Positions 1 through 63,118 of a DNA stretch of 63,118 nucleotides are shown one piece after another; position 1 is the stretch's first letter, and every line of letters begins with the position of its first letter. Source of the DNA: Chlorobiaceae bacterium (lineage in GTDB: Bacteria > Bacteroidota > Chlorobiia > Chlorobiales > Chlorobiaceae); contig JAAXXR010000001.1 in NCBI GenBank assembly GCA_013334335.1, positions 97,688-160,805 of the forward strand, in the 5' to 3' direction. The notes under the pieces were generated by a model. The model was not told where the DNA came from. It made no database searches and saw only the letters and a program-made list of their open reading frames with translations. Both the position numbers and the translations under genes were made by a program.

Positions 1-908
1 CGGGCCCGGACATCTTCACGGCTCAGCACCGACGCGACATAGTCGCGAGCGTACTCAGGGGTGAAAACCACCCCGTTTTTCATGACGCCGACGACCTCAG
101 AGAGCTTTTTGCCGGATGGCCTGACTGGTGCGGCCACCCCCGCCGCTACCGTATCAGGGGAAACCGGCTTCGAAGCCGAAGAGACCGAATCGGCCGGAGC
201 CATCGCCCCCGGTGTTTCGGAGAGCATGGCATTGACACTCTCCATCGCCCTCAAGAGCGCCTCGGGCTCCTTGACCAGTTTGAACTCAAGCTTGGCTGTC
301 CCCTTGAGCAGCTTTCGGACGCGATTCTCGTCGGTGACTCCAGATAGCTCGATGATCAGCCGCCTGGCCCCCTGCGTCTGGATGACCGGCTCGGCGACAC
401 CGTACTGGTCTATGCGGTTGCGGATGATCTCCTTGGCCCGCACCAGAGCGTCCTGCGACTCCTTGTCCAGCTTGTCGACGATCTCCTTGTCGGTGTTCCG
501 GATATCATAAAAGTAGCGACTGAGCGGAATGTTCTGCCGTTTGAACTCTGCGGCGAGCAGTTCGACCGGACTCGCACCCGAAGTGGCGGACGCGCTCTTG
601 ACGTTGGCCATGATCTGCTGAAAACGGGCATCCTTGTTCCAGGCCTTCTGCTCGATCAGGTCGAACAGGTCAACCTCCATCACCAGGTGCATGCCGCCCC
701 TGAGATCGAGGCCAAGCTTCAGGCTCTTTTCCCTGGCCTGCTCGATTTCGGCACGGTGGTCAATGGTAAATTTCAGACTGTCCTCGCTTGAGCGGAACCC
801 CGCCAGTTGCGACGACAACTGCTGGTCCCGGTAGGTAGGCCATATCGACCACACCGACACCAGCGCGACCACGGCGATGAGTAAAAGTTTGAACCGGTTA
901 TTTTTCAT
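1..908 (-). CDS. secD: Protein translocase subunit SecD (N-terminal part, runs off the left edge)
   Basis: SecD is the inner-membrane partner of SecF that uses the proton gradient to help the SecYEG channel release exported proteins. The visible 302 codons start at an ATG and stay open to the window edge, so the C-terminal membrane domain is missing. An N-terminal transmembrane helix lies at about residues 7-27. The family motif GLDLRGG sits at 67-73, followed by a periplasmic segment. A Ser/Ala/Pro-rich insert near residues 235-265 looks like a loop. The assignment is secure; secF is expected beyond the edge but is not visible. Confidence 0.93.
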   Translation of the reverse strand, partial: MKNNRFKLLLIAVVALVSVWSIWPTYRDQQLSSQLAGFRSSEDSLKFTIDHRAEIEQAREKSLKLGLDLRGGMHLVMEVDLFDLIEQKAWNKDARFQQIMANVKSASATSGASPVELLAAEFKRQNIPLSRYFYDIRNTDKEIVDKLDKESQDALVRAKEIIRNRIDQYGVAEPVIQTQGARRLIIELSGVTDENRVRKLLKGTAKLEFKLVKEPEALLRAMESVNAMLSETPGAMAPADSVSSASKPVSPDTVAAGVAAPVRPSGKKLSEVVGVMKNGVVFTPEYARDYVASVLSREDVRA

Positions 909-1080
909 GAAAAATTGCTTTTACACATAATTGAAAAGTTTGCTCAATATAGGAAACAGGGGTCTGATTCACAATGAAAGGCTGTGCGCCCGACAGGGGG
1001 GTAATCGTCCGGGATGACTGAACAGGCCTTATGGAGTTGATCGCCAGGAGCCTCATCCCCCCCACGGATGACAAAATGCA

Positions 1081-1107
1081 AAAACCCGGAGCACAGTCCG
1101 GGTTTTT
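1081..1107 (-). terminator. Rho-independent terminator after fccAB
   Basis: An 8-bp perfect stem (AACCCGGA / TCCGGGTT, positions 1083-1090 and 1097-1104) has a 6-base loop. It is flanked by A and T runs, so it could act in either direction. It lies just downstream of the fccB stop codon on the minus strand. Confidence 0.8.
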
Positions 1108-1124
1108 GATGGATTTATCGGCGC

Positions 1125-2414
1125 TCAGCCCCAGATATCCCTGACGATGTTGTTGTACCAACCTCGAGCGAACATCGCTTCCTGCTCGAGCTGGTCGTCA
1201 TTGGCATCGATGGGAGTCAGTCCTCCGGATCCGGGAATCTCAGCAATTCCTTCCGGAGAAAGGTGATAGACACCCGCGACCGAAATACCATACCCCTGGC
1301 CGATCAGGCTGTAGCAGGTGTTGACCAGCGACGGGGGGGCGGGCTCCTGACCCCTGAGCAGCCTGATGATGGCTGCCGCTGCGACTTTGCCCTGGCTGCT
1401 GGCGGCAAAACCGGATTTCGGCATGGCTCCAGCCTTGCATGCGTCGCCGATCACGTGGATATTCTTGTGGATCGTCGACTCGAACGAGGTCGGGTTCACC
1501 GGGCACCAGCCGCTCTGGTCGGTCAGTCCGGCAATAAAGGCAAGCTGTCCGGCTTTCTGCGGAGGGATTATGTTGATCACATCTCCCTTGACCATGCCCA
1601 GGTCGGTCTTGACCGACATGGCAGAACTGTCGACCGCAAGTACCTTACCGCCCGCAGCTGGTCCTCTCCACTCGATCATTCCGGGGTAAAGACGAGCCCA
1701 GCCCTTGGTGAACAACCCCTGTTTCGAGAACTTCTCCTTGGGATCGAGAATGATCACCTTCGATTTTGGCTTATTCTCCTTGAGGTAATGCGCGATGAGA
1801 CTTGCGCGCTCGTAAGGGCCAGGAGGACACCTGAACGGGTTGGCAGGAGGGCAGACAAGGACCGTACCGCCATCCTTCATGTCCAGAAGCTGACGATGCA
1901 GGAGTTCTGTCTGGGGACCAGCCTGGTAGGCGTGAGGCATGCGCGATTCGGCGAGCCCCTGGTTGTAACCTTCGATCGTATCCCACTTGAAATCGATGCC
2001 GGGGGAGACGATGAGGCGATCGTAGTTCAGCACCTTGCCACTTTTAAGGGTCACCAACGACTTTACGGGATCGATCGATACGGCAGCCTCGGGCACGATC
2101 GTGATGCCTCTGTTCGCCAGAGCCGTATAGGTCTGCGTGATCTCGGGTATGGTCTTCAGGCCTGCCAGCACCCAGTTGCTGAACGGGCAGGTAACGTACG
2201 CGGCCTTTGGTTCGACCAGGGTCACCGAGAGTGTCGGGTCCAGCTTTTTGAGATATTTTGCCGCCGAAGCGCCGCCGAAACCGCCGCCAATAACCACGAC
2301 ACGATGTCGGGCAGCAAACGCTGGAAGGGCTCCACCGAACAAACCCAGTGAAGCGCCGGCAACACCGGTCAGGAACATCTTGTTGAAATCTCTTCGTGAT
2401 ATGTTCATGCTCAT
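1125..2414 (-). CDS. fccB: Flavocytochrome c sulfide dehydrogenase, flavoprotein subunit
   Basis: This FAD subunit oxidises sulfide to sulfur in the periplasm and passes electrons to the cytochrome subunit FccA. The N-terminus carries a twin-arginine signal (SRRDF at residues 6-10, hydrophobic stretch ending AFA near 34), so the folded flavoprotein is probably Tat-exported. The dinucleotide-binding motif GGGFGG is at 43-48. Cys76, in TCPFSN, matches the cysteine that binds FAD covalently in known enzymes. Cys196 and Cys304 match the redox-active disulfide pair. The length of 429 aa is normal. It lies 13 bp after fccA on the same strand and has a GGGGAGAG ribosome binding site. One operon with fccA, closed by the terminator at 1081-1107. 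Confidence 0.95.
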
Positions 2415-2427
2415 TGAACTCTCCCCG

Positions 2428-2787
2428 TTATTTGTTTTTCTTCCAGACTGTTCCGAAATATTCAGCGATCAAATGGATCTCCTCGTCGGAATATCCCTTT
2501 GCATGCCGTCCCATTACCGTCGAAACACGCGCCCCCGACTTGAAGTCCTTGAGCGCCTCCTCAAGGTATTGCGGTGATTTTCCGTAAAACGATGGAATGA
2601 TTCCGACGCTTTTTCCATCGGTACCGTGGCATCCTGCACATGAAAGTGCGAGAATCTGGCCCCTGGGGCTGACCTGTGAGGCAGTCCGGGCGTTTGCCTT
2701 CGCGACAGCAAACACCTGAGCGCCATAGGGAACCGACGCAGACGCGATGAGGCCTGCAGTCAGGTATATTTTCAGCTTTGACGGCAT
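2428..2787 (-). CDS. fccA: Flavocytochrome c sulfide dehydrogenase, monoheme cytochrome subunit
   Basis: This small class-I cytochrome c takes electrons from FccB and hands them to soluble cytochromes feeding the reaction centre. The 119-aa precursor has a hydrophobic signal segment at about residues 6-28. It has one CxxCH heme site (CAGCH, 50-54) and a likely axial methionine at Met92 in the TVMGRH segment. A single heme, rather than two, fits the green sulfur bacterial type. A strong AGGAGGAGA ribosome binding site at 2792-2800 fixes the start. It is the first gene of the fccAB operon. Confidence 0.93.
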
Positions 2788-3223
2788 AAAGTCTCCTCCT
2801 GTTGTTACTTGACAAGAATAGGAACTGAAATGAAATGAATAGATAACGATACGAAAGGCAAGAATATCAGGACACCGTGCGCGGCATGGCCTTAAGTCGT
2901 CAAGGAATACTGCCCGAGTGGATCAGCACCATCAGCCGGCCCTGCAAAACATACCAGGTAAGTAGAAAATACATGGAAAGAGGGAAAAAACCTTCTGTGC
3001 CCACCAGTGGACGCAGACATGCCCGGAAATGGACCGGGCCGAAGGATCTCCAGTTGGAGAATATAACTATATTTCTATAAACTCTAAAAGCCCACAGTGA
3101 ATTATTCCCCTGCCTGATCCCCTCTTTTTTTGCATTTTCACTAATATTGCGAAGCACAAACCGAATACTTTACTTTACAAAGCCTTATCCAACGACAACC
3201 CCGGGGGATGTTTCACGTGAAAC
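2788..3223. other. Divergent intergenic region fccA / mnmG
   Basis: These 436 bases hold the leader of fccA on the minus side and of mnmG on the plus side. A small palindrome (CTCCAGTTGGAG) near 3050-3061 is followed by an AT-rich stretch. A parS-type site lies at the mnmG end. I see no credible gene here; the short open frames have no ribosome binding site or recognisable product. Confidence 0.6.
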
Positions 3224-3224
3224 A
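3209..3224. promoter_or_regulatory. parS-type centromere site 1 (upstream of mnmG)
   Basis: The sequence TGTTTCACGTGAAACA is a perfect 16-bp palindrome and matches the widely conserved chromosomal parS consensus bound by ParB. The palindrome extends by one more pair on each side (A/T). Its last base is the A of the first possible mnmG ATG. An identical site lies 1.9 kb away at 5107-5122. Together with dnaA about 10 kb away, this fits an origin-proximal ParABS centromere. ParB binding itself is inferred. Confidence 0.88.
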
Positions 3225-5101
3225 TGCACGATCAAATGTATGACATCATTGTTGTCGGCGCAGGACATGCCGGTTGCGAAGCGGCTCTCGCGGCAGCCCG
3301 CACCGGCATGTCCTGCCTCCTCATCACCAGCGATCTATCTGCCATTGCGAGGATGTCCTGCAATCCGGCGATTGGCGGCGTGGCAAAAGGGCAGATGACC
3401 AGGGAGATCGACGCCCTTGGTGGCCAGATGGCAAAAGCTATTGATGCCACGGGCATTCAGTTCCGGATGCTCAACAAAAGCAAAGGGGCGGCAATGCACT
3501 CACCAAGGGCACAGGCCGACAAGTCACAGTACAGCGCCTATATGCGAAGCGCCATAGAACACGAGCCCCTGATTGATATCCTTCAGGATACCGTCACCGG
3601 GGTATCGGCCACAAATGGCAGATTCTCCGATGTCACCATCTACTCCGGGAGACATATTCGTGCAAGAGCGGCAATTCTCACTTGCGGAACGTTCCTGAAC
3701 GGACTCATTCATATTGGCATGGACCACTTTCCGGGCGGCAGGTCTGTTGCCGAACCCCCGGTACATGGCCTGACCGAGTCACTCAATGAACTCGGGTTTA
3801 GCAGCGGGAGACTCAAGACCGGCACGCCACCCCGGATCGATTCAAGAAGTGTCGACTACTCCGCACTTACGGAACAACCTGGGGATACCGATCCGACTCC
3901 TTTCTCGTTTGACACCCTGTCCGTCAGCCACAGGAACCTTGTCTCCTGCCATATCACCAGAACAACCAGTGAAACGCACGAGATCCTTCGGGAAGGTTTC
4001 GATAGATCCCCACTCTTCACCGGTAAAGTCCAGGGCATCGGCCCAAGGTATTGTCCATCGGTCGAGGATAAAATCAGCCGCTTTCCTGATAAAAACTCAC
4101 ACCATATTTTTCTTGAGCCTGAGGGGACCGACACCATTGAGATGTATGTCAACGGTTTTTCTACCTCACTTCCGGAAGATATTCAGCTGAAGGGGCTGAG
4201 ATCTCTACCTGGCCTCGATCAGGTAAAAATGATCAGGCCAGGATATGCCATCGAGTACGACTACTTCCATTCATGGCAGATCGGCGCAACGATGGAGACC
4301 CATATGGTTGAAAATCTCTATTTTGCAGGACAGATTAACGGCACCTCCGGTTATGAAGAGGCGGCAGCACAAGGCCTTATGGCCGGCATTAACGCGTCAC
4401 TTAAACTCAGGCGAATGCCCCCCCTGATTCTTGGTCGATCTGAAGCTTACATCGGGGTCCTCATTGACGATTTGATCACCAAATCGACCACCGAACCATA
4501 TCGCATGTTCACCTCATCCGCTGAACACCGGCTCACGCTTCGTCATGACAACGCTGATCTTCGACTCAGGAAATCCGGTTTTTACGCAGGCCTGGTATCC
4601 CGCGAGGCTTTTGATCATAGCCAGGAACTTCGAGAAGCCATAGACGGGTACACCATGTTGCTCAGGGAGCAGAAGTTGCAACCGTACGAAATCAACGACC
4701 ATCTTGTCTCAAAGGGATATCCTGCACTGTCATCAGCGACGAGCGCCTTAACACTTCTTAAACGACCAGGGATTGTGCTTCATGACCTGATTAGCCATTC
4801 AAAAGCCCTCGAGTCATCGTTCAATATTGCCGGCCATTGCCCGCGGCTCTATGAACAGTTAGCAATAGAAATCAAGTACGAAGGCTATATCAAGAGGGAA
4901 AGACTGATGGCAGATCGCATATCACGGCTTGACCATCTCAGGATTCCTGAAAATTTCGACTATAGCGCCATGGCTTCACTCTCGAATGAAGGAAGGGAAA
5001 AGCTACTCCGACACCGTCCGTCCACCATTGGCCAGGCATCGAGAATACTCGGGGTGTCACCATCCGACATATCGATACTCATGATCCGTCTTGGCCGGTA
5101 A
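3224..5101 (+). CDS. mnmG: tRNA uridine-5-carboxymethylaminomethyl modification enzyme MnmG (GidA)
   Basis: With MnmE, this FAD protein installs the carboxymethylaminomethyl group on wobble uridine 34 of several tRNAs. The Rossmann FAD motif GAGHAGCEA is at residues 12-20, and the family segments [11 protein letters not shown] and TCGTFLNG follow. The length of 625 aa is typical. The start is uncertain: ATG at 3224 overlaps the parS site, while ATG at 3236 (starting MYDIIVVG) would also give a normal N-terminus and leave the parS site wholly upstream. Neither has a clear Shine-Dalgarno sequence. The gene is bracketed by two identical parS sites. Confidence 0.95.
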
Positions 5102-5106
5102 GCCGA

Positions 5107-5122
5107 TGTTTCACGTGAAACA
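5107..5122. promoter_or_regulatory. parS-type centromere site 2 (downstream of mnmG)
   Basis: TGTTTCACGTGAAACA is identical to the site at 3209-3224. Here the palindrome extends to 20 bp, with GA before and TC after. It begins five bases after the last base of the mnmG stop codon and lies ahead of the DNA polymerase gene. A second perfect copy in non-coding DNA makes chance very unlikely. Confidence 0.88.
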
Positions 5123-5163
5123 TCAGGTACTGCTACCGCAAAATAATTGTGATATATCAAGTC

Positions 5164-7560
5164 ATGAACAACACGCTCGACCAATCGCTCTTCAATGATC
5201 TTCTATTTGGTAGGGATTCCGAAGAGCATATCGTTGGTGCGTATCAGCTGAACGATGCACAGATCCGCCTGTTCTTCAGGCGTGAAGATCGCGTCACCAA
5301 GAGGGACGAACCATTCTATCCGTTTTTTTTCCTTTCAGACAACGAACTTCTCGACGGGTTCACACCATCGGACAAGGAGAAGTTCTGGCTGATACCCCTC
5401 TCCGGAGAGAACTATTTCAATCATCTGGCGATCTTCAGGAGTTGGAAGAACTACCGTGCGGCACTGGATCACATCAACAGCGGAAATCAGGACAATCAAA
5501 CATCGGGCGATACTCCATTTTCGTACGGGAACAACAGTCATCTTACCTATAGCAGAGGGGATGCCGTCACCCAGTATCTGCTCCAGAGTGGCAAAACCAT
5601 GTTCAAGGGTATGCTGTTGGCAGATATACACCGGCTTCAACTCGATATTGAAACCTATTACCGTCCCGATAGCCGAAAAAGCAGGGCGGAGTCATTCGGG
5701 AACGACCCGGTCATCATTGTGTCGCTCAGCGACAACCGATCATGGGAACATGTCATCCACAGCAAGGGTCGATCGGAAAAAGCCCTTCTTGAAGAACTTG
5801 TGGCCATACTACGGGAAAAGGACCCTGATGTCATTGAAGGACATAACATTTTCGGATTCGATCTGCCGTTTCTTCAGCGAAGATGCGAGATTAATGGCGT
5901 TCCGTTCCGAATCGGTCGTGACGGTCTGCTCCCGAGATCCTATCCGGCAACGATCCGTTTTGCTGAACGAAGCATAGATTATCAATATTTCGATATTCCC
6001 GGCAGGCATGTGATCGACACCTTCTTTCTGGTACAGAATTATGACACGACCAAACGTTCTCTACCGAGCTACGGACTGAAAGCGGCCGCAAAATTTTTCG
6101 GATTTGCTTCTCCGAACAGAACCTATGTGGATTACAAGGATCTGGCAGATACCTGGGACAACAATCCGGAGACCCTGCTCGCTTACGCTCTTGACGATGT
6201 TCGAGAAACCAGGGAACTTGCCGCCATGCTTTCCGGCAGCAATTTCAGCATGACGAGAATGCTTCCCTATACCTATGCCCAGGTAGCCCGCCTTGGCCCT
6301 GCAGCCAAGATTGAGGCATTGATGGTGAGAGAATACCTCAGGAAAAAAGTTTCAATACCCAGGCCTTCTGTCGGGCAGCAGCATGTCGGTGGTTTCACGG
6401 AGGTTTTTGTGAAGGGTATCCTCGGTCCCATCGTCTATGCTGATGTCGAGTCGTTATATCCCTCCATCATGCTCTCCTGCGGTATCTGTCCAAAAACAGA
6501 CAGTCTTAAAATCTTCCCCTCGATCCTTAAAGAGCTCAAGGATCTCCGTTTTGCTGCAAAACTTCGTGCATCTCATGAGAAATTAAACGGCAATTCATCG
6601 CTTGCGGACAACTATGATGCCATGCAAAGCGCATTCAAGATCATCATCAATGCCATGTACGGATATCTTGGGTTCAGCGGTGGGATTTTCAACGATTTTT
6701 CTGAGGCGGATCGCGTTACCACAAACGGCCAGGAGATTGCTCGAACCATGATCCGTGAGTTTGAATTGCGCGGTTCAAAGGTGATCGAAGTCGACACTGA
6801 TGGTATTTTTCTTGTCCCGCCATCAACCGTTACCACAGAAGAAGAGGAACGCGCGTTGGTTGATGAAGTATCCAACAAAATGCCATCGGGGATAACCATC
6901 GGTTTCGATGGACGTTTCAGGAAGATGATTTCGTATATGAAGAAAAACTACGTACTCCTCGACTACAACGATAAACTGAAACTGAAAGGTTCTTCGCTGA
7001 TCAGCAGAAGTGGGGAAAAATTTGGCAGGGATTTCGTCAGGGAGGGTTTCATCTTGCTTCTTCGTGAAGACATCCAGGGGTTACACGATCTCTATGTCAG
7101 ATATCGAAATCAGCTGCTTCAGCATAAACTTGATGTAACCGAGTTTTCCAGGACCGAGTCTATGAAAACAGCTCTTGATCAGTACATCGCCGATGTGAAG
7201 TCAGCAAAGCGCTCCAAATCGATTACGTATGAAATTGCTCTCAAACAGCGTATCCCGGTGGCCAAAGGAGACCGAATGACCTTCTATGTCGCAGGTTCTG
7301 GAACTACTGCATCATATTTCGATAAAGGAAAACTTGCTGAAGAGTGGAAACGGGAACAGCCTGATGAAAACACCTATTTCTATCTGAAGAGGCTTGATGA
7401 ATTTGCGCAGAAGTTCGTGCCTTTTTTCAAACCCCAGGATTTCAGCACGATATTTTCTGCCGATACCCTCTTCGCTTTCTCACCAGTAGGCATCAGGGTA
7501 GTCAGGGAGATACGACATCTTGAAACCGATTCTCTGTACGGCGATGAAACCCCTTTTTGA
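5164..7560 (+). CDS. Family-B DNA polymerase (DNA polymerase II / archaeal-type)
   Basis: A B-family polymerase with an N-terminal proofreading 3'-5' exonuclease and a C-terminal polymerase domain. Numbered from the ATG at 5164 (798 aa), Exo I is DIE at 161-163, Exo II is [12 protein letters not shown] from 222, and Exo III is YALD at 341-344. Polymerase motif A is DVESLYPS from 427, motif B is KIIINAMYG from 492, and motif C is DTD at 544-546. All metal-binding aspartates are present, so both activities should work. A GTG at 5149 is an alternative start. The role, repair or replication restart, cannot be told from sequence. It lies between parS site 2 and a flavodiiron protein gene. Confidence 0.93.
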
Positions 7561-7732
7561 TCATATTCTCATAATTACGTACTATAGATGACAAAGTTTT
7601 TTGTTGATCGAATCAAGTGATCTGACAGTTTTTCATCCTCTTATTTTTGGGATTTATTACGACATTTAACGTGTTATAGCTTATATATTTATTTATTTTT
7701 TAATCTACTCCTAATTTTTTAATGATCTCAAT
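7561..7732. other. AT-rich intergenic region ahead of the flavodiiron gene
   Basis: About 170 bases, much richer in A+T than the surrounding genes. Several TATA-like hexamers occur around 7675-7700, a plausible promoter for the next gene. No single -35/-10 pair stands out, and no hairpin terminator for the polymerase gene is obvious. Confidence 0.4.
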
Positions 7733-8956
7733 ATGATTGACAACAAAATATTACCCGTAACCGATGACGTCTCGTGGATAGGCGTACTTGATCCTGGACT
7801 CATCACCTTCGACATTGTCATGGAGACAAAGTACGGAACAACCTACAACTCCTATTTCATCAATGCTGATAAAAAAACAATCGTCGAAACAACGAAATTG
7901 AAATTTTGGCCAGCCTATCTTGATAAAATAAAACAGGTTGTAAATCCTGAAGAGATCGAGTACATCATTGTCGACCATACCGAGCCTGATCATTCAGGCA
8001 ACGTGCACAATCTTCTTTCTGTCGCCACCAATGCGACCGTAGTCGGCAGTGGAAACGCAATAAAGTTTCTTCGCGACCAGACCGGACACGACTTCAAGCA
8101 TCTCGTGGTGAAAAACGGTGACACACTCGATCTGGGCAACAAGACCCTCCACTTCATCGGTGCTCCAAATCTCCATTGGCCGGATACGATCTATACCTGG
8201 CTCGAAGAGGACCGTGTGCTCTTTACCTGCGACTCGTTCGGAAGCCACTTCAGCCACGAGGCGATGTACGATGACCTCGTCGGTGATTTTGACGATGCCT
8301 TCAAATACTATTTTGACGCAATCCTCAGGCCATTCAGCAAATACATGCTCCAGGCGATCGAAAAGATCCGACCACTGGACATCAGGGCTATCTGTCCGGG
8401 TCACGGACCGATCCTTCGTTCAAACTGGAAGAAGTATGTGGATCTGTCCCAGAAGTTTTCGAAAAACGCCATCGCGATGCCGAATGAAAAAAGCATCCTT
8501 ATCGCATACGTATCCGCGTATGAAAATACGACCGTGCTCGCCCGTGAGATTGGCGAAGGATTGAAGTCCGCCTGCGATTTCAATGTCGATATCTGCGACA
8601 TCGAAAATATTTCTACCGAAAAGCTCGAGGACAAGATCGCCCACTCCATGGGCATCATCATCGGCTCTCCGACCATCAACCAGAACATCGTCCATCAGAT
8701 CTACACGATATTTGCAGTACTCAATCCCCTTCGCGACCGGGGTAAGCTTGCTGCTGCCTTCGGTTCGTTTGGATGGAGCGGTGAAGGGGTGAAAATCATC
8801 GAAAGCAACCTTTCAAACCTCAAGATGAAGCTTTTCGAACGGAACCTGACGGTCAAATTCCAGCCACACGAAGCTGAGTTCGAGGAGTGCAGGAAGTTCG
8901 GAAGAGATTTTGCCAACAAAATGATCGAAATGCACAACCTTAGTTGCAATATCTGA
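7733..8956 (+). CDS. Flavodiiron protein (rubredoxin:oxygen oxidoreductase / FprA type)
   Basis: This soluble enzyme reduces oxygen to water, or nitric oxide to nitrous oxide, using rubredoxin or similar donors, and protects strict anaerobes. The N-terminal metallo-beta-lactamase-like domain carries the diiron motif HxExDH (H82, E84, D86, H87). Further ligands lie in the segments NLHWPD, CDSFGSH and CPGHGP. The C-terminal flavodoxin domain begins near residue 257 ([12 protein letters not shown]). The length of 407 aa is typical, with no extra rubredoxin or reductase domain. It is probably a single-gene unit, closed by the hairpin at 8977-9016. Whether O2 or NO is the true substrate is not decided by sequence. 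Confidence 0.93.
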
Positions 8957-8976
8957 TCTTTCCGCATTCATGGAAT

Positions 8977-9016
8977 AAAGAGGTTGCCTGAAGCGCAATA
9001 CAGAGTCAACCTCTTT
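8977..9016. terminator. Shared terminator between convergent genes
   Basis: A 10-bp stem AAAGAGGTTG (8977-8986) pairs with CAACCTCTTT (9007-9016) across a 20-base loop. T-rich DNA follows on the plus side. It sits between the convergent flavodiiron and dciA genes and could serve both. Confidence 0.7.
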
Positions 9017-9023
9017 TTTCTTT

Positions 9024-9317
9024 TTACCGGAAAATGATGCTTTTGATCATCTCTTTGCCGATCTCCTCGTTGAGACGCAACGTGATCTCCTTTTTCCTGA
9101 AATTAAGCTCCATCCTCCATGATGGATTCCTGACCCTTACGAACAGGTCACCGTCCCTCAACCGCTCCACGGTGGTTACTCTTGCGATTGTTTCCCCGAC
9201 GATCTTTTCCCATATCTGAAGTGTCGTAAACTGTTCATACGCATCGGTCATGCCGATATTCCGATACATATCCGCCATGACGGCCGTCAGGGTGCGGGGC
9301 GTTTTTCCCCTTGCCAT
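9024..9317 (-). CDS. dciA: DciA-family helicase-loader protein (DUF721)
   Basis: DUF721/DciA proteins load the replicative helicase DnaB in bacteria that lack DnaC or DnaI. This 97-aa protein has the family's short alpha/beta core: an N-terminal helical part, then the segment LQIWEKIVGETIARVT, then RDGDLFVRVRNPSWRMEL. It starts two bases after the recF stop codon, so it is the last gene of the dnaN-recF-dciA run. The family match is by pattern recognition; the helicase-loading role is known for other members and inferred here. Confidence 0.82.
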   Translation of the reverse strand: MARGKTPRTLTAVMADMYRNIGMTDAYEQFTTLQIWEKIVGETIARVTTVERLRDGDLFVRVRNPSWRMELNFRKKEITLRLNEEIGKEMIKSIIFR

Positions 9318-9319
9318 CG

Positions 9320-10420
9320 CTACTGTTCCTTATTATTTCTTTCCATGTGATAGTTCACGATTCCATGACCTGTCCTTTCAACCGTCGAGGTCACCAGAAC
9401 CTGCCCACAATGTTCAAGTGTTTGTACGATCCTGTCGGCTATCTGCTCATCAAGTTCGCTGAAAAGGTCATCGAGGAGTGAGAGCGGCTCTTCATCCATC
9501 AGCTCATACAGATACTGCCGCAAGGCGATTTTCATGGCAATGAGATAACTTCTCTGCTGTCCCTGTGATGCGAATTTACGTACATCATGACCTCCGGCTA
9601 TCAATCGCAGATCGTCCCTGTGTGGACCAGCAAGGGTCTGACGTCTTTGTATCTCCTGATTCCTGAGTTGATTGAATCTTTCTGTAAAACGCCGGCCTAT
9701 CTCTTCGATTCCTGAATCATGCTCAATCTCGCCAAGCGTGGAGTGATAGATGATCGCTGGCTCCGTGTCGCCAGGAAGCAATGCATGTACCGATTTGAAT
9801 ATCGGGATGAATCGCGACAGGAACAGTTGTCTCGTCCTGACTATGGAAGCCGCATGCATAGATAGTTGCTCCGTCCAGATATCCAGTCCGGCAAGATTGC
9901 CATGATGGTCGATCCCGCATGCAAGCAGGGCGTTTCTCTGCTGGAGGACTCTTCGATACGTCATCAGCTCGTGCATGTACCTCCTGTCGCACTGACAGAT
10001 TGAACTGTCAAGGAACTTTCTCCTTTCCGCAGGTGCTCCTGTCACGATTGACAGCTCCTGAGGAGTGAACGTCACACAGGGAATAGATCCGACATGACGT
10101 GAAAATGAGGTCATCTCCTGATCATTGACGTAAATCCGCTTCTCCTTTTCAGGTGAATAGTCGATCCTCACCTCAGTGACGGATCCTCGGTCGCTGATGA
10201 ATCCACCCCTTATGGTGAAGTGCTCCTTACCGAAGGATAAGCATTCACGATCAGTGCTGCCGCCAAGCCCTCTGGTCAGTGCGCAGTAATGCACTGCCTC
10301 AAGGAGACTCGTCTTTCCTGTTCCGTTCCTGCCGTGAATAACCGTCATCGATGGCCCTGGCTCGAACTCCAGAAGGGTATGGTTCCTGAAATCGGAAATT
10401 CTAATGGATTCGAGTCTCAA
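9320..10420 (-). CDS. recF: DNA replication and repair protein RecF
   Basis: RecF is an SMC-like ATPase that, with RecO and RecR, helps load RecA at stalled forks and gaps. The Walker A motif GRNGTGKTS is at residues 30-38, the ABC-type segment LAGPHRDDL lies in the middle, and the Walker B region LSLLDDLFSELD is near the C-terminus. The length of 366 aa is normal. Translation starts at a TTG (10418-10420) that gives the usual MRLESIRISDFRNH start. It lies 14 bases after dnaN and 2 bases before dciA, in one operon. Confidence 0.96.
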   Translation of the reverse strand: MRLESIRISDFRNHTLLEFEPGPSMTVIHGRNGTGKTSLLEAVHYCALTRGLGGSTDRECLSFGKEHFTIRGGFISDRGSVTEVRIDYSPEKEKRIYVNDQEMTSFSRHVGSIPCVTFTPQELSIVTGAPAERRKFLDSSICQCDRRYMHELMTYRRVLQQRNALLACGIDHHGNLAGLDIWTEQLSMHAASIVRTRQLFLSRFIPIFKSVHALLPGDTEPAIIYHSTLGEIEHDSGIEEIGRRFTERFNQLRNQEIQRRQTLAGPHRDDLRLIAGGHDVRKFASQGQQRSYLIAMKIALRQYLYELMDEEPLSLLDDLFSELDEQIADRIVQTLEHCGQVLVTSTVERTGHGIVNYHMERNNKEQ

Positions 10421-10434
10421 AACACTCGTTTAGG

Positions 10435-11559
10435 TCAGTTGTTGATCCTTACCGGCATGACCAGAATGATCAGATCTTCCGCTATCTCCTCACGCTTCTG
10501 CTTGAAAATCACCGCAGTCGTTGGGCTGCTCAACTCTATGTTGACCTCATCGGTCTCGATGTGCGCCAATGCTGCTTCGATGAACCTCGAATTGAATCCT
10601 ATGGTGATCTCTTCACCAGTAAATGTGCATGGAAGCTCCTCTTGCGCCGACTCTCCCTCGCTCGAGTTCTCAGCCATGATTTTCATCGATGAACCAGCAA
10701 TGACCAGCTTGATATCACCGATACTCGAGAATTTTCCAACCCTCTTGACCGAATCAAGTACCAGCAATCGCTCGACTACGAGCTTCTTTTCGTTTTCAAC
10801 CGGTATGACCGCCTCATAATTTGGATACGGTTCAACGATGAGTGCCGATTCGAGTTCAACGTTTTCTGCCTGAAACCTGATGTTTCTGCCCTCGGAGTCG
10901 ATCGACATCTGTACCTCCTCGTTCTGAAGCAGGCGCTGAATGATCGACAATACGCGAGACGGTACGACGATTTTCTGTTTTTCTGCCACTTCCGTCGTGG
11001 TCACTTTGCGGCATCGTACAAGACGGTGTCCATCGGTAGCCACGGCGGTCATCGCGCTGGACTCAAACTCGAAAAGGACACCCATCATAGCCGGTCGCAT
11101 GCCGTCGACACTACATGCGAACAAGGTTTTATGGATGACATCCTGGAGTTCTGACGGTTTGAGACCTATTGAAAGGTCAAAATTTCTCTGGTGACTTTCA
11201 GGGCGATCACCGAACAGGCAGGGCATCCGGTATCGGCCTTTGTCGGTGGCAATACTGACCGTTCCCTGGTCGCCACCGGTCTGTCGTTCGATTTCGAAGG
11301 TCACGGAGGTATCGTACATGCTCCGCAGAAAATCCTGGAGTGTTCTTGCCCTGATTCCGAATGTTCCGCGATCAGATGAACTGACCTCGCATTTCGCGGT
11401 TATGGACAATTCTCCGTCTGTGGCGTACAGAATCAATGAACCGTCCTCGAGCACGAGATGAATATTATCGAATCGGGCGTCGAGCGATTTCGACGGAACA
11501 GCGAGGATAACCTTGCTTGCTGCATCCTGCAGTTTCTTGATGCTTGTGGTGAATTTCAT
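10435..11559 (-). CDS. dnaN: DNA polymerase III sliding clamp (beta subunit)
   Basis: DnaN forms the ring-shaped dimer that holds replicative polymerases on DNA. The 374-aa protein starts with the family's MKFTTSIKKLQDAASKV pattern and has three repeated clamp domains. It ends with the conserved VMPVRI segment. The ATG start is clear. It follows dnaA on the same strand after a 283-bp gap containing DnaA boxes, and recF comes 14 bases later. This is the classic dnaA-dnaN-recF order. Confidence 0.97.
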   Translation of the reverse strand: MKFTTSIKKLQDAASKVILAVPSKSLDARFDNIHLVLEDGSLILYATDGELSITAKCEVSSSDRGTFGIRARTLQDFLRSMYDTSVTFEIERQTGGDQGTVSIATDKGRYRMPCLFGDRPESHQRNFDLSIGLKPSELQDVIHKTLFACSVDGMRPAMMGVLFEFESSAMTAVATDGHRLVRCRKVTTTEVAEKQKIVVPSRVLSIIQRLLQNEEVQMSIDSEGRNIRFQAENVELESALIVEPYPNYEAVIPVENEKKLVVERLLVLDSVKRVGKFSSIGDIKLVIAGSSMKIMAENSSEGESAQEELPCTFTGEEITIGFNSRFIEAALAHIETDEVNIELSSPTTAVIFKQKREEIAEDLIILVMPVRINN

Positions 11560-11842
11560 TCTATTACAACATTTATTCTTTATTAATAAAAAAACTTGTT
11601 GTTGTTGTTGGTGATGTGGAAATCTTGACCAACGCCCCTATGTGTCTTTTATCTCTATGTATTATAGTAGCTTAAGTGGTGGCTTCCGCTCTGGATTCCT
11701 GTTGATAAGTTGTGCAATTCTCCTGTCGGTGGCTGTTGGGTGAATGTGGACTGTTTTTCGCGTTTTGCCATTTGTGTGGATAACCCCCCGGTAATCAAGA
11801 TTCCTCCAACAGTGTGTCAACAGGTTGTGCACAGACCCCCGG
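11560..11842. promoter_or_regulatory. dnaA-dnaN intergenic region with DnaA boxes (part of probable oriC)
   Basis: 283 non-coding bases. A perfect DnaA box (TTATCCACA on the minus strand) is at 11775-11783. A variant (TTATCAACA, minus strand) is at 11700-11708, and a further box-like TTGTGCACA is at 11825-11833. An AT-rich stretch and a short TTG repeat occupy about 11566-11610. The region may act as an origin element and as a DnaA-regulated promoter for dnaN. Confidence 0.65.
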
Positions 11843-13321
11843 TCACATCGACATGATCTCGATCCGTTTTTTCAGCTCCTCGACTTTTTTTCTCTCTTCG
11901 GTCGATGCTTCGATTTTGCGGTCGACGGTATTGAGCGCATGGATAACGGTCGAATGGTCCCTGCCGCCGAAATGGAGGCCGATGGTCTTGAGTGATGAGT
12001 CGGTCATGACCTTCCCCAAGTACATGGCGATCTGGCGGCCCATGGCAATCTCCTTCTTTTTCGATTTGCCCTTCAGGTCGTTGGGGGTGATCGAAAAATA
12101 GGCGCACACGGCTTTCTCGATCGTTTCGAGTGTCAACTGCTTGGTATTGTACCTGATGATGTCCTTCAGGGTCGATTTGGTGAAATGGAGATCGATCTCC
12201 TGGTTGTCGAGTGAATGAGCGGCCAGAAGTTTGACGATACAACCCTCGAGCTCCCTGACATTGTGCGTGACATTGGTCGCGATGAAGTCGATGACCGCGC
12301 TGTCGAGCATGACACCGCTCTGATGCAGTTTGCTCTGGATGATGGCTTTTCTCGTTTCATAATCCGGTGGCTGGATATCGGTCGACAGTCCCCAGTTGAA
12401 CCGCGAAATGAGCCTGTCCTCGATGCCTTTGATCTCCTTGATCGGCCGGTCTGCCGATAGGATGATCTGTTTGTTCGACTGGTGGAGGGTATTGAAGATG
12501 TGGAAAATCTCCTCCTGGGTCTTCTCCTTGCCGGCGAAGAACTGGATATCGTCGATGATCAGGACATCGACGTTCCGGTAAAACGACGAGAACTCCTGGA
12601 TATTGCCGTTCTGGATGGCGTTGACAAAATCGATGGCAAATTTTTCGCTGGAAACATACAGGACGGCGTCGGTGATTCGACTTTCGCGCACGGCATTGCC
12701 GATGGCCTGCATCATGTGGGTTTTGCCGAGGCCGACACCTCCGTAGATCACGAGCGGATTGAATGCGTTCTGGCCAGGGTTCTGCGCGATCGATTTTGCC
12801 GCGGCGAAGGCCAGCGAGTTACAGTCGCCCCTGATGAGGGTTGAAAAGGTGTATTTCGGGTTGAGGTTGGTTTCAAACCGCGCACGGTTGTTCCTGAAAA
12901 GGTTCCGGGCCTGCATGTCAGCCTGGCTGCTGGTCCCCTCAGGCGAACAGTCACGGGAATTGGCAGCATTCTGGTGTGGCAACTCGATGGTCACCGGCTG
13001 GACCTGTGACTTGTCCATGACGATCGAATACATCAGTCGAGCCTCGGGACCGATCACCTGTTTGAGGGCCTGCTTGACATGATCCGAATAGTTCTCCTCT
13101 ATCCACTCGTAGAAAAACTGGCTCGGGACCTGTATCGTCAGCTCGCTACCGGAGAAAGAGATCGGCTTGATGGGCAGGAACCACGTTTTGAACGCAAGGC
13201 TGTTGATGCTTTCCTGTATGAGACCGAGACAGGCACCCCAGACCTTTTCCGCGAAAGAGTTGCTATGAATCGCCACTGGCGGCAGGTCTTGAATGGCTTC
13301 CTGCTGGATCGTGTCAGGCAT
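11843..13321 (-). CDS. dnaA: Chromosomal replication initiator protein DnaA
   Basis: DnaA is the AAA+ ATPase that melts the origin and recruits the helicase. The N-terminal domain I covers about residues 20-105, followed by a variable linker to about 150. Walker A GGVGLGKT is at 194-201, the Walker B segment [10 protein letters not shown] follows, and the C-terminal DNA-binding signature is [10 protein letters not shown]. The length of 492 aa is normal. It is flanked on both sides by non-coding DNA with DnaA boxes, so autoregulation is likely. It is transcribed away from rpmH, the arrangement usual at many bacterial origins. Confidence 0.98.
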
Positions 13322-13726
13322 GGGACAAGAGGGTGAAAGGCGTTAGGAATGGAGATTCATCAACATTTGCTGTTCACAAGTTAGTGTTTTCAGTGGACAA
13401 AAAACAACGGGGATACCGAAAATGCGCCAGATACACCCGAGAGCTTACGGTAGGGTTTTCAACATGCTAAAGTATTTATTTATAATGCATTATGCGGATT
13501 GGCACTAAAAGTTGTCAACATGTGTTGGTGGAATGCCGGGGCTTGATTGGGCGGGGTTTGGGGGGCAGGAAGTTTTTTTATCAACAAGTTATCAACACTG
13601 TTGATAACCTCTCGCGACTTACGGGCATCTGCTCGACAACCGGGTAAGAATTTGTTTATAAATGAATAAAATGATAAATTTCATGTCCTGTATTTTTAAT
13701 TCAACCATTTGAAGGAGTTTGAGGCA
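13322..13726. promoter_or_regulatory. dnaA-rpmH intergenic region, probable oriC
   Basis: 405 non-coding bases between the divergent dnaA and rpmH genes. It has a tight cluster of three DnaA-type 9-mers (13578-13607), a looser match at 13512-13520, and AT-rich segments at about 13469-13495 and 13633-13682. The AT-rich stretch just beyond the box cluster could be the unwinding element. The region must also hold the dnaA and rpmH promoters. Origin function is inferred from gene context and motifs, not shown. Confidence 0.65.
13578..13607. promoter_or_regulatory. Cluster of three TTATCAACA DnaA boxes
   Basis: Identical 9-mers TTATCAACA lie at 13578-13586 (plus), 13589-13597 (plus) and 13599-13607 (minus). 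The last two form an inverted repeat around one central base. Each differs from the standard TTATCCACA at one position. The repetition with tight spacing in non-coding DNA next to dnaA is strong evidence of a DnaA-binding array. Confidence 0.75.
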
Positions 13727-13876
13727 ATGAAAAGGACATTTCAGCCGCATAACAGGAAAAGAAGGAACAAGCACGGCTTCAGGCAGAGAATGTCGACCAA
13801 GAACGGCAGGAGGGTGATCGCTGCGCGACGCGCCAAGGGGCGTCACAGCCTGACCGTCAGCAGCGAGATGAGATAA
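13727..13876 (+). CDS. rpmH: 50S ribosomal protein bL34
   Basis: A small basic large-subunit protein of 49 aa, starting [18 protein letters not shown] and ending in a Ser/Arg-rich tail. It matches the family in length and sequence. A GAAGGAG ribosome binding site lies at 13711-13717. It is the first gene of the rpmH-rnpA-yidD-yidC run. Confidence 0.97.
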
Positions 13877-13939
13877 ACTTGCCGCTTGTCGACGGGTTGT
13901 CGGGTTGTCGACTCCCTGAGGCGTTGCCAAAAGCGCTGC

Positions 13940-14389
13940 ATGCATTCCGGGAAACGAGATAATGCTCTGCCAAGGCATGGAATAGCCCGAGGGCAAAAAA
14001 ATCTTGCGGATCTTTTTGCCAGAGGAGCCCGCCTTAAGGGCCGGACCCTCATGACGATCACCTTTCCTGTCTCCCCGGAGAGGGCCGGCAAGGGGGCGGC
14101 GGCAAGGGCGCTTTTTACCGTCGCGAAGAAGCAGGTGCCGGAAGCAGTAGAGCGCAACAGGATCAAGCGACTGATGCGGGAAGCATACCGTCTTGAAAAA
14201 TCGGTACAGGTACCAGGAACAGCGTTGGATGGTCGGGAATGTTCGAATGACGTCCTGTTCATCGCGTTCATCTACCGAGGCCGGAAAGAGTCGGTTCCTT
14301 CGCTCCAGGAGTTCCGGGTGGAATTCCGCAGAATATTGCAGGCATTGGCCAGGAGGCCGAACCGAGCGGAACCGACAGACGATGAATGA
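13940..14389 (+). CDS. rnpA: Ribonuclease P protein component
   Basis: RnpA binds the catalytic RNase P RNA and helps remove 5' leaders from precursor tRNAs. The signature [13 protein letters not shown] identifies it, and an N-terminal segment [17 protein letters not shown] matches the usual opening. I chose the ATG at 13940 (149 aa). A TTG at 13886 in the same frame would add 18 residues with no family support, and neither start has a clear ribosome binding site. The C-terminal tail overlaps the start of yidD by 8 bases. Confidence 0.9.
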
Positions 14390-14714
14390 TGATCATGAAC
14401 ATGGCGGCCTGCGCCGACCACACGACAGCAGTGTTATGAACGGCAATTCCATCCGGCGGATCTTCAACTCGGTCCCGATCCTTCTGATCAGGTTTTACCA
14501 GCTATTTCTCTCTCCGCTTCTCGGGCCATCCTGCCGGTATCATCCAACATGTTCCAATTACGCGCTCGAAGCCTACGCCAGGCACAACCTTCTGTACGCT
14601 TCATGGCTGACCATATGGCGGGTGCTTCGTTGCAACCCGTTTTCGAAAGGCGGTTACGACCCGGTTCCTCCGGTTAAAAACTCTCATGCAGGAAATTCTA
14701 AAGATTTGTACTAA
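14382..14714 (+). CDS. yidD: Membrane protein insertion efficiency factor YidD
   Basis: YidD is a small peripheral membrane protein thought to aid YidC-dependent insertion. The core holds the family pattern with [11 protein letters not shown] and the C-terminal [12 protein letters not shown]. The length of 110 aa includes an N-terminal extension of about 30 residues; a second ATG (starting MNGNSIRR) could give a shorter form. The stop overlaps the yidC ATG by one base, so the two are translationally coupled. Confidence 0.93.
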
Positions 14715-16474
14715 TGGATAGAAACTCGGTGATAGGGTTTGCCCTGATCGCTGCGATCATGATCGTCTGGCTGCAGTTCATGAACCCGGAGAAGAAGGCA
14801 GAGATTGAAAAGGCTGCGGCCAAGAGGGAGCTTGCTGTGAAGCCGCAGGGCGCGGCGCCGGCAACGGCGCCGGTAGCGGTACTGCCGGATAGCCTCGGGG
14901 CGTTCGCCACCGCTGCAGCAGGCCCGGAAAAGCTCGTGACCATCGAGAACGACCTGATGAAAGCGACGATCTCCACGAAGGGCGCGACGCTGAAGTCGCT
15001 GGTGCTCAAGAAGCACCTCAACGGGGCAAGGCAGCCGTTCAACCTGGTCAATTCATCTGACCGGGGGGCGCTTTCGATGCTTTTCCTGAGCAGCGACGGC
15101 AAGAGGATCGATACCCGGGACCTCAATTTCCGGAGCATCGGCACCGATTCGACCCTGACGGTCACCGGAAAGCAGAAGCTGTCGGTCAGCTACGAACTCG
15201 ACGTCGATGCTTCGAGACGCATGCAGGTGACCTACACCTTCACGGGCGACAGCTACACGATCGGGTATGACCTGAAGCTTGCCGGATTCGGTTCGACCAT
15301 GGCCGGTAACCAGTACCAACTCGCATGGGACGGGGGGATCGCCTACTCCGAGAAAGACCATGCCGACGAGGCGACCAACGCACTCTCAAGCGCGTACCTC
15401 GGCGGTGGGCTTCTGAAGGTCGATGCGAAGGACAACAAGCAGCCATACTACCGTGAAGAGGAGTCCGGCAAGGCCCAGTGGGTCGCTGTCCGGAGCAAAT
15501 ACTTCGTTGCGGCCCTGATCCCTTCGCGGGATACCGAGGGGATCTATCTGAACGGTTCGAGAAAAGGGAGCAGTGAATTCGAAAACTATGTCGCCGCGCT
15601 CAAGATGAACCTGCCGTCGGGAAGCAACGTGGTGGAGGACCATTACCGTATTTACGTCGGTCCGCTTGACTACGATACGGTCAAAGCACTGAACATCGGT
15701 CTTGAAAAGGTGATGGATTTCGGCTGGGAATGGCTCACCAGGCCCTTCGCGGAATATATCATCCTGCCGATCTTCAACCTCCTGAACCGCTATGTCGGCA
15801 ACTATGGTCTCATCATCATCATCTTCGCGTTCCTGATCAAGGGAGTCACCTATCCCCTCACGGCGGCATCGACCAAGTCGATGAAAAAGATGTCCGCCTT
15901 GCAGCCGCTCATGAAGGAGATCCAGGACAAGTACAAGGACAATCCGGCGAAGCTGCAGACCGAAATGGGACGGATCTACAAGGAGGCAGGGGTAAATCCG
16001 CTCGGGGGGTGCCTTCCGACGGTCCTGCAGATGCCGCTGCTGTTCGCCATGTTCTATGTGTTCCGCTCCTCGATCCAGCTGCGCCAGCACGGATTTCTCT
16101 GGGCAAAGGATCTTTCGGTGCCCGACTCGATTCTCGATTTCGGTTTCAAGCTGCCGCTTTATGGTGACCACATCGCCGTATTTCCGATCCTGATGGCCGT
16201 GACGGTCTTTGTGCAGCAGAAGATCACCCCGTCCACGCAGACCAACGACCAGATGAAGGTCATGATGTGGATGTTCCCGGCCATGATGCTCCTGTTTTTC
16301 AACAACATGCCGGCCGGTCTGGGTCTGTACTACCTGATGTTCAACGTCTTCAGCATCGCGCAGCAGTTCTACATCAACGCCACCACCACTCCCGAGGAAA
16401 AGGCCGCAGCCGCGCTTCAGGTCGCCGCTCCGAAGGCTCCCCAGCAGCCCAGGAAGGGGGGGAAGAAAAAGTAG
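14714..16474 (+). CDS. yidC: Membrane protein insertase YidC
   Basis: YidC inserts and folds inner-membrane proteins, alone or with SecYEG. The 586-aa protein has an N-terminal helix (about residues 6-22), a large periplasmic domain to about 335, and the conserved membrane core from about 360. The core includes [21 protein letters not shown] and a methionine-rich helix. It ends in a Lys-rich tail, as in many Gram-negative YidC proteins that bind ribosomes. The order rpmH-rnpA-yidD-yidC is widely conserved. Confidence 0.97.
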
Positions 16475-16481
16475 GCCGATC

Positions 16482-17081
16482 ATGGGCTTTGTCGAGCAGG
16501 CTGACATCTGGCTCTTCCGGTTCCTCAACCTGCACCTGGTTCATCCGGCCGCCGATGACCTGATGCTGTTCCTGACCAGGCCGGGCCTGTCGCTTCATAT
16601 CATTCTCCTTGCCTCAGCGTTCATCATCGTCAGAAGGGGCAAGGACGGCCTTGCCGTCCTTCTCCTGGCAGCCGTGGCCATAGGCCTCGCCGACTTTACG
16701 GCCTCCGGTGTCATGAAGCCCCTGTTCCAGCGCATCAGGCCCTGTTTTGCGCTTCAGGGGGTTCGATTGCTCATCGATCAGCCACACTCATGGTCGTTCG
16801 CCTCGTCACACGCCGCCAACTCCGCAGCCGTCGCCTCGATCGTCTGGCTCTTTTTCTCGAGGGGAGCCGCCGTCGACAGGGCCTATGCCGCGTTGATGAT
16901 CGCCTACGGCCTGCTCGTCGCATTCTCGAGGGTCTATCTCGGCGTCCACTATCCTGGAGATGTGCTTGGCGGCATCGCGATCGGTATCGTGAGCGCGGGT
17001 GTGGCCTATACCGCCGGCGCCTGGATCGTCAAGCGTTTCGTCCACGGAGCAGCCCTGCGCCGAAACGCAGATATCCCATGA
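16482..17081 (+). CDS. PAP2-family membrane phosphatase
   Basis: An integral membrane phosphatase of the PAP2 superfamily. Members act on undecaprenyl diphosphate, phosphatidylglycerol phosphate or similar lipids. The three catalytic segments are present in order: KPLFQRIRPC (KxxxxxxRP), SFASSHAAN (a PSGH variant with SSH) and SRVYLGVHYPGD (SRxxxxxHxxxD). Several transmembrane helices span the 199 residues. It begins 7 bases after yidC, and its stop overlaps the next gene's start (ATGA). The lipid substrate is not evident; a role in bactoprenol recycling is one guess. Confidence 0.85.
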   Translation: MGFVEQADIWLFRFLNLHLVHPAADDLMLFLTRPGLSLHIILLASAFIIVRRGKDGLAVLLLAAVAIGLADFTASGVMKPLFQRIRPCFALQGVRLLIDQPHSWSFASSHAANSAAVASIVWLFFSRGAAVDRAYAALMIAYGLLVAFSRVYLGVHYPGDVLGGIAIGIVSAGVAYTAGAWIVKRFVHGAALRRNADIP

Positions 17082-18013
17082 GCTGGCGCTGGGGGATCGA
17101 TCTCGGCGGCACCAAAATCGAAGCAGCCATTCTCGACGCCTCGATGCGGCCGATCATCCGTGAGCGGGTCGAGACCGGCCAGGAGCAGGGCTATGGCCAC
17201 ATTCTCATGCAGATATCGGCGCTGGTCTCGACGCTCTCAGAAAAAAGCGGCATCCCCATGCCCCGGCAGATCGGCATCGGCACGCCGGGACGCACCGAAG
17301 GCCCGGAAGGCGTGGTGAAGAATTCGAACACCGCCTGCCTGAACGGTATGCCCTTGCAGCGGGACCTCGAAGAGGTGCTCGGCATGGAGGTGCTCATCGA
17401 AAACGACGCGAACTGTTTCGCGCTGGCCGAGTCGATGATGGGCGCCGGACGTGACGAGATGCTCTCGCCGGGGGCTCTCGCCTTCGGAATTATTCTCGGC
17501 ACCGGTGTGGGGGGCGGCATCGTAACCGGAGGCCGGGTCATCCGCGGCGCACACGGCATCGCCGGTGAGTGGGGGCACAACCCCCTTCCGGGAGAGGATG
17601 CACCCTGCTACTGCGGTCGCCGGGGCTGCGTCGAGACCGTGATTTCCGGCCCCGCCCTTGAACGGTATTACGCTTCGAGGAGCGGCCGCGAATTGCCACT
17701 CCGTGAGATCGCCGCCGTCGGCAGCCGCGACCAGGCAGCGAGGGAGACCATCGAGCGGCTTGTCGCCTCGTTCGGCGCTGCCCTTGGCGCCGTGATCAAC
17801 ATCCTCGATCCGGACATCGTCATCATCGGCGGCGGGGTGGGCAACATCCGCCAGCTCTACTCCCCGGCGTCGAGGGCGGCCATAGCGGCACAGGTGTTCA
17901 ACCGGACATTGGACATCCCCGTGTTGCCGCCGCTTCTCGGGGACAGCGCAGGGGTGTTCGGCGCAGCCCTGCTCACCGATTCCCCGTTTTCGTCCGGCGC
18001 TTCGCGCGGGTGA
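17078..18013 (+). CDS. ROK-family sugar kinase (glucokinase-like)
   Basis: ROK proteins include sugar kinases and repressors. This 311-aa protein lacks an N-terminal helix-turn-helix, so it is likely a kinase. The phosphate-binding loop GIDLGGTKIEAA opens the protein. The catalytic segment has ENDANCFALAE, and the zinc-binding motif CYCGRRGC follows the histidine of GEWGHNP. The start is the ATG overlapping the PAP2 stop, which indicates translational coupling. The sugar cannot be told from sequence; glucose, fructose or an amino sugar are all possible. Confidence 0.88.
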   Translation: MSWRWGIDLGGTKIEAAILDASMRPIIRERVETGQEQGYGHILMQISALVSTLSEKSGIPMPRQIGIGTPGRTEGPEGVVKNSNTACLNGMPLQRDLEEVLGMEVLIENDANCFALAESMMGAGRDEMLSPGALAFGIILGTGVGGGIVTGGRVIRGAHGIAGEWGHNPLPGEDAPCYCGRRGCVETVISGPALERYYASRSGRELPLREIAAVGSRDQAARETIERLVASFGAALGAVINILDPDIVIIGGGVGNIRQLYSPASRAAIAAQVFNRTLDIPVLPPLLGDSAGVFGAALLTDSPFSSGASRG

Positions 18014-18028
18014 TCCGCACCAGTCATT

Positions 18029-19483
18029 TTGAGTACCAAACCCATCAGATCAGTGGAAAACAGTTACAGAAAAGGGGAGATCATCGAGCTGACCGTCATC
18101 GATCCCGCCGAGAAGGACCAGTGTTTCGGAAAGACGGAGAGCGGCATGGGCGTCATGGTCGCAGGGATGCTCGCCGTGGGCGACCGGATATCCGCCCGGA
18201 TCGTCAAGGTCCGCCAGCGATACCTCGAAGCGGTATGCCTGGAGGTGATCGAGCCCTCCCATGACCGGGTCGAACCGGTCTGCCCGGTCTTCGGTTCATG
18301 CGGCGGCTGCAAGTGGATGCACGTCGGTTACGAGGCACAGCTCCGGTACAAGCGGAAAAAGGTGGCCGATGCCCTCGTGCACATCGGCGGATTCGAAAAT
18401 CCCGTGGTCCAGCCGGTCCTGGCGGCACCGGAACCTTTCCATTACCGGAACAAGGTCGAGTTCTCCTGCTCGAACATGCGTTACCTGATGCCTGAAGAAC
18501 TCCGGCAGGAGGTGTTGCTCAAACCGAAAGGGTTTGCGCTCGGCTTCCATGCGCCAGGCAATTTCGAGAAGGTGCTCGACCTTGACACCTGCTTCCTGGC
18601 CAAGGCATGCATGAATACGGTGCTGAACACCGTGCGGAAGTTCGCTGTCGTCCGCGGGCTCGCCCCGTATGCCGCCAAAACGCATGAAGGATTCCTGCGC
18701 AATGTCATGCTCCGCTACAGCGAGCGTCATGACCAGCTCATGGTCAATATCGTCACGTCGTGGCACGACCGGGAGCTGATGGAGGCACTCCGGGCGACCC
18801 TCGAAGCAGCGCTTCCCGGCCAGGCGATGAGCGTCGTCAACAACGTCACCACGCGCAGGAACACGGTCGCGGTGGGAGAAGAGGAGTTTATCGTCAGCGG
18901 CGAGGGGTTCGTGACCGAGCGTCTTGGATCGCTTGACTTCAGGATCTCGGCCAACTCCTTCTTCCAGACCAACACCCGCCAGGCGGAAACGCTCTACGAC
19001 CAGATTCTCGCCGTGGCGGGGCTCGGGCCTGACGACACGGTCTACGACCTCTACTGCGGCACCGGCACCATCACCCTGTACCTTGCCCGCCACTGTCGCC
19101 AGTCGATCGGCATCGAGGTGGTCGAGAGCGCCGTGAAGGATGCGGAGATGAATGCCCGGCTCAACGGCATCGGCAACGCCGTCTTCTTCCAGGCGGACCT
19201 CAAGGATTTCCACCAGATGCAGGAGAAGCTCACCCCCTACGACGCGCCGAGGGTCATCGTCACCGACCCGCCGCGCGCAGGCATGCACCCCAAGGCGCTC
19301 GAAACCATGCTGCAACTCGAGCCCGAGCGCATCGTCTACGTCAGCTGCAACCCGTCCAACCTCGCCCGCGACGGCAAGGAGATCGCGGCCAGGGGGTACC
19401 AGCTCACCGCGATCCAGCCGGTCGACATGTTCCCCCAGACGAGCCACATCGAGACCGTCGCCTGCTTTGAACGATCCGTATAG
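18029..19483 (+). CDS. rlmD: 23S rRNA (uracil-5-)-methyltransferase, RlmD/RumA type
   Basis: This SAM-dependent enzyme makes 5-methyluridine in rRNA. An N-terminal TRAM-like domain (about residues 10-70) is followed by the iron-sulfur cysteines in CPVFGSCGGCKW. Next come the SAM-binding segment DLYCGTGTITLYLA, the DPPRAGMHPK motif and the catalytic cysteine in YVSCNPSNLARD. The length of 484 aa fits. The predicted start is a TTG at 18029. It lies 15 bases after the ROK kinase and ends the run that began at rpmH. RlmC or TrmA-like specificity cannot be excluded. Confidence 0.88.
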   Translation: MSTKPIRSVENSYRKGEIIELTVIDPAEKDQCFGKTESGMGVMVAGMLAVGDRISARIVKVRQRYLEAVCLEVIEPSHDRVEPVCPVFGSCGGCKWMHVGYEAQLRYKRKKVADALVHIGGFENPVVQPVLAAPEPFHYRNKVEFSCSNMRYLMPEELRQEVLLKPKGFALGFHAPGNFEKVLDLDTCFLAKACMNTVLNTVRKFAVVRGLAPYAAKTHEGFLRNVMLRYSERHDQLMVNIVTSWHDRELMEALRATLEAALPGQAMSVVNNVTTRRNTVAVGEEEFIVSGEGFVTERLGSLDFRISANSFFQTNTRQAETLYDQILAVAGLGPDDTVYDLYCGTGTITLYLARHCRQSIGIEVVESAVKDAEMNARLNGIGNAVFFQADLKDFHQMQEKLTPYDAPRVIVTDPPRAGMHPKALETMLQLEPERIVYVSCNPSNLARDGKEIAARGYQLTAIQPVDMFPQTSHIETVACFERSV

Positions 19484-19753
19484 CCACGGCGGCAAGTTCA
19501 CCCTGAACCGTGGAGCGTCAGGCGTTTTCAGCCTTTCGGACTCTGTTGCGACCACCGTCCCCGGGTTCGACGGGTGCGTGGACGGCCGGCGTGCAGCGGT
19601 GTTGCTCGAGGGCTTGGCCAGTCGGCGATTGTGCTGGAGCCTGACCCACGACGCCCGCCGATTGACGAGCATGGGTGATGTGCAAGGGGGCTCGCGGGGT
19701 TATTGACGCAGCGGCGGGTGGCGTTTCGAACTGTTTTCCGGACCGTCGAATGG
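19484..19753. other. Convergent gap with no recognisable feature
   Basis: 270 bases between the ends of rlmD and the YkvA-like gene. I see no hairpin with a T run, no repeat and no supported gene. It may be a degenerate coding remnant, but I cannot identify one. Confidence 0.5.
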
Positions 19754-20206
19754 CTAACTGCGACGGCTCTCCTCGATGGTCGCATCGATGACCGTCGGGG
19801 CGGGGCTGCTCCTTGCCAGGCGGGTGTTCTCCCATTCGATGAATTTGTCGAGGTCGTGCTTGACCGAGGCGAATATGGCCGCGAGGATCGCCGCGTCGTC
19901 GGTGAACCCGAGGAGCGGGATGATGTCGGGCAGGGAGTCGATCGGTGAGACGAAATAGATGATTCCTGCGGTGATGACCACGAGGGTCTGCCAGGGAACA
20001 TCGAGGTACTCGCGTCTGATCGAGCAGCGGATCAGACGGACGGCAGCCTTGAGTTTGCCGGTCAACCCCCTGGTGTCAATTGCCGACACTCCGCCGGAGA
20101 TTCGCTTTGACGCGGTGTCGAGGAGCTCAAGGACTTTCTGCCGGTCTTTCAGGAGTGCGAGGGCCTTTCGTTTCGCGTGCTCAAGAACGTTGTTCAGCTG
20201 TTTCAT
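19754..20206 (-). CDS. YkvA/DUF1232-family membrane protein
   Basis: A 150-aa protein with the DUF1232 signature: a hydrophobic helix followed by YFVSPIDSLPDIIPLLGFTDDAAIL. Members occur widely and are poorly characterised. One membrane-associated segment is predicted near residues 75-100, and the flanks are charged and helical. The gene sits 30 bases after the rhomboid protease gene on the same strand, so co-transcription is likely. No function can be assigned. Confidence 0.82.
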   Translation of the reverse strand: MKQLNNVLEHAKRKALALLKDRQKVLELLDTASKRISGGVSAIDTRGLTGKLKAAVRLIRCSIRREYLDVPWQTLVVITAGIIYFVSPIDSLPDIIPLLGFTDDAAILAAIFASVKHDLDKFIEWENTRLARSSPAPTVIDATIEESRRS

Positions 20207-20236
20207 CGGTGGCCTCTTTTCTTCTATCCGGATGTT

Positions 20237-21067
20237 TCAGTTTTTTCCCGCGTTCAGCAATTTCCGTTTCTCTTCGGCCGTCAGGGATTCATATCCCCTC
20301 GTCGAAATCTTGTCGAGGATGGCGTCGATTTCCGCTTCGCTGGTCGGCGTCGTCGCAGTTCCGCCCTTGTGGAGCGTGGGGCCCTTCGGGCGTCCGTTTC
20401 CTCGCTTTACCCGGTCGAGCCACCTCCTGAGGGACCACTCGTTGCGCTTGATGGTGATGTAGATGAAGCCGACGAGCATGCCGCCGAGATGTGCAAAATG
20501 GGCGATGTTGCTGCCGCTGCCCATGGATTGGCTGCCAAGCCCGGAGATGAATTCGATGAATGCATATCCGGCCACGAAATATTTGGCCTTGACGGGCACC
20601 AGGAAATAGAGGAAAATGTAGCGCTCGGGAAACATCATGCCGAACGCGAGCAGGATGCCGTAGATGGCGCCGGACGCCCCGACTGTCGGGTAGGGGTCCC
20701 CGATGGTGGCCAGGATGTTGATGAGGGCTGCCCCGATGCCGCAGACGAAGTAGTAGGTCGTGAAGTGCCTCGTCCCCCAGTAGTTCTCGATCTCCGCGCC
20801 GAAGATCCAGAGGGCGAACATGTTGAAGAACAGGTGCCCGAAGCTTCCGTGCAGGAACATATAGGTAACGGGCTGCCAGAAATGGAAGCCGAAGCCCCCG
20901 AGCTTCTGGGAGCCCAAGGGCCATAAGGCGCCGAAATGGGTCACCAACTCACCGAGCGGGGAGAGCTGCAGAAGGAACACCGCCACGTTGGCAAGGATGA
21001 TCGTCTTGATTGCTGGTGGGATCACCTGGAAGCCGCCCGGCATATACGGCTGGTCATAACTGCTCAT
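20237..21067 (-). CDS. Rhomboid-family intramembrane serine protease
   Basis: A six-helix membrane protease. The catalytic serine is in GASGAIYG (Ser132) and the catalytic histidine in HFAHLGG (His193). Asn82 in HLFFNM helps form the oxyanion site. These are the family hallmarks, so it should be active. The 276 residues include a charged cytoplasmic C-terminal tail of about 65 residues. It lies downstream of pgk on the same strand, separated by a strong hairpin. Substrates are unknown. Confidence 0.92.
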   Translation of the reverse strand: MSSYDQPYMPGGFQVIPPAIKTIILANVAVFLLQLSPLGELVTHFGALWPLGSQKLGGFGFHFWQPVTYMFLHGSFGHLFFNMFALWIFGAEIENYWGTRHFTTYYFVCGIGAALINILATIGDPYPTVGASGAIYGILLAFGMMFPERYIFLYFLVPVKAKYFVAGYAFIEFISGLGSQSMGSGSNIAHFAHLGGMLVGFIYITIKRNEWSLRRWLDRVKRGNGRPKGPTLHKGGTATTPTSEAEIDAILDKISTRGYESLTAEEKRKLLNAGKN

Positions 21068-21086
21068 GTGCTGATCATTTTCTCAT

Positions 21087-21111
21087 GGAGCGCCCGGTTG
21101 CCGGGCGCTCC
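21087..21111 (-). terminator. Strong hairpin after pgk
   Basis: A perfect 11-bp stem (GGAGCGCCCGG / CCGGGCGCTCC) with a 3-base loop lies between pgk and the rhomboid gene. There is no strong T run on the minus-strand side, so it may be a weak terminator or an RNA-stability element rather than a classic terminator. Confidence 0.55.
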
Positions 21112-21139
21112 TCTCCTCTGTTGTCCGATCGTTTTCTGT

Positions 21140-22339
21140 TCAGGCCTGGTCATTCAGCGCAGCAATGCCCGGGAGCTCCTTGCCCTCGAGGAACTCGAGG
21201 CTCGCGCCGCCGCCGGTGGAGACATGCGTCACCTCCGAAGCAAGCCCTGCTTTCGCTATGGCTGCGGCGGAGTCGCCGCCGCCGATGATGGTGACCGCGC
21301 CGGTCGCCGTGGTGTCGGCAAGCGCACGGGCCACGGCGAAGGTTCCCCTGGCGAACTGGTCGATCTCGAACACCCCCATGGGGCCGTTCCAGAGCACTGT
21401 TTTGGCGCCGAGGATCTCTTTGGTGTAGGTGTCGATGGTATCGGGGCCGATATCGAGGCCGATCATGCCGTCGGTGATGGCGGTTACCGGTTCGACATGC
21501 GAGGGTGTCTCGGCCGAAATTTCACCAGCCACGACCACGTCGGTCGGGAGGATCAGCCGGACTCCCTTGGCCTTTGCCTGATCGATGAGGGTCAGGGCAA
21601 GGTCGAGCTTTTCGTTCTCGACCAGGGAGTTCCCGACGGAAAGCCCCTGGGCCTTGAAGAAGGTGAAGACCATCGCTCCGCCCACCAGTACCGTATCGAC
21701 TTTGTTGAAAAGCTGCTCCAGAACGTCGATCTTCCCGGAGATTTTCGAACCGCCGAGGATGGCGACGAAGGGGCGTACGGCGTTGTCGAGGGCGTTGCCC
21801 AGGTAGCGCAGCTCCTTTTCGATAAGGAAGCCTGCAACCGCCGTCTGGACATAGTGCGTGATGCCCTCGGTCGAAGCATGGGCGCGGTGCGCGGTCCCGA
21901 AGGCGTCGTTGACATAGATCTCTCCGAGCGAGGCCAGCTCCCTTGCGAAGTCGGGATCGTTTGCCTCTTCCTGGGGATGGAACCGGAGGTTCTCGAGCAT
22001 CAGCACTTCTCCGTCCTGCAGGGCCAGCACCTGCTGCATCACCTCGTTGCCGATGCACTCCCTGGCCATCGTCACCGGGGTGTCGAGCAGTTCGGAGAGC
22101 CGTTTTGCAGCCGGGGTGAGCGAGTATTCGGGATTGACCTTACCCTTCGGTCTTCCGAGGTGAGACATGAGGATCAGCCGGCCTCCAGCTTCAAGCACCT
22201 TGCGGATGGACGGGAGTGCTTCGATGATTCTCTTGTCATCGGTGATGTTTTTATCCTGGTCGAGAGGAACGTTGAAGTCGACTCGCATCAGGATCCGTTT
22301 TCCCTGTAACGATATGTCAGACAAGGTCTTTTTCTGCAT
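21140..22339 (-). CDS. pgk: Phosphoglycerate kinase
   Basis: This enzyme interconverts 1,3-bisphosphoglycerate and 3-phosphoglycerate in glycolysis and gluconeogenesis. The N-terminal pattern RVDFNVPLD, the SHLGRPKGK segment and the C-terminal nucleotide-binding GGGDSAAAI and [13 protein letters not shown] are all present. I chose the ATG at 22339 (399 aa), which has an AGGGA ribosome binding site and gives the normal family start MQKKTLSDI. The frame is open 18 codons further upstream without support. Confidence 0.97.
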
Positions 22340-22411
22340 TTCCCTGGTAAGGTTGGTTAGTGAAAAATCGATCGGATCATTGAATATAAACAATCTCCCG
22401 TTTCTGTCGCG

Positions 22412-23461
22412 CTACCGTGGCGCTTGGGCAGGTGGCGGGCCGCTCCTGGCGCGAAGGGACGCCTGGTAGCGGCGGATGTTCTGTTCGTGTGCGGCGAGAG
22501 TGGCCGCGAACGAGTGCCCGCCCTCGCCGTTGGCGACGAAGTAGATGAAGCCAGTATTGGCTGGCCGGAGAACGGCCTTCAGCGACGCCGCTCCGGGGTT
22601 GCAAATCGGACCTGGCGGCAGGCCGGCGTGCCGATAGGTGTTGTATGGCGACTCGAAGGCGAGGTCCTTGTAATAGAGCCTTCTCGAAGGGCCGGGGATG
22701 GCGTACTGCACGGTCGGATCTGCCTGGAGCCGCATGTTCTTCCTGAGGCGGTTCAGATAGACGCTCGCGATGAGCGCCTTTTCGCTGTCGATTGGGGTTT
22801 CGGCTTCGACGATGGAGGCCAGGGTCAGCAGGCGGTTCTCGCTCAGGCCCGCAGCCGAGGCTTCACGGCGAAGGCTGTCGGCATAATAGCTCCTGAACCG
22901 GCCCGCCAGGAACGCGATGACCTCCCTGGGGGTGCTTGCCCAGGGAAAGTTGTAGGTTCCGGGAAACAGGTAACCTTCGGTATTCCTTGCATCGATACCG
23001 AGGGAGGAGAGGAGGGCCCGGTCGTTCGTGGCCGCCATGAAGGCTGTCGAGTCGATGTCGAGATTCGCCGCAATGATACCCGCCAGCCGCTCCTGTTCGA
23101 CACCGTTCGGAATCATGAGGCGCACTTCGTCCTGGGGACTCGAATGGAGGTGCTGCAAGAGGGCGAAGGTGGAGAGGTTGACCGGGACGGCATATCGTCC
23201 GGGCTTGATCTTGTGCAGGTCCGGCAGGAGGGTGCCTGCGACGAGCAGCGGCCAGCGGAACCTGACGATCCCGGATTGGTGGAGTTTTTCGACGATCTGC
23301 CGGAATCCGGTTCCCCGGTGTATGTTCAGGTTCACGGGTGCCCCGCTCCAGCGGACCGAGTTCGCACCCGGCACGAAGATGAACATGGCCAAAATGGCCA
23401 CCATGGCGAGCGCGGTCGCCTTCAGTGTTCGACCAGGGCCGGAACGTTTGCGGCGCGGCAT
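22412..23461 (-). CDS. mltG: Endolytic murein transglycosylase MltG
   Basis: MltG is an inner-membrane lytic transglycosylase that cuts nascent glycan strands and sets their length. An N-terminal transmembrane helix lies near residues 17-35, followed by LysM-like and YceG domains. The catalytic glutamate is in the segment ASIVEAETP, and the family pattern continues with YLNRL and LQADPTVQYA. The ATG at 23461 (349 aa) is chosen because it follows the chorismate mutase stop by 16 bases. An upstream in-frame ATG would overlap that gene. Confidence 0.93.
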   Translation of the reverse strand: MPRRKRSGPGRTLKATALAMVAILAMFIFVPGANSVRWSGAPVNLNIHRGTGFRQIVEKLHQSGIVRFRWPLLVAGTLLPDLHKIKPGRYAVPVNLSTFALLQHLHSSPQDEVRLMIPNGVEQERLAGIIAANLDIDSTAFMAATNDRALLSSLGIDARNTEGYLFPGTYNFPWASTPREVIAFLAGRFRSYYADSLRREASAAGLSENRLLTLASIVEAETPIDSEKALIASVYLNRLRKNMRLQADPTVQYAIPGPSRRLYYKDLAFESPYNTYRHAGLPPGPICNPGAASLKAVLRPANTGFIYFVANGEGGHSFAATLAAHEQNIRRYQASLRARSGPPPAQAPR

Positions 23462-23477
23462 GGGATGACGGATTGTT

Positions 23478-23804
23478 TTAGCGGGAGGAGTAGCTTTGCC
23501 GGTCGTCCTTCCACTCCTGCTGAAACTGCCGCGATTCATTGAGGATACAGTGGTAGATATGCTCCAGGGCCGGAACCATGAGCGGGGTTTCCACCATGGC
23601 CATCACATTGCCGAGCACCTCTTTCTCGCGTTCCGGCTGCAGAACACTCTCGCCGATCCTGGACTTGACGGCACTGATGTTCCCGGCATATCGCAGGCGC
23701 TCGCAGAGCAGTGCGGCCAGTTGACGGTCGATGGCATCAATTTTTCCTCGCCACTCGTCGAGTTCCCGCCGGTGATCGTTGTTATGGTAACTGCTGTCGG
23801 GCAT
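23478..23804 (-). CDS. Chorismate mutase, AroQ class
   Basis: A stand-alone 108-aa all-helical chorismate mutase, converting chorismate to prephenate for Phe/Tyr synthesis. The pattern WRGKIDAIDRQLAALLCERL, then the Lys of AVKSRIG, then LQPEREKEVL, matches the AroQ domain. It is immediately upstream of mltG on the same strand, an association that is positional rather than functional. No regulatory ACT domain is fused. Confidence 0.88.
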   Translation of the reverse strand: MPDSSYHNNDHRRELDEWRGKIDAIDRQLAALLCERLRYAGNISAVKSRIGESVLQPEREKEVLGNVMAMVETPLMVPALEHIYHCILNESRQFQQEWKDDRQSYSSR

Positions 23805-23888
23805 GATCCGCTCGTCGGTTAATGATATCCGGAAATGATATTCCCGTATTATAAGAAATTGTCCGCAGAAAAGTCGCAGATTGCGCCC

Positions 23889-24413
23889 TCATCGTCCGCT
23901 TCCGAACAACCTGAGCCAACGCTCCACCTCCCGTTCGTCGAGCGGGGTGGCCCCCTGTTTCCGGTCTGTCGAACGATCGGGTTTTCCTGGATTCCTGCGC
24001 TCCGTCCCGGCCAGGATCCCCAGGTTGACGAGTTCGGCCGCGAACGATTCCGAACTGCTCCACCGGGCCCCCCATGCGATGACATGCTGTCGGATCTCCA
24101 GGTCGGAACTGACCACGGTGGTCACTCCGGCGCGCGCTCCGAGCTGCCTGATATGGTCGACGATCCGCCGGTCGGCATTCGCCCCCGTCCCGCTGAAGAC
24201 GATGTCGACGGCGCCGCTTTCCGAGCTGGCTCCCGGCCGGGAACCGCCGTCATAGACGATCGTCACGTGGCGCCGGGTCGCCTTCCGGTAAGCCGTGAGC
24301 AGCGCTTCAAGCCGTTCCCTGAAGGGAGCCATGGCGCTTCCCGACCCCGGATGCCAGAGCTTGTGGATGAGGTTGTAGCCGTCGATAACGGTTTCGCGGC
24401 ACGCTTTCGCCAT
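23889..24413 (-). CDS. NYN-domain (YacP-like) predicted ribonuclease
   Basis: YacP/Rae1-type proteins have a PIN-like fold and include ribosome-associated endoribonucleases. The opening ETVIDGYNLIHKLW, the central TIVYDGGS and the later VVSSDLEIRQH carry the acidic positions expected of the fold. The ATG at 24413 (174 aa) fits the family start. A further in-frame ATG at 24470 would add 19 residues without homology-like character. The gene is divergent from mraZ and shares its promoter region. The target RNA is unknown. Confidence 0.75.
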   Translation of the reverse strand: MAKACRETVIDGYNLIHKLWHPGSGSAMAPFRERLEALLTAYRKATRRHVTIVYDGGSRPGASSESGAVDIVFSGTGANADRRIVDHIRQLGARAGVTTVVSSDLEIRQHVIAWGARWSSSESFAAELVNLGILAGTERRNPGKPDRSTDRKQGATPLDEREVERWLRLFGSGR

Positions 24414-24502
24414 ACCGATATTTTTTTTGGTGACGACCCGGGTTCTGTCAGAAGAAGGAGATTGTACCATTTTTTTTTGAATTCCATTATATATACATTA
24501 AT

Positions 24503-24528
24503 GTGGGAGAAAGTGGGTAATAATGGGG
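24503..24528 (+). promoter_or_regulatory. MraZ operator: three 10-bp-spaced repeats
   Basis: The hexamers GTGGGA (24503-24508), GTGGGT (24513-24518) and ATGGGG (24523-24528) are spaced exactly 10 bp apart, directly upstream of the mraZ ATG at 24534. This matches the known MraZ binding pattern of GTGGG-type boxes with 4-bp spacers, through which MraZ represses its own dcw operon. A TATATA stretch just upstream could be the -10 element. Confidence 0.82.
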
Positions 24529-24533
24529 TAAAA

Positions 24534-24998
24534 ATGCCCGGATTCATCGGACGAGAACAGCACGCTGTCGATGAGAAGGGCCGGCTCTTGCTGCCGGCGC
24601 GTTTCCGTCGAAAGATCATCCTGCAGGGTGACGGCGCCGAAGGCGTCGCCTGGCAGGCTCCGGTGCTCTATGTCCTCAGGGCCGACGATGGCGCGCTCGA
24701 ACTCTACGAACCTTCGGTATGGGCTGAAAAGGAGCGCCATCTGCTCAAGCTCTCCGATTTCAACCCCGAGGAACGACTGCTGACTACCATGATCTATGCC
24801 CGGCTCGAGCAGGCGGAACTCGACCGTTCCGGCCGTATCGCCCTTTCGCGCGGCATGCTGGAGCATGCCGGCATCGAACGTGACGCGGTCATCATCGGCG
24901 CGAATGCCAAGATGATCGTCTGGGACCCGGCACGACTCGATCGTCTGCTCCAGGAAAATGCCAGCAGGTTCGCCCTGCTTGCCGGCCGGTACGTGTGA
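24534..24998 (+). CDS. mraZ: Transcriptional regulator MraZ
   Basis: MraZ is an AbrB-like DNA-binding protein that controls the division and cell-wall operon. The 154-aa protein has two SpoVT/AbrB-type repeats: the first has [16 protein letters not shown] near residues 10-25, the second has [19 protein letters not shown]. The ATG follows the operator repeats at once. The stop is 4 bases before rsmH. Autorepression is likely from the operator position. Confidence 0.95.
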
Positions 24999-25002
24999 CA
25001 CC

Positions 25003-25965
25003 ATGGATAATTACGGCTACCATGCGCCGGTCCTTCCGGAAGAGACGGTGTCGCTCCTCATTACCGGGCCCGGCATCTATATCGACGGAACCCTCGGTGG
25101 CGGTGGGCACTCCCTGTTGATGCTCGACCGTCTCGCCCTGAGCTTCGGAGAAGCCCGCTCCCTCCTGGTTGGTATCGACCAGGACAGCCAGGCGCTTGTT
25201 GAGGCTGCCGGAAAACTCGACCGGTATCGCGAGCTCACCGCCTTTTTCCGTGGGAATTTCAGCACGGTTGGAGCTGTGGTCCATGAGGTGCTCGAGGGAG
25301 CGGGAAAAGGACTTCCGGTCATGGGCATCCTGCTCGACCTTGGCGTATCGTCGTTTCAGATCGACACTCCGGGAAGGGGGTTCAGCTACCTTCGCAATGG
25401 TCCGCTGGACATGAGAATGGATCCCGACGGTCCGGTAACGGCGGCTGATGTCGTGAATGGGTACGAGGAGCGAGACCTTGCGTCGCTGTTTCGTCGCTAC
25501 GGTGAGGAGCCTCTGGGTGGAAGAATCGCCCGGGCGCTGGTGGCGGCGAGAAACGGCGAGCCCATCACGACGACCGGACAGCTTGCGGCGCTGGTGAAGG
25601 AGGCCTGCCCAAGGAAGGATCTGGCCATCAAGACACTTTCGCGGATCTACCAGGCGCTGCGAATCGAGGTGAACGACGAGCTCGGCGTGTTGCAGACGGC
25701 CCTCGAAGAGGGTTTCGCCGCACTCTCCCCTGGCGGGAGGATGGCCGTGATCAGCTACCATTCGCTCGAGGACAGGATCGTCAAGCGCTTTTTCGCTTCG
25801 GAGGCAACCGCGGACTGGGGCCCGAAAGGAGTTGCACTCCGGGAACCGCTGGCTCCCGCACGTGCGACACTGGTGACCAGGAAGCCGGTTCTGGCATCGG
25901 CCGAAGAGATCGAACGAAATCCGAGATCAAGGAGCGCCCGGCTCAGGGTTGCCCAAAAACTGTAG
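25003..25965 (+). CDS. rsmH: 16S rRNA (cytosine(1402)-N4)-methyltransferase RsmH (MraW)
   Basis: This enzyme methylates N4 of C1402 in the decoding centre of 16S rRNA using SAM. The start [13 protein letters not shown], the SAM motif [11 protein letters not shown] and the later [11 protein letters not shown] and [18 protein letters not shown] are diagnostic. The length from the ATG at 25003 is 320 aa. It is the second gene of the dcw cluster, 4 bases after mraZ and 13 before ftsL. Confidence 0.97.
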
Positions 25966-25978
25966 AAGGAGGTTGCGC

Positions 25979-26446
25979 ATGCGCACCGCAAAAAGAGTTG
26001 AACAGTCAGTCGCCGGGTTTGCCGGTAACGCCGGCAGGTTTTTCCGGGGCCTTCCCGGAGAGGCAACGACCGGCGTACAGCTTGCCGGTGTCGACGTCCT
26101 GGGGGATCGCCCGCCGGCCAGCTACCCTTCCGGGCTGGAAACGCCTGCCCCGACAAGGCCGCAGGAGGAGACCTTCGACATTGGCGCCATTTTGCGCCTG
26201 CGTACATTTTTGTACCTTATCGCGGCGACCGCGCTGTTCCTGTTCCAGATCCACAACACCCTGACCATCAGGGAACTCGCCAAGCAGAATGAGCGGCTCC
26301 GGGAGCAACTCAGGATCAGCACCAGCATCAGGGCGGCGCAGGAACTGAAGGCCAGCGAGCTCCAGAGCATCCATAGTATTTCCGGTTTAGCCCAGGCGCT
26401 CGGACTGAGTTCTTCAGCCGTGCCTCCGGTGGACATCGAGCCTTGA
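25979..26446 (+). CDS. ftsL: FtsL-like cell division protein
   Basis: A 155-aa bitopic membrane protein: a cytoplasmic N-terminal region of about 75 residues, one transmembrane helix (FLYLIAATALFLFQ), then a leucine-zipper-like periplasmic coiled coil (IRELAKQNERLREQLRIS). FtsL is poorly conserved in sequence, so the call rests on this topology and on position between rsmH and ftsI. A strong GAAGGAGG ribosome binding site at 25965-25972 fixes the ATG. Confidence 0.8.
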   Translation: MRTAKRVEQSVAGFAGNAGRFFRGLPGEATTGVQLAGVDVLGDRPPASYPSGLETPAPTRPQEETFDIGAILRLRTFLYLIAATALFLFQIHNTLTIRELAKQNERLREQLRISTSIRAAQELKASELQSIHSISGLAQALGLSSSAVPPVDIEP

Positions 26447-26473
26447 CAACAGGGCTAATCCTTGCGTGATTAC

Positions 26474-28423
26474 ATGAACGAGCACTCTTCAACATCAAGC
26501 AACACGGCTTCCGACGACCGGGAATTTGGTCAGCGGCTGGGCGTGATGGGGATTGTCATGGCCCTGTTTTTTGTTGCCATCGTGTTCAAGCTGCTCAGCA
26601 TCCAGGTGTTCAACGTCAAGAAGTACAAGGCGATGGCGAGTCGCCAGTATGAGAGCATCGTGACTGAAAAGGCCCGCAGGGGGAGGATATTCGACCGTAA
26701 CGGACGCCAGCTCGCCGAAAGCATCGAGAGTATCTCGTTCTGGGCCGATCCTCGCCGCGTCAGTAGGCCGCAGGAGCTGGCGACGCGCCTGTCCAGCCGT
26801 TTCGGAAAGAGCAGGAGCTACTATCTCAGGCTGCTTCAGTCGAGAAAGCGCTTCGTCTGGCTCGAGAGGAACGTCCCGGTCTCCATGGCGGCCGAACTCA
26901 TGCCGGTCAAGATGGCCGGGTTCGGGTTCCGGCGCGAGCAGCAGCGATACTACCTGAACATCGCATCGCAGATCATCGGGTTCACCGACCGGGATGACCG
27001 GGGTATCAGTGGCCTGGAGCGGCAGCTCAACGCCGATCTGAAGGGGCGCGACGGGACCAGGATATTCCAGCGGTCAGCAACCGGAGAGCGCTATCCTGCA
27101 CCGGACGCCGATCAGATCCTGCCGCTCAGCGGAAGCGATGTCGAGCTGACGATCGATGCCGATATCCAGGGAATCGTCGAGGACGAAATCATGCAGGCGG
27201 TCATGCTCTTCAGGGCAAGGGCCGCTGCGGGAATCGTCATGGATGTCAAGACCGGAGAGATCATCGCCATGGCCAACTATCCGGGCTTTGACATGAACCA
27301 CCGGGCCACCGTAACCAGCGAACAGACCCGAAACCGTGCGGTGACCGATATGTTCGAGCCGGGCTCGACGTTCAAGATCGTCATGGCTGCCGCCGCCACC
27401 GAAGCGCTGCATTACACCGCCAGCACGATAGTCGACGGCCACAACGGCTCGATCCAGCTCTATGACCGGCGGATCGTCGACCATGCGCCGATGGGTAGGA
27501 TAACCTTCAAGGAGGCGATCATGGAGTCGAGCAACGTGGTTGCGGCGACCACCGCCATGAGGGTGGGGCCGGAGACATTCCACCGTTACGCCACGAACCT
27601 CGGGTTCGGACGCAAGACTGGCGTGGGACTGATGGGCGAGTCCAGGGGAATACTGAAACCTATCCGGGAATGGGATCGCACGACGCTGCCCTGGATGGGG
27701 TATGGCTACCAGGTCATGGCCACCCCGCTGCAGCTCCTGCAGGCATATGCAACCATCGCCAATGACGGAGTTCGAATGAAGCCGTACATCATCAGGCGCA
27801 TTGTCGACCGTGAAGGGGAGCCCGTCAGGGAGTCGAAACCGGAACAGGTGGTTCAGGCGGTCAGTCCCGAAACCGCCCGCTATCTGGCACGTGAGTATTT
27901 CAGGGCCGTGGTCGAGAAGGGTACCGGCATGTCGGCAGCCGTCGAGGGCATCCCGGTGGCGGGCAAGACCGGGACGGCGCAGAAGTATAACGGCGGGTAT
28001 CAGGGGCGTCGTTCATATCTGTCGACCTTTGTCGGATTTTTCCCGGTTGACAAGCCGCAGTATGGGGTGATTGTCATCGTCGATGAACCCCAGACCGCCT
28101 ATTATGCAGCGGCGGTTGCCGCACCGGTCTTCTCGCGGATCTGCGGGCGTTCGGTGGCCTGCTCGCGTGAAATGCAGCGGAGATTGGCCATGCGCTCGAC
28201 CGAAAAGTCGAACCTCGACCGCATTTCGACGGTCGCCGTTCCCGAGCTCAAGGGGCTGACCGGCCGGGAAGCCGAGCGGTTGCTGAAATGGAACGGGCTC
28301 GGCGCCGAATTCAACGGCCACCCCGATGACGTGGTCGCAGCCCAGAGCGTGGCCACCGGCACGAAAGTGCAGAAGGAACTCGTCGTCCGGCTGACCATGG
28401 CAGGGAGGCCGCGCCGTGACTGA
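26474..28423 (+). CDS. ftsI: Septal peptidoglycan transpeptidase FtsI (PBP3/SpoVD-like) with PASTA domain
   Basis: The division-specific class-B penicillin-binding protein that cross-links septal peptidoglycan. After an N-terminal helix and dimerisation domain, the transpeptidase motifs are STFK (298-301), SSN (352-354) and KTG (498-500). A C-terminal PASTA-like domain of about 60 residues (VAVPELKGLTGREAERLLK) is present, as in SpoVD-type proteins. The ATG at 26474 gives 649 aa. A TTG four codons upstream is possible. There is no clear ribosome binding site. Confidence 0.95.
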   Translation: MNEHSSTSSNTASDDREFGQRLGVMGIVMALFFVAIVFKLLSIQVFNVKKYKAMASRQYESIVTEKARRGRIFDRNGRQLAESIESISFWADPRRVSRPQELATRLSSRFGKSRSYYLRLLQSRKRFVWLERNVPVSMAAELMPVKMAGFGFRREQQRYYLNIASQIIGFTDRDDRGISGLERQLNADLKGRDGTRIFQRSATGERYPAPDADQILPLSGSDVELTIDADIQGIVEDEIMQAVMLFRARAAAGIVMDVKTGEIIAMANYPGFDMNHRATVTSEQTRNRAVTDMFEPGSTFKIVMAAAATEALHYTASTIVDGHNGSIQLYDRRIVDHAPMGRITFKEAIMESSNVVAATTAMRVGPETFHRYATNLGFGRKTGVGLMGESRGILKPIREWDRTTLPWMGYGYQVMATPLQLLQAYATIANDGVRMKPYIIRRIVDREGEPVRESKPEQVVQAVSPETARYLAREYFRAVVEKGTGMSAAVEGIPVAGKTGTAQKYNGGYQGRRSYLSTFVGFFPVDKPQYGVIVIVDEPQTAYYAAAVAAPVFSRICGRSVACSREMQRRLAMRSTEKSNLDRISTVAVPELKGLTGREAERLLKWNGLGAEFNGHPDDVVAAQSVATGTKVQKELVVRLTMAGRPRRD

Positions 28424-28453
28424 AACAGGGAATCCCGGGAAGGAGCGATAGCG

Positions 28454-29983
28454 ATGGTGTTGCTCAAACAGATCGAACAGGGCATGAGCGGCCTTCTCGG
28501 AAGCAGCGGGGGCGACGATGCCTCGTCAGCGGAAATCCGTCTGCTCACCTGCGACTCAAGGGAGGTCGTGCCGGGGACGCTTTTCGTGGCTGTGCGCGGC
28601 TTCAGGACCGACGGCCACCGGCACATAGCCGGCGCGGTTGACGCCGGTGCGGTCGCGGTGGTCTGCGAGGAGTATCCGGAGGCGCTCGACCCTGCGGTGC
28701 GCTATCTCCTGGTCGACGACTCCCGTACTGCGCTGGCCGATGCGTCGAGGGTGTTCCATGGAGACGCTTCGGGTCAGCTCATGATCATCGGGGTGACCGG
28801 CACCAACGGCAAGACGACCACCTCCCGGCTGATCACCTCGATGCTCAATTCTGCAGGCACTCCCGCGGGGTATATCGGCACCGGCCTGTGCCGGATAGGA
28901 GCGGAGGAGATCACGCTGGACCGGACCACCCCCGAAGCGCACGAGTTGCAGGCCCTGTTCCGCCGCATGCTCGACGCGGGGTGCCGTGCCGTGGTCATGG
29001 AGGTGTCGTCGCATGCGCTGGTGCTCAAGCGGGTGCATGGCATCCGGTTCCGGGTGGCCGTGTTCACCAATCTCACGCCGGAGCATCTCGATTTTCACCG
29101 TTCGATGGATGACTATGCCGAAGCAAAACGATTGCTGTTCGACCAGCTGACTCCCGATGGGTTCGGGGTGGTCAATGCCGACGACCCCCACGCCGGGTTC
29201 ATGGTCTCTGGGCTCAGTCCGGAGCGGGTGCTCTGCTGTTCGATCGATGGAGGGGCGTCAACCTGTCCGCCGGATCGGCGCGTCGAGGCTGAAATCAACT
29301 CCATGACCGCGAGCGGCACCCTGGCGACGATCGATTTCCCCGGCGGGAGGTTGCCGGTTGCAGTCTCCATGCCCGGCGTCTTCAATGTGATGAACCTGCT
29401 CGAGGCGTTCGCCACCGGGGTGGGGATCGGTATCGAACCGGCCGGAATTCTTCGCGGACTCGAGGCTACCGAAGCTGTCGAAGGGCGGATGGAACGGATC
29501 TGGAGCCCTGATCGCAGCCGTTGCGCGGTGGTCGACTACGCCCATACGCCCGACGCCCTGCAAAAAGCGCTGGAAGCGCTCAGGGCCATCACCCCCCCCG
29601 GATCGGGGCTGACCGTGGTGTTCGGATGCGGGGGAAACCGGGACCGGTTGAAACGACCGGAGATGGGCAGGATCGCAGCCGACCTTGCCGACCGCGTCAT
29701 CCTGACATCGGACAACCCGAGGGAAGAGGATCCCGAGGCGATTCTCGACGAGATCGAGGCGGGCATGCCCGGCCGGGCCCACCTGAGGATCGGCGACCGG
29801 GCGGAAGCGATACGGCGCGCGGTTGAAGGACTGGGGGATGGAGACCTCCTGCTCGTTGCGGGAAAGGGACATGAAAAGTATCAGGAGATCGCGGGGAAGA
29901 AGCACTATTTTTCGGACCAGGAGATACTTGCAACCTGCCTCGAAAGTCGGGGACAGCGTGGCGGTGCAAAGGAGCAGTTATGA
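28454..29983 (+). CDS. murE: UDP-N-acetylmuramoyl-L-alanyl-D-glutamate:2,6-diaminopimelate ligase
   Basis: MurE adds the third amino acid to the peptidoglycan stem peptide. The ATP loop GVTGTNGKTTT spans about residues 113-123. The DNPREEDP segment has the DNPR signature typical of meso-diaminopimelate-adding enzymes rather than lysine-adding ones. The length of 509 aa is normal. It overlaps murF by four bases (ATGA). Confidence 0.96.
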   Translation: MVLLKQIEQGMSGLLGSSGGDDASSAEIRLLTCDSREVVPGTLFVAVRGFRTDGHRHIAGAVDAGAVAVVCEEYPEALDPAVRYLLVDDSRTALADASRVFHGDASGQLMIIGVTGTNGKTTTSRLITSMLNSAGTPAGYIGTGLCRIGAEEITLDRTTPEAHELQALFRRMLDAGCRAVVMEVSSHALVLKRVHGIRFRVAVFTNLTPEHLDFHRSMDDYAEAKRLLFDQLTPDGFGVVNADDPHAGFMVSGLSPERVLCCSIDGGASTCPPDRRVEAEINSMTASGTLATIDFPGGRLPVAVSMPGVFNVMNLLEAFATGVGIGIEPAGILRGLEATEAVEGRMERIWSPDRSRCAVVDYAHTPDALQKALEALRAITPPGSGLTVVFGCGGNRDRLKRPEMGRIAADLADRVILTSDNPREEDPEAILDEIEAGMPGRAHLRIGDRAEAIRRAVEGLGDGDLLLVAGKGHEKYQEIAGKKHYFSDQEILATCLESRGQRGGAKEQL

Positions 29984-31395
29984 AAGGAACGCTGAGCTAC
30001 GGAGATTTCCAGCAGGCAGGCAGGATCGTCGCCGAGGACGTGGGCGAGCGCTATCTTCTTGCCGACCCCGTCGTGGTGATCGATTCGAGGGAGGCTGTCG
30101 AGGGGTCGGTGTTTGTCGCCCTCCACGGCGAACGGACCGACGGCCATCGTTACGTGGGCGACGTCTTCTCAAGGGGGGCCGCGTGGGCCGTGGTGAGTCG
30201 GGAGTGGTTCGACGCGCAGGCCACAGAGTTCCCCGACCCGGCATTCCGGTTCCTGGTGGCCGAGGACCCCGTGGCTGCCCTGCAGCGGCTGGCCTCCTGC
30301 TACCGTGAACGCTTCGACATTCCGGTGATCGGGGTCGGGGGGAGCAACGGCAAGACCACCACCAAGGAGATGATCTCGGCCGTCCTGGCCGGGAAGTTCC
30401 GGGTCCACATGAGCCAGGGCAACCGCAACAACCACCTCGGCGTACCGCTGACCCTCCTGCAGATGCGCCGCGACACCGGTATCGCGGTGGTCGAGATGGG
30501 CATCAACCACCCTGGAGAGATGGAATTCCTGTCGTCGATCGCCAGGCCGACGCACGGACTGCTGACCAACATCGGTCACGAGCACCTCGAGTTTTTCGGC
30601 AGCCTCGAAGGCGTGGCCGACGCCGAGGCGGAACTCTTCCGGTACCTGGATGTTCATGGCGGGACCTCCTTTGTGAATGTCGACGATCCCCGGCTCGCCG
30701 CTGCGGGACTTGGGCTGGCACGAAAGGTCGCCTACGGCGTGACGCCGGGCAGCGGCAACGAGTGGTGGGCCGAAGCGGTAACGGCCGACCGGGTCGGCCG
30801 CATCTCATTCATGCTCTGTTCGGAAAGCTGCCGTCAGCCGGTATCGATGCAGTTCATCGGTCGTCACAATGTCTCAAACGCCATTGCCGCGGCCGTCACG
30901 GGCAGCCATTTCGGCATCGAAGCGGCTGCTGTCGCGGCCGGGCTCGGGTCGCTCATGCCGGCGAAAGGGTGGAAGCGTATGGAACTTCTCGAGGGCGGCG
31001 GCGTCGTGGTGCTGAACGATACCTACAACGCCAATCCGGATTCAGTGCGCTTCGCACTCGATACGCTCGCCAGTCTCGAGTGCCGGGGCAGGAAGATCGC
31101 CGTCATCGGCGACATGCTCGAGCTCGGCGACCTGGCCGTTGTTGAACATAAGGCCATCGGCAAGTATATTCAGCAGGCGCCGCTCGACGCCCTCTGTACC
31201 TATGGCGAGCTGTCCAGGCTCGTCTGTGCGGAGGCCGGGGCAAGGTGCCTCGGGCATTTCGACACGATGGAGGGCTTGTCGGAGTTTCTTGCCGGGCAGG
31301 TGAGGGCCGGCGACGCGGTGCTGTTCAAAGGCTCCCGGGGCATGCGGCTCGAAGTTGCTGCCGAAGCCCTCGTAAGGGCCAAAACAATAGACTAA
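29980..31395 (+). CDS. murF: UDP-N-acetylmuramoyl-tripeptide:D-alanyl-D-alanine ligase
   Basis: MurF adds the D-Ala-D-Ala dipeptide, completing the stem pentapeptide. The ATP loop is GVGGSNGKTTTKEM, followed by VEMGINHPGEME and the C-terminal VLNDTYNANPDS. The length of 471 aa is typical. It starts within the murE stop and is followed by mraY after 8 bases. A ddl gene for the dipeptide is not in this cluster. Confidence 0.96.
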   Translation: MKGTLSYGDFQQAGRIVAEDVGERYLLADPVVVIDSREAVEGSVFVALHGERTDGHRYVGDVFSRGAAWAVVSREWFDAQATEFPDPAFRFLVAEDPVAALQRLASCYRERFDIPVIGVGGSNGKTTTKEMISAVLAGKFRVHMSQGNRNNHLGVPLTLLQMRRDTGIAVVEMGINHPGEMEFLSSIARPTHGLLTNIGHEHLEFFGSLEGVADAEAELFRYLDVHGGTSFVNVDDPRLAAAGLGLARKVAYGVTPGSGNEWWAEAVTADRVGRISFMLCSESCRQPVSMQFIGRHNVSNAIAAAVTGSHFGIEAAAVAAGLGSLMPAKGWKRMELLEGGGVVVLNDTYNANPDSVRFALDTLASLECRGRKIAVIGDMLELGDLAVVEHKAIGKYIQQAPLDALCTYGELSRLVCAEAGARCLGHFDTMEGLSEFLAGQVRAGDAVLFKGSRGMRLEVAAEALVRAKTID

Positions 31396-31403
31396 TCTGA
31401 AGT

Positions 31404-32510
31404 ATGCTGTACTATCTGCTTAAATATATCAAGGATGTGTTCGACCCGCCGGGCATGAGGGTCATCGAGTACCTGACCTTCAGGTCGAGCGCGGCGGCCA
31501 TCACCGCCCTGCTCATCATTCTCCTGGCCGGGCCCTGGTTCATCCGCTTCCTGAAGTCGCGCTTCATCGAACCGGTCAAGGAGGAGGCCCCTCTGGAGCA
31601 CCGGAAGAAGCGCGACGTGCCGACCATGGGCGGTCTCATGATCATCTTCGCCGTCGAGGTGTCGACCATGCTCTGGGCGAAGCTCGACGATCCGCATGTA
31701 TGGCTCATCATGCTGGCCATGTTCTGGATGGGGGTGATCGGCTTCATCGACGACTACCGCAAGGTGGTGCTCAAGATCAAGGGCGGGCTTGCCGGAAAGT
31801 ACAAACTGATCGGCCAGGTTACGCTCGGTCTGGTGATCGGGGTCTACACCTGGCTCGACCCCTCCTTCGCCGTGCTGCTCTCCAAGACCACCGTGCCCTT
31901 TTTCAAGAAGCTGACGGTCGACTACGGGATACTCTACATTCCGGTCGTGATCTTCATCATCACGGCGGTCTCCAACGCCGTCAACCTGACCGACGGCCTC
32001 GACGGCCTTGCCGCCGGGAGCTCGGCCATTGTCGTGTTCGCCCTCGGCGCCTTCGCCTATCTTGCCGGTAACGCGGTCTATGCCGGGTACCTGAGCATCC
32101 CGTTCATTCCCGGAGCCGGCGAAATCGCCATCGTCAGCATGGCCATCGTCATGGCCTGCGTGGGATTTCTCTGGTTCAACTCCAATCCTGCCGAAGTCTT
32201 CATGGGCGACACCGGTTCGCTCGCCCTCGGCAGCGCCATCGCCGTCATCGCGCTCATGATCAAACAGGAACTGCTGCTGCCGGTACTGGCCGGGGTGTTT
32301 TTCCTCGAGACCCTTTCGGTGTCGTTGCAGGTGGCATGGTTCAAGTTCACCAGGATGCGCTACGGCGAGGGGCGAAGGATTTTCCTGATGGCTCCGCTGC
32401 ACCACCATTTCCAGATGAAGGGGTGGCCCGAACAGAAGATCGTCATCAGGTTCTGGATCGTGACCATCCTGTTTTTTCTTGCAAGTCTCATGACCCTGAA
32501 ACTCAGATAA
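31404..32510 (+). CDS. mraY: Phospho-N-acetylmuramoyl-pentapeptide transferase
   Basis: MraY moves phospho-MurNAc-pentapeptide onto undecaprenyl phosphate to make lipid I, in the inner membrane. The 368-aa protein is almost entirely transmembrane helices. The catalytic motifs are visible: FIDDYRK with the Asp pair, [13 protein letters not shown], and the late [11 protein letters not shown]. It is followed by murD with a 1-base gap. Confidence 0.97.
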
Positions 32511-32511
32511 G

Positions 32512-33909
32512 GTGAAACCGGAAGAACTTCGCGGCAAAAAGGTGTCGGTGATCGGCGCCGGAAAGAGCGGCCAGGCGGCCGCAGCCTTGCTCATGAAGGC
32601 TGGAGCCAGTCCGTTTATCAGCGAATTCGGCGCCATCTCCCCCGAGGGGCGCACCATGGCCTCCGGCGCAGGAGTCCCGTTCGAGGAGGGAGGGCATTCG
32701 GAGCGGGTATACGAAGCCGACTTCTCGGTTGTCAGCCCGGGCGTCCCGCAGTCCGCCCCGGTGCTGATCGAGCTCGAACGTCGGGGCGTGCCGGTCTACA
32801 GCGAGATCGAGGTCGCTTCGTGGTTCTGTCCTGCCCGGGTCATTGCCATCACCGGTACGGACGGCAAGACGACAACGGCCACGCTCCTGCACCGCGTCTG
32901 CGAGACCGAGGCCCGCGCGAAGGGATTCCGCGCCTTCAGCGTCGGCAACATCGGCGTACCGTTCTCCCTGAAGGCGCTCGAAGCGCGGGAGGATGACCTT
33001 GTCGTGCTCGAGCTCAGCAGCTACCAGCTCGAACGGTGCGTCACCTTCAGGCCCGACGTCGCGGTACTGACCAACATCACCCCGGACCACATGGACCGTT
33101 ATGGTGGCGACATCAGCGCCTATGCCGCGGCGAAGTTCCGGATACATGCCAACCAGGTGGGGCGTGATACCCTCATCTACAACCATGACGATCCGTTGTT
33201 GCGAGGCCACTTCGCATCCGGTGAACCATGGCCCTTCAGGGTGGTGCGTTTTGGCCTGCACGACGTTGCTCCGGAGGAGGGCGTCGCCTGCGTCACGGTG
33301 CGCGATGGATCGATCGTCATTCTTGGTGGCGCGTCGGATATCGTCATCATCGATGTCGCGGAGTTCGTCAAGCCGAGCTTCCGTGGAGAACACAACCTCT
33401 ACAATGCGCTGGCCGCTGTGGCTGCCGCCACGGCGGCGGGTGTTTCGGTCACGGCGATACGGGAGGGGCTGGTGAACTTCGGCGGGGTCGAGCACCGGCA
33501 GGAGTTCGCCGGTTCCGCGCTCGGCCTTGAGTGGATCAACGATTCGAAGGCGACGAACATCAACGCCATGCGCCAGGCCCTGCAGGCGGTTCCTGCCGGT
33601 ATGGTGCTGATTGCCGGAGGTCGTGACAAGGGCAACGATTACGGCTCGGTTACCGGTCTGGTCCGTGAGAAGGTGGCGGGCATCGTCGCCATCGGCGAGT
33701 CGAAACTGAAAATTGCCGCGGCTTTCGAGGGGGTCGTTCCTGTCGAGACGGCCGACACGCTCCAAAGCGCAGTCTCCACGGCCGCCCGCATGGCTGCACG
33801 CGGCGCGACCGTGCTTTTCTCTCCGGGCTGCTCGAGCTTTGACATGTTCAGGGATTTCGAAGACAGGGGGGAGCAGTTCAAGCAACTCGTCCGGGAGCTG
33901 GCATCATGA
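32512..33909 (+). CDS. murD: UDP-N-acetylmuramoyl-L-alanine:D-glutamate ligase
   Basis: MurD adds D-glutamate to UDP-MurNAc-L-Ala. The ATP loop GTDGKTTTATLL, the ELSSYQLE segment and LTNITPDHMDRYGG are characteristic. Near the C-terminus are INDSKATN and AGGRDKGNDY. It starts with GTG, 1 base after the mraY stop, and overlaps ftsW by four bases. The length of 465 aa is normal. Confidence 0.96.
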   Translation: MKPEELRGKKVSVIGAGKSGQAAAALLMKAGASPFISEFGAISPEGRTMASGAGVPFEEGGHSERVYEADFSVVSPGVPQSAPVLIELERRGVPVYSEIEVASWFCPARVIAITGTDGKTTTATLLHRVCETEARAKGFRAFSVGNIGVPFSLKALEAREDDLVVLELSSYQLERCVTFRPDVAVLTNITPDHMDRYGGDISAYAAAKFRIHANQVGRDTLIYNHDDPLLRGHFASGEPWPFRVVRFGLHDVAPEEGVACVTVRDGSIVILGGASDIVIIDVAEFVKPSFRGEHNLYNALAAVAAATAAGVSVTAIREGLVNFGGVEHRQEFAGSALGLEWINDSKATNINAMRQALQAVPAGMVLIAGGRDKGNDYGSVTGLVREKVAGIVAIGESKLKIAAAFEGVVPVETADTLQSAVSTAARMAARGATVLFSPGCSSFDMFRDFEDRGEQFKQLVRELAS

Positions 33910-35108
33910 CCGTGAACGACATCCAGGTGGCGCCCGTTCCCGTTGAGGCGCCGGAGAGCCTGAAACCGGGGCGAGGGGAGAGCGTCGCCGGAAAGCTGCT
34001 GCTGCTGATCGTGGCGCTCCTGATGTGCATCGGGATCATCGTGGTCTACAGCAGCGGCGCCGGCTGGGCTGAAGAGAAGTTTTCCGATCCGCAGTACTTC
34101 CTCTGGCGGCAGCTCACCTTCGGTGTGGCGGGCATCGTGCTGATCGTGATCGTCGGCGCGATCGACTACCATTTCTTCATGAAGATCAGCAAGCTGCTGC
34201 TGTTCGTCAGCATGGGGCTCCTTGCCCTGTTGCTGCTGCTGAAGGTCGCTCACGTCATTCACGGGGCAGCCCGGTGGCTGGGATTCGGGCCGTTCAAGTT
34301 CCAGGCGTCCGATCTGGCCAAGTATGCGATCATTTTCCATTTCTCGAGGCTGATCAGCGAAAAGCGGGAGTATATCAAGGATCTGCACAGCAGCTACTAC
34401 CCGCTGCTGGTCCTGCTCCTTGCCGTCGTCGCCCTGGTCGCGCTCGAACCGAACTTCAGCACGGCGGCCCTCATTTGCCTCATCGGCTTCAGCCTGATGT
34501 TTATCGGCGGCGTGAGGCTCAAGCACCTGCTCTCGACCGCCTCGCTGCTCATTCCGATCGCCGCCGTGTTCGCCATTGCGGCTCCATACCGGGTGTATCG
34601 TCTGGTTACCTTTTTCAGCTCCGACGCCAGGCAGATGAGCTACCAGGTTCGCCAGGCGCTCCTGGGCCTCGGCAACGGAGGCCTGTTCGGCCTCGGCATC
34701 GGCGCCAGCAAGCAGCGGGAACTCTATCTCCCGCTCTCCTACAACGACTTCGTGTTCGTGGTTATCGGCGAAGAGTACGGGTTCATCGGTGCGATCGTCG
34801 TGCTGACGCTGTTCGCCGGGTTCTTCATCTGCGGCATCGTCATCGCCAAGAACGCGCCCGACAACTTTGGACGATACGTAGCCTCAGGGATCACGATCGC
34901 CATTTCGTTGTTCGCCTTCATCAACATCGCCGTTGCGAGCCATCTCCTGCCGACCACCGGCGTGGCGCTGCCCTTCATCAGCTACGGCGGCACGGCCCTG
35001 CTGTTCAATTCGCTCGGCGTGGGTGTCCTGGTCAGTATTTCGCGTTACAAGAAACGCGTCGAGTCGATGGCGCCGGAGAGCACCGACGCTGAAGGAGGCG
35101 CACAGTGA
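33906..35108 (+). CDS. ftsW: Septal peptidoglycan glycosyltransferase FtsW
   Basis: FtsW is the SEDS-family polymerase that builds septal glycan strands together with FtsI. The 400-aa protein has about ten transmembrane helices. It shows SEDS landmarks: VYSSGAGWAEEKF early, EPNFSTAALI in the middle, and LGIGASKQRELYLPLSYNDFVFVVIGEE and LPFISYGGTALL late. It overlaps both neighbours by four bases, so tight translational coupling is likely. Confidence 0.96.
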   Translation: MTVNDIQVAPVPVEAPESLKPGRGESVAGKLLLLIVALLMCIGIIVVYSSGAGWAEEKFSDPQYFLWRQLTFGVAGIVLIVIVGAIDYHFFMKISKLLLFVSMGLLALLLLLKVAHVIHGAARWLGFGPFKFQASDLAKYAIIFHFSRLISEKREYIKDLHSSYYPLLVLLLAVVALVALEPNFSTAALICLIGFSLMFIGGVRLKHLLSTASLLIPIAAVFAIAAPYRVYRLVTFFSSDARQMSYQVRQALLGLGNGGLFGLGIGASKQRELYLPLSYNDFVFVVIGEEYGFIGAIVVLTLFAGFFICGIVIAKNAPDNFGRYVASGITIAISLFAFINIAVASHLLPTTGVALPFISYGGTALLFNSLGVGVLVSISRYKKRVESMAPESTDAEGGAQ

Positions 35109-36199
35109 ACGTGCTGTTTGCGGGCGGAGGGACCGGCGGGCACCTCTATCCCGGCGTCGCCATCGTCGCCGAACTCCGGAAGATCGATCCCCGGACCGTG
35201 GTTTCGTTTGCAGGTACGGCCTCGGGTATCGAAGCCACTGAGGTGCCGCGTCTCGGCTATCGCCTGCACCTGTTGCCATCCAGGGGGTTGAAGCGGGGCC
35301 GGTCGTTGCGCGATCTCTTCGACAATATCGGCGTTCTCGTCGGGTTCGTCTCGACGGTCTCCCAGTCCATGGCGCTTATCCGCCGCGAGAATCCCGACGT
35401 GGTGGTCGGTACTGGCGGGTACGTCAGCGCGCCGGTGCTCCTTGCCGCCCAGCTCATGGGCCGCAGGACCCTGATCCAGGAGCAGAACGCATTTCCTGGC
35501 CTGACGACCAGGCTTCTGGCGAGGATGGCGACGGAGCTGCATCTATCGTTCGAGGAGAGCCGAAAGTTCTTCGGCCGCCATCGCCGGATGTTCGTGACCG
35601 GCAATCCTGCCAGATCATTCCTGCCGATGGATGCCGGCGAGGCACGCCGGGGCTTCGGCCTCGATCCCTCGCTACCGACCCTGCTCGTCTTCGGCGGCAG
35701 CAGGGGCGCCCGGTCGATCAACAACGGCGTGCTCGGCTTCGTACCGGCGCTCGAAGGGAAGGTCAACCTGATCTGGCAGACAGGATCCCTTGATTTTCAG
35801 CGGATCAGGGAGGCGTTGGGTTCGTCGAAGTTCCTGTGGGTCGCACCGTACATCGAGGAGATGGGCCCGGCTTATGCCGCAGCGGACCTCGTGGTCTGCA
35901 GGGCCGGAGCCTCGACCCTGGCCGAACTGACCAACCTCGGCAAGCCCTCCATCCTCGTCCCCTATCCCTATGCGGCGGCCGATCACCAGCGGCACAACGC
36001 CATGGCCATGGTAAGGGCAGGTGCGGCACTCATGATCGAGGACAGCGCCTTCGGCGCTCAAGGCACGCTGAACAGCGTGCTCGATACGATCGCAGACCGC
36101 GGAGCCCTCGAAAGCATGGGGGCGGCGGCCGGGGGGCAGGGGCACCCGGGGGCGGCCGCGGAGCTGGCCGCAAGAATCATCGCGCTTTCAAAAAAATAA
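35105..36199 (+). CDS. murG: UDP-GlcNAc:lipid I N-acetylglucosaminyltransferase
   Basis: MurG converts lipid I to lipid II on the inner face of the membrane. The opening [13 protein letters not shown] is the diagnostic lipid-carrier loop. The second half has [13 protein letters not shown] and the donor-binding [11 protein letters not shown]. It starts with GTG inside the ftsW stop. The length of 364 aa is normal. The Gly/Ala-rich C-terminal stretch near 36118-36170 is unusual but in frame. Confidence 0.97.
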
Positions 36200-36212
36200 G
36201 GAGTACTCTTCG

Positions 36213-37631
36213 ATGGAACTGGGTAAAACGAGAAACGTACACATCGTCGGCATCGGCGGAGCGGGCATGAGCGCCATTGCCGAACTGCTCCTGAAATCCG
36301 GATTCTCGGTCAGCGGCTCGGACCTCTCATCGGGAGAGGTGACCGAAAAGCTTCGGGAGCATGGTGCCGTGGTCTACCAGGGGCATCGCGCCGAGCAGGT
36401 CGGCTCGAGCGATGTGGTCGTCTACTCCTCTGCGGTCCGTCCCGAAAGCAATGTCGAGATCCTTGCCGCCGAGAAGCTGGGGATCCCGGTCATCAAGCGT
36501 GACGAGATGCTCGGTGAGATGATGCGCTACAAGTACGGTATCTGCGTCTCCGGTACGCACGGCAAGACCACGACCACGGCCATGATCGCGACGATGCTCA
36601 TCGATGCCGGCGAGTCCCCCACCGTGATGATCGGCGGGGTCTCCGATTTCCTGAAGGGGAGCACCGTGGTCGGGGAGGGCAAATACATGGTGATCGAAGC
36701 CGACGAGTACGACCGTGCATTCCTGAAACTGACGCCGACGGTCGCCGTGGTCAACAGTCTCGAATCAGAGCACATGGACACGTACGGCACCATGGACGAG
36801 CTCCGTTCCAGTTTCGCCCAGTTCGCCAACAAGGCGCCGTTTTACGGAAGGGTTGTCTGCTGCGTGGACTGGCCGGAGGTCAGGCGGCTGATACCGCGTC
36901 TCAATCGTCGCTGCACCACCTTCGGCATCGAGGAACCTGCGGACGTGATGGCCCTGGATATCGTGCTCGGCGAGTCCGGTTCCCGTTTCACGGTCCAGGC
37001 ATTCGGCCGTCGATACGAAGAGGTGCGGCTTGGTGTGCCGGGACGCCACAACGTGCTCAACTCACTGGCGGCGTTTTCCACTGGTCTCGAACTCGGCCTC
37101 GAGCCCGAGCGCATCATCGCCGGACTCGGCAGGTACAGCGGTATGCGCCGTCGTTTCCAGATCAAGTTCACGGGCCATGACGGGCTGCTGGTCGTTGACG
37201 ATTACGCACACCACCCTTCGGAGGTCAAGGCGACGGTCCGCGCGGCAAGGGAGGGGTGGAAAGAGCACCATATCGTAGCGGTGTTCCAGCCGCACCTCTT
37301 TTCGAGAACCGCGGAGTTCGCCGACGAGTTCGGATGGGCCCTGTCGAGGGCCGACACGGTCTATGTCGCCGGGATCTATCCATCGCGCGAGCAGGCCGCA
37401 GACCATCCTGGTGTCACGGGAGAGCTGGTCGCCGAAGCTGCCCGCAAGGCGGGGGCCAAGCAGGTAGTCTATGTCGCCGACCGTGAAGCGTTGCTCGCGG
37501 CGCTCCAGCCGCTGGCCTCGGGAAAAAACCTGATCCTGTTCATGGGCGCTGGTGACATCACCCACTCGGCTACCCGGTTCGCCGCCGATTGCGGCGTTGC
37601 CGGAAGCGCTGGAACCTCGGTCGGGCAATGA
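36213..37631 (+). CDS. murC: UDP-N-acetylmuramate:L-alanine ligase
   Basis: MurC adds L-alanine to UDP-MurNAc, the first step of stem-peptide building. The N-terminal [15 protein letters not shown] and the ATP loop [12 protein letters not shown] identify it, and [13 protein letters not shown] comes later. The length of 472 aa is normal. A GGAG site precedes the ATG, which lies 13 bases after murG. The stop overlaps the start of the MurB-like gene (ATGA). Confidence 0.97.
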
Positions 37632-38572
37632 TTTCGACCGGCGAGCTGTTCCGGCTGGTCAGGGGCCCGATCACCGTAGCCGAGCCCCTGGGCCCCTACA
37701 CCGGGCTCCGCATCGGCGGCACGGCGGACTATTTCATCAAACCCCGTGATCGTCAGGATCTGTGCCGTGCGTTCGGCTATTTCAGAAAGCACGGTTTTCC
37801 GTTCTTCATCCTCGGCCGGGGCAGCCGCCTCCTGGTGCATGAGGAGGGGTTCCGGGGCACGGTCATCGCCACCGAGTACCTCGATCGTCTCATCATCGAC
37901 GGAGAACAGGTGGAAGCCGATGCGGGAGTCTCGATGCCGGTGCTGGCCGATCGGATATCCAGGGCATCACTGGGCGGGCTCGGCAGTTTCGGGCGATGGG
38001 CCGGTACGGTTGGCGGTGCCCTCTGCCTGGCTGAGCGCAAAGAGGGCGGCGAGCTCCCGGAATGTCTCGAGTGGGTGGACGTCCTGCGAAACGGACGGAC
38101 CAGGCGCCTCTGCAACGGCGAGCTGCATGCCGGCATCAGGGCCCGAGGCGCTGAGGCCGATGTCATTCTTGGCGCCGGATTCAGGTTCCACCGCCTCTCA
38201 GGCCGCGAGCGTCATGCGTTGCAGAAAGCCGACGCCGCCGTATATCCTGATTTGCCGGTTGATCCCGGTGCGGAGGGCGCCCTTTCAGGCCGGGTATTCA
38301 GGGACCCGCCGATCCTGCCCGGTCAAACCGGCGTTTCGGCCGGAGAGCTTCTTGACGCTTGCCGGTTGCGGGGCAAGCGGTGTGGCGGGGCTTCGTTCTC
38401 GGAGCTCGACGCCAACCGCATCGTCAACCGAGGCGACGCCTCTTCGATCGATGTGCTCAACCTGGTGCGGCTTGCCAGGGAGTCGGTGCATGCACGGTTC
38501 GGGCTCCGGCTCGAACTTGAACTGGTCCTTGTCGGTTATAACATGAACGGAAACCATGGCGCAATCATCTGA
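37628..38572 (+). CDS. MurB-like protein with degenerate catalytic site
   Basis: MurB reduces UDP-GlcNAc-enolpyruvate to UDP-MurNAc. This 314-aa protein has the MurB fold pattern: [10 protein letters not shown] at the start, [19 protein letters not shown], and a C-terminal domain ending in [13 protein letters not shown]. But signature residues are changed. The GSxFKNP motif with the catalytic serine reads GRVFRDP, putting Arg at residue 222. The usual MNAGA after GTVGGA is missing ([10 protein letters not shown]). The FAD-site GSN is GSR, and the SExHANFIVN pattern reads [10 protein letters not shown]. The frame is intact and reading is continuous with murC and ftsQ, so it is not an obvious frameshift. 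It may be inactive, altered in function, or a rare variant of MurB. Confidence 0.75.
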
Positions 38573-39491
38573 CCCCATCGGCCGCGAGTCCGGCCTGCCC
38601 GGAGACCCTGAGGGTCAGGGGCGGAGCGTACCCGGTTCCGGCAAAGGAAAAGCTCGCCGTCTTCTCGGCTCTCTGCCGGTCATCGCCGCGGCGCTGCTGA
38701 TGCTGGTTGCCGCCATTGTCGCCCTGGCCTGGTACGCTTCCGTGTGGAAACAGGAGGTCAAGGTCGCCAGGGTTGTGGTCAGTGGCCTTAACCTCCTTTC
38801 CCGCCAGAAGCTTGAACATTCGCTGAGTGCCTTCACCGGCAGGAAGCTGCTCGAAGTCCGGGAGGAGGAGCTCCGCCGGGCGCTTGCTTCGGAGCCATAC
38901 ATCAAGGAGATGAAAATCGGCCGTGAGCTGAACGGGGTCATACGGGTCACCGTGACCGAACGCCTGCCGCTCGCGACGACCTTTTTTCAGGGCCAGAGGA
39001 TGATCATCGACACGGATGGCCTGCTGTTGCCGGACAACGCGGTTTCCGCCAGGTTCCATCGTCTTCCGTTTGTGTCCGGCGTCAGCGGCACCGTGACGGC
39101 AAAGCCCGGCGTCTGGCGTATGCCCCGGGAGGACGCCCGCATGCTCGAACAGATGATTTCAGCTTTTTCCGAGTCGGATTACGCTGGCCTCATGGTTCGC
39201 GAAATCCATCTTGTCCCCGCGAACCAGACATGGTTTCAGGCTTCGGGTTCGCCCATCCGATTTATTCTTGGCAATGAGGGCAACTTCAAGGAAAAATTGA
39301 AAAAATTCGAGATATTCTGGCAAAAGGTCATTGCAAAAAAGGGGCTCGATTGTTATGAGTCGGTTGACCTTAGATTCCGCGAAAGAGTGTTCGCACGTGA
39401 GCCTCAGATTGCGGGCTCATCTCCGGTCCCGCCTGAACCCGCGCCAGCAGCCCCTGACTCGCTTCCGGCCATAAAGCCAGTACCCCGGTGA
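38556..39491 (+). CDS. ftsQ: Cell division protein FtsQ
   Basis: FtsQ links early and late divisome proteins. The 311-aa protein has a charged cytoplasmic tail, one transmembrane helix (VIAAALLMLVAAIVALAW, about residues 45-62), a POTRA domain (KVARVVVSGLNLLSRQKLE) and a beta domain. A Pro/Ala-rich C-terminal tail follows. It starts inside the end of the MurB-like gene (17-base overlap) and overlaps ftsA by four bases. Confidence 0.9.
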   Translation: MAQSSDPIGRESGLPGDPEGQGRSVPGSGKGKARRLLGSLPVIAAALLMLVAAIVALAWYASVWKQEVKVARVVVSGLNLLSRQKLEHSLSAFTGRKLLEVREEELRRALASEPYIKEMKIGRELNGVIRVTVTERLPLATTFFQGQRMIIDTDGLLLPDNAVSARFHRLPFVSGVSGTVTAKPGVWRMPREDARMLEQMISAFSESDYAGLMVREIHLVPANQTWFQASGSPIRFILGNEGNFKEKLKKFEIFWQKVIAKKGLDCYESVDLRFRERVFAREPQIAGSSPVPPEPAPAAPDSLPAIKPVPR

Positions 39492-40819
39492 ACCTTCATA
39501 TCAATGGAAACATGCTGAAAAGCGATATTGTAATCGGCCTTGACATAGGCACAACGAAGGTATGCGTCGTTGTCGCCGAAAAAGATGATGTCGGCAAACT
39601 CAACGTCCTGGGAAAGGGGCGCTCCAACTCCGAAGGGTTGCAGCGTGCGACCGTGGTGAACATCAACAAGACCGTCGACGCCATCAGGAAAGCCGTGGCC
39701 GACGCCGAGCGCGAATCGTCCATCAGGATCAAGGGCGTCAACGTCGGCATCTCCGGTGCCCATGTCCACTGCATCTACAGCAACTCGGAGATCAGCGTCA
39801 ACCAGTCGGGCATCGTCAACGAGTCTGATGTGAAGCGGTTCCTCGAAAAGGCCAAGACCAATATCCGCTACCTCGATATCGACCACGAGATCATCCATGT
39901 CATTCCGCAGGAGTTCATCGTCGATGACCAGGACGGGGTGCTCGACCCTATCGGCATGGCCGGGACGACCATGAGGGGCAGCGCCTACATCGTCGTCGGT
40001 CTGCGCACGAAGATCCGCAACATCAAGCAGTGCATCGAGAAAGCCGGCCTCGAGGTCAGTGCCATGACCTTCGAACCGGTGGCGTCGGGGCTTGCCGTCA
40101 TGAAGGAGAGCGAAAAGAAGAGCGGCGTGGTGGTGATCGATATTGGCGGCGGCACGACCGAAGTGGCCATTTATATTGATGGAGCCATCCGCTACTCCGA
40201 GGTGATCAAGGTTGCGGCAAACGATGTGACCCATGATGTCGCTTATGGGGTCAAGGCCCTGAACGACGTGGCCGAGGATGTCAAGATCCGGTATGGATGC
40301 GCAAGTGCGAAGATGCTCGGCGACGATGAGGAGATCCTCATCGAAGGTATCGAGGGCCGTCCCCGCAAGTCCTTTCCGAAAAGCTCCCTCGTCGTGATCA
40401 TCGAGGCCCGCATGATGGAGATCTTCGAGCTTGCCCGGGAGATCATCAAGCGTTCCGGCTACTACGAATACCTGAACGCCGGGGCGATCATCACCGGCGG
40501 GGGTTCGTTGCTTCCCGGCACCGAGGAGCTTGCCCGCGAGGTGCTCGGCCTCGATGTCCGTATCGGCTACCCCGAAGGGGTTGCTGGAGGTATCCGTGAC
40601 GCGGTCAACAACCCGATGTACGCGACCGTCATGGGGCTGGTGGCCCATTCACTGCAGAACAACCTTTATCAGGATTACGGCATGATCACCCAGCTGTCAA
40701 GGGAGCGGTCGCCCGAACCCGAGCCGATCGCCGATGCGCCGGGCGAACCGGGTGCCGATTCGACACAGGGGGGTAAAAAGATGTTCGACCGCCTCAAGAA
40801 GTTCTGGGACCAGCTCTGA
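39488..40819 (+). CDS. ftsA: Cell division protein FtsA
   Basis: FtsA is the actin-like ATPase that tethers FtsZ filaments to the membrane. The nucleotide-binding phosphate-1 loop DIVIGLDIGTTKVCVVVA opens the fold. VVVIDIGGGTTEVA is the phosphate-2 site and GAIITGGGSLLPG the adenosine site. A C-terminal amphipathic helix (KKMFDRLKKFWDQL) is the expected membrane anchor. A GTG start at 39488 overlaps ftsQ. The ATG of the tenth codon region (MLKSDIVIG) is an alternative start. Confidence 0.96.
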   Translation: MNLHINGNMLKSDIVIGLDIGTTKVCVVVAEKDDVGKLNVLGKGRSNSEGLQRATVVNINKTVDAIRKAVADAERESSIRIKGVNVGISGAHVHCIYSNSEISVNQSGIVNESDVKRFLEKAKTNIRYLDIDHEIIHVIPQEFIVDDQDGVLDPIGMAGTTMRGSAYIVVGLRTKIRNIKQCIEKAGLEVSAMTFEPVASGLAVMKESEKKSGVVVIDIGGGTTEVAIYIDGAIRYSEVIKVAANDVTHDVAYGVKALNDVAEDVKIRYGCASAKMLGDDEEILIEGIEGRPRKSFPKSSLVVIIEARMMEIFELAREIIKRSGYYEYLNAGAIITGGGSLLPGTEELAREVLGLDVRIGYPEGVAGGIRDAVNNPMYATVMGLVAHSLQNNLYQDYGMITQLSRERSPEPEPIADAPGEPGADSTQGGKKMFDRLKKFWDQL

Positions 40820-40859
40820 AACACAAGATAACAGGCACGACTAAAAGGGAATCGATACC

Positions 40860-42146
40860 ATGGCATTTGAACTTGACCCGGGACTGTTCGACAGCGACCA
40901 GGTGGGCGGCGTTTGCATCAAGATCGTCGGCGTCGGGGGTTGCGGCGGCAATGCCGTGAACAACATGATCGACCGGAAGATCGGTGGCACGGAGTTCGTC
41001 GTGTTCAACACCGACCGCCAGGCGCTCCTGAATTCCAGGGCGCCCATCAGGGTTCAGATCGGCAAGAAGGCAACCAATGGGCTGGGTGCCGGGGCCGACC
41101 CAGCAAAAGGCCGTCAGGCCGCCGAGGACGATCGCGAAATCATCGCGACTCAGCTTCGCGGTGCGGACCTGGTGTTCATTGCCGCCGGCATGGGCAAGGG
41201 CACCGGAACGGGCGCGGCACCGGTCGTGGCCTCAATCGCCCGCAATATGGGCATCCTCACGATCGGCGTGATCACCCGGCCCTTCAGTTTCGAGGGGCAG
41301 ATCAAGGCGCGCATCGCCGACGGAGGCATCGAAGAGCTGAGAAAGTACATCGATACGCTCATCCTTGTCGAGAACGAGAAGATCCTCAGCATCGCGGAGG
41401 AGGGGGTGAGCGCGACCGAGGCCTACAACATGGCCAACGACGTGCTGTACCGGGCGGTGAAGGGGATTGCCGACATCATTACCCGCCACGGCCATGTCAA
41501 CGTCGACTTCGCCGACGTCAGGAGCATCATGCAGGGGGCCGGCGACGCCGTGATGGGTTCGGCCGCCGCCGCCGGCGAGCGGCGGGCGCTCAAGGCCGCA
41601 TCGGACGCCATCAGCAGCCCGCTCATGGACGGCATTTCGGTCAGGGGGGCCAAAGGGGTGCTGGTCAACATCACCGGGGATGTCACCATGCGAGACATGT
41701 CCGACGCCATGAACTTCATCGAGGAGCAGGTCGGCGGCGAGGCCAAAATCATCAACGGCTATGTGGATGAACCTCAGGTGTCCGGGGAGATCCGCGTCAC
41801 GGTGATCGTCACCGGTTTCAAACGGAGCGAGGCGGAACAGGAGCCCCGGAGTACCGTGCAGACCGGAACCCGCGACACCAGGAGCGTAAAACCCGCACCG
41901 ACGCCCGGAGTCGTCAGACCCGCACCGACGGTCGGCTTCAACGAGCCCGGAGTCGAGGACCTGAGGATTCCTGCCTACATCAGGAAAAGCCTCTCGATCC
42001 ACGAACCTACGGAGGGCCTGGGCAGTCGGAACACGGCCGCGCCGAGGCCATTCACGGCACCTCAGGGCGACGATGAGCAGATCCAGAAAGGCCAGCCGGA
42101 GACGCCGGCCTACCTTCGCAGAAAAAATGGTGCGCCGCTGCAGTAA
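40860..42146 (+). CDS. ftsZ: Cell division GTPase FtsZ
   Basis: FtsZ is the tubulin-like GTPase that forms the division ring. The tubulin signature [12 protein letters not shown] begins at residue 110, and the N-terminal [14 protein letters not shown] is classic. After the GTPase and C-terminal domains comes a Pro/Thr/Arg-rich linker of about 80 residues. The tail TPAYLRRK probably binds FtsA. The length is 428 aa. It is the last gene of the dcw run, followed by a strong hairpin. Confidence 0.98.
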
Positions 42147-42174
42147 TGAATCATCCTGCAAGCGGCCCCTGTCA

Positions 42175-42197
42175 CCGGAGGGGAGCAGCCCCTCCGG
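42175..42197 (+). terminator. Hairpin after ftsZ
   Basis: A perfect 9-bp stem (CCGGAGGGG / CCCCTCCGG) with a 5-base loop lies 28 bases after the ftsZ stop. The T-rich DNA that follows is interrupted by C, so termination may be partial. It is the natural end of the dcw transcript. Confidence 0.6.
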
Positions 42198-42333
42198 AAC
42201 TCCTTCCCAGTTCTTCCCATCTTTTTCTCTATTCATCAGTTGCTGGCAATGATCGTGACCGGGCGCGTCACGATGCTGACGTGTCTCCACGGGCAGGGAG
42301 CCGGCGCGAAAAGTTCAAAACCAGGAGATGTGC

Positions 42334-43626
42334 ATGAGTTATCGGATGATATCGGCCGAAGACGCGGTCATGGCGATCAAATCGGGGGATCGGGTGTTCC
42401 TCCAGACAGCCGCCGCGACGCCGAAGCGGCTGATCAACGCCATGGTCGGCAGGGCTTCATCATTGAGGAATGTCGAGATTGTGAGTCTGCACACCGAGGG
42501 CGACGCCCCGTACGTCAGGCCGGAGTACGGCGAAAGTTTCCGGCTGAACGCTTTTTTCGTCGGCAGGAACGTCCGTTCGGCTGTGCAGTGCGGCTGTGCT
42601 GACGCCATACCCATTTTCCTGAGCGATGTCCCCTCGATGTTCTATAACGACGTCATGCCCCTCGACGTCGCCATGGTACACGTCTCGCCACCCGACCGCC
42701 ATGGATTCTGCTCGCTCGGGGTTTCGGTCGATGTGACGAGAGCCGCCGTGCATACGGCCCGCCACGTGATCGCGCAGGTCAACCCCAACATGCCGCGGAC
42801 TCATGGCGAAGGGCTGCTTCATGTCAGCAAGATCAACTCCCTGGTGGAGGTGGACGAACCGCTGACCGAGGTGCTTTGTCACGAGCTGACGGACGCCGAA
42901 CGTCAGATAGGGCAGCACATCGCCTCGATCGTCGAAGATGGCGCCACCCTCCAGATGGGCATCGGCGCGATACCGGACGCCACGCTTGCCGCGCTTTCCG
43001 GCCACCGGGACCTCGGCATCCATTCGGAGATGTTCTCTGACGGCGTGGTCGACCTGGTCGAGAAGGGGGTCATCAACGGCCGGTTCAAGAAAACCCACAA
43101 CGAGATCATTGTGGCCAGTTTTCTGATGGGGAGCAAGAAGCTTTACGACTTCGTGGATGACAACCCCCAGGTTGAAATGTTTCCTTCCGATTACATCAAC
43201 GATACCCGGGAGATCAGGAAGAACCCGAAGGTCACCGCCATCAACAGCGCCATCGAAATCGACATGACCGGACAGGTCTGCGCCGATTCAATAGGCGCAA
43301 AGTACTTTTCGGGTGTCGGAGGACAGATGGACTTCATCCGTGGGGCGGCGCTTTCAAAAGGCGGGAAGCCGATCATTGCACTGCCGTCGGTTACTTCGAA
43401 AGGGGAGTCGCGGATCGTGCCGCAGCTCAGGCCCGGAGCTGGCGTCGTCACCACCAGGGCGCATGTTCAGTACGTGGTGACCGAGTATGGAATCGTCAAT
43501 CTCTACGGACGAAACCTCCGGCAGCGAATCGAAGCCATGGCCAGCATCGCCCATCCCGATTTCCGGGAGGAGATCAGCCGTTGCGGACACGAGCTTTACG
43601 GGCGAAAAAGCGTCTGTCTTGAATGA
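42334..43626 (+). CDS. Acetyl-CoA hydrolase / CoA-transferase family protein
   Basis: A class-I CoA-transferase of the acetyl-CoA hydrolase, 4-hydroxybutyrate or succinyl-CoA:acetate CoA-transferase group. It moves CoA between organic acids. Family patterns include the N-terminal MISAEDAVMAIKSGDRVFL, the central LQMGIGAIPDATLAAL, and VTEYGIVNLYGR, whose Glu is the expected catalytic residue. The ATG at 42334 (430 aa) is preferred over one six bases upstream because the AGGAG site at 42323-42327 is then well spaced. It appears to stand alone. Whether it works on acetate, propionate or butyrate derivatives is not clear. Confidence 0.88.
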   Translation: MSYRMISAEDAVMAIKSGDRVFLQTAAATPKRLINAMVGRASSLRNVEIVSLHTEGDAPYVRPEYGESFRLNAFFVGRNVRSAVQCGCADAIPIFLSDVPSMFYNDVMPLDVAMVHVSPPDRHGFCSLGVSVDVTRAAVHTARHVIAQVNPNMPRTHGEGLLHVSKINSLVEVDEPLTEVLCHELTDAERQIGQHIASIVEDGATLQMGIGAIPDATLAALSGHRDLGIHSEMFSDGVVDLVEKGVINGRFKKTHNEIIVASFLMGSKKLYDFVDDNPQVEMFPSDYINDTREIRKNPKVTAINSAIEIDMTGQVCADSIGAKYFSGVGGQMDFIRGAALSKGGKPIIALPSVTSKGESRIVPQLRPGAGVVTTRAHVQYVVTEYGIVNLYGRNLRQRIEAMASIAHPDFREEISRCGHELYGRKSVCLE

Positions 43627-43705
43627 CGCGGCAGCGTCGGCAGGCGGCGATTGCCTGCCATGGGTGGAATTGATTAATTTGGAACAGGGAGCCTGAACGT
43701 CCATG

Positions 43706-43730
43706 TCGCCCGGCGATCAGGTCCGGGCGA
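43706..43730 (+). promoter_or_regulatory. Hairpin ahead of the small orphan gene
   Basis: An 8-bp perfect stem (TCGCCCGG / CCGGGCGA) with a 9-base loop lies between the CoA-transferase and a small gene with a strong ribosome binding site. There is no T run. It could be a processing or stability element, or a weak terminator. Confidence 0.45.
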
Positions 43731-43751
43731 TACAATCAAAGGAGGTGCGTC

Positions 43752-43961
43752 ATGTTATCGAGCCTTTCGAAACTGACTCCGCAACAGCTCGGTGAACTCC
43801 GGTCGCTCGAGCAGAAGCTGGGCAAGACCCTGCTCTCTTTTTCAAGTTACGATGTCGTCTCCGACAATCTCTCATCCGAAGAACTTGCCTTGCTCAATGC
43901 GCTCGAGGAAAAACTCGGCACGATGATCGTGGCCGTACGCGAGATCAGTCAGAAGAGTTGA
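43752..43961 (+). CDS. Small conserved-looking protein of unknown function
   Basis: A 69-aa acidic, leucine-rich protein predicted to be fully helical. Two similar helical stretches, LGELRSLEQKLGKTLLSFSS and LALLNALEEKLGTMIVAVRE, look like an internal repeat around EQKLG/EEKLG. A textbook AAAGGAGGT ribosome binding site (43738-43746) sits five bases before the ATG, so it is very likely translated. Its 3' end overlaps the convergent pgeF gene by 17 bases. I do not recognise the family; a small dimeric coiled-coil regulator or stress protein would fit. Confidence 0.75.
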   Translation: MLSSLSKLTPQQLGELRSLEQKLGKTLLSFSSYDVVSDNLSSEELALLNALEEKLGTMIVAVREISQKS

Positions 43962-44715
43962 CCCCGACGATGCTGAGCATCCTTCCGGTCATGCCGTGGT
44001 CGCGCCGGTACGAATAAAACAGCTCCCGGTCCCTCGATGAGCACCATCCGGAGCACTCGACCTGACTTGTGGGGATGCCGGCAGCGATCAGCTGGTCCCG
44101 GTTTGCAAGGGAGAGATCCAGCAGGTATCTGCCCGCACCGCCTGGGGACTGGCTGAGGTATCGTGCGTCAAACTTCGTCGCCACCTCAGCGCCGATCTCG
44201 TAGTTCGCTGCCGATATCCCGGTCCCGACCCACGCAAGGCACGCCTCCGGTCGCGTGCCGAAGGCTTCGCTCATGGCGGCTACCGTTTTTCTGGTAATAT
44301 TCCCCGCCGTTCCCTGCCAGCCGGCATGAACGGCTCCCGATGCGCCATGTTCCGGGTCATGAATCAGCACCGGATAGCAGTCTGCGGTGACGATGCCCGG
44401 GAAAAGCCCCGGCGTGTCGGTGATGAGGGCATCGAAACCGCTGACGTGCCCGGTTCGATCTACCCGGCAGATTTCGGTTCCGTGGACCTGGTCGGTGAGC
44501 ACGATCGCCTCGGCCGGGAGGCGCAACTGGTCGCAGAGCCGGCGCAGATTCTCCCTGATGCTCAGCGAGTCGTCGGCAGTGCGCAACCCGAGGTTGAGCG
44601 AATCGTAAGGTGGCGTGCTCGCCCCCCCCTTCCTGGTGGTCTGGACGGCGACGACCTGGGGCAGGTCGCGAAAGATCCCGGGTCGTATCAGGAGAAGTTC
44701 CTCATGAGGAGGCAT
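43945..44715 (-). CDS. pgeF: Peptidoglycan editing factor PgeF (YfiH/laccase-domain family)
   Basis: This family was long labelled polyphenol oxidase; members edit misincorporated amino acids in UDP-MurNAc peptides or act on purine nucleosides. The zinc-site histidines and cysteine are in QVHGTEI, TADCYPVLI and HAGWQGT. The C-terminal CSGWCSSRDRELFYSYRRD matches the family's CxxxxxxFxSYRR pattern. The length is 256 aa. It lies 9 bases after the lipoprotein gene on the same strand. Which of the proposed activities applies here is not decided. Confidence 0.9.
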   Translation of the reverse strand: MPPHEELLLIRPGIFRDLPQVVAVQTTRKGGASTPPYDSLNLGLRTADDSLSIRENLRRLCDQLRLPAEAIVLTDQVHGTEICRVDRTGHVSGFDALITDTPGLFPGIVTADCYPVLIHDPEHGASGAVHAGWQGTAGNITRKTVAAMSEAFGTRPEACLAWVGTGISAANYEIGAEVATKFDARYLSQSPGGAGRYLLDLSLANRDQLIAAGIPTSQVECSGWCSSRDRELFYSYRRDHGMTGRMLSIVGVNSSD

Positions 44716-44724
44716 GAAGAGCGC

Positions 44725-45522
44725 TCATTTGGGGAGTTTGATGACGAGAATATGCGACGCTGACCAGAAGGCCTCCGGGCGGTTGATGACGATGACCGAA
44801 GAGTCGGCGGTCTTCCGGCTTTTTTTCATTTGGGCCACCCGGTTGTTCCTGATCGAATATGAGTTTTGGTTGTGCAGGGTCATCACCTTGAAGTTCCCCT
44901 CCTTTGCGGGTATGCCGATCCTGTTGGTTTTCAGCATGTTGACCCTGGTGAACCTTTTCAGTGGAATGTGTCCGCTCAAACGCCACGTGGAACCGAAAAA
45001 TCCGAGTATACCGCCCTTTTTCTCGATGATTTTCCATTTTGCAAGGCTGTCCTGAGGGGCGGCAAGGACATACGCGGTCCGCAGGCTGTCATGCAGAGTC
45101 GCCGCGATGTTGCTCGTATGGGCGAGCGCTTTCCTGAGGCTGTCGATTTCGTGCTGTTTCTGGTCGATGGTCCGTTCGAGTCCGGCGACCTGCTGTTCGA
45201 GCGTCCCGATCCGGTGGCGGTTGATGCCGAGCAGTCTCTGCTGGGACAGAAGCCGCAACCGTTGATCGCTCATCACGGAGTCGATCAGCTCGATGTTTCC
45301 TCCGATCCTGTTCTGGATACGCCGGTTGTCCGCAATGCTGGTCAGGCTTTCAGTTTCCCGGCTTGTCACCGAAATGATGCCCTGTTTCTGGTTGACCAGT
45401 TCCAGGTTCCTGTTGATGGCCTTCAGGGTGCTGTCCGCCCGCCCATCATTCTCGCTCCGGTCGTGTTGGCGAACGCCGCATGAAGAGATGACGAAAAAAA
45501 GGAGTATGAACAGTCTGCGCAT
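44725..45522 (-). CDS. Predicted coiled-coil lipoprotein of unknown function
   Basis: A 265-aa protein with a lipoprotein signal: a hydrophobic stretch ending ISSCG, with Cys15 the likely lipidated residue. The middle (about residues 30-150) is a long predicted coiled coil with heptad Leu/Ile and a Gln/Arg-rich face (LEQQVAGLERTIDQKQHEIDS). The C-terminal 90 residues look globular and basic, with IPLKRFTRVNMLKTNRIGI. I do not recognise it. By build it could be an envelope scaffold or a cell-wall-associated protein. It is probably co-transcribed with pgeF. Confidence 0.8.
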   Translation of the reverse strand: MRRLFILLFFVISSCGVRQHDRSENDGRADSTLKAINRNLELVNQKQGIISVTSRETESLTSIADNRRIQNRIGGNIELIDSVMSDQRLRLLSQQRLLGINRHRIGTLEQQVAGLERTIDQKQHEIDSLRKALAHTSNIAATLHDSLRTAYVLAAPQDSLAKWKIIEKKGGILGFFGSTWRLSGHIPLKRFTRVNMLKTNRIGIPAKEGNFKVMTLHNQNSYSIRNNRVAQMKKSRKTADSSVIVINRPEAFWSASHILVIKLPK

Positions 45523-45678
45523 GGATCATCAATGTTGACACGGGTGGTCATAAAGGGGATACTCCGGAAAATAGGCTATTTCAGAAAACAGATGCAAGCT
45601 GTATGTGCATAAGTGTCGTTATTTTAAGGGCGGATATGTTATCTTTTTCATAAATCAACGCTACGACCGTAAAAAAAC

Positions 45679-46668
45679 ATGAAAATACTTGTTATCGGAG
45701 GGGCGGGCTATATCGGCAGCCATGTCACCCGCGAGTTCCTTGACCGGGGGTATGAGGTCACGGTGTTCGACAACCTTTCGACCGGGCGGTCCGAGAACCT
45801 GTTCGACGAGGCGGACTTCGTCCGTGGCGACATCCTCTCCGGAGAGGAGCTCGCAGGAGTCATGAAGCGTGGGTTCGACGGTTGCGTCCACCTTGCGGCG
45901 CTCAAGGCCGCGGGGGTCTCCATGCTGCGGCCTGAGGAGTACTCAGTGACCAATATCTGCGGGACGATAGCAGTGATCAACCAGGCGGTGAACAGCGGGA
46001 TCGGCTGTTTTCTGTTCTCCTCCTCTGCGGCTATTTTCGGCAGCCCGAAATACCAGCCGATCGACGAGGATCATCCCAAGGAGCCGGAAAACTACTATGG
46101 TTTCACCAAGCTTGAGATCGAGCGGATTCTGGAGTGGTACGACCGGTTGAAGGGGCTTCGGTTTGCCTCGGTCAGGTATTTCAACGCAGCTGGCTTTGAC
46201 GTGCAAGGCCGGATCAAGGGGCTCGAGCGGAATCCCGAAAACCTTCTGCCAATCGTGATGGAGGCGGCCCTGGGCGTCAGGCCGGGCCTCTCGGTTTTCG
46301 GCGACGACTATCCGACCAGGGACGGCACCTGCATCAGGGATTATGTCCATGTTTCCGACCTTGCGTCTGCCCATGTGTCCGCGTTTGAATATGTCCAGCG
46401 GCAAGGCAAGAGTCTCTCGGTCAACCTCGGCAGCGAGCTCGGGGTCTCCGTGCTTGAAATGATCGACCATGCCCGACGGGTGACCGGGCGTCCGATTCCT
46501 GCGGCAATCGCGCCCAGGCGGGCCGGCGATCCGCCCTGCCTGGTCGCATCTTCGGCGAAAGCAAGGGAGTTGCTCGGCTGGGTGCCCAGATACAGCAGCG
46601 CCGAAACGCTCATCGAGTCTACCTGGAATGTCTACCGGAACGTATTCGAGCAGCATGGCCATCTGTGA
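45679..46668 (+). CDS. galE: UDP-glucose 4-epimerase
   Basis: GalE interconverts UDP-glucose and UDP-galactose for cell-surface polysaccharides. The NAD-binding motif GGAGYIGS is at residues 7-14. The catalytic Ser is in SSAAIFG and the Tyr/Lys pair in YGFTK. The C-terminal LGWVPRYSS fits. The length of 329 aa is normal. It is divergent from the lipoprotein gene and may be the first gene ahead of the ATP synthase genes, but a 54-base gap with its own ribosome binding site follows. Confidence 0.93.
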   Translation: MKILVIGGAGYIGSHVTREFLDRGYEVTVFDNLSTGRSENLFDEADFVRGDILSGEELAGVMKRGFDGCVHLAALKAAGVSMLRPEEYSVTNICGTIAVINQAVNSGIGCFLFSSSAAIFGSPKYQPIDEDHPKEPENYYGFTKLEIERILEWYDRLKGLRFASVRYFNAAGFDVQGRIKGLERNPENLLPIVMEAALGVRPGLSVFGDDYPTRDGTCIRDYVHVSDLASAHVSAFEYVQRQGKSLSVNLGSELGVSVLEMIDHARRVTGRPIPAAIAPRRAGDPPCLVASSAKARELLGWVPRYSSAETLIESTWNVYRNVFEQHGHL

Positions 46669-46722
46669 TTGATCCCAGGGGGCTTTCGGGCGGCGCAACA
46701 CTGTCATGAGAGGAGGATGGTC

Positions 46723-46986
46723 ATGTTAGGCAATGGCGGGAAAAAGGATAAATTCACGGACCAGCTCGGCGGTTCGGTCAGGGCCATGTCCGAATACATG
46801 GGGCTCGGGCTGCAGATAGCGGCAAGCTTCTCGTTTTTCGTGTTTCTCGGCTACTGGGCCGACTCGAAGCTTGGCACGTCGCCGCTGCTCCTGCTTGCCG
46901 GAGTGGTGGTCGGGATGGTGGGCATGGCCCTGGTGCTCATGAAAACCGTCCGGAAGGCGGATAAGGACCGCAGGGACCGTACATAA
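46723..46986 (+). CDS. atpZ: AtpZ/AtpI-family small membrane protein
   Basis: A short protein with two transmembrane helices (LGLQIAASFSFFVFLGYWAD and PLLLLAGVVVGMVGMALVLM), typical of AtpZ-type genes that open ATP synthase operons and may aid Mg2+ or c-ring assembly. The ATG at 46723 (87 aa) has an AGGAGG ribosome binding site at 46711-46716. Another ATG two codons upstream is too close to it. The next gene encodes a second membrane protein, then atpB. Confidence 0.85.
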   Translation: MLGNGGKKDKFTDQLGGSVRAMSEYMGLGLQIAASFSFFVFLGYWADSKLGTSPLLLLAGVVVGMVGMALVLMKTVRKADKDRRDRT

Positions 46987-47017
46987 ATTCCGTAATCGCT
47001 GAAAAGATCGTTGAGAT

Positions 47018-47413
47018 ATGAAGCCCTTGTTTGATTTTCTGGTAAAGTTATTTATCTTGTCCGTCATTTTATGGGGGGTCATCTACTGGGGCTATGCGAG
47101 ATACCCGTTCGACATGCCTTCGGTTTTCGTCGCGTGGGTGATGGTCGCGCTCAATGCCCTTGTTGGCTATCTGCTCTTTGAGTACGCATTTGACAAGGAA
47201 TCGAAGATGTTCACGCTGGTCGTCTTCGGTGGTGTTACCCTGAGGCTTCTGGTGATCATGGCCATGGTGCTCGTAATCAACGTCCTCCATATGGTCAGGT
47301 CAATCGACTTCGTGGTCTCATTCATCTCCTTCTACTGCATTTACCTGGTGCTCGAGATCCTCGGGTACCAAAAGAAGAATCAACAGAAAAAAAACGCTGC
47401 TAGAAACGGATAA
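47018..47413 (+). CDS. Small integral membrane protein of the ATP synthase operon (AtpI-like)
   Basis: A 131-aa protein with about four transmembrane helices and a Lys/Asn-rich C-terminal tail. By position between atpZ and atpB it is the likely AtpI counterpart, which in other bacteria helps assemble the c-ring. The sequence itself is not distinctive enough to prove this. The stop is five bases before atpB. Confidence 0.75.
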
Positions 47414-47418
47414 TCTTC

Positions 47419-48471
47419 ATGCGAGTACAAGCGACTTCAAGAATTCTGGCACTGGTTGTGCCTCTCCTTCTGAGCCTGAACAGCCACGCTTTCGCGGCAC
47501 TCGGCCAGAATGAGGCCACCGTGCATGAGTCAGCTGCCGCAGCGGCTCCCGTCGCCCCGGCAACCGTCGCAGAGCCGGCCTCCGGTGCGGCACCCGCAGT
47601 TGCGGAAGCCGCCCATGGAGAAGGGCAAGGTGAGAAGCCCGGCGATGTGATCATGCACCACATTCTCGATAACAAGGTGTACGCATTCGAGCCTTTCGGC
47701 GAGATTACCCTTCCCGAAATCGCCGTCAGGCCTTTCGGTATCGATATTTCGGTGACCAAGCATGTCGTCATGGTCTGGCTCGCTTCAGCCGTCCTTCTGG
47801 TTGTTGGCCTCTCGGTCGGCGCCAGCGTCAAGGGGATGAATTCAAAGCAGTCCCCCAAGGGTCTCGCCAACGTCATCGAGGCACTGGTCGACTTCATCAG
47901 GACCGATGTGGCGAAGTCGAACATCGGGCCCGGGTACGAGAAATTCGTTCCTTTTCTCGTAACGGTCTTCTTCTTCATCCTGATCTGTAACCTGCTCGGC
48001 CTTATTCCCTATGGCGCAACGGCGACCGGCAACATCAACGTTACCCTGACCCTTGCGGTATTCACCTTCGTCATCACCCAGGTGGCTGCGTTCAAGGCGC
48101 AGGGCGTGAAGGGCTACCTGCAGCACCTTACCGCCGGGACCCACTGGTCGCTCTGGATCATCATGGTTCCGATCGAGATCATCGGCCAGTTCACCAAGCC
48201 ATTCGCACTGACCATCCGACTTTTCGCCAACATGACGGCCGGCCATATCATTATCTACAGCTTGATTTTCATCGCCTTCATCCTGAAGAGCTATATCGTG
48301 GCCATGGCGGTTTCGGTGCCTTTTGCGATCTTCATCTACCTTCTTGAACTGTTTGTCGCATTCCTGCAGGCATTCGTGTTCACGATGCTCTCGGCGCTCT
48401 TCATCGGCCTTGCCACGGCACACGAACATCATGATGAGGATCATGCCCTTGAACATGCGGCCCACCACTGA
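47419..48471 (+). CDS. atpB: ATP synthase Fo subunit a
   Basis: Subunit a forms the proton half-channels against the c-ring. The protein is 350 aa, longer than the roughly 270 of E. coli. The extra length is an N-terminal signal-like segment ([18 protein letters not shown], cleavage near AFA) and an Ala/Pro/His-rich periplasmic stretch to about residue 90. The conserved helix with the essential arginine is [13 protein letters not shown]. The C-terminus is His/Glu-rich. It is followed by atpE after 123 bases. Confidence 0.94.
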
Positions 48472-48594
48472 ACCCGGGCTGGCGGTGAGATGAGGTTTTA
48501 AAAAAGAAATTGTATCTTCAGTTCCACGAAATTTTTTGAACCGCTACAAGTGTAGCATTCGCATTATTCAAACATAAACGGAGGCAATTCAAAG

Positions 48595-48816
48595 ATGGAA
48601 GGTTTGGGTTATTTAGGTGCTGGCATCGGCGCCGGTCTGGCTGTTATCGGTGCAGGTCTTGGTATCGGAAACATCGCTGCTTCTGCAGCAGAAGGAACGG
48701 CCCGTCAGCCTGAAGCTACGTCCGACATCCGTACCACGATGATTATCGCCGCTGCTCTTATCGAAGGCGTCGCACTCTTCGGTGAGGTTATCTGTGTTCT
48801 TCTTGCCCTGAAGTAA
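48595..48816 (+). CDS. atpE: ATP synthase Fo subunit c
   Basis: The c-subunit forms the rotating proton-carrying ring. The 73-aa hairpin has two helices; the first has the Gly/Ala motif GAGIGAGLAVIGAGLGIGNIA. The polar loop is EGTARQPEA, and the proton-binding acid is Glu in LIEGVALFGEV. A GGAGG ribosome binding site precedes it. A strong hairpin follows at 48839-48871. Confidence 0.97.
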   Translation: MEGLGYLGAGIGAGLAVIGAGLGIGNIAASAAEGTARQPEATSDIRTTMIIAAALIEGVALFGEVICVLLALK

Positions 48817-48838
48817 TACGGCGCAGCCATAGCTTAAC

Positions 48839-48871
48839 CCGTCTGCAGTAACGTCATTGTGCTGCAGACGG
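48839..48871 (+). terminator. Hairpin between atpE and atpF
   Basis: A perfect 10-bp stem (CCGTCTGCAG / CTGCAGACGG) with a 13-base loop begins 22 bases after the atpE stop and is followed by ATTTTATC. The weak T run suggests partial termination, or an mRNA stabiliser that raises c-subunit yield over the other subunits. Confidence 0.6.
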
Positions 48872-48901
48872 ATTTTATCAATCTGTTAAAGAACAGCGTT
48901 C

Positions 48902-49429
48902 ATGCTAACGTCAGGGATCATTCTGCTCGAAGGTGGACTCCTTAATCCGAATCCGGGACTTATCTTCTGGACTGCTATCTCTTTTCTCATCGTGCTTCTC
49001 ATCCTGAAGAAGTTTGCATGGGGGCCTGTCGTTTCGATGCTTGAAGAGCGGGAGAAAGGTATCCAGTCAGCGATCGACCGCGCTCATTCCGCCAAGGATG
49101 AAGCCGAGGCGATCCTGAAGAAAAACAGGGAGTTGCTGGCCAGGGCTGATGCAGAGGCCGATCGTATCATCAGGGAAGGCAAGGAGTATGCTGATAAGGT
49201 TCGTACCGAGCTTACTGAAAAAGCGCAGGCCGAATCACAGAAGATGATCGCTTCCGCCAAGGATGAAATTGAACAGGAAAAGCGCCGGGCACTTGACGTG
49301 CTCAGGAACGAAGTCGCCGATCTGGCGATCAGGGGCGCTGAAAAAATTATCAGGACCGCCCTTGATGCTGAAAAGCAGAAAGTTGTGGTCGACGACATGA
49401 TCAAAGAATTAGCTGCATCGCGTAACTGA
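48902..49429 (+). CDS. atpF: ATP synthase Fo subunit b
   Basis: Subunit b is the peripheral stalk. One N-terminal transmembrane helix ([23 protein letters not shown]) is followed by a long charged coiled coil to the end, including [24 protein letters not shown]. The length of 175 aa is typical. It is 15 bases before atpH. Confidence 0.94.
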
Positions 49430-49444
49430 ATAAACTCCGGTACT

Positions 49445-49990
49445 ATGTCAAGTGCAATAGCAAGCCGCCGCTACGCTTCGGCCCTGCTCGATGTCGCTGT
49501 GGAGGCAAATTTTCTGGAGACGGTTACCGAAGACCTGCAGAAGATTCAGGATGTGATTTCTGGCAGCCGTGATCTGCAGATGGCGCTCAAGAGCCCGCTG
49601 GTCAGGGGTGACAAGAAAGCCAGCATCCTTGAGGAAATATTCCGCGGCCAGGTGGGTGAAAAGACGATGATTTTCCTCAAGCTGCTTGCCGTTAAAAAGA
49701 GAGCCAATCTGCTGTCGGAAGTGGTCACGGAGTTCGGTACCCTTCTGGACGAGAAGAACGGATATCTCAACGCCGATGTGAAGAGCGCCGTCAGGTTCAG
49801 TGAAGAGCAGGCCCGCGAACTGGTCAACGGCTTATCGGCAAGGACAGGCAAGAAGATCCGCGCCAAAATGTCTCTCGACGAATCTCTTATCGGCGGGTTT
49901 ACCGTCAAGATCGGCGATACGATTCTTGACGGCAGCGTCAGCCATCAGCTCCAGTTGCTCAGGAAGTCGCTCTCCGCCGCGACGGCTTGA
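49445..49990 (+). CDS. atpH: ATP synthase F1 subunit delta
   Basis: The delta subunit joins the peripheral stalk to the catalytic head. The opening SAIASRRYASALLDVAVE and the C-terminal DESLIGGFTVKIGDTILDGSVSHQL are family hallmarks. The length of 181 aa is normal. A strong terminator follows, so atpA, atpG, atpD and atpC are not co-transcribed here and are absent from the window. Confidence 0.95.
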   Translation: MSSAIASRRYASALLDVAVEANFLETVTEDLQKIQDVISGSRDLQMALKSPLVRGDKKASILEEIFRGQVGEKTMIFLKLLAVKKRANLLSEVVTEFGTLLDEKNGYLNADVKSAVRFSEEQARELVNGLSARTGKKIRAKMSLDESLIGGFTVKIGDTILDGSVSHQLQLLRKSLSAATA

Positions 49991-50011
49991 GGTCTGCAAA
50001 CGAGTTTCATG

Positions 50012-50040
50012 AAAGCCTGCTTCCGAGCAGGCTTTTTTTT
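50012..50040 (+). terminator. Terminator after atpH
   Basis: A perfect 9-bp stem (AAAGCCTGC / GCAGGCTTT) with a 6-base loop runs straight into a T8 tract. A classic Rho-independent terminator, ending the atpZ-atpH transcript ahead of the tRNA. Confidence 0.92.
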
Positions 50041-50106
50041 ATGGCCAAAAGCCGGTTGTTTTGGTGGCAAGGCCGAAAAATTGTATCATACGTTTCAGTA
50101 TGTCAG

Positions 50107-50179
50107 GGGGCTTTAGCTCAGTTGGTAGAGCGTCTCGTTCGCAATGAGAAGGTCAGGGGTTCGACTCCCCTAAGCTCCA
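50107..50179 (+). tRNA. tRNA-Ala (anticodon CGC)
   Basis: A 73-base cloverleaf: acceptor stem GGGGCTT / AAGCTCC, D arm GCTC...GAGC, anticodon stem TCTCG / TGAGA with loop TTCGCAA (anticodon CGC), and T arm AGGGG-TTCGACT-CCCCT. The G3-U70 pair, the main identity element for alanyl-tRNA synthetase, is present. The discriminator is A and the CCA end is not encoded. Confidence 0.93.
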
Positions 50180-50406
50180 CTATCCCGATGGTTACCGCCG
50201 GATAGCAGATAACCGGCTTGCTGGATTCGGGTAGTTCTGTCTGCGACGGTGTCCTCCAGCAGCAGAAATCTCCTGCGAACCGTACTCGGCGTGTTCATCA
50301 CCAGCAGGAGGCGCCTGCGCTGACCCCATGCCGGAGGCGCATTCGTTCAGGCATGAACGGTTGCTTGTCTGCAAAGACACATTAACACAGGTTTAACCAG
50401 GAATTC

Positions 50407-51318
50407 ATGTCTCAATCATTTATCGGAATTCAAGTCCGCCGGTTCCTTCTCCCCGCATTCACGGTGACGATGCTGCTTTCAGGATGCTCATCATCGAAAC
50501 CGGCATCAACCGAATCCGCTTCCGCCGATTCCAGGGATGAACGCTACCGCAGTGCCATCGAGGATCTGAACAAGAAACGTTACGAACTGGCGACCCAGAA
50601 ACTCGAAGGGCTCATGTTCTCGACCAGGGCAACACCGCTCGAAGACAAGGTCCTCCATTCGCTCGGCCAGGCATACTTCCAGTCGAAGCAGTACCTGCTC
50701 GCCTCGGAGATCTACCGCCGCCTCCTGCAGCAGACCCCGGATTCGCCGTTCGTCCAGGACGCACAGTACCAGATGGCAAGGTCGTACGAAAAACTCTCCC
50801 CGACTTTTGAGCTTGACCAGGAGTATACGGTCAAGGCGATCAACGAGTTCCGTATCTACCTCGACCAGTACCCCATGCAGGACTCGGAGCGTATTGCCAG
50901 CGACGTCGAGACCTACCGCGAACTGCTGAAGCTCAAACCTGACAATGCGCAGTATCGGGAAAAATATGAAATCGCCATGTCGGAACTCGCGCAGCAGTCG
51001 CCAGCCAGATACAGTATGGCGGCGATTCCCGTGCTTCGCGAGAAACTCGCCCACAACAGGATATCGGTCGCCGGGCACTACGCGCAGCTCAAGAAATACC
51101 GGGCAGCCGCGCTCTATTACGATGAAGTCATCGCAGGGTTCTCCGACACCGCATGGATCGAGCCAGCCTGGTCAGGCAAGATCGAGATGGCCGTCAAGAG
51201 AAACAAGTGGTTCGAGGCTCGTCAGGCTATCGAGCAGTACCAGCTCAACTTCCCCGACAAGCGAGACAAGGTCGAAGACACCTACAAGAAGGTGCTCCGG
51301 AAATTCTCAACCCCCTGA
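50407..51318 (+). CDS. bamD: Outer membrane assembly lipoprotein, BamD-like
   Basis: BamD is a periplasmic TPR lipoprotein of the BAM complex that folds outer-membrane beta-barrels. The signal ends in the lipobox LLSGC (Cys27). After that come TPR-like helices (LGQAYFQSKQYLLASEIYRRLL, and YRAAALYYDEVIAGFSDT). The 303 residues are somewhat longer than usual for the family. It is 14 bases before nadD. A general TPR lipoprotein is the fallback reading. Confidence 0.82.
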   Translation: MSQSFIGIQVRRFLLPAFTVTMLLSGCSSSKPASTESASADSRDERYRSAIEDLNKKRYELATQKLEGLMFSTRATPLEDKVLHSLGQAYFQSKQYLLASEIYRRLLQQTPDSPFVQDAQYQMARSYEKLSPTFELDQEYTVKAINEFRIYLDQYPMQDSERIASDVETYRELLKLKPDNAQYREKYEIAMSELAQQSPARYSMAAIPVLREKLAHNRISVAGHYAQLKKYRAAALYYDEVIAGFSDTAWIEPAWSGKIEMAVKRNKWFEARQAIEQYQLNFPDKRDKVEDTYKKVLRKFSTP

Positions 51319-51332
51319 CGGAGCGGACAACC

Positions 51333-51917
51333 GTGCGCCTGGGGGTATTCGGAGGGTCGTTCGATCCACCCCATAACGGACATCTCGGCATCTGTCGGAT
51401 GGCCAGAGAGTCCCTCGGAATTGGCCGCCTGATTGTCTCGGTTTCAAAAAATCCCCTCAAGGGCCCTGCTGATGCTTCCGACGACCACAGAAAGCGCATG
51501 GCTGAACTGTTGGTCGCTGAACTCGACCCTGAGGGAAGCTTCGCCGCAGTCAGTACATGGGAGCTCGACCGCCCAGGCCCATCGTATACGATCGATCTTC
51601 TGAACCATCTTCGCTCCACAAGGCCGGGCGATGAGCTCGAACTGCTTGTCGGTGAGGACAGTTACCGGAGCATGCCGGCATGGCACTCCTCAGAGATGAT
51701 TCCTGCCCTGTGCAGGATCACGGTGTTTTCCCGGTCAACTGCTTCTGGCGACGAACCATTCGCGGGAAGGGGGCTGCCTCCGGCCCGGATCGTAGAGTTC
51801 GATCAGCCAGTCTCTGCGACGGAGGTGCGTGAACTGATCGCCATCGGAGCTTCGGCGGCGCATCTGCTTCCGCCGTCAATTGCGGGATATATCGAGCGCA
51901 ACGGTCTTTACCGTTGA
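51333..51917 (+). CDS. nadD: Nicotinate-nucleotide adenylyltransferase
   Basis: NadD joins nicotinate mononucleotide and ATP in NAD synthesis. The nucleotide-binding signature GVFGGSFDPPHNGH is at the start, and the later SATEVREL matches the ISxTxIR motif. The GTG at 51333 gives a 194-aa protein with the normal family start. It is convergent with argS, 13 bases apart. Confidence 0.95.
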   Translation: MRLGVFGGSFDPPHNGHLGICRMARESLGIGRLIVSVSKNPLKGPADASDDHRKRMAELLVAELDPEGSFAAVSTWELDRPGPSYTIDLLNHLRSTRPGDELELLVGEDSYRSMPAWHSSEMIPALCRITVFSRSTASGDEPFAGRGLPPARIVEFDQPVSATEVRELIAIGASAAHLLPPSIAGYIERNGLYR

Positions 51918-51930
51918 GAGAATGGCGGGA

Positions 51931-53586
51931 TCACATCGATTCCGGCGCTGAGATTCCAAGCAGGGAAAAACCGTTCCGCAGCACCTGCCGCACGCAAATC
52001 GAAAGTTCAAGCCTCGCCGCGCATACCTCCGGGTCAGCCTTCAGGATCGGACACTCCTGGTAAAACTTGTGATAGAGCTCGGCGATGCCGTGCAGGTATT
52101 CGACCATTTTCTGCGGTTCAAGAAAGCGCAGGCAGGACTGAATCACTTCGGGATAGTCAAGCAGTGCCGAGGCAAGCTCGAATTCGACCGGCTCGGCAAG
52201 CCGGGTAAGCGTTTCCCCTGAAGCCGCGTCAACGTCGAAACCGATCTCTCGCGAAGCCATCCTCAACAGGCTGCAGATCCTGGCGTGTGCGTACTGCAGA
52301 TAGAAGACCGGATTGTCCTTTGATTGGCGCTTGGCCAGATCGATATCGAAATTGAGGTGTGAATCCTTGCTGCGCATGATGAAAAACAGGCGCGTCGCAT
52401 CGGCGCCGACTTCGTCGATCAACTCGTCGAGCATATCCGCATTTCCCTTCCTGGTGGACATCTTGATCGTCTGCCCACCCACCGTCGTCGTGACGAACTG
52501 GTTGATGGCAACCCGGATGCGACTGGTGTCGTAACCCAGTATCTTCAGGGCTTCGTTGACATCCGGATACTCGTCGATATGGTCCGCACCGAACACGTTC
52601 ACCATCAGCGAGAAGCCGCGGTCGAACTTGGTGACGTGATAGGCGATGTCCGGCAGACGGTAGCTCGGGTCACCGCTTGATTTGATCAGCACCTTGTCTT
52701 TCTCCTGGCCGAGCTTCGTGGTCAGAAACCAGGTCGCGTTTTCATGACGTGAGATAAATCCCTGCGCGTCGAGCGCGTCAATGACCGCCTGGTTCGGGGA
52801 GATACCGTGCGCTCCAGCCTGATAGAGCGTGTGCTCGTTGAAGAACGAGTCATGGTTGATCGAGAGCCTCGAGAGCGTTTTTCTTATCGACGCGAAAATG
52901 ATTCCCTCCGCGCTCTCCTTGAAGAGCTGGAGGTTCTCCGTTTCGTTCAGCGACGAGCCGTGTTCGCGGAAGAGCTCTGCGGCGATGTCGCGGATATAAT
53001 CGCCCTGGTAGTGGCTGTCAGGGAACTCCACCGGAAGGCCGCAAGCTTCCATATAGCGGAACCGTACCGACTCGGCCAGGATCTGCATCTGTCGGCCGGC
53101 GTCGTTGAAGTAGTACTCCCGGGTGACCTCGTAGCCTTGGGTGGCGAGCAGGTTGGCGATGCAGTCGCCGAGCACGCCGCCGCGCCCGCGACCGACGGTG
53201 AGCGGGCCGGTGGGGTTGGCGCTCACATACTCGACGATAGCCTTCCTGCCCCTGCCTGCAGTACTGCAGCCGAACGCGGCTCCCGAGCGGAGCACCTCAC
53301 GCACTTCGCGCATGATGAAGGCCGGGTCAAGATGAAAATTGACGAACCCAGGCCCGGCGACCTCGGTTCTGACCACCGTACCCTCGGGAAACGACAGATG
53401 GTCGATCAGCTCACCGGCAAGCTCACGGGGATTGCGTTTCAACTCCTTCGAGAGCAGGAATGCGATGTTCGTCGAAAAGTCGCCGAACCTTTTGTCGGTC
53501 GGTTTTTCAATCTGGATATCCCGGTCGGTCACAATGCCTGCTGAATGCAAAGCGTCCTTGATATATGGAACGAAGAAATCTCTCAT
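51931..53586 (-). CDS. argS: Arginyl-tRNA synthetase
   Basis: A class-I synthetase that charges tRNA-Arg. The 551-aa protein has the N-terminal domain, the segment [19 protein letters not shown], and KMSTRKGN near residue 365, the KMSKS-loop form of this family. The C-terminal DALR anticodon-binding domain is also present. The HIGH signature is unusual: the two histidines expected in LHVGHGRG are Thr130 and Arg133. The rest, including NPTGPL and the downstream GDCIANLL, is intact. It is the last gene of a trpS-HAD-argS operon, starting 3 bases after the HAD gene. Confidence 0.95.
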
Positions 53587-53589
53587 CGG

Positions 53590-54321
53590 CTACCTGAGTA
53601 TCGTTGTTGGTGCGCCGCAGGGTAACCCGTGCAGCTCTTCGGGACGGAGCCCTGAAAAATCCTCGATGATCCTGATCACATTGCCGTACGGAGCGAACGC
53701 TTCCGGTCGGTTGGTGGTGGTGACGGCGACGCAGCGCATCCCGGCGGCGGCGGCGGCTTCAACCCCCGGCAGGGCGTCTTCGAACACGATGCATGACGAA
53801 GGCGTCGCGCCGAGCCGTTCGGCGACCTGGAGAAAGGTTTCGGGATGCGGTTTTCCGTGCTGCACCTGGTGCGCTCCGACCACAGCCTGGAAGCGCGATT
53901 CGATGCCAAGGAGGCCGAGCACGTAGGCGATGTTTTTCGGACCGGCTCCCGTCCCGACGCCAAGCATGATGCCGGCAGCTGCTGCGCCCGAGAGAAACGG
54001 GCCAAGCCCCTCAATGGGCAGGATGGCGTCACGGTTCATGACCCGGTACAGGATATCCTTCAGTTCGGTGAGCCGTTCAGCCTCGCCGTGCGAGATCGAC
54101 GGATCAAGGAAATAGCGAAGTACATCAAGCCCCTTCATTCCTGCGGTCTCGACCAGGTAACGTTCGGGATCGAGCCCCTGAAGGCCGTAGTCGGCAAACA
54201 GGTCTACCCAGGAGCGGGCATGCATCCTCATGTTGTCCGTGAGCACTCCGTCCATATCGAAGATAAAGGCCTTCACCTCCGGTTGATCGCCGTTCCCGGC
54301 GTTGACGCTGACCCCGGTCAT
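53590..54321 (-). CDS. HAD-superfamily hydrolase (beta-phosphoglucomutase-like)
   Basis: A 243-aa phosphatase or phosphomutase of the HAD superfamily. Motif I is FDMDGVLTDN with the nucleophile Asp. Motif II is in GVGTGAGPKN, Lys is in HGKPHPETF, and motif III is VFEDALPGVEAA. A helical cap domain lies between motifs I and II (about residues 35-95). Its ATG overlaps the trpS stop (ATGA), and argS follows after 3 bases. The substrate is unknown; its place between two synthetase genes hints at no specific role. Confidence 0.88.
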   Translation of the reverse strand: MTGVSVNAGNGDQPEVKAFIFDMDGVLTDNMRMHARSWVDLFADYGLQGLDPERYLVETAGMKGLDVLRYFLDPSISHGEAERLTELKDILYRVMNRDAILPIEGLGPFLSGAAAAGIMLGVGTGAGPKNIAYVLGLLGIESRFQAVVGAHQVQHGKPHPETFLQVAERLGATPSSCIVFEDALPGVEAAAAAGMRCVAVTTTNRPEAFAPYGNVIRIIEDFSGLRPEELHGLPCGAPTTILR

Positions 54322-55352
54322 GCCCCCTGCTCTCCGAGACGCATTGCCTGGCGGACCTCCGTCATGGTCTGGCTGGCGATCCGGCGCGCTTTCGACTCGC
54401 CCTCAAGCAGGATTTCCCTGACCAGTTCCGGCCTCGCCTCGAAATGGCGGCGCTTTTCAAGCATCGGGGCGAGCTCTGCGGAGATCGCCGCGGCGCACAT
54501 TTTCTTGCAGTCGACGCAGCCGAGCGATCCGGCGCGGCATCCGGCCTCGACCGATGCCAGAGTGTCAGGGGATGAGAATCGCTGGTGATAGCTGAACACC
54601 GTGCACACTTCAGGTCGTCCGGGATCGTTCCGCCGGACCTTCATCGTGTCGGTGACGGCGTTGCGCATCTTTGCCGCGACCTCTTCGGGGGTATCGCTCA
54701 ACAGGATCGTATTGCCAAGCGACTTGGACATTTTGGTTTTACCGTCCAGGCCAAGCAGTCGTGAAAATTTCGTGATTTTCGGTGCCGGTTCAGGGAATAC
54801 CTCTCCAAGGACGGGATGCGGGAAATGGATGTTGAACTTTCTCGAGATCTCCCGGGTAATTTCCACATGGGGGAGCTGATCCTCTCCCACCGGGACGATG
54901 TTCCCCTTGTAGAGCAGGATGTCTGCCGCCTGCAGGACCGGATAGCCCAGGTGACCGTAGACCATCGACTCCATGTTCAGATCCCTGACCTGCTCCTTCA
55001 GGGTCGGGTTCCGCTCAAGCCGTGCTGTCGTGATCAGGTTCGAGAAGAGGAGGAAAAGTTCCGCGTGCTCCTTGATCTGCGACTGCCGGAAAACCGGGCT
55101 TATGTCCGGATCGACTCCAGCCGCAAGCCAGTCGATGAGCATGTCGATCGAATGGTCATAGATGCTTGTCGTGTCGAGGGACGTGGTCAGTGTGTGATAA
55201 TCGGCGATCAGGAAGCAGGTCTCATAGGCTCGTGTGCCGTCCGGTTGCAGCAGATTCTGCTGTTCGATCCAGTTTTCGAGCGCTCCCGTGTAGTGTCCGA
55301 GATGCAGCTTGCCTGTCGGCCGCATCCCGCTTAAAATCCGCTGTGTCGACAT
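54318..55352 (-). CDS. trpS: Tryptophanyl-tRNA synthetase
   Basis: A class-I synthetase of 344 aa. The HIGH motif is in GKLHLGHYTGAL near residue 14, and the KMSKS loop is TKMSKSLGN. The C-terminal part has RVDPLKIRD-like helices. The sequence CRAGSLGCVDCKKMCAA near residue 280 has four cysteines and may bind a metal or iron-sulfur cluster, as in some TrpRS. It is the first gene of the operon trpS-HAD-argS. Confidence 0.94.
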   Translation of the reverse strand: MSTQRILSGMRPTGKLHLGHYTGALENWIEQQNLLQPDGTRAYETCFLIADYHTLTTSLDTTSIYDHSIDMLIDWLAAGVDPDISPVFRQSQIKEHAELFLLFSNLITTARLERNPTLKEQVRDLNMESMVYGHLGYPVLQAADILLYKGNIVPVGEDQLPHVEITREISRKFNIHFPHPVLGEVFPEPAPKITKFSRLLGLDGKTKMSKSLGNTILLSDTPEEVAAKMRNAVTDTMKVRRNDPGRPEVCTVFSYHQRFSSPDTLASVEAGCRAGSLGCVDCKKMCAAAISAELAPMLEKRRHFEARPELVREILLEGESKARRIASQTMTEVRQAMRLGEQGA

Positions 55353-55552
55353 GTAGCCCCAGTTCGTTGCACACGCCGTGAAAACACCCGCAGGGTGGTA
55401 TTTTTCGGCCTTTCGTTGAGTTGCTTCAGAAGTTATAACAGTTGCAACAAAGATAAAAGCGCCGTTTTGTTTTTTGTCCGGGGAACGCTATATTAGTCGA
55501 CTTGTTTTTCAATGCACAATGCATCGGCATTGAAAGACAAAGCAAAAGTTTA
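55353..55552. other. Intergenic region between trpS and the SRP RNA gene
   Basis: 200 bases holding the trpS upstream region on the minus side and the SRP RNA promoter on the plus side. A small hairpin (CAATGC / GCATTG) at about 55510-55532 lies in the presumed SRP RNA leader. No gene is visible. Confidence 0.5.
55467..55494 (+). promoter_or_regulatory. Candidate sigma-70 promoter for the SRP RNA
   Basis: TTGTTT (55467-55472) and TATATT (55489-55494) are separated by 16 bases. The predicted start is near 55502, about 50 bases before the mature RNA, so a short leader would be removed. A plausible but unproven promoter. Confidence 0.45.
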
Positions 55553-55656
55553 GGAGAGCAAGTCCTATACAACATTCTCTTGCCCAACCATGTCAGATCC
55601 GGAAGGAAGCAGCATCCGGCAATGTGAGTGTGTGATATAGTCAGCTTGCTCTCCTT
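55553..55656 (+). ncRNA. ffs: Signal recognition particle RNA (4.5S type)
   Basis: The conserved apical loop TCCGGAAGGAAGCAGCATCC is diagnostic of SRP RNA domain IV, which binds Ffh. The ends pair perfectly: GGAGAGCAAG (55553-55562) with CTTGCTCTCC (55645-55654), giving a rod of about 100 bases. A T7 run directly after makes the last stem also the terminator. It lies between trpS (divergent) and the deoxyhypusine-synthase-like gene. Confidence 0.95.
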
Positions 55657-55718
55657 TTTTTATTTATTTTTTACGAGGAATCAGTTTACCCGCAAAGAAA
55701 ACGGTACAGGAGTCACCA

Positions 55719-56765
55719 ATGAAAGAGATGAAGAAAGGGGAGTTTCTGAGGGAACCGGTCAGGCATATCGAGATCAAGAAACATAACGTCGTCCCGATGG
55801 TCGAGCAGATGGCCGACATGGCTTTCCAGGCCCGCAACCTGGCGCGCGCCGCCTCGATCGTCGACCTGATGCAGAAGGACAAGGAGTGTGCCGTCATCCT
55901 CACGCTGGCAGGTTCGCTCATCAGCGCAGGCCTGAAGCAGGTCATCGTCGACATGCTCGAGCACAACATGGTGGACGTCATCGTCTCCACCGGCGCCAAC
56001 ATCGTCGACCAGGACTTCTTCGAAGCCCTCGGATTCAAGCACTACAAGGGCAGCCAGTTCGCCGACGACTCCGAGCTCCGCGAACTTGCCATCGACCGGA
56101 TCTACGACACCTATATTGACGAGGACGACCTCCGCATCTGCGACGACACCACGGCGGTCATCGCCAACTCCATGCAGCCCGGAGCCTATTCTTCGCGCGA
56201 ATTCATCGTTGAGATGGGCCGTTACATCGAAAAGAATGGGCATGACAGGAACTCCATCGTCTACAAGGCCTACGAGAAAGGTGTCCCGATCTTCTGCCCG
56301 GCATTCTCCGACTGCTCGGCCGGTTTCGGCCTTGTGCACCATCAGTGGAACAATCCCGACCGCCACGTCTCCATCGACTCGGTCAAGGACTTCCGCGAAC
56401 TCACGAAGATCAAGATCGAGAACGACAAGACCGGCATCTTCATGATCGGCGGCGGCGTACCGAAGAACTTCACGCAGGATATCGTCGTTGCCGCCGAAGT
56501 GCTCGGCTACGAGGAGGTCTCCATGCACACCTATGCCGTGCAGATCACGGTCGCCGACGAGCGCGACGGCGCGTTGTCCGGATCGACCCTGAAAGAGGCC
56601 AGTTCGTGGGGCAAGGTCGACACCGTCTTCGAGCAGATGGTGTTTGCCGAAGCGACGCTCGCCATGCCGCTCATCGCCGGCTACGCTTACCACAAGGGCA
56701 ACTGGCAGGGCCGTACGGCGAAGAACTTCAACGCTATGCTCGACGCAAAAACTGTCAACGCCTGA
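55719..56765 (+). CDS. Deoxyhypusine synthase-like protein
   Basis: The family transfers the aminobutyl group of spermidine to a lysine (deoxyhypusine on eIF5A) or to another amine such as putrescine (homospermidine). The 348-aa protein has the NAD-binding VIVSTGANIVDQD, the FCPAFSDCSAGFG segment, GGGVPKNF, and the SSWGKVD motif. That motif's Lys299 matches the catalytic lysine of the eukaryotic enzyme. So it should be active, but bacteria lack hypusinated eIF5A; homospermidine formation or modification of EF-P are possible roles, both inferred. An AGGAG site precedes the ATG, and transaldolase follows after 9 bases. Confidence 0.88.
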   Translation: MKEMKKGEFLREPVRHIEIKKHNVVPMVEQMADMAFQARNLARAASIVDLMQKDKECAVILTLAGSLISAGLKQVIVDMLEHNMVDVIVSTGANIVDQDFFEALGFKHYKGSQFADDSELRELAIDRIYDTYIDEDDLRICDDTTAVIANSMQPGAYSSREFIVEMGRYIEKNGHDRNSIVYKAYEKGVPIFCPAFSDCSAGFGLVHHQWNNPDRHVSIDSVKDFRELTKIKIENDKTGIFMIGGGVPKNFTQDIVVAAEVLGYEEVSMHTYAVQITVADERDGALSGSTLKEASSWGKVDTVFEQMVFAEATLAMPLIAGYAYHKGNWQGRTAKNFNAMLDAKTVNA

Positions 56766-56774
56766 GGAGGCCAC

Positions 56775-57443
56775 ATGAAATTTTTCATCGATACCGCCAG
56801 TCTTGACGAGATCCGCTCCGCCGCAGAACTTGGCGTACTCGACGGCGTGACGACCAACCCGTCGCTGATTGCGAAGATCGTCAAGGACCCGGCAAACTTC
56901 ACCTACAGCGACTTCAAGGAGCACATCGCCAGGATCTGCGAGATTGTCGACGGCCCGGTCAGCGCCGAGGTCACCACGCTGAAGTCGGAGGAGATGATCG
57001 CCCAGGGTGAGGACCTCGCCGCCATCCACGAGAACGTGGTGGTCAAGTGCCCGCTCACCGTCGACGGCCTCAAGGCGATCCGCCACTTCTCGCAGCAGGG
57101 GATAAGGACCAATGCCACGCTGGTCTTCTCGCCAAACCAGGCATTGTTGGCCGCCAAGGCGGGTGCCGACTATGTCAGCCCATTCGTGGGCCGGCTGGAC
57201 GACATCAGCACCGACGGCATGGGGCTGGTCGAGCAGATCGTGACCATGTACGACAACTACGGCTACCTCACCGAGGTGATCGTGGCAAGCGTCCGCCATC
57301 CACAGCACGTCGTCGAGGCTTCGATGATCGGTGCCGACATCGCCACCATACCCTACTCGGTCATCAAACAGCTGGCCAACCACCCGCTGACCGATGCCGG
57401 CCTGAAGAAGTTCATGGACGATGCCGCCGTCATGAAGCGGTAG
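56775..57443 (+). CDS. tal: Transaldolase (TalC/FSA-like subfamily)
   Basis: A compact transaldolase of the non-oxidative pentose phosphate pathway, using a Schiff-base lysine. The opening [23 protein letters not shown] and VVVKCPL are characteristic; Lys91 is the predicted catalytic residue. The length of 222 aa fits the short subfamily that also includes fructose-6-phosphate aldolases, and sequence alone does not settle which activity dominates. It has a GGAGG ribosome binding site. A short repeat-like run of TGAGTGATGAG words follows at about 57455-57490. Confidence 0.93.
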
Positions 57444-57510
57444 GCGAATGATTCATTATGAGTTATGATTGCTGAGTGATGAGTGGTGAATCGAATCGGT
57501 TTACAACTCG

Positions 57511-57901
57511 TCACGCAGCTTTTTTGAGCGGATCTAATACAAGGCTGGTCAGGATTCGAACCCGTTGGCCTGATTCCTCAAGCAGGAAATCAAGGTCAGT
57601 TGATCGAACAATCCGGGAGCCTTTCAGGAGTCTGAGCCAGTACTTCGTTGCACGAGCCTCTTTTCTGGCTATGGACATTTTGGCGGTAACGTCAGCTTTA
57701 CCTTGCCCGGCCTGAGCTTCTTCAACATTTGCCCCGACAGATGTTCCTGATTTCAGCAGCTGAGTTGACCGCACGTGAGCAACAGCCCCCCCTCTTTTCC
57801 AATCGCCGGCAGCGTGCAACGAGCCGAATGGCGAACAGAAACGTCCGCTCGGTTATCTTCGGTGTGTTATCTTGCTGCAGGTCGGATGCAATGGTAGCCA
57901 T
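57511..57901 (-). pseudogene. Frameshifted four-helix-bundle (23S rRNA IVS-type) protein
   Basis: The N-terminal half (ITERTFLFAIRLVARCRRLEKRG) and the C-terminal half (STQLLKSGTSVGANVEEAQAG and onward) of one four-helix-bundle protein lie in different frames. The switch is at a run of seven C (G on the coding strand) at 57786-57792. Removing one base would join them into a 129-aa protein of normal size. The family occurs in rRNA intervening sequences and as stand-alone genes; function is unknown. The break could be a real pseudogene, a slippage-controlled gene or an assembly error. Confidence 0.8.
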
Positions 57902-57952
57902 GAATGAATTTTGACAAGTTCTCAATTCATCCCTCACCATGCAGTATAGCCT

Positions 57953-58465
57953 CTACCGGAACACCGATTCCACCCTGACCCTGGCGGTGCCTTTTTCGTA
58001 AAATCCAAGCTGCTTCGCTGCCTCGGCGCTGAGATCGATGACCCGGTTGTCGACGAACGGTCCCCGGTCGTTCACCCTGACCACGATCGATTTGTTGGTG
58101 TCGAGATTGGTGACCCGTACGGTCATGGGCAACGGCAGGTATTTGTGGGCCGCGCTCGGCTGGCCGGGGTCGAAAATCTCACCGTAAGCCGTCGGTTGCC
58201 CATTGTGCTGGTCGAGGGTCTCCTGGCCATACCAGGAGGCGATCCCGGTCTCCTCGTATGCGTAAACCTGCTCGAAACTCATGGGTACGTAGACCCTGCC
58301 CGCGATGATGTAGGGCGCGTTCTTGATTTTGCCGAGCCGATAGGCCTCTTCCGGGGAGAGCCCCTTTCGACCGCCGGTGGTGACCGGACCTCTCGAACCC
58401 GAACAGGCGCCGAGGCTCAGGAGAAGGAGCGCGAAAAGCGCGATGAAACTGTTTCTGTAGGTCAT
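57953..58465 (-). CDS. rlpA: RlpA-family septal ring lipoprotein
   Basis: RlpA proteins are outer-membrane lipoproteins with a double-psi beta-barrel; some cut peptidoglycan lacking stem peptides. The signal ends LLLLSLGAC with the lipidated Cys at about residue 21. The barrel has ETGIASWYGQETL, then RVTNLDTNKSIVVRVNDRGPF and VIDLSAEAAKQLG, including the Asp of VNDRGPF expected in the active site. There is no C-terminal SPOR domain. The length is 170 aa. The glycan-cutting activity is inferred. Confidence 0.9.
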   Translation of the reverse strand: MTYRNSFIALFALLLLSLGACSGSRGPVTTGGRKGLSPEEAYRLGKIKNAPYIIAGRVYVPMSFEQVYAYEETGIASWYGQETLDQHNGQPTAYGEIFDPGQPSAAHKYLPLPMTVRVTNLDTNKSIVVRVNDRGPFVDNRVIDLSAEAAKQLGFYEKGTARVRVESVFR

Positions 58466-58666
58466 AGGGAGTTCCAGGTTTTTAAGAAGCGATGTAGGGC
58501 AACCTGCAACGGACCTCCAGGGTTGAAGCCGTCCGTCTTAAGCTGAAAAAATAGCCAATTCACGTGAATTTTCATCCAGCCCTGCTATATTTGCAGTTTT
58601 ACGACCCAAGATATCGCACCCGCACCAGCGGCCCGCAGGCAATTGCACTATCCGTATGCATCCGGA

Positions 58667-59488
58667 ATGACCATCGAAAGCGCTAACGGCCGGATAGCCC
58701 GGCGACTGACGGGAGTGATGATCCTCCACGGCTTCACGGCGAATCTCGACAGTGTTCGGGCGCTGTTCGGCCCGGTCGGCAGGACCGGCCTGAAGCTGGT
58801 CACGCCCCTGCTTCGGGGACACGGGAAGCAGTCTCCCGAGGAGCTGCGCGGGGTGACCTGGCTGGACTGGCTCGCCGATGCCGAACGCGCCCTGACGAAT
58901 GCCGCCGGCCACGATGGCAAGCTCATCGTGATCGGTCACAGCATGGGGGCCCTCTTGGCGCTTCAGCTCGCCGCCCGTCATCCGGGGATGATCGATTCGA
59001 TCGTGCTCGCCACCCCTGCGGTAAGGATGGTGTCGCTGCTCGCCCCGGGCCGTCCGTTCAATTTTCTTGCACCTCTGCTCAGCATGCTGATACACCGTTG
59101 GGACCTGAAGGCCTGTTTCGCGGAGCCGGAGCACGCCATCATGCCAAAGCAGTATGCATGGGCTCCCACAAGAGCCATATTGTCGATGTTTGACCTGGTG
59201 CGGTCGACACGCGCCATCATGCCCCGGGTCATTGCCCCGGCACTGATCATTCAGGCTCGCAACGAGCGCATCGTGCGCCCTGAGAGCGCCGACATCGTGA
59301 TGCACTCCATTTCGACACCTCCTGATGACAAGCGGGTGGTGTGGCTCGAAAAAACCGACCACCAGATATTCTGTGACTGTGAGCGTGACCTGGCAGTCAG
59401 CACGGTCGCCACATTTATCGCCCAACGCACCGGAGCCTCACCCCCTCGCCATACCAACATAGGTGAACATTTCCGAATTCCCGGATAG
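58667..59488 (+). CDS. Alpha/beta-hydrolase (carboxylesterase / monoacylglycerol lipase-like)
   Basis: An alpha/beta-hydrolase with the nucleophile elbow GHSMG, the oxyanion region LHGFTAN near the start, and a likely Asp/His pair in NERIVRPESAD and KTDHQIFCD. The short-chain esterase Est30 group is the closest by feel. The ATG at 58667 gives 273 aa; a TTG 24 bases upstream is possible. The natural substrate is unknown. A perfect palindrome (AATTCACGTGAATT, 58557-58570) lies about 100 bases upstream. Confidence 0.85.
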   Translation: MTIESANGRIARRLTGVMILHGFTANLDSVRALFGPVGRTGLKLVTPLLRGHGKQSPEELRGVTWLDWLADAERALTNAAGHDGKLIVIGHSMGALLALQLAARHPGMIDSIVLATPAVRMVSLLAPGRPFNFLAPLLSMLIHRWDLKACFAEPEHAIMPKQYAWAPTRAILSMFDLVRSTRAIMPRVIAPALIIQARNERIVRPESADIVMHSISTPPDDKRVVWLEKTDHQIFCDCERDLAVSTVATFIAQRTGASPPRHTNIGEHFRIPG

Positions 59489-59520
59489 TCATTTTTATCA
59501 ACCCCAAGAAAGTCCGCTCC

Positions 59521-60135
59521 ATGAGAAGTAGATCCCTCATCGTTTTCCAGCTCCTTCTTTCAGCTTCGATGCTGTTTCCGGCACGATTGCAGGCAGTGAC
59601 AAAACCCGCCGATACGGCCGAAAGCGACCGGCGAAGTATCCGGCTCGATGAATTCGGCGTCGGTTCCGGTTATGCCTGGGGAGGCATGGTGCGCACCGGC
59701 GAGTCGCTGGAGGTCGTTCCCGCCTATGTGCGCGTCGGCTTCGACATCAATCCCCTGTTCGGCATGCAGGAGAGCGCGTCGACCCTGCAACTGGCCTTTG
59801 AACCGTTCGTCAATACCATCATCGAGCCGGATGAAGGGGTCGAGGCCGGTCTGAACGTCTTCATCCGCTATCTCCATCCGCTGACCTCGTCGGTAAAGCT
59901 CGTCGCCGAGATGGGTAGCGGTCCCGTCTATCTCAGCATCGACACCCGCGAGCAGGGAGATGCCGGTCTCAATTTCCTGAACCAGTTCGGGCTTGGGGCG
60001 CAGGTCGCTCTCGGAGAGAGAAGCGCCCTGACCATGGGATACCGCTTTCGCCACCTTTCCAATGCAAGTATCAGCAGCCCGAACAGGGGGATCAATTCAG
60101 ACGCGATCATGATCAGCTACTCAATACGGTATTGA
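59521..60135 (+). CDS. PagL-like outer-membrane protein (acyloxyacyl hydrolase family)
   Basis: An exported beta-barrel protein of 204 aa with a signal peptide (cleavage near LQA, about residue 25). The C-terminal strand ends in an aromatic residue, ISYSIRY, as outer-membrane proteins do. The motif RHLSNASISSPNRGIN matches the PagL lipid A 3-O-deacylase region with His178 and Ser180. The third catalytic residue, Glu in PagL, appears to be Asn192 here, so activity is uncertain. It lies 32 bases after the hydrolase, and a terminator-like hairpin follows. Confidence 0.72.
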   Translation: MRSRSLIVFQLLLSASMLFPARLQAVTKPADTAESDRRSIRLDEFGVGSGYAWGGMVRTGESLEVVPAYVRVGFDINPLFGMQESASTLQLAFEPFVNTIIEPDEGVEAGLNVFIRYLHPLTSSVKLVAEMGSGPVYLSIDTREQGDAGLNFLNQFGLGAQVALGERSALTMGYRFRHLSNASISSPNRGINSDAIMISYSIRY

Positions 60136-60521
60136 AACCTTTCCCGGGCGGCAGGGAGCTCCGTTCACTGCCGCAAGGCGCATGCCCGGAAATATTCCCG
60201 GCAATACCCGGCACCTGCGGGCAAGGGGTCGCGGATCGCGGGGCTGCGTTATTGCCTCAGGCCTCTCGAACCGCTTGCCTGAGGGTGTTTTTCGCAGGGA
60301 GATGAAATGAGAACTCCTCAGGGAATGGGTGGAATGCCGGAAACAGTGTATTATTGAATAAGCCGTGGCCGATCGTGGTCACGGGCCAACGGATTCCCGG
60401 ACATCTTGCGCAGTAACGGCGTGAAGGACCCGGAGGCGTTCCTGCCGGAGCGCGCGGGATAACGGGAACGCACAGATGCCGGTGATCCGGGTGGCCGATT
60501 GACGAGCTTTCAACATGTTCG
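60136..60521. other. Intergenic region with structured leader ahead of dsbD
   Basis: 386 bases. The first part ends the PagL-like gene with a terminator (60255-60292). Further on a hairpin (CCGTGGCC / GGTCACGG, 60363-60370 and 60377-60384, one G-T pair) sits within the probable dsbD leader. I recognise no known riboswitch and see no gene. Confidence 0.5.
60255..60292 (+). terminator. Terminator after the PagL-like gene
   Basis: An 8-bp stem (CCTCAGGC / GCCTGAGG) with a 14-base loop is followed by GTGTTTTT. It ends 157 bases after the stop codon of the PagL-like gene. Confidence 0.65.
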
Positions 60522-62384
60522 ATGAAAACGATGCGCGCAACTATCCCTTTTCTCAGAGCACTTTTTTCGCAGGTCCTGCTCTTCACGGCATTACTGCTAC
60601 CGGGCAGGGTGCTTCTCGCGGACGGTTTTCTCGATCCGCAGAAGGCGTTCCAGCTCGAGGCGGAACTCGGTGCGGGCCGGCAGGTCGTGCTGCGTTGGGA
60701 GATCGCGAAAGGGTACAAGCTCTACCGGCAATCGGTCAAGGTTACCGCTCCCGGTGCAGCATCGGCCATTGGCACTCCTCTCCTGCCCCAGGGGATCGTG
60801 ACGAACGATCCGGCGAGCGGCGAGGAGCTTGAGATCTACCATGACCGCCTGACCGTTCGCGTACCCCTCGTGGCCGCCGACAAAGCCTTCACCTTGAACG
60901 TGGAGTACCAGGGCTGTTCCGAGGCCGGACTCTGCTACCCGCCGTTTACCCGGCGGTTTCTGGTGGATCCTGCAAAACCCGGCCCGATGGCGGACGACGG
61001 TCCAGCGTCATCCTCGGTTTCTGCCGGACTCTCCACGGCTCCGGCCGGCGGTTCCGCTCCGATGCCGGTGGATGATCGGTCACTGGCGCACTCCACGCTG
61101 CGAGGCGGCAATTTCTGGAAGATCGCCCTGACCTTTCTCGGTTTCGGTCTTCTGCTTTCGCTCACCCCCTGCATTCTGCCTCTGGTGCCAATCCTGTCGT
61201 CGATCATTCTCGGCGACGGGAAGAGCTCCCGTTTTCGCGGCTTCCTCATGGCCCTGGCCTACTGTGCAGGCATGTCGATGGTCTACACGACCCTCGGAGT
61301 CCTGGCCGGTCTCGCTGGTGAGGGACTTGCAGGATTCATGCAGCACCCGGCGATCCTGGTCGCCTTTTCGCTGCTGCTCGTCGCCATGGCCCTGTCGATG
61401 TTCGATCTTTACCAGCTCCAGATGCCGACGGCTCACCAGAACCGGCTCAATCAGATTTCGGGGCATCTCAAGGGGGGCAGTTTCGTCAGGGTGTTCTTCA
61501 TGGGGGCCTTGTCTGCCCTCGTGGTGGGCCCATGTGTGGCCGCTCCCCTCGCCGGCTCACTGGTCTATATCAGCCAGACGAAAGATGTGGTTGTGGGTGG
61601 ACTGGCCCTTTTTTCCATGGCCGTCGGGATGAGCGTGCCGCTGATGATGGTCGGGGTCTCGGCCGGCAGCCTCTTGCCCAGGGCCGGAGTATGGATGGTC
61701 GGCGTCAAGCATCTTTTCGGGGTATTGCTGATCGCCGTTGCCATCTGGATGGTCTCGCCCGTGCTGTCGGAGCGGGCGGCCATGATCGCCTGGGGAGGTC
61801 TCGCGATACTTGGGGCGTTGTTTCATGGCCTCCTTGATCCGATCCCTGAAGGCAAATTGGCGGTAGGTGCCCGTTTCTCGAAGGCGCTGGCGATCTCGCT
61901 CCTGGTGCTCGGGGTGCTTGAATTCGTCGGCGCGGCGACCGGTGGCGGCCGTGTGCTCGAACCCCTTGCGGGACTCCGGGGTTCGCTTGGCATCGCCAAG
62001 GGTGGAGAAGAATCCGGGCGCACCGTGTTTACCCGCATCCGGACCGAGGCCGAGCTTGACGAGGCCCTGACGGGTGCGACAAGACCGGTCATGCTCGATT
62101 TTTATGCGGATTGGTGCGTTTCCTGCAAGGAGATGGAGGCCATCACCTTCACCGATCCGGTCGTCAGGAAGCTACTCGGGGGGGTGTCGATCCTGAGGGT
62201 CGATGTCACGGCGAACAACGATAACGATCGGGCGCTCATGAAGCGTTTTGGCGTGTTCGGGCCGCCGGCGATCATCTTTTTCGATCGCCAAGGGCGTGAG
62301 TTGCCGTCAGCCAGGGTTGACGGGTTCATGAGGCCAGCGGAGTTTTCCGGTCGCCTCCGGCAGGTGGCGCCTGGCGAACCATGA
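60522..62384 (+). CDS. dsbD: Thiol:disulfide interchange protein DsbD
   Basis: DsbD carries electrons from cytoplasmic thioredoxin across the membrane to periplasmic disulfide reductases and cytochrome c maturation. All three parts are present in 620 aa. After a signal peptide comes a periplasmic alpha domain with Cys132 and Cys138 (CSEAGLC). The eight-helix beta domain follows, with Cys in LTPCILPLVP and VVGPCVAAPLAG. Last is a thioredoxin-like gamma domain with CVSC (Cys532, Cys535). It fits the needs of FccA and other cytochromes. The next gene follows after 13 bases. Confidence 0.95.
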   Translation: MKTMRATIPFLRALFSQVLLFTALLLPGRVLLADGFLDPQKAFQLEAELGAGRQVVLRWEIAKGYKLYRQSVKVTAPGAASAIGTPLLPQGIVTNDPASGEELEIYHDRLTVRVPLVAADKAFTLNVEYQGCSEAGLCYPPFTRRFLVDPAKPGPMADDGPASSSVSAGLSTAPAGGSAPMPVDDRSLAHSTLRGGNFWKIALTFLGFGLLLSLTPCILPLVPILSSIILGDGKSSRFRGFLMALAYCAGMSMVYTTLGVLAGLAGEGLAGFMQHPAILVAFSLLLVAMALSMFDLYQLQMPTAHQNRLNQISGHLKGGSFVRVFFMGALSALVVGPCVAAPLAGSLVYISQTKDVVVGGLALFSMAVGMSVPLMMVGVSAGSLLPRAGVWMVGVKHLFGVLLIAVAIWMVSPVLSERAAMIAWGGLAILGALFHGLLDPIPEGKLAVGARFSKALAISLLVLGVLEFVGAATGGGRVLEPLAGLRGSLGIAKGGEESGRTVFTRIRTEAELDEALTGATRPVMLDFYADWCVSCKEMEAITFTDPVVRKLLGGVSILRVDVTANNDNDRALMKRFGVFGPPAIIFFDRQGRELPSARVDGFMRPAEFSGRLRQVAPGEP

Positions 62385-62397
62385 GCGGGGAAGGGCA

Positions 62398-63033
62398 ATG
62401 CCGCTCATCGACCTGAGCCATCCCATAACCACCGGCATGCCGGTGTGGCCTTGCACGCCGGGGCCCGAGATAATTCCTCTCGCCACGATTGCCGATGATG
62501 GTTACGCCGAGCAGTCGATCCGCATGTCGTCGCATACCGGTACCCACCTCGATGCTCCTGCCCACATCGTCGAGGGGGGGGCCACCCTCGACGGTTACCC
62601 GCCGGAGCGGTTCTTCGGCAAGGCGGTAGTTGTCCAGGCACTCGGGCTTCGCGGAGGAGTCATCGGCCTCGGTTTGCTGGAGCAGAACGCACTCCAGATC
62701 GCCTCGGCAGACTTCGTCCTGATCCATACCGGCTGGTCGCATCTCTGGGGGCAGGAGGGCTATGACCGGGACTACCCCGTGTTCGACGCTGACGCGCTCG
62801 GTTGGCTCGAATGCCTGCCGCTCAAGGGTATCGGGCTTGACGCCCCCTCCTTCGACCTGCCCGGATCGCACGAATACCCGATCCACCGCCGGCTGCTCGA
62901 AGCCGGAATCCTGCTTATCGAGAATCTGACGAACCTCAGGCTTCTGCCACCTTCCGGCATGTTCATCTCGGTTTTTCCGCTTGGTGTCGTTGGCGCAGAG
63001 GCGGCTTCCGTGAGGGCGATAGCCTGGGTGTGA
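62398..63033 (+). CDS. Cyclase-family metal-dependent hydrolase (kynurenine formamidase-like)
   Basis: A 211-aa protein of the cyclase family, which includes kynurenine formamidases and other amidohydrolases. The metal-binding motif HTGTHLDAPAH (HxGTHxDAPxH) is intact, and the opening MPLIDLSHPITTGMPVW is typical. Later segments DFVLIHTGWSHLW and GIGLDAPSFD also match. A GGAAGGG site lies before the ATG, so it is probably co-transcribed with dsbD. The substrate is unknown, and no tryptophan catabolism genes are nearby. Confidence 0.88.
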   Translation: MPLIDLSHPITTGMPVWPCTPGPEIIPLATIADDGYAEQSIRMSSHTGTHLDAPAHIVEGGATLDGYPPERFFGKAVVVQALGLRGGVIGLGLLEQNALQIASADFVLIHTGWSHLWGQEGYDRDYPVFDADALGWLECLPLKGIGLDAPSFDLPGSHEYPIHRRLLEAGILLIENLTNLRLLPPSGMFISVFPLGVVGAEAASVRAIAWV

Positions 63034-63118
63034 GCAGCGGTTATTCCCCGGATTCCGTGGTTCCTGACCGCCCGGCCAGGGGCAAATCGCGAGGCGGTGA
63101 CGCGACTGATAATCGCTT

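Follow-up and report, generated by a model that had tools for sequence, protein, structure and literature searches.

In the window analysed here, a stretch of 63,118 nucleotides from a genome of the family Chlorobiaceae, the place between murC and ftsQ in the dcw cluster is occupied by an intact ORF of 314 amino acids whose product is a MurB homologue with altered signature residues. The locus raises the questions of which protein makes UDP-MurNAc in this organism and why the ORF is still there. A first-pass annotation, made from the sequence alone, had placed it as a murB overlapping both neighbours, and this placement holds, the start sharing an ATGA with murC and the ftsQ start lying inside the 3' end. 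The same annotation had left three answers side by side: a second MurB elsewhere, other chemistry, or conversion into a structural or regulatory member of the cluster. Matches to the upstream gene, murC, were found in all 61 genomes searched. The features of the locus, where the ORF is called the relic, are as follows.

36213..37631, + strand: murC (UDP-N-acetylmuramate--L-alanine ligase), 472-aa ORF directly upstream, overlapping the relic
37628..37631, + strand: ATGA start/stop overlap of relic and murC (putative translational coupling), the same 4 nt in 9/9 full-length relics
37628..38572, + strand: relic, probable MurB-like pseudoenzyme derived from the native dcw murB, 314 aa (Pfam, PDB sequence search, alignment, fold model)
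37628..37882, + strand: N-terminal FAD lobe I, residues 1-85 (omega 0.028; 88% mean amino acid identity, 6 orthologues)
37826..37828, + strand: Arg67 for the Asn of GxGSN, FAD pyrophosphate loop (alignment)
38000..38020, + strand: AGTVGGA FAD loop (canonical PGS[VIL]GGA), glycines retained, following MNAGA lost (alignment)
38228..38569, + strand: C-terminal substrate/catalytic lobe, residues 201-314, relaxed (omega 0.22)
38291..38293, + strand: Arg222 codon at the catalytic Ser position, E. coli Ser229 (alignment)
38399..38428, + strand: [10 protein letters not shown] (canonical SxKHANFIVN; alignment)
38519..38521, + strand: Glu298 codon at the catalytic Glu position, E. coli Glu325, kept (alignment)
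38556..39491, + strand: ftsQ, start overlapping the relic 3' end; adjoins murC directly where the relic is absent

A MurB homologue with a degraded active site

The relic matched the Pfam families MurB_C (E = 3.5e-17) and FAD_binding_4 (E = 2.7e-10) above cut-off, and a PDB sequence search matched it to 4pyt (E = 4.6e-33). Modelling, which the first-pass annotation had proposed, gave a predicted MurB fold across the whole length (AlphaFold, built from related loci; pLDDT 80), with TM scores of 0.75-0.77 to the MurB crystal structures 4pyt, 3tx1 and 1hsk (0.77 to 1hsk and 3tx1). The relic is like MurBs of the S. aureus/Listeria kind, represented by these structures, in its whole-length homology, dcw site after murC, predicted fold and FAD-site glycines. 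It is unlike them in that the Ser, the Asn of GSN, MNAGA, the Tyr of YR and HANF are replaced, and it scored under the NCBIfam equivalog cut-offs (170.9 versus 259 and 119.2 versus 144.5 bits). Relatives of the protein in phages were distant, with less than 60% identity.

The catalytic serine is the proton donor of MurB, and the S229A substitution in the E. coli enzyme severely impairs substrate reduction. The structure of that mutant has been deposited (1uxy), and the role of the serine is restated in PMC10058398. To judge its signature residues, the relic was aligned with canonical MurBs from dcw clusters within its order. The catalytic Ser was replaced by Arg222 (GRVFRDP), GSN by GSR (R67), PGS by AGT (residues 125-127), HANF by DANR (261-264) and the Tyr of YR by Ile, and MNAGA was missing after GTVGGA. 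All the changes listed in the first-pass annotation (GRVFRDP, GSR, loss of MNAGA, an altered HANF motif) were therefore recovered, and no Ser was found at the proton-donor column in this alignment, one of the two observations that the annotation had named as speaking against it.

The catalytic Glu was kept in the window copy (E298), being Gly or Asp in five of the seven other orthologues covering the site. Across the eight orthologues, taken in the order G000 (the window genome), G006, G007, G019, G017, G004, G018 and G005, the Ser column read R, R, G, R, K, R, S, K and the Glu column E, E, G, G, G, G, D, E. Such variation at both columns indicates that catalysis is not what selection maintains in the relic. 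By contrast, the FAD-site glycines G63, G65, G126, G129 and G130 were invariant from working MurBs through to shortened relics of 181 amino acids described below, suggesting that the relic may still bind flavin.

A fused MurB elsewhere in the genome

Exactly one other MurB was found in the same genome, a protein of 527 amino acids encoded on contig C116.

L001:922-2502 (G000:C116), also L192 and L195: second MurB, fused to a C-terminal domain

Its signatures are intact (GKGSNML, RMN, GYK-T, PSCGSTFKNS, SEHHANFIFN and the C-terminal Glu), and it clears TIGR00179 (155.1 bits) but sits under the NF010480 cut-off. The C-terminal domain, of about 220 residues and mainly beta, bears a motif like ELF-YLEFE-P-G-W-A-RF--PR that is common to fused MurBs of the Oligoflexia. 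This domain had no sequence match in the PDB, and the sole, weak Pfam lead was CBM9_2 (E = 0.23), in one of 20 members.

The fused, long-frame MurB was present in 83 of the 86 Chlorobiaceae genomes, the other three being incomplete (66-92%). In a sample of 247 genomes of the phylum, the extra domain occurred in 55/55 members of the family and 0/192 others. Order outgroups had a single MurB, canonical and downstream of murC. As most members of the family lack any other MurB, the fused enzyme must carry the reaction, and on gene content it must be the C116-type protein that now makes UDP-MurNAc. The second MurB proposed in the first-pass annotation is hence real, and it is a property of the whole family.

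The C116 protein and its Oligoflexia/Silvanigrellales homologues share the MurB family with the relic and presumably the reaction that the native gene once performed. The C116 protein and the relic are 25% identical over the MurB part, and the former differs in its intact Ser and Glu, its extra domain and its other origin.

Origin of the fused MurB

Beyond the family, a scan of genome contigs turned up this fusion twice, in a genome with the label Silvanigrellales and in another labelled 'Proteobacteria'; NCBI taxonomy places Silvanigrellales within the Oligoflexia, Bdellovibrionota. About 14 of 58 genomes of the surrounding class contained the fusion, and most of the others an ordinary unfused MurB. 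In a phylogeny of 44 MurB domains (IQ-TREE), the second MurB of the family clustered with the Oligoflexia fusions (support 98/95), beside unfused Oligoflexia MurBs. The window protein, whose stem was long (1.1 changes per site), clustered with native MurBs from its phylum (98/90). Given this grouping with Oligoflexia/Silvanigrellales fusions and the absence from the 192 other genomes of the phylum, the fused MurB probably arrived as a xenologue and displaced the native gene. The nesting in the tree suggests the direction of transfer, its simplest reading being a donor among the Oligoflexia, or an unsampled relative, and entry into the ancestor of the family.

Natural replacement of the catalytic Ser by Cys (GCIFKN, GCVFKN) was seen in one order-outgroup MurB (L071:157-1095) and in those unfused Oligoflexia MurBs that were inspected (L216-L223).

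Graded loss of the native gene in relatives

The interval between murC and ftsQ was read in 35 stretches from 34 genomes of the family. Loss of the native gene is graded. A full-length relic was found in eight of the 86 family genomes (G000, G004, G005, G006, G007, G017, G018 and G019), and a protein search of all 86 genomes yielded no further full-length copies. In three genomes, all of one clade, the relic was cut to 181 amino acids, and at all other family loci read it was absent, with ftsQ directly after murC (for example in G003). Mapped onto the second-MurB tree, these states require four changes. One survey notes that dcw clusters of the FBC superphylum lack murB (PMC8871954).

A ninth full-length relic, in a second murC-murB copy, lies on a 3.7-kb contig (G004:C12; L039/L106) and is close to the G018 copy; it is possibly contaminating. 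In order outgroups, a gene of 143-148 amino acids with an aspartic-protease-like motif separates murC from murB, an interval that the family of the window no longer has.

L068:219-665 (+ strand); L069 and L070 (- strand): DTGATGC-motif gene of order outgroups, murC-murB interval

Selection on the relic

Omega was estimated with an IQ-TREE codon model (GY+F3X4) on six species (five for ftsA). Whole-gene values were 0.12 (relic), 0.15 (ftsQ) and 0.012 (ftsA); the MurB part of the second enzyme gave 0.066. These estimates come from divergent sequences with synonymous sites near saturation. Decay as a pseudogene was rejected, omega being 0.12, not near 1, with no stops in the eight orthologous genomes.

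Along the relic, omega rose from 0.028 (residues 1-85) through about 0.09 (86-135) and about 0.11 (136-200) to about 0.22 (201-314; 0.225). The second MurB showed the opposite order, 0.093 in the N-lobe and 0.045 in the C-lobe. Amino acid identities were 54% (N) and 62% (C) among canonical MurBs of the order, versus 88% (N) and 61% (C) among relics. The constraint on the two lobes of the relic is thus inverted relative to that of a working MurB. The closest pairs agreed, with dN/dS of 0.033/0.17 and 0.023/0.47, and omega for the 181-aa copies was 0.078. Conservation of fourfold sites was 0.54 in the relic N-lobe versus 0.41-0.45, with 0.58 in ftsA and 0.47 in ftsQ. Part of the constraint on the N-lobe may accordingly concern DNA, RNA or codon use, but fourfold-site constraint alone cannot yield a low omega.

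Combined, the alignment, the omega values and the predicted fold display what marks a pseudoenzyme, namely catalytic residues gone with fold and selection kept.

A probable role for the displaced gene

The reading we favour, and hold to be probable, is that the relic is the native dcw murB, displaced by the fused MurB and now serving as a non-catalytic scaffold or regulator. The ORF would be the vertically inherited murB of the cluster, which was relieved of its essential task once the family's ancestor had gained the fused enzyme, probably from Oligoflexia; its lack of catalytic residues would follow from the second MurB having taken the job over. Once free of catalysis, the native copy would have been lost in most species, trimmed to the FAD domain in some, and retained at full length in the clade of the window, catalytically dead and still translated. 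What is maintained is the N-terminal FAD lobe, together with a putative translational coupling by which the protein would be made in step with MurC. Strong conservation of the front part suggests that the relic, presumably expressed and devoid of MurB activity, probably does something other than catalysis. It is most likely a pseudoenzyme with a structural or regulatory FAD lobe, perhaps as a still flavin-binding subunit of the Mur/divisome machinery. In Caulobacter, MurB is reported to co-localise with MurC, MurE, MurF, MraY and MurG, and MurB-MurC fusions exist (PMC6420597), which makes it reasonable to propose a scaffold or regulator acting close to MurC and the divisome. The structural or regulatory member envisaged by the first-pass annotation is compatible with the purifying selection on the N-lobe and the coupling to murC, and favoured by them, the role itself being one that we infer. 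Since sister species live without the relic, this role would be dispensable or lineage-specific.

The main rival, unlikely in our judgement but the strongest of the alternatives, is that the relic is decaying and acts as a mere translatable spacer coupling murC to ftsQ, its protein being without function. The ATGA overlap is kept in all nine full-length relics, the catalytic lobe is relaxed and the gene has been lost repeatedly among relatives; moreover, where murB sits within the dcw cluster is reported to matter in B. subtilis (Real and Henriques 2006, cited in PMC8871954). A spacer, however, needs no amino acid constraint, and residues 1-85 are held more tightly than the N-lobe of the working second MurB; the 181-aa copies are constrained too, and where the relic is lost ftsQ simply adjoins murC. 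Conversion to a new catalytic activity, or to a different ligand, on the FAD-binding scaffold appears improbable: invariant FAD-site glycines and a fold predicted intact would suit it, yet no fresh conserved polar cluster was seen replacing the active site, and constraint is weakest in the catalytic lobe, which the 181-aa copies lack.

Still less credit can be given to a relic that works as MurB with a different proton-donor chemistry, despite Glu298 in the window copy and the natural Ser-to-Cys replacement in presumably working MurBs (G041, unfused Oligoflexia). The donor column holds R, G, K or S, the Glu column is mostly G or D, the substrate motifs are lost, and a complete MurB is encoded in the genome and is the only one in most relatives, so that the other chemistry of the first-pass annotation finds little room. 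An artefact of assembly or annotation, such as a chimeric contig or a frameshift, was rejected, its probability being negligible: although the genome is a draft of 130 contigs, independent genomes carry collinear orthologues of 53-71% identity without stops.

Pseudoenzymes left by xenologous gene displacement are known to lose the catalytic site and to keep fold and constraint, and the relic resembles them in each of these respects. Both phenomena are known kinds; a search of open-licence papers on Chlorobium murB or on MurB as a pseudoenzyme returned nothing on point, and no comparable MurB relic turned up there. Beyond the earlier annotation, the analysis adds displacement by a probable xenologue, the inverted lobe constraint and a loss by degrees among relatives. 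What is unusual, and can be tested, is the inversion of constraint: it sets MurB catalysis apart from another role in what appears to be a natural separation of the catalytic job from any other job, and offers a case in which a non-enzymatic role of MurB in assembly of the Mur complex or the divisome can be tested. A practical caution is that the dcw 'murB' of green sulfur bacteria should not, by position alone, be named the MurB of the cell or a drug target.

A more general and decidedly tentative idea is that the FAD lobe at the N terminus of MurB also serves the Mur/divisome machinery without acting as an enzyme, a second role unmasked by displacement; the lobe would survive in full-length, 181-aa and possibly 86-aa forms. 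The last of these is a stand-alone protein of 86 amino acids, homologous to MurB residues 1-83, whose GxGSN loop reads NxKGR.

L107-L117, for example L108 and L109 (- strand) and L110:804-1064: 86-aa N-lobe protein (homology to MurB 1-83)

It was present in 16 of the 16 g2 (Chlorobium-like) genomes examined and not in g1, with an omega of 0.03, and its gene comes after that of a GNAT-like protein in all five loci inspected.
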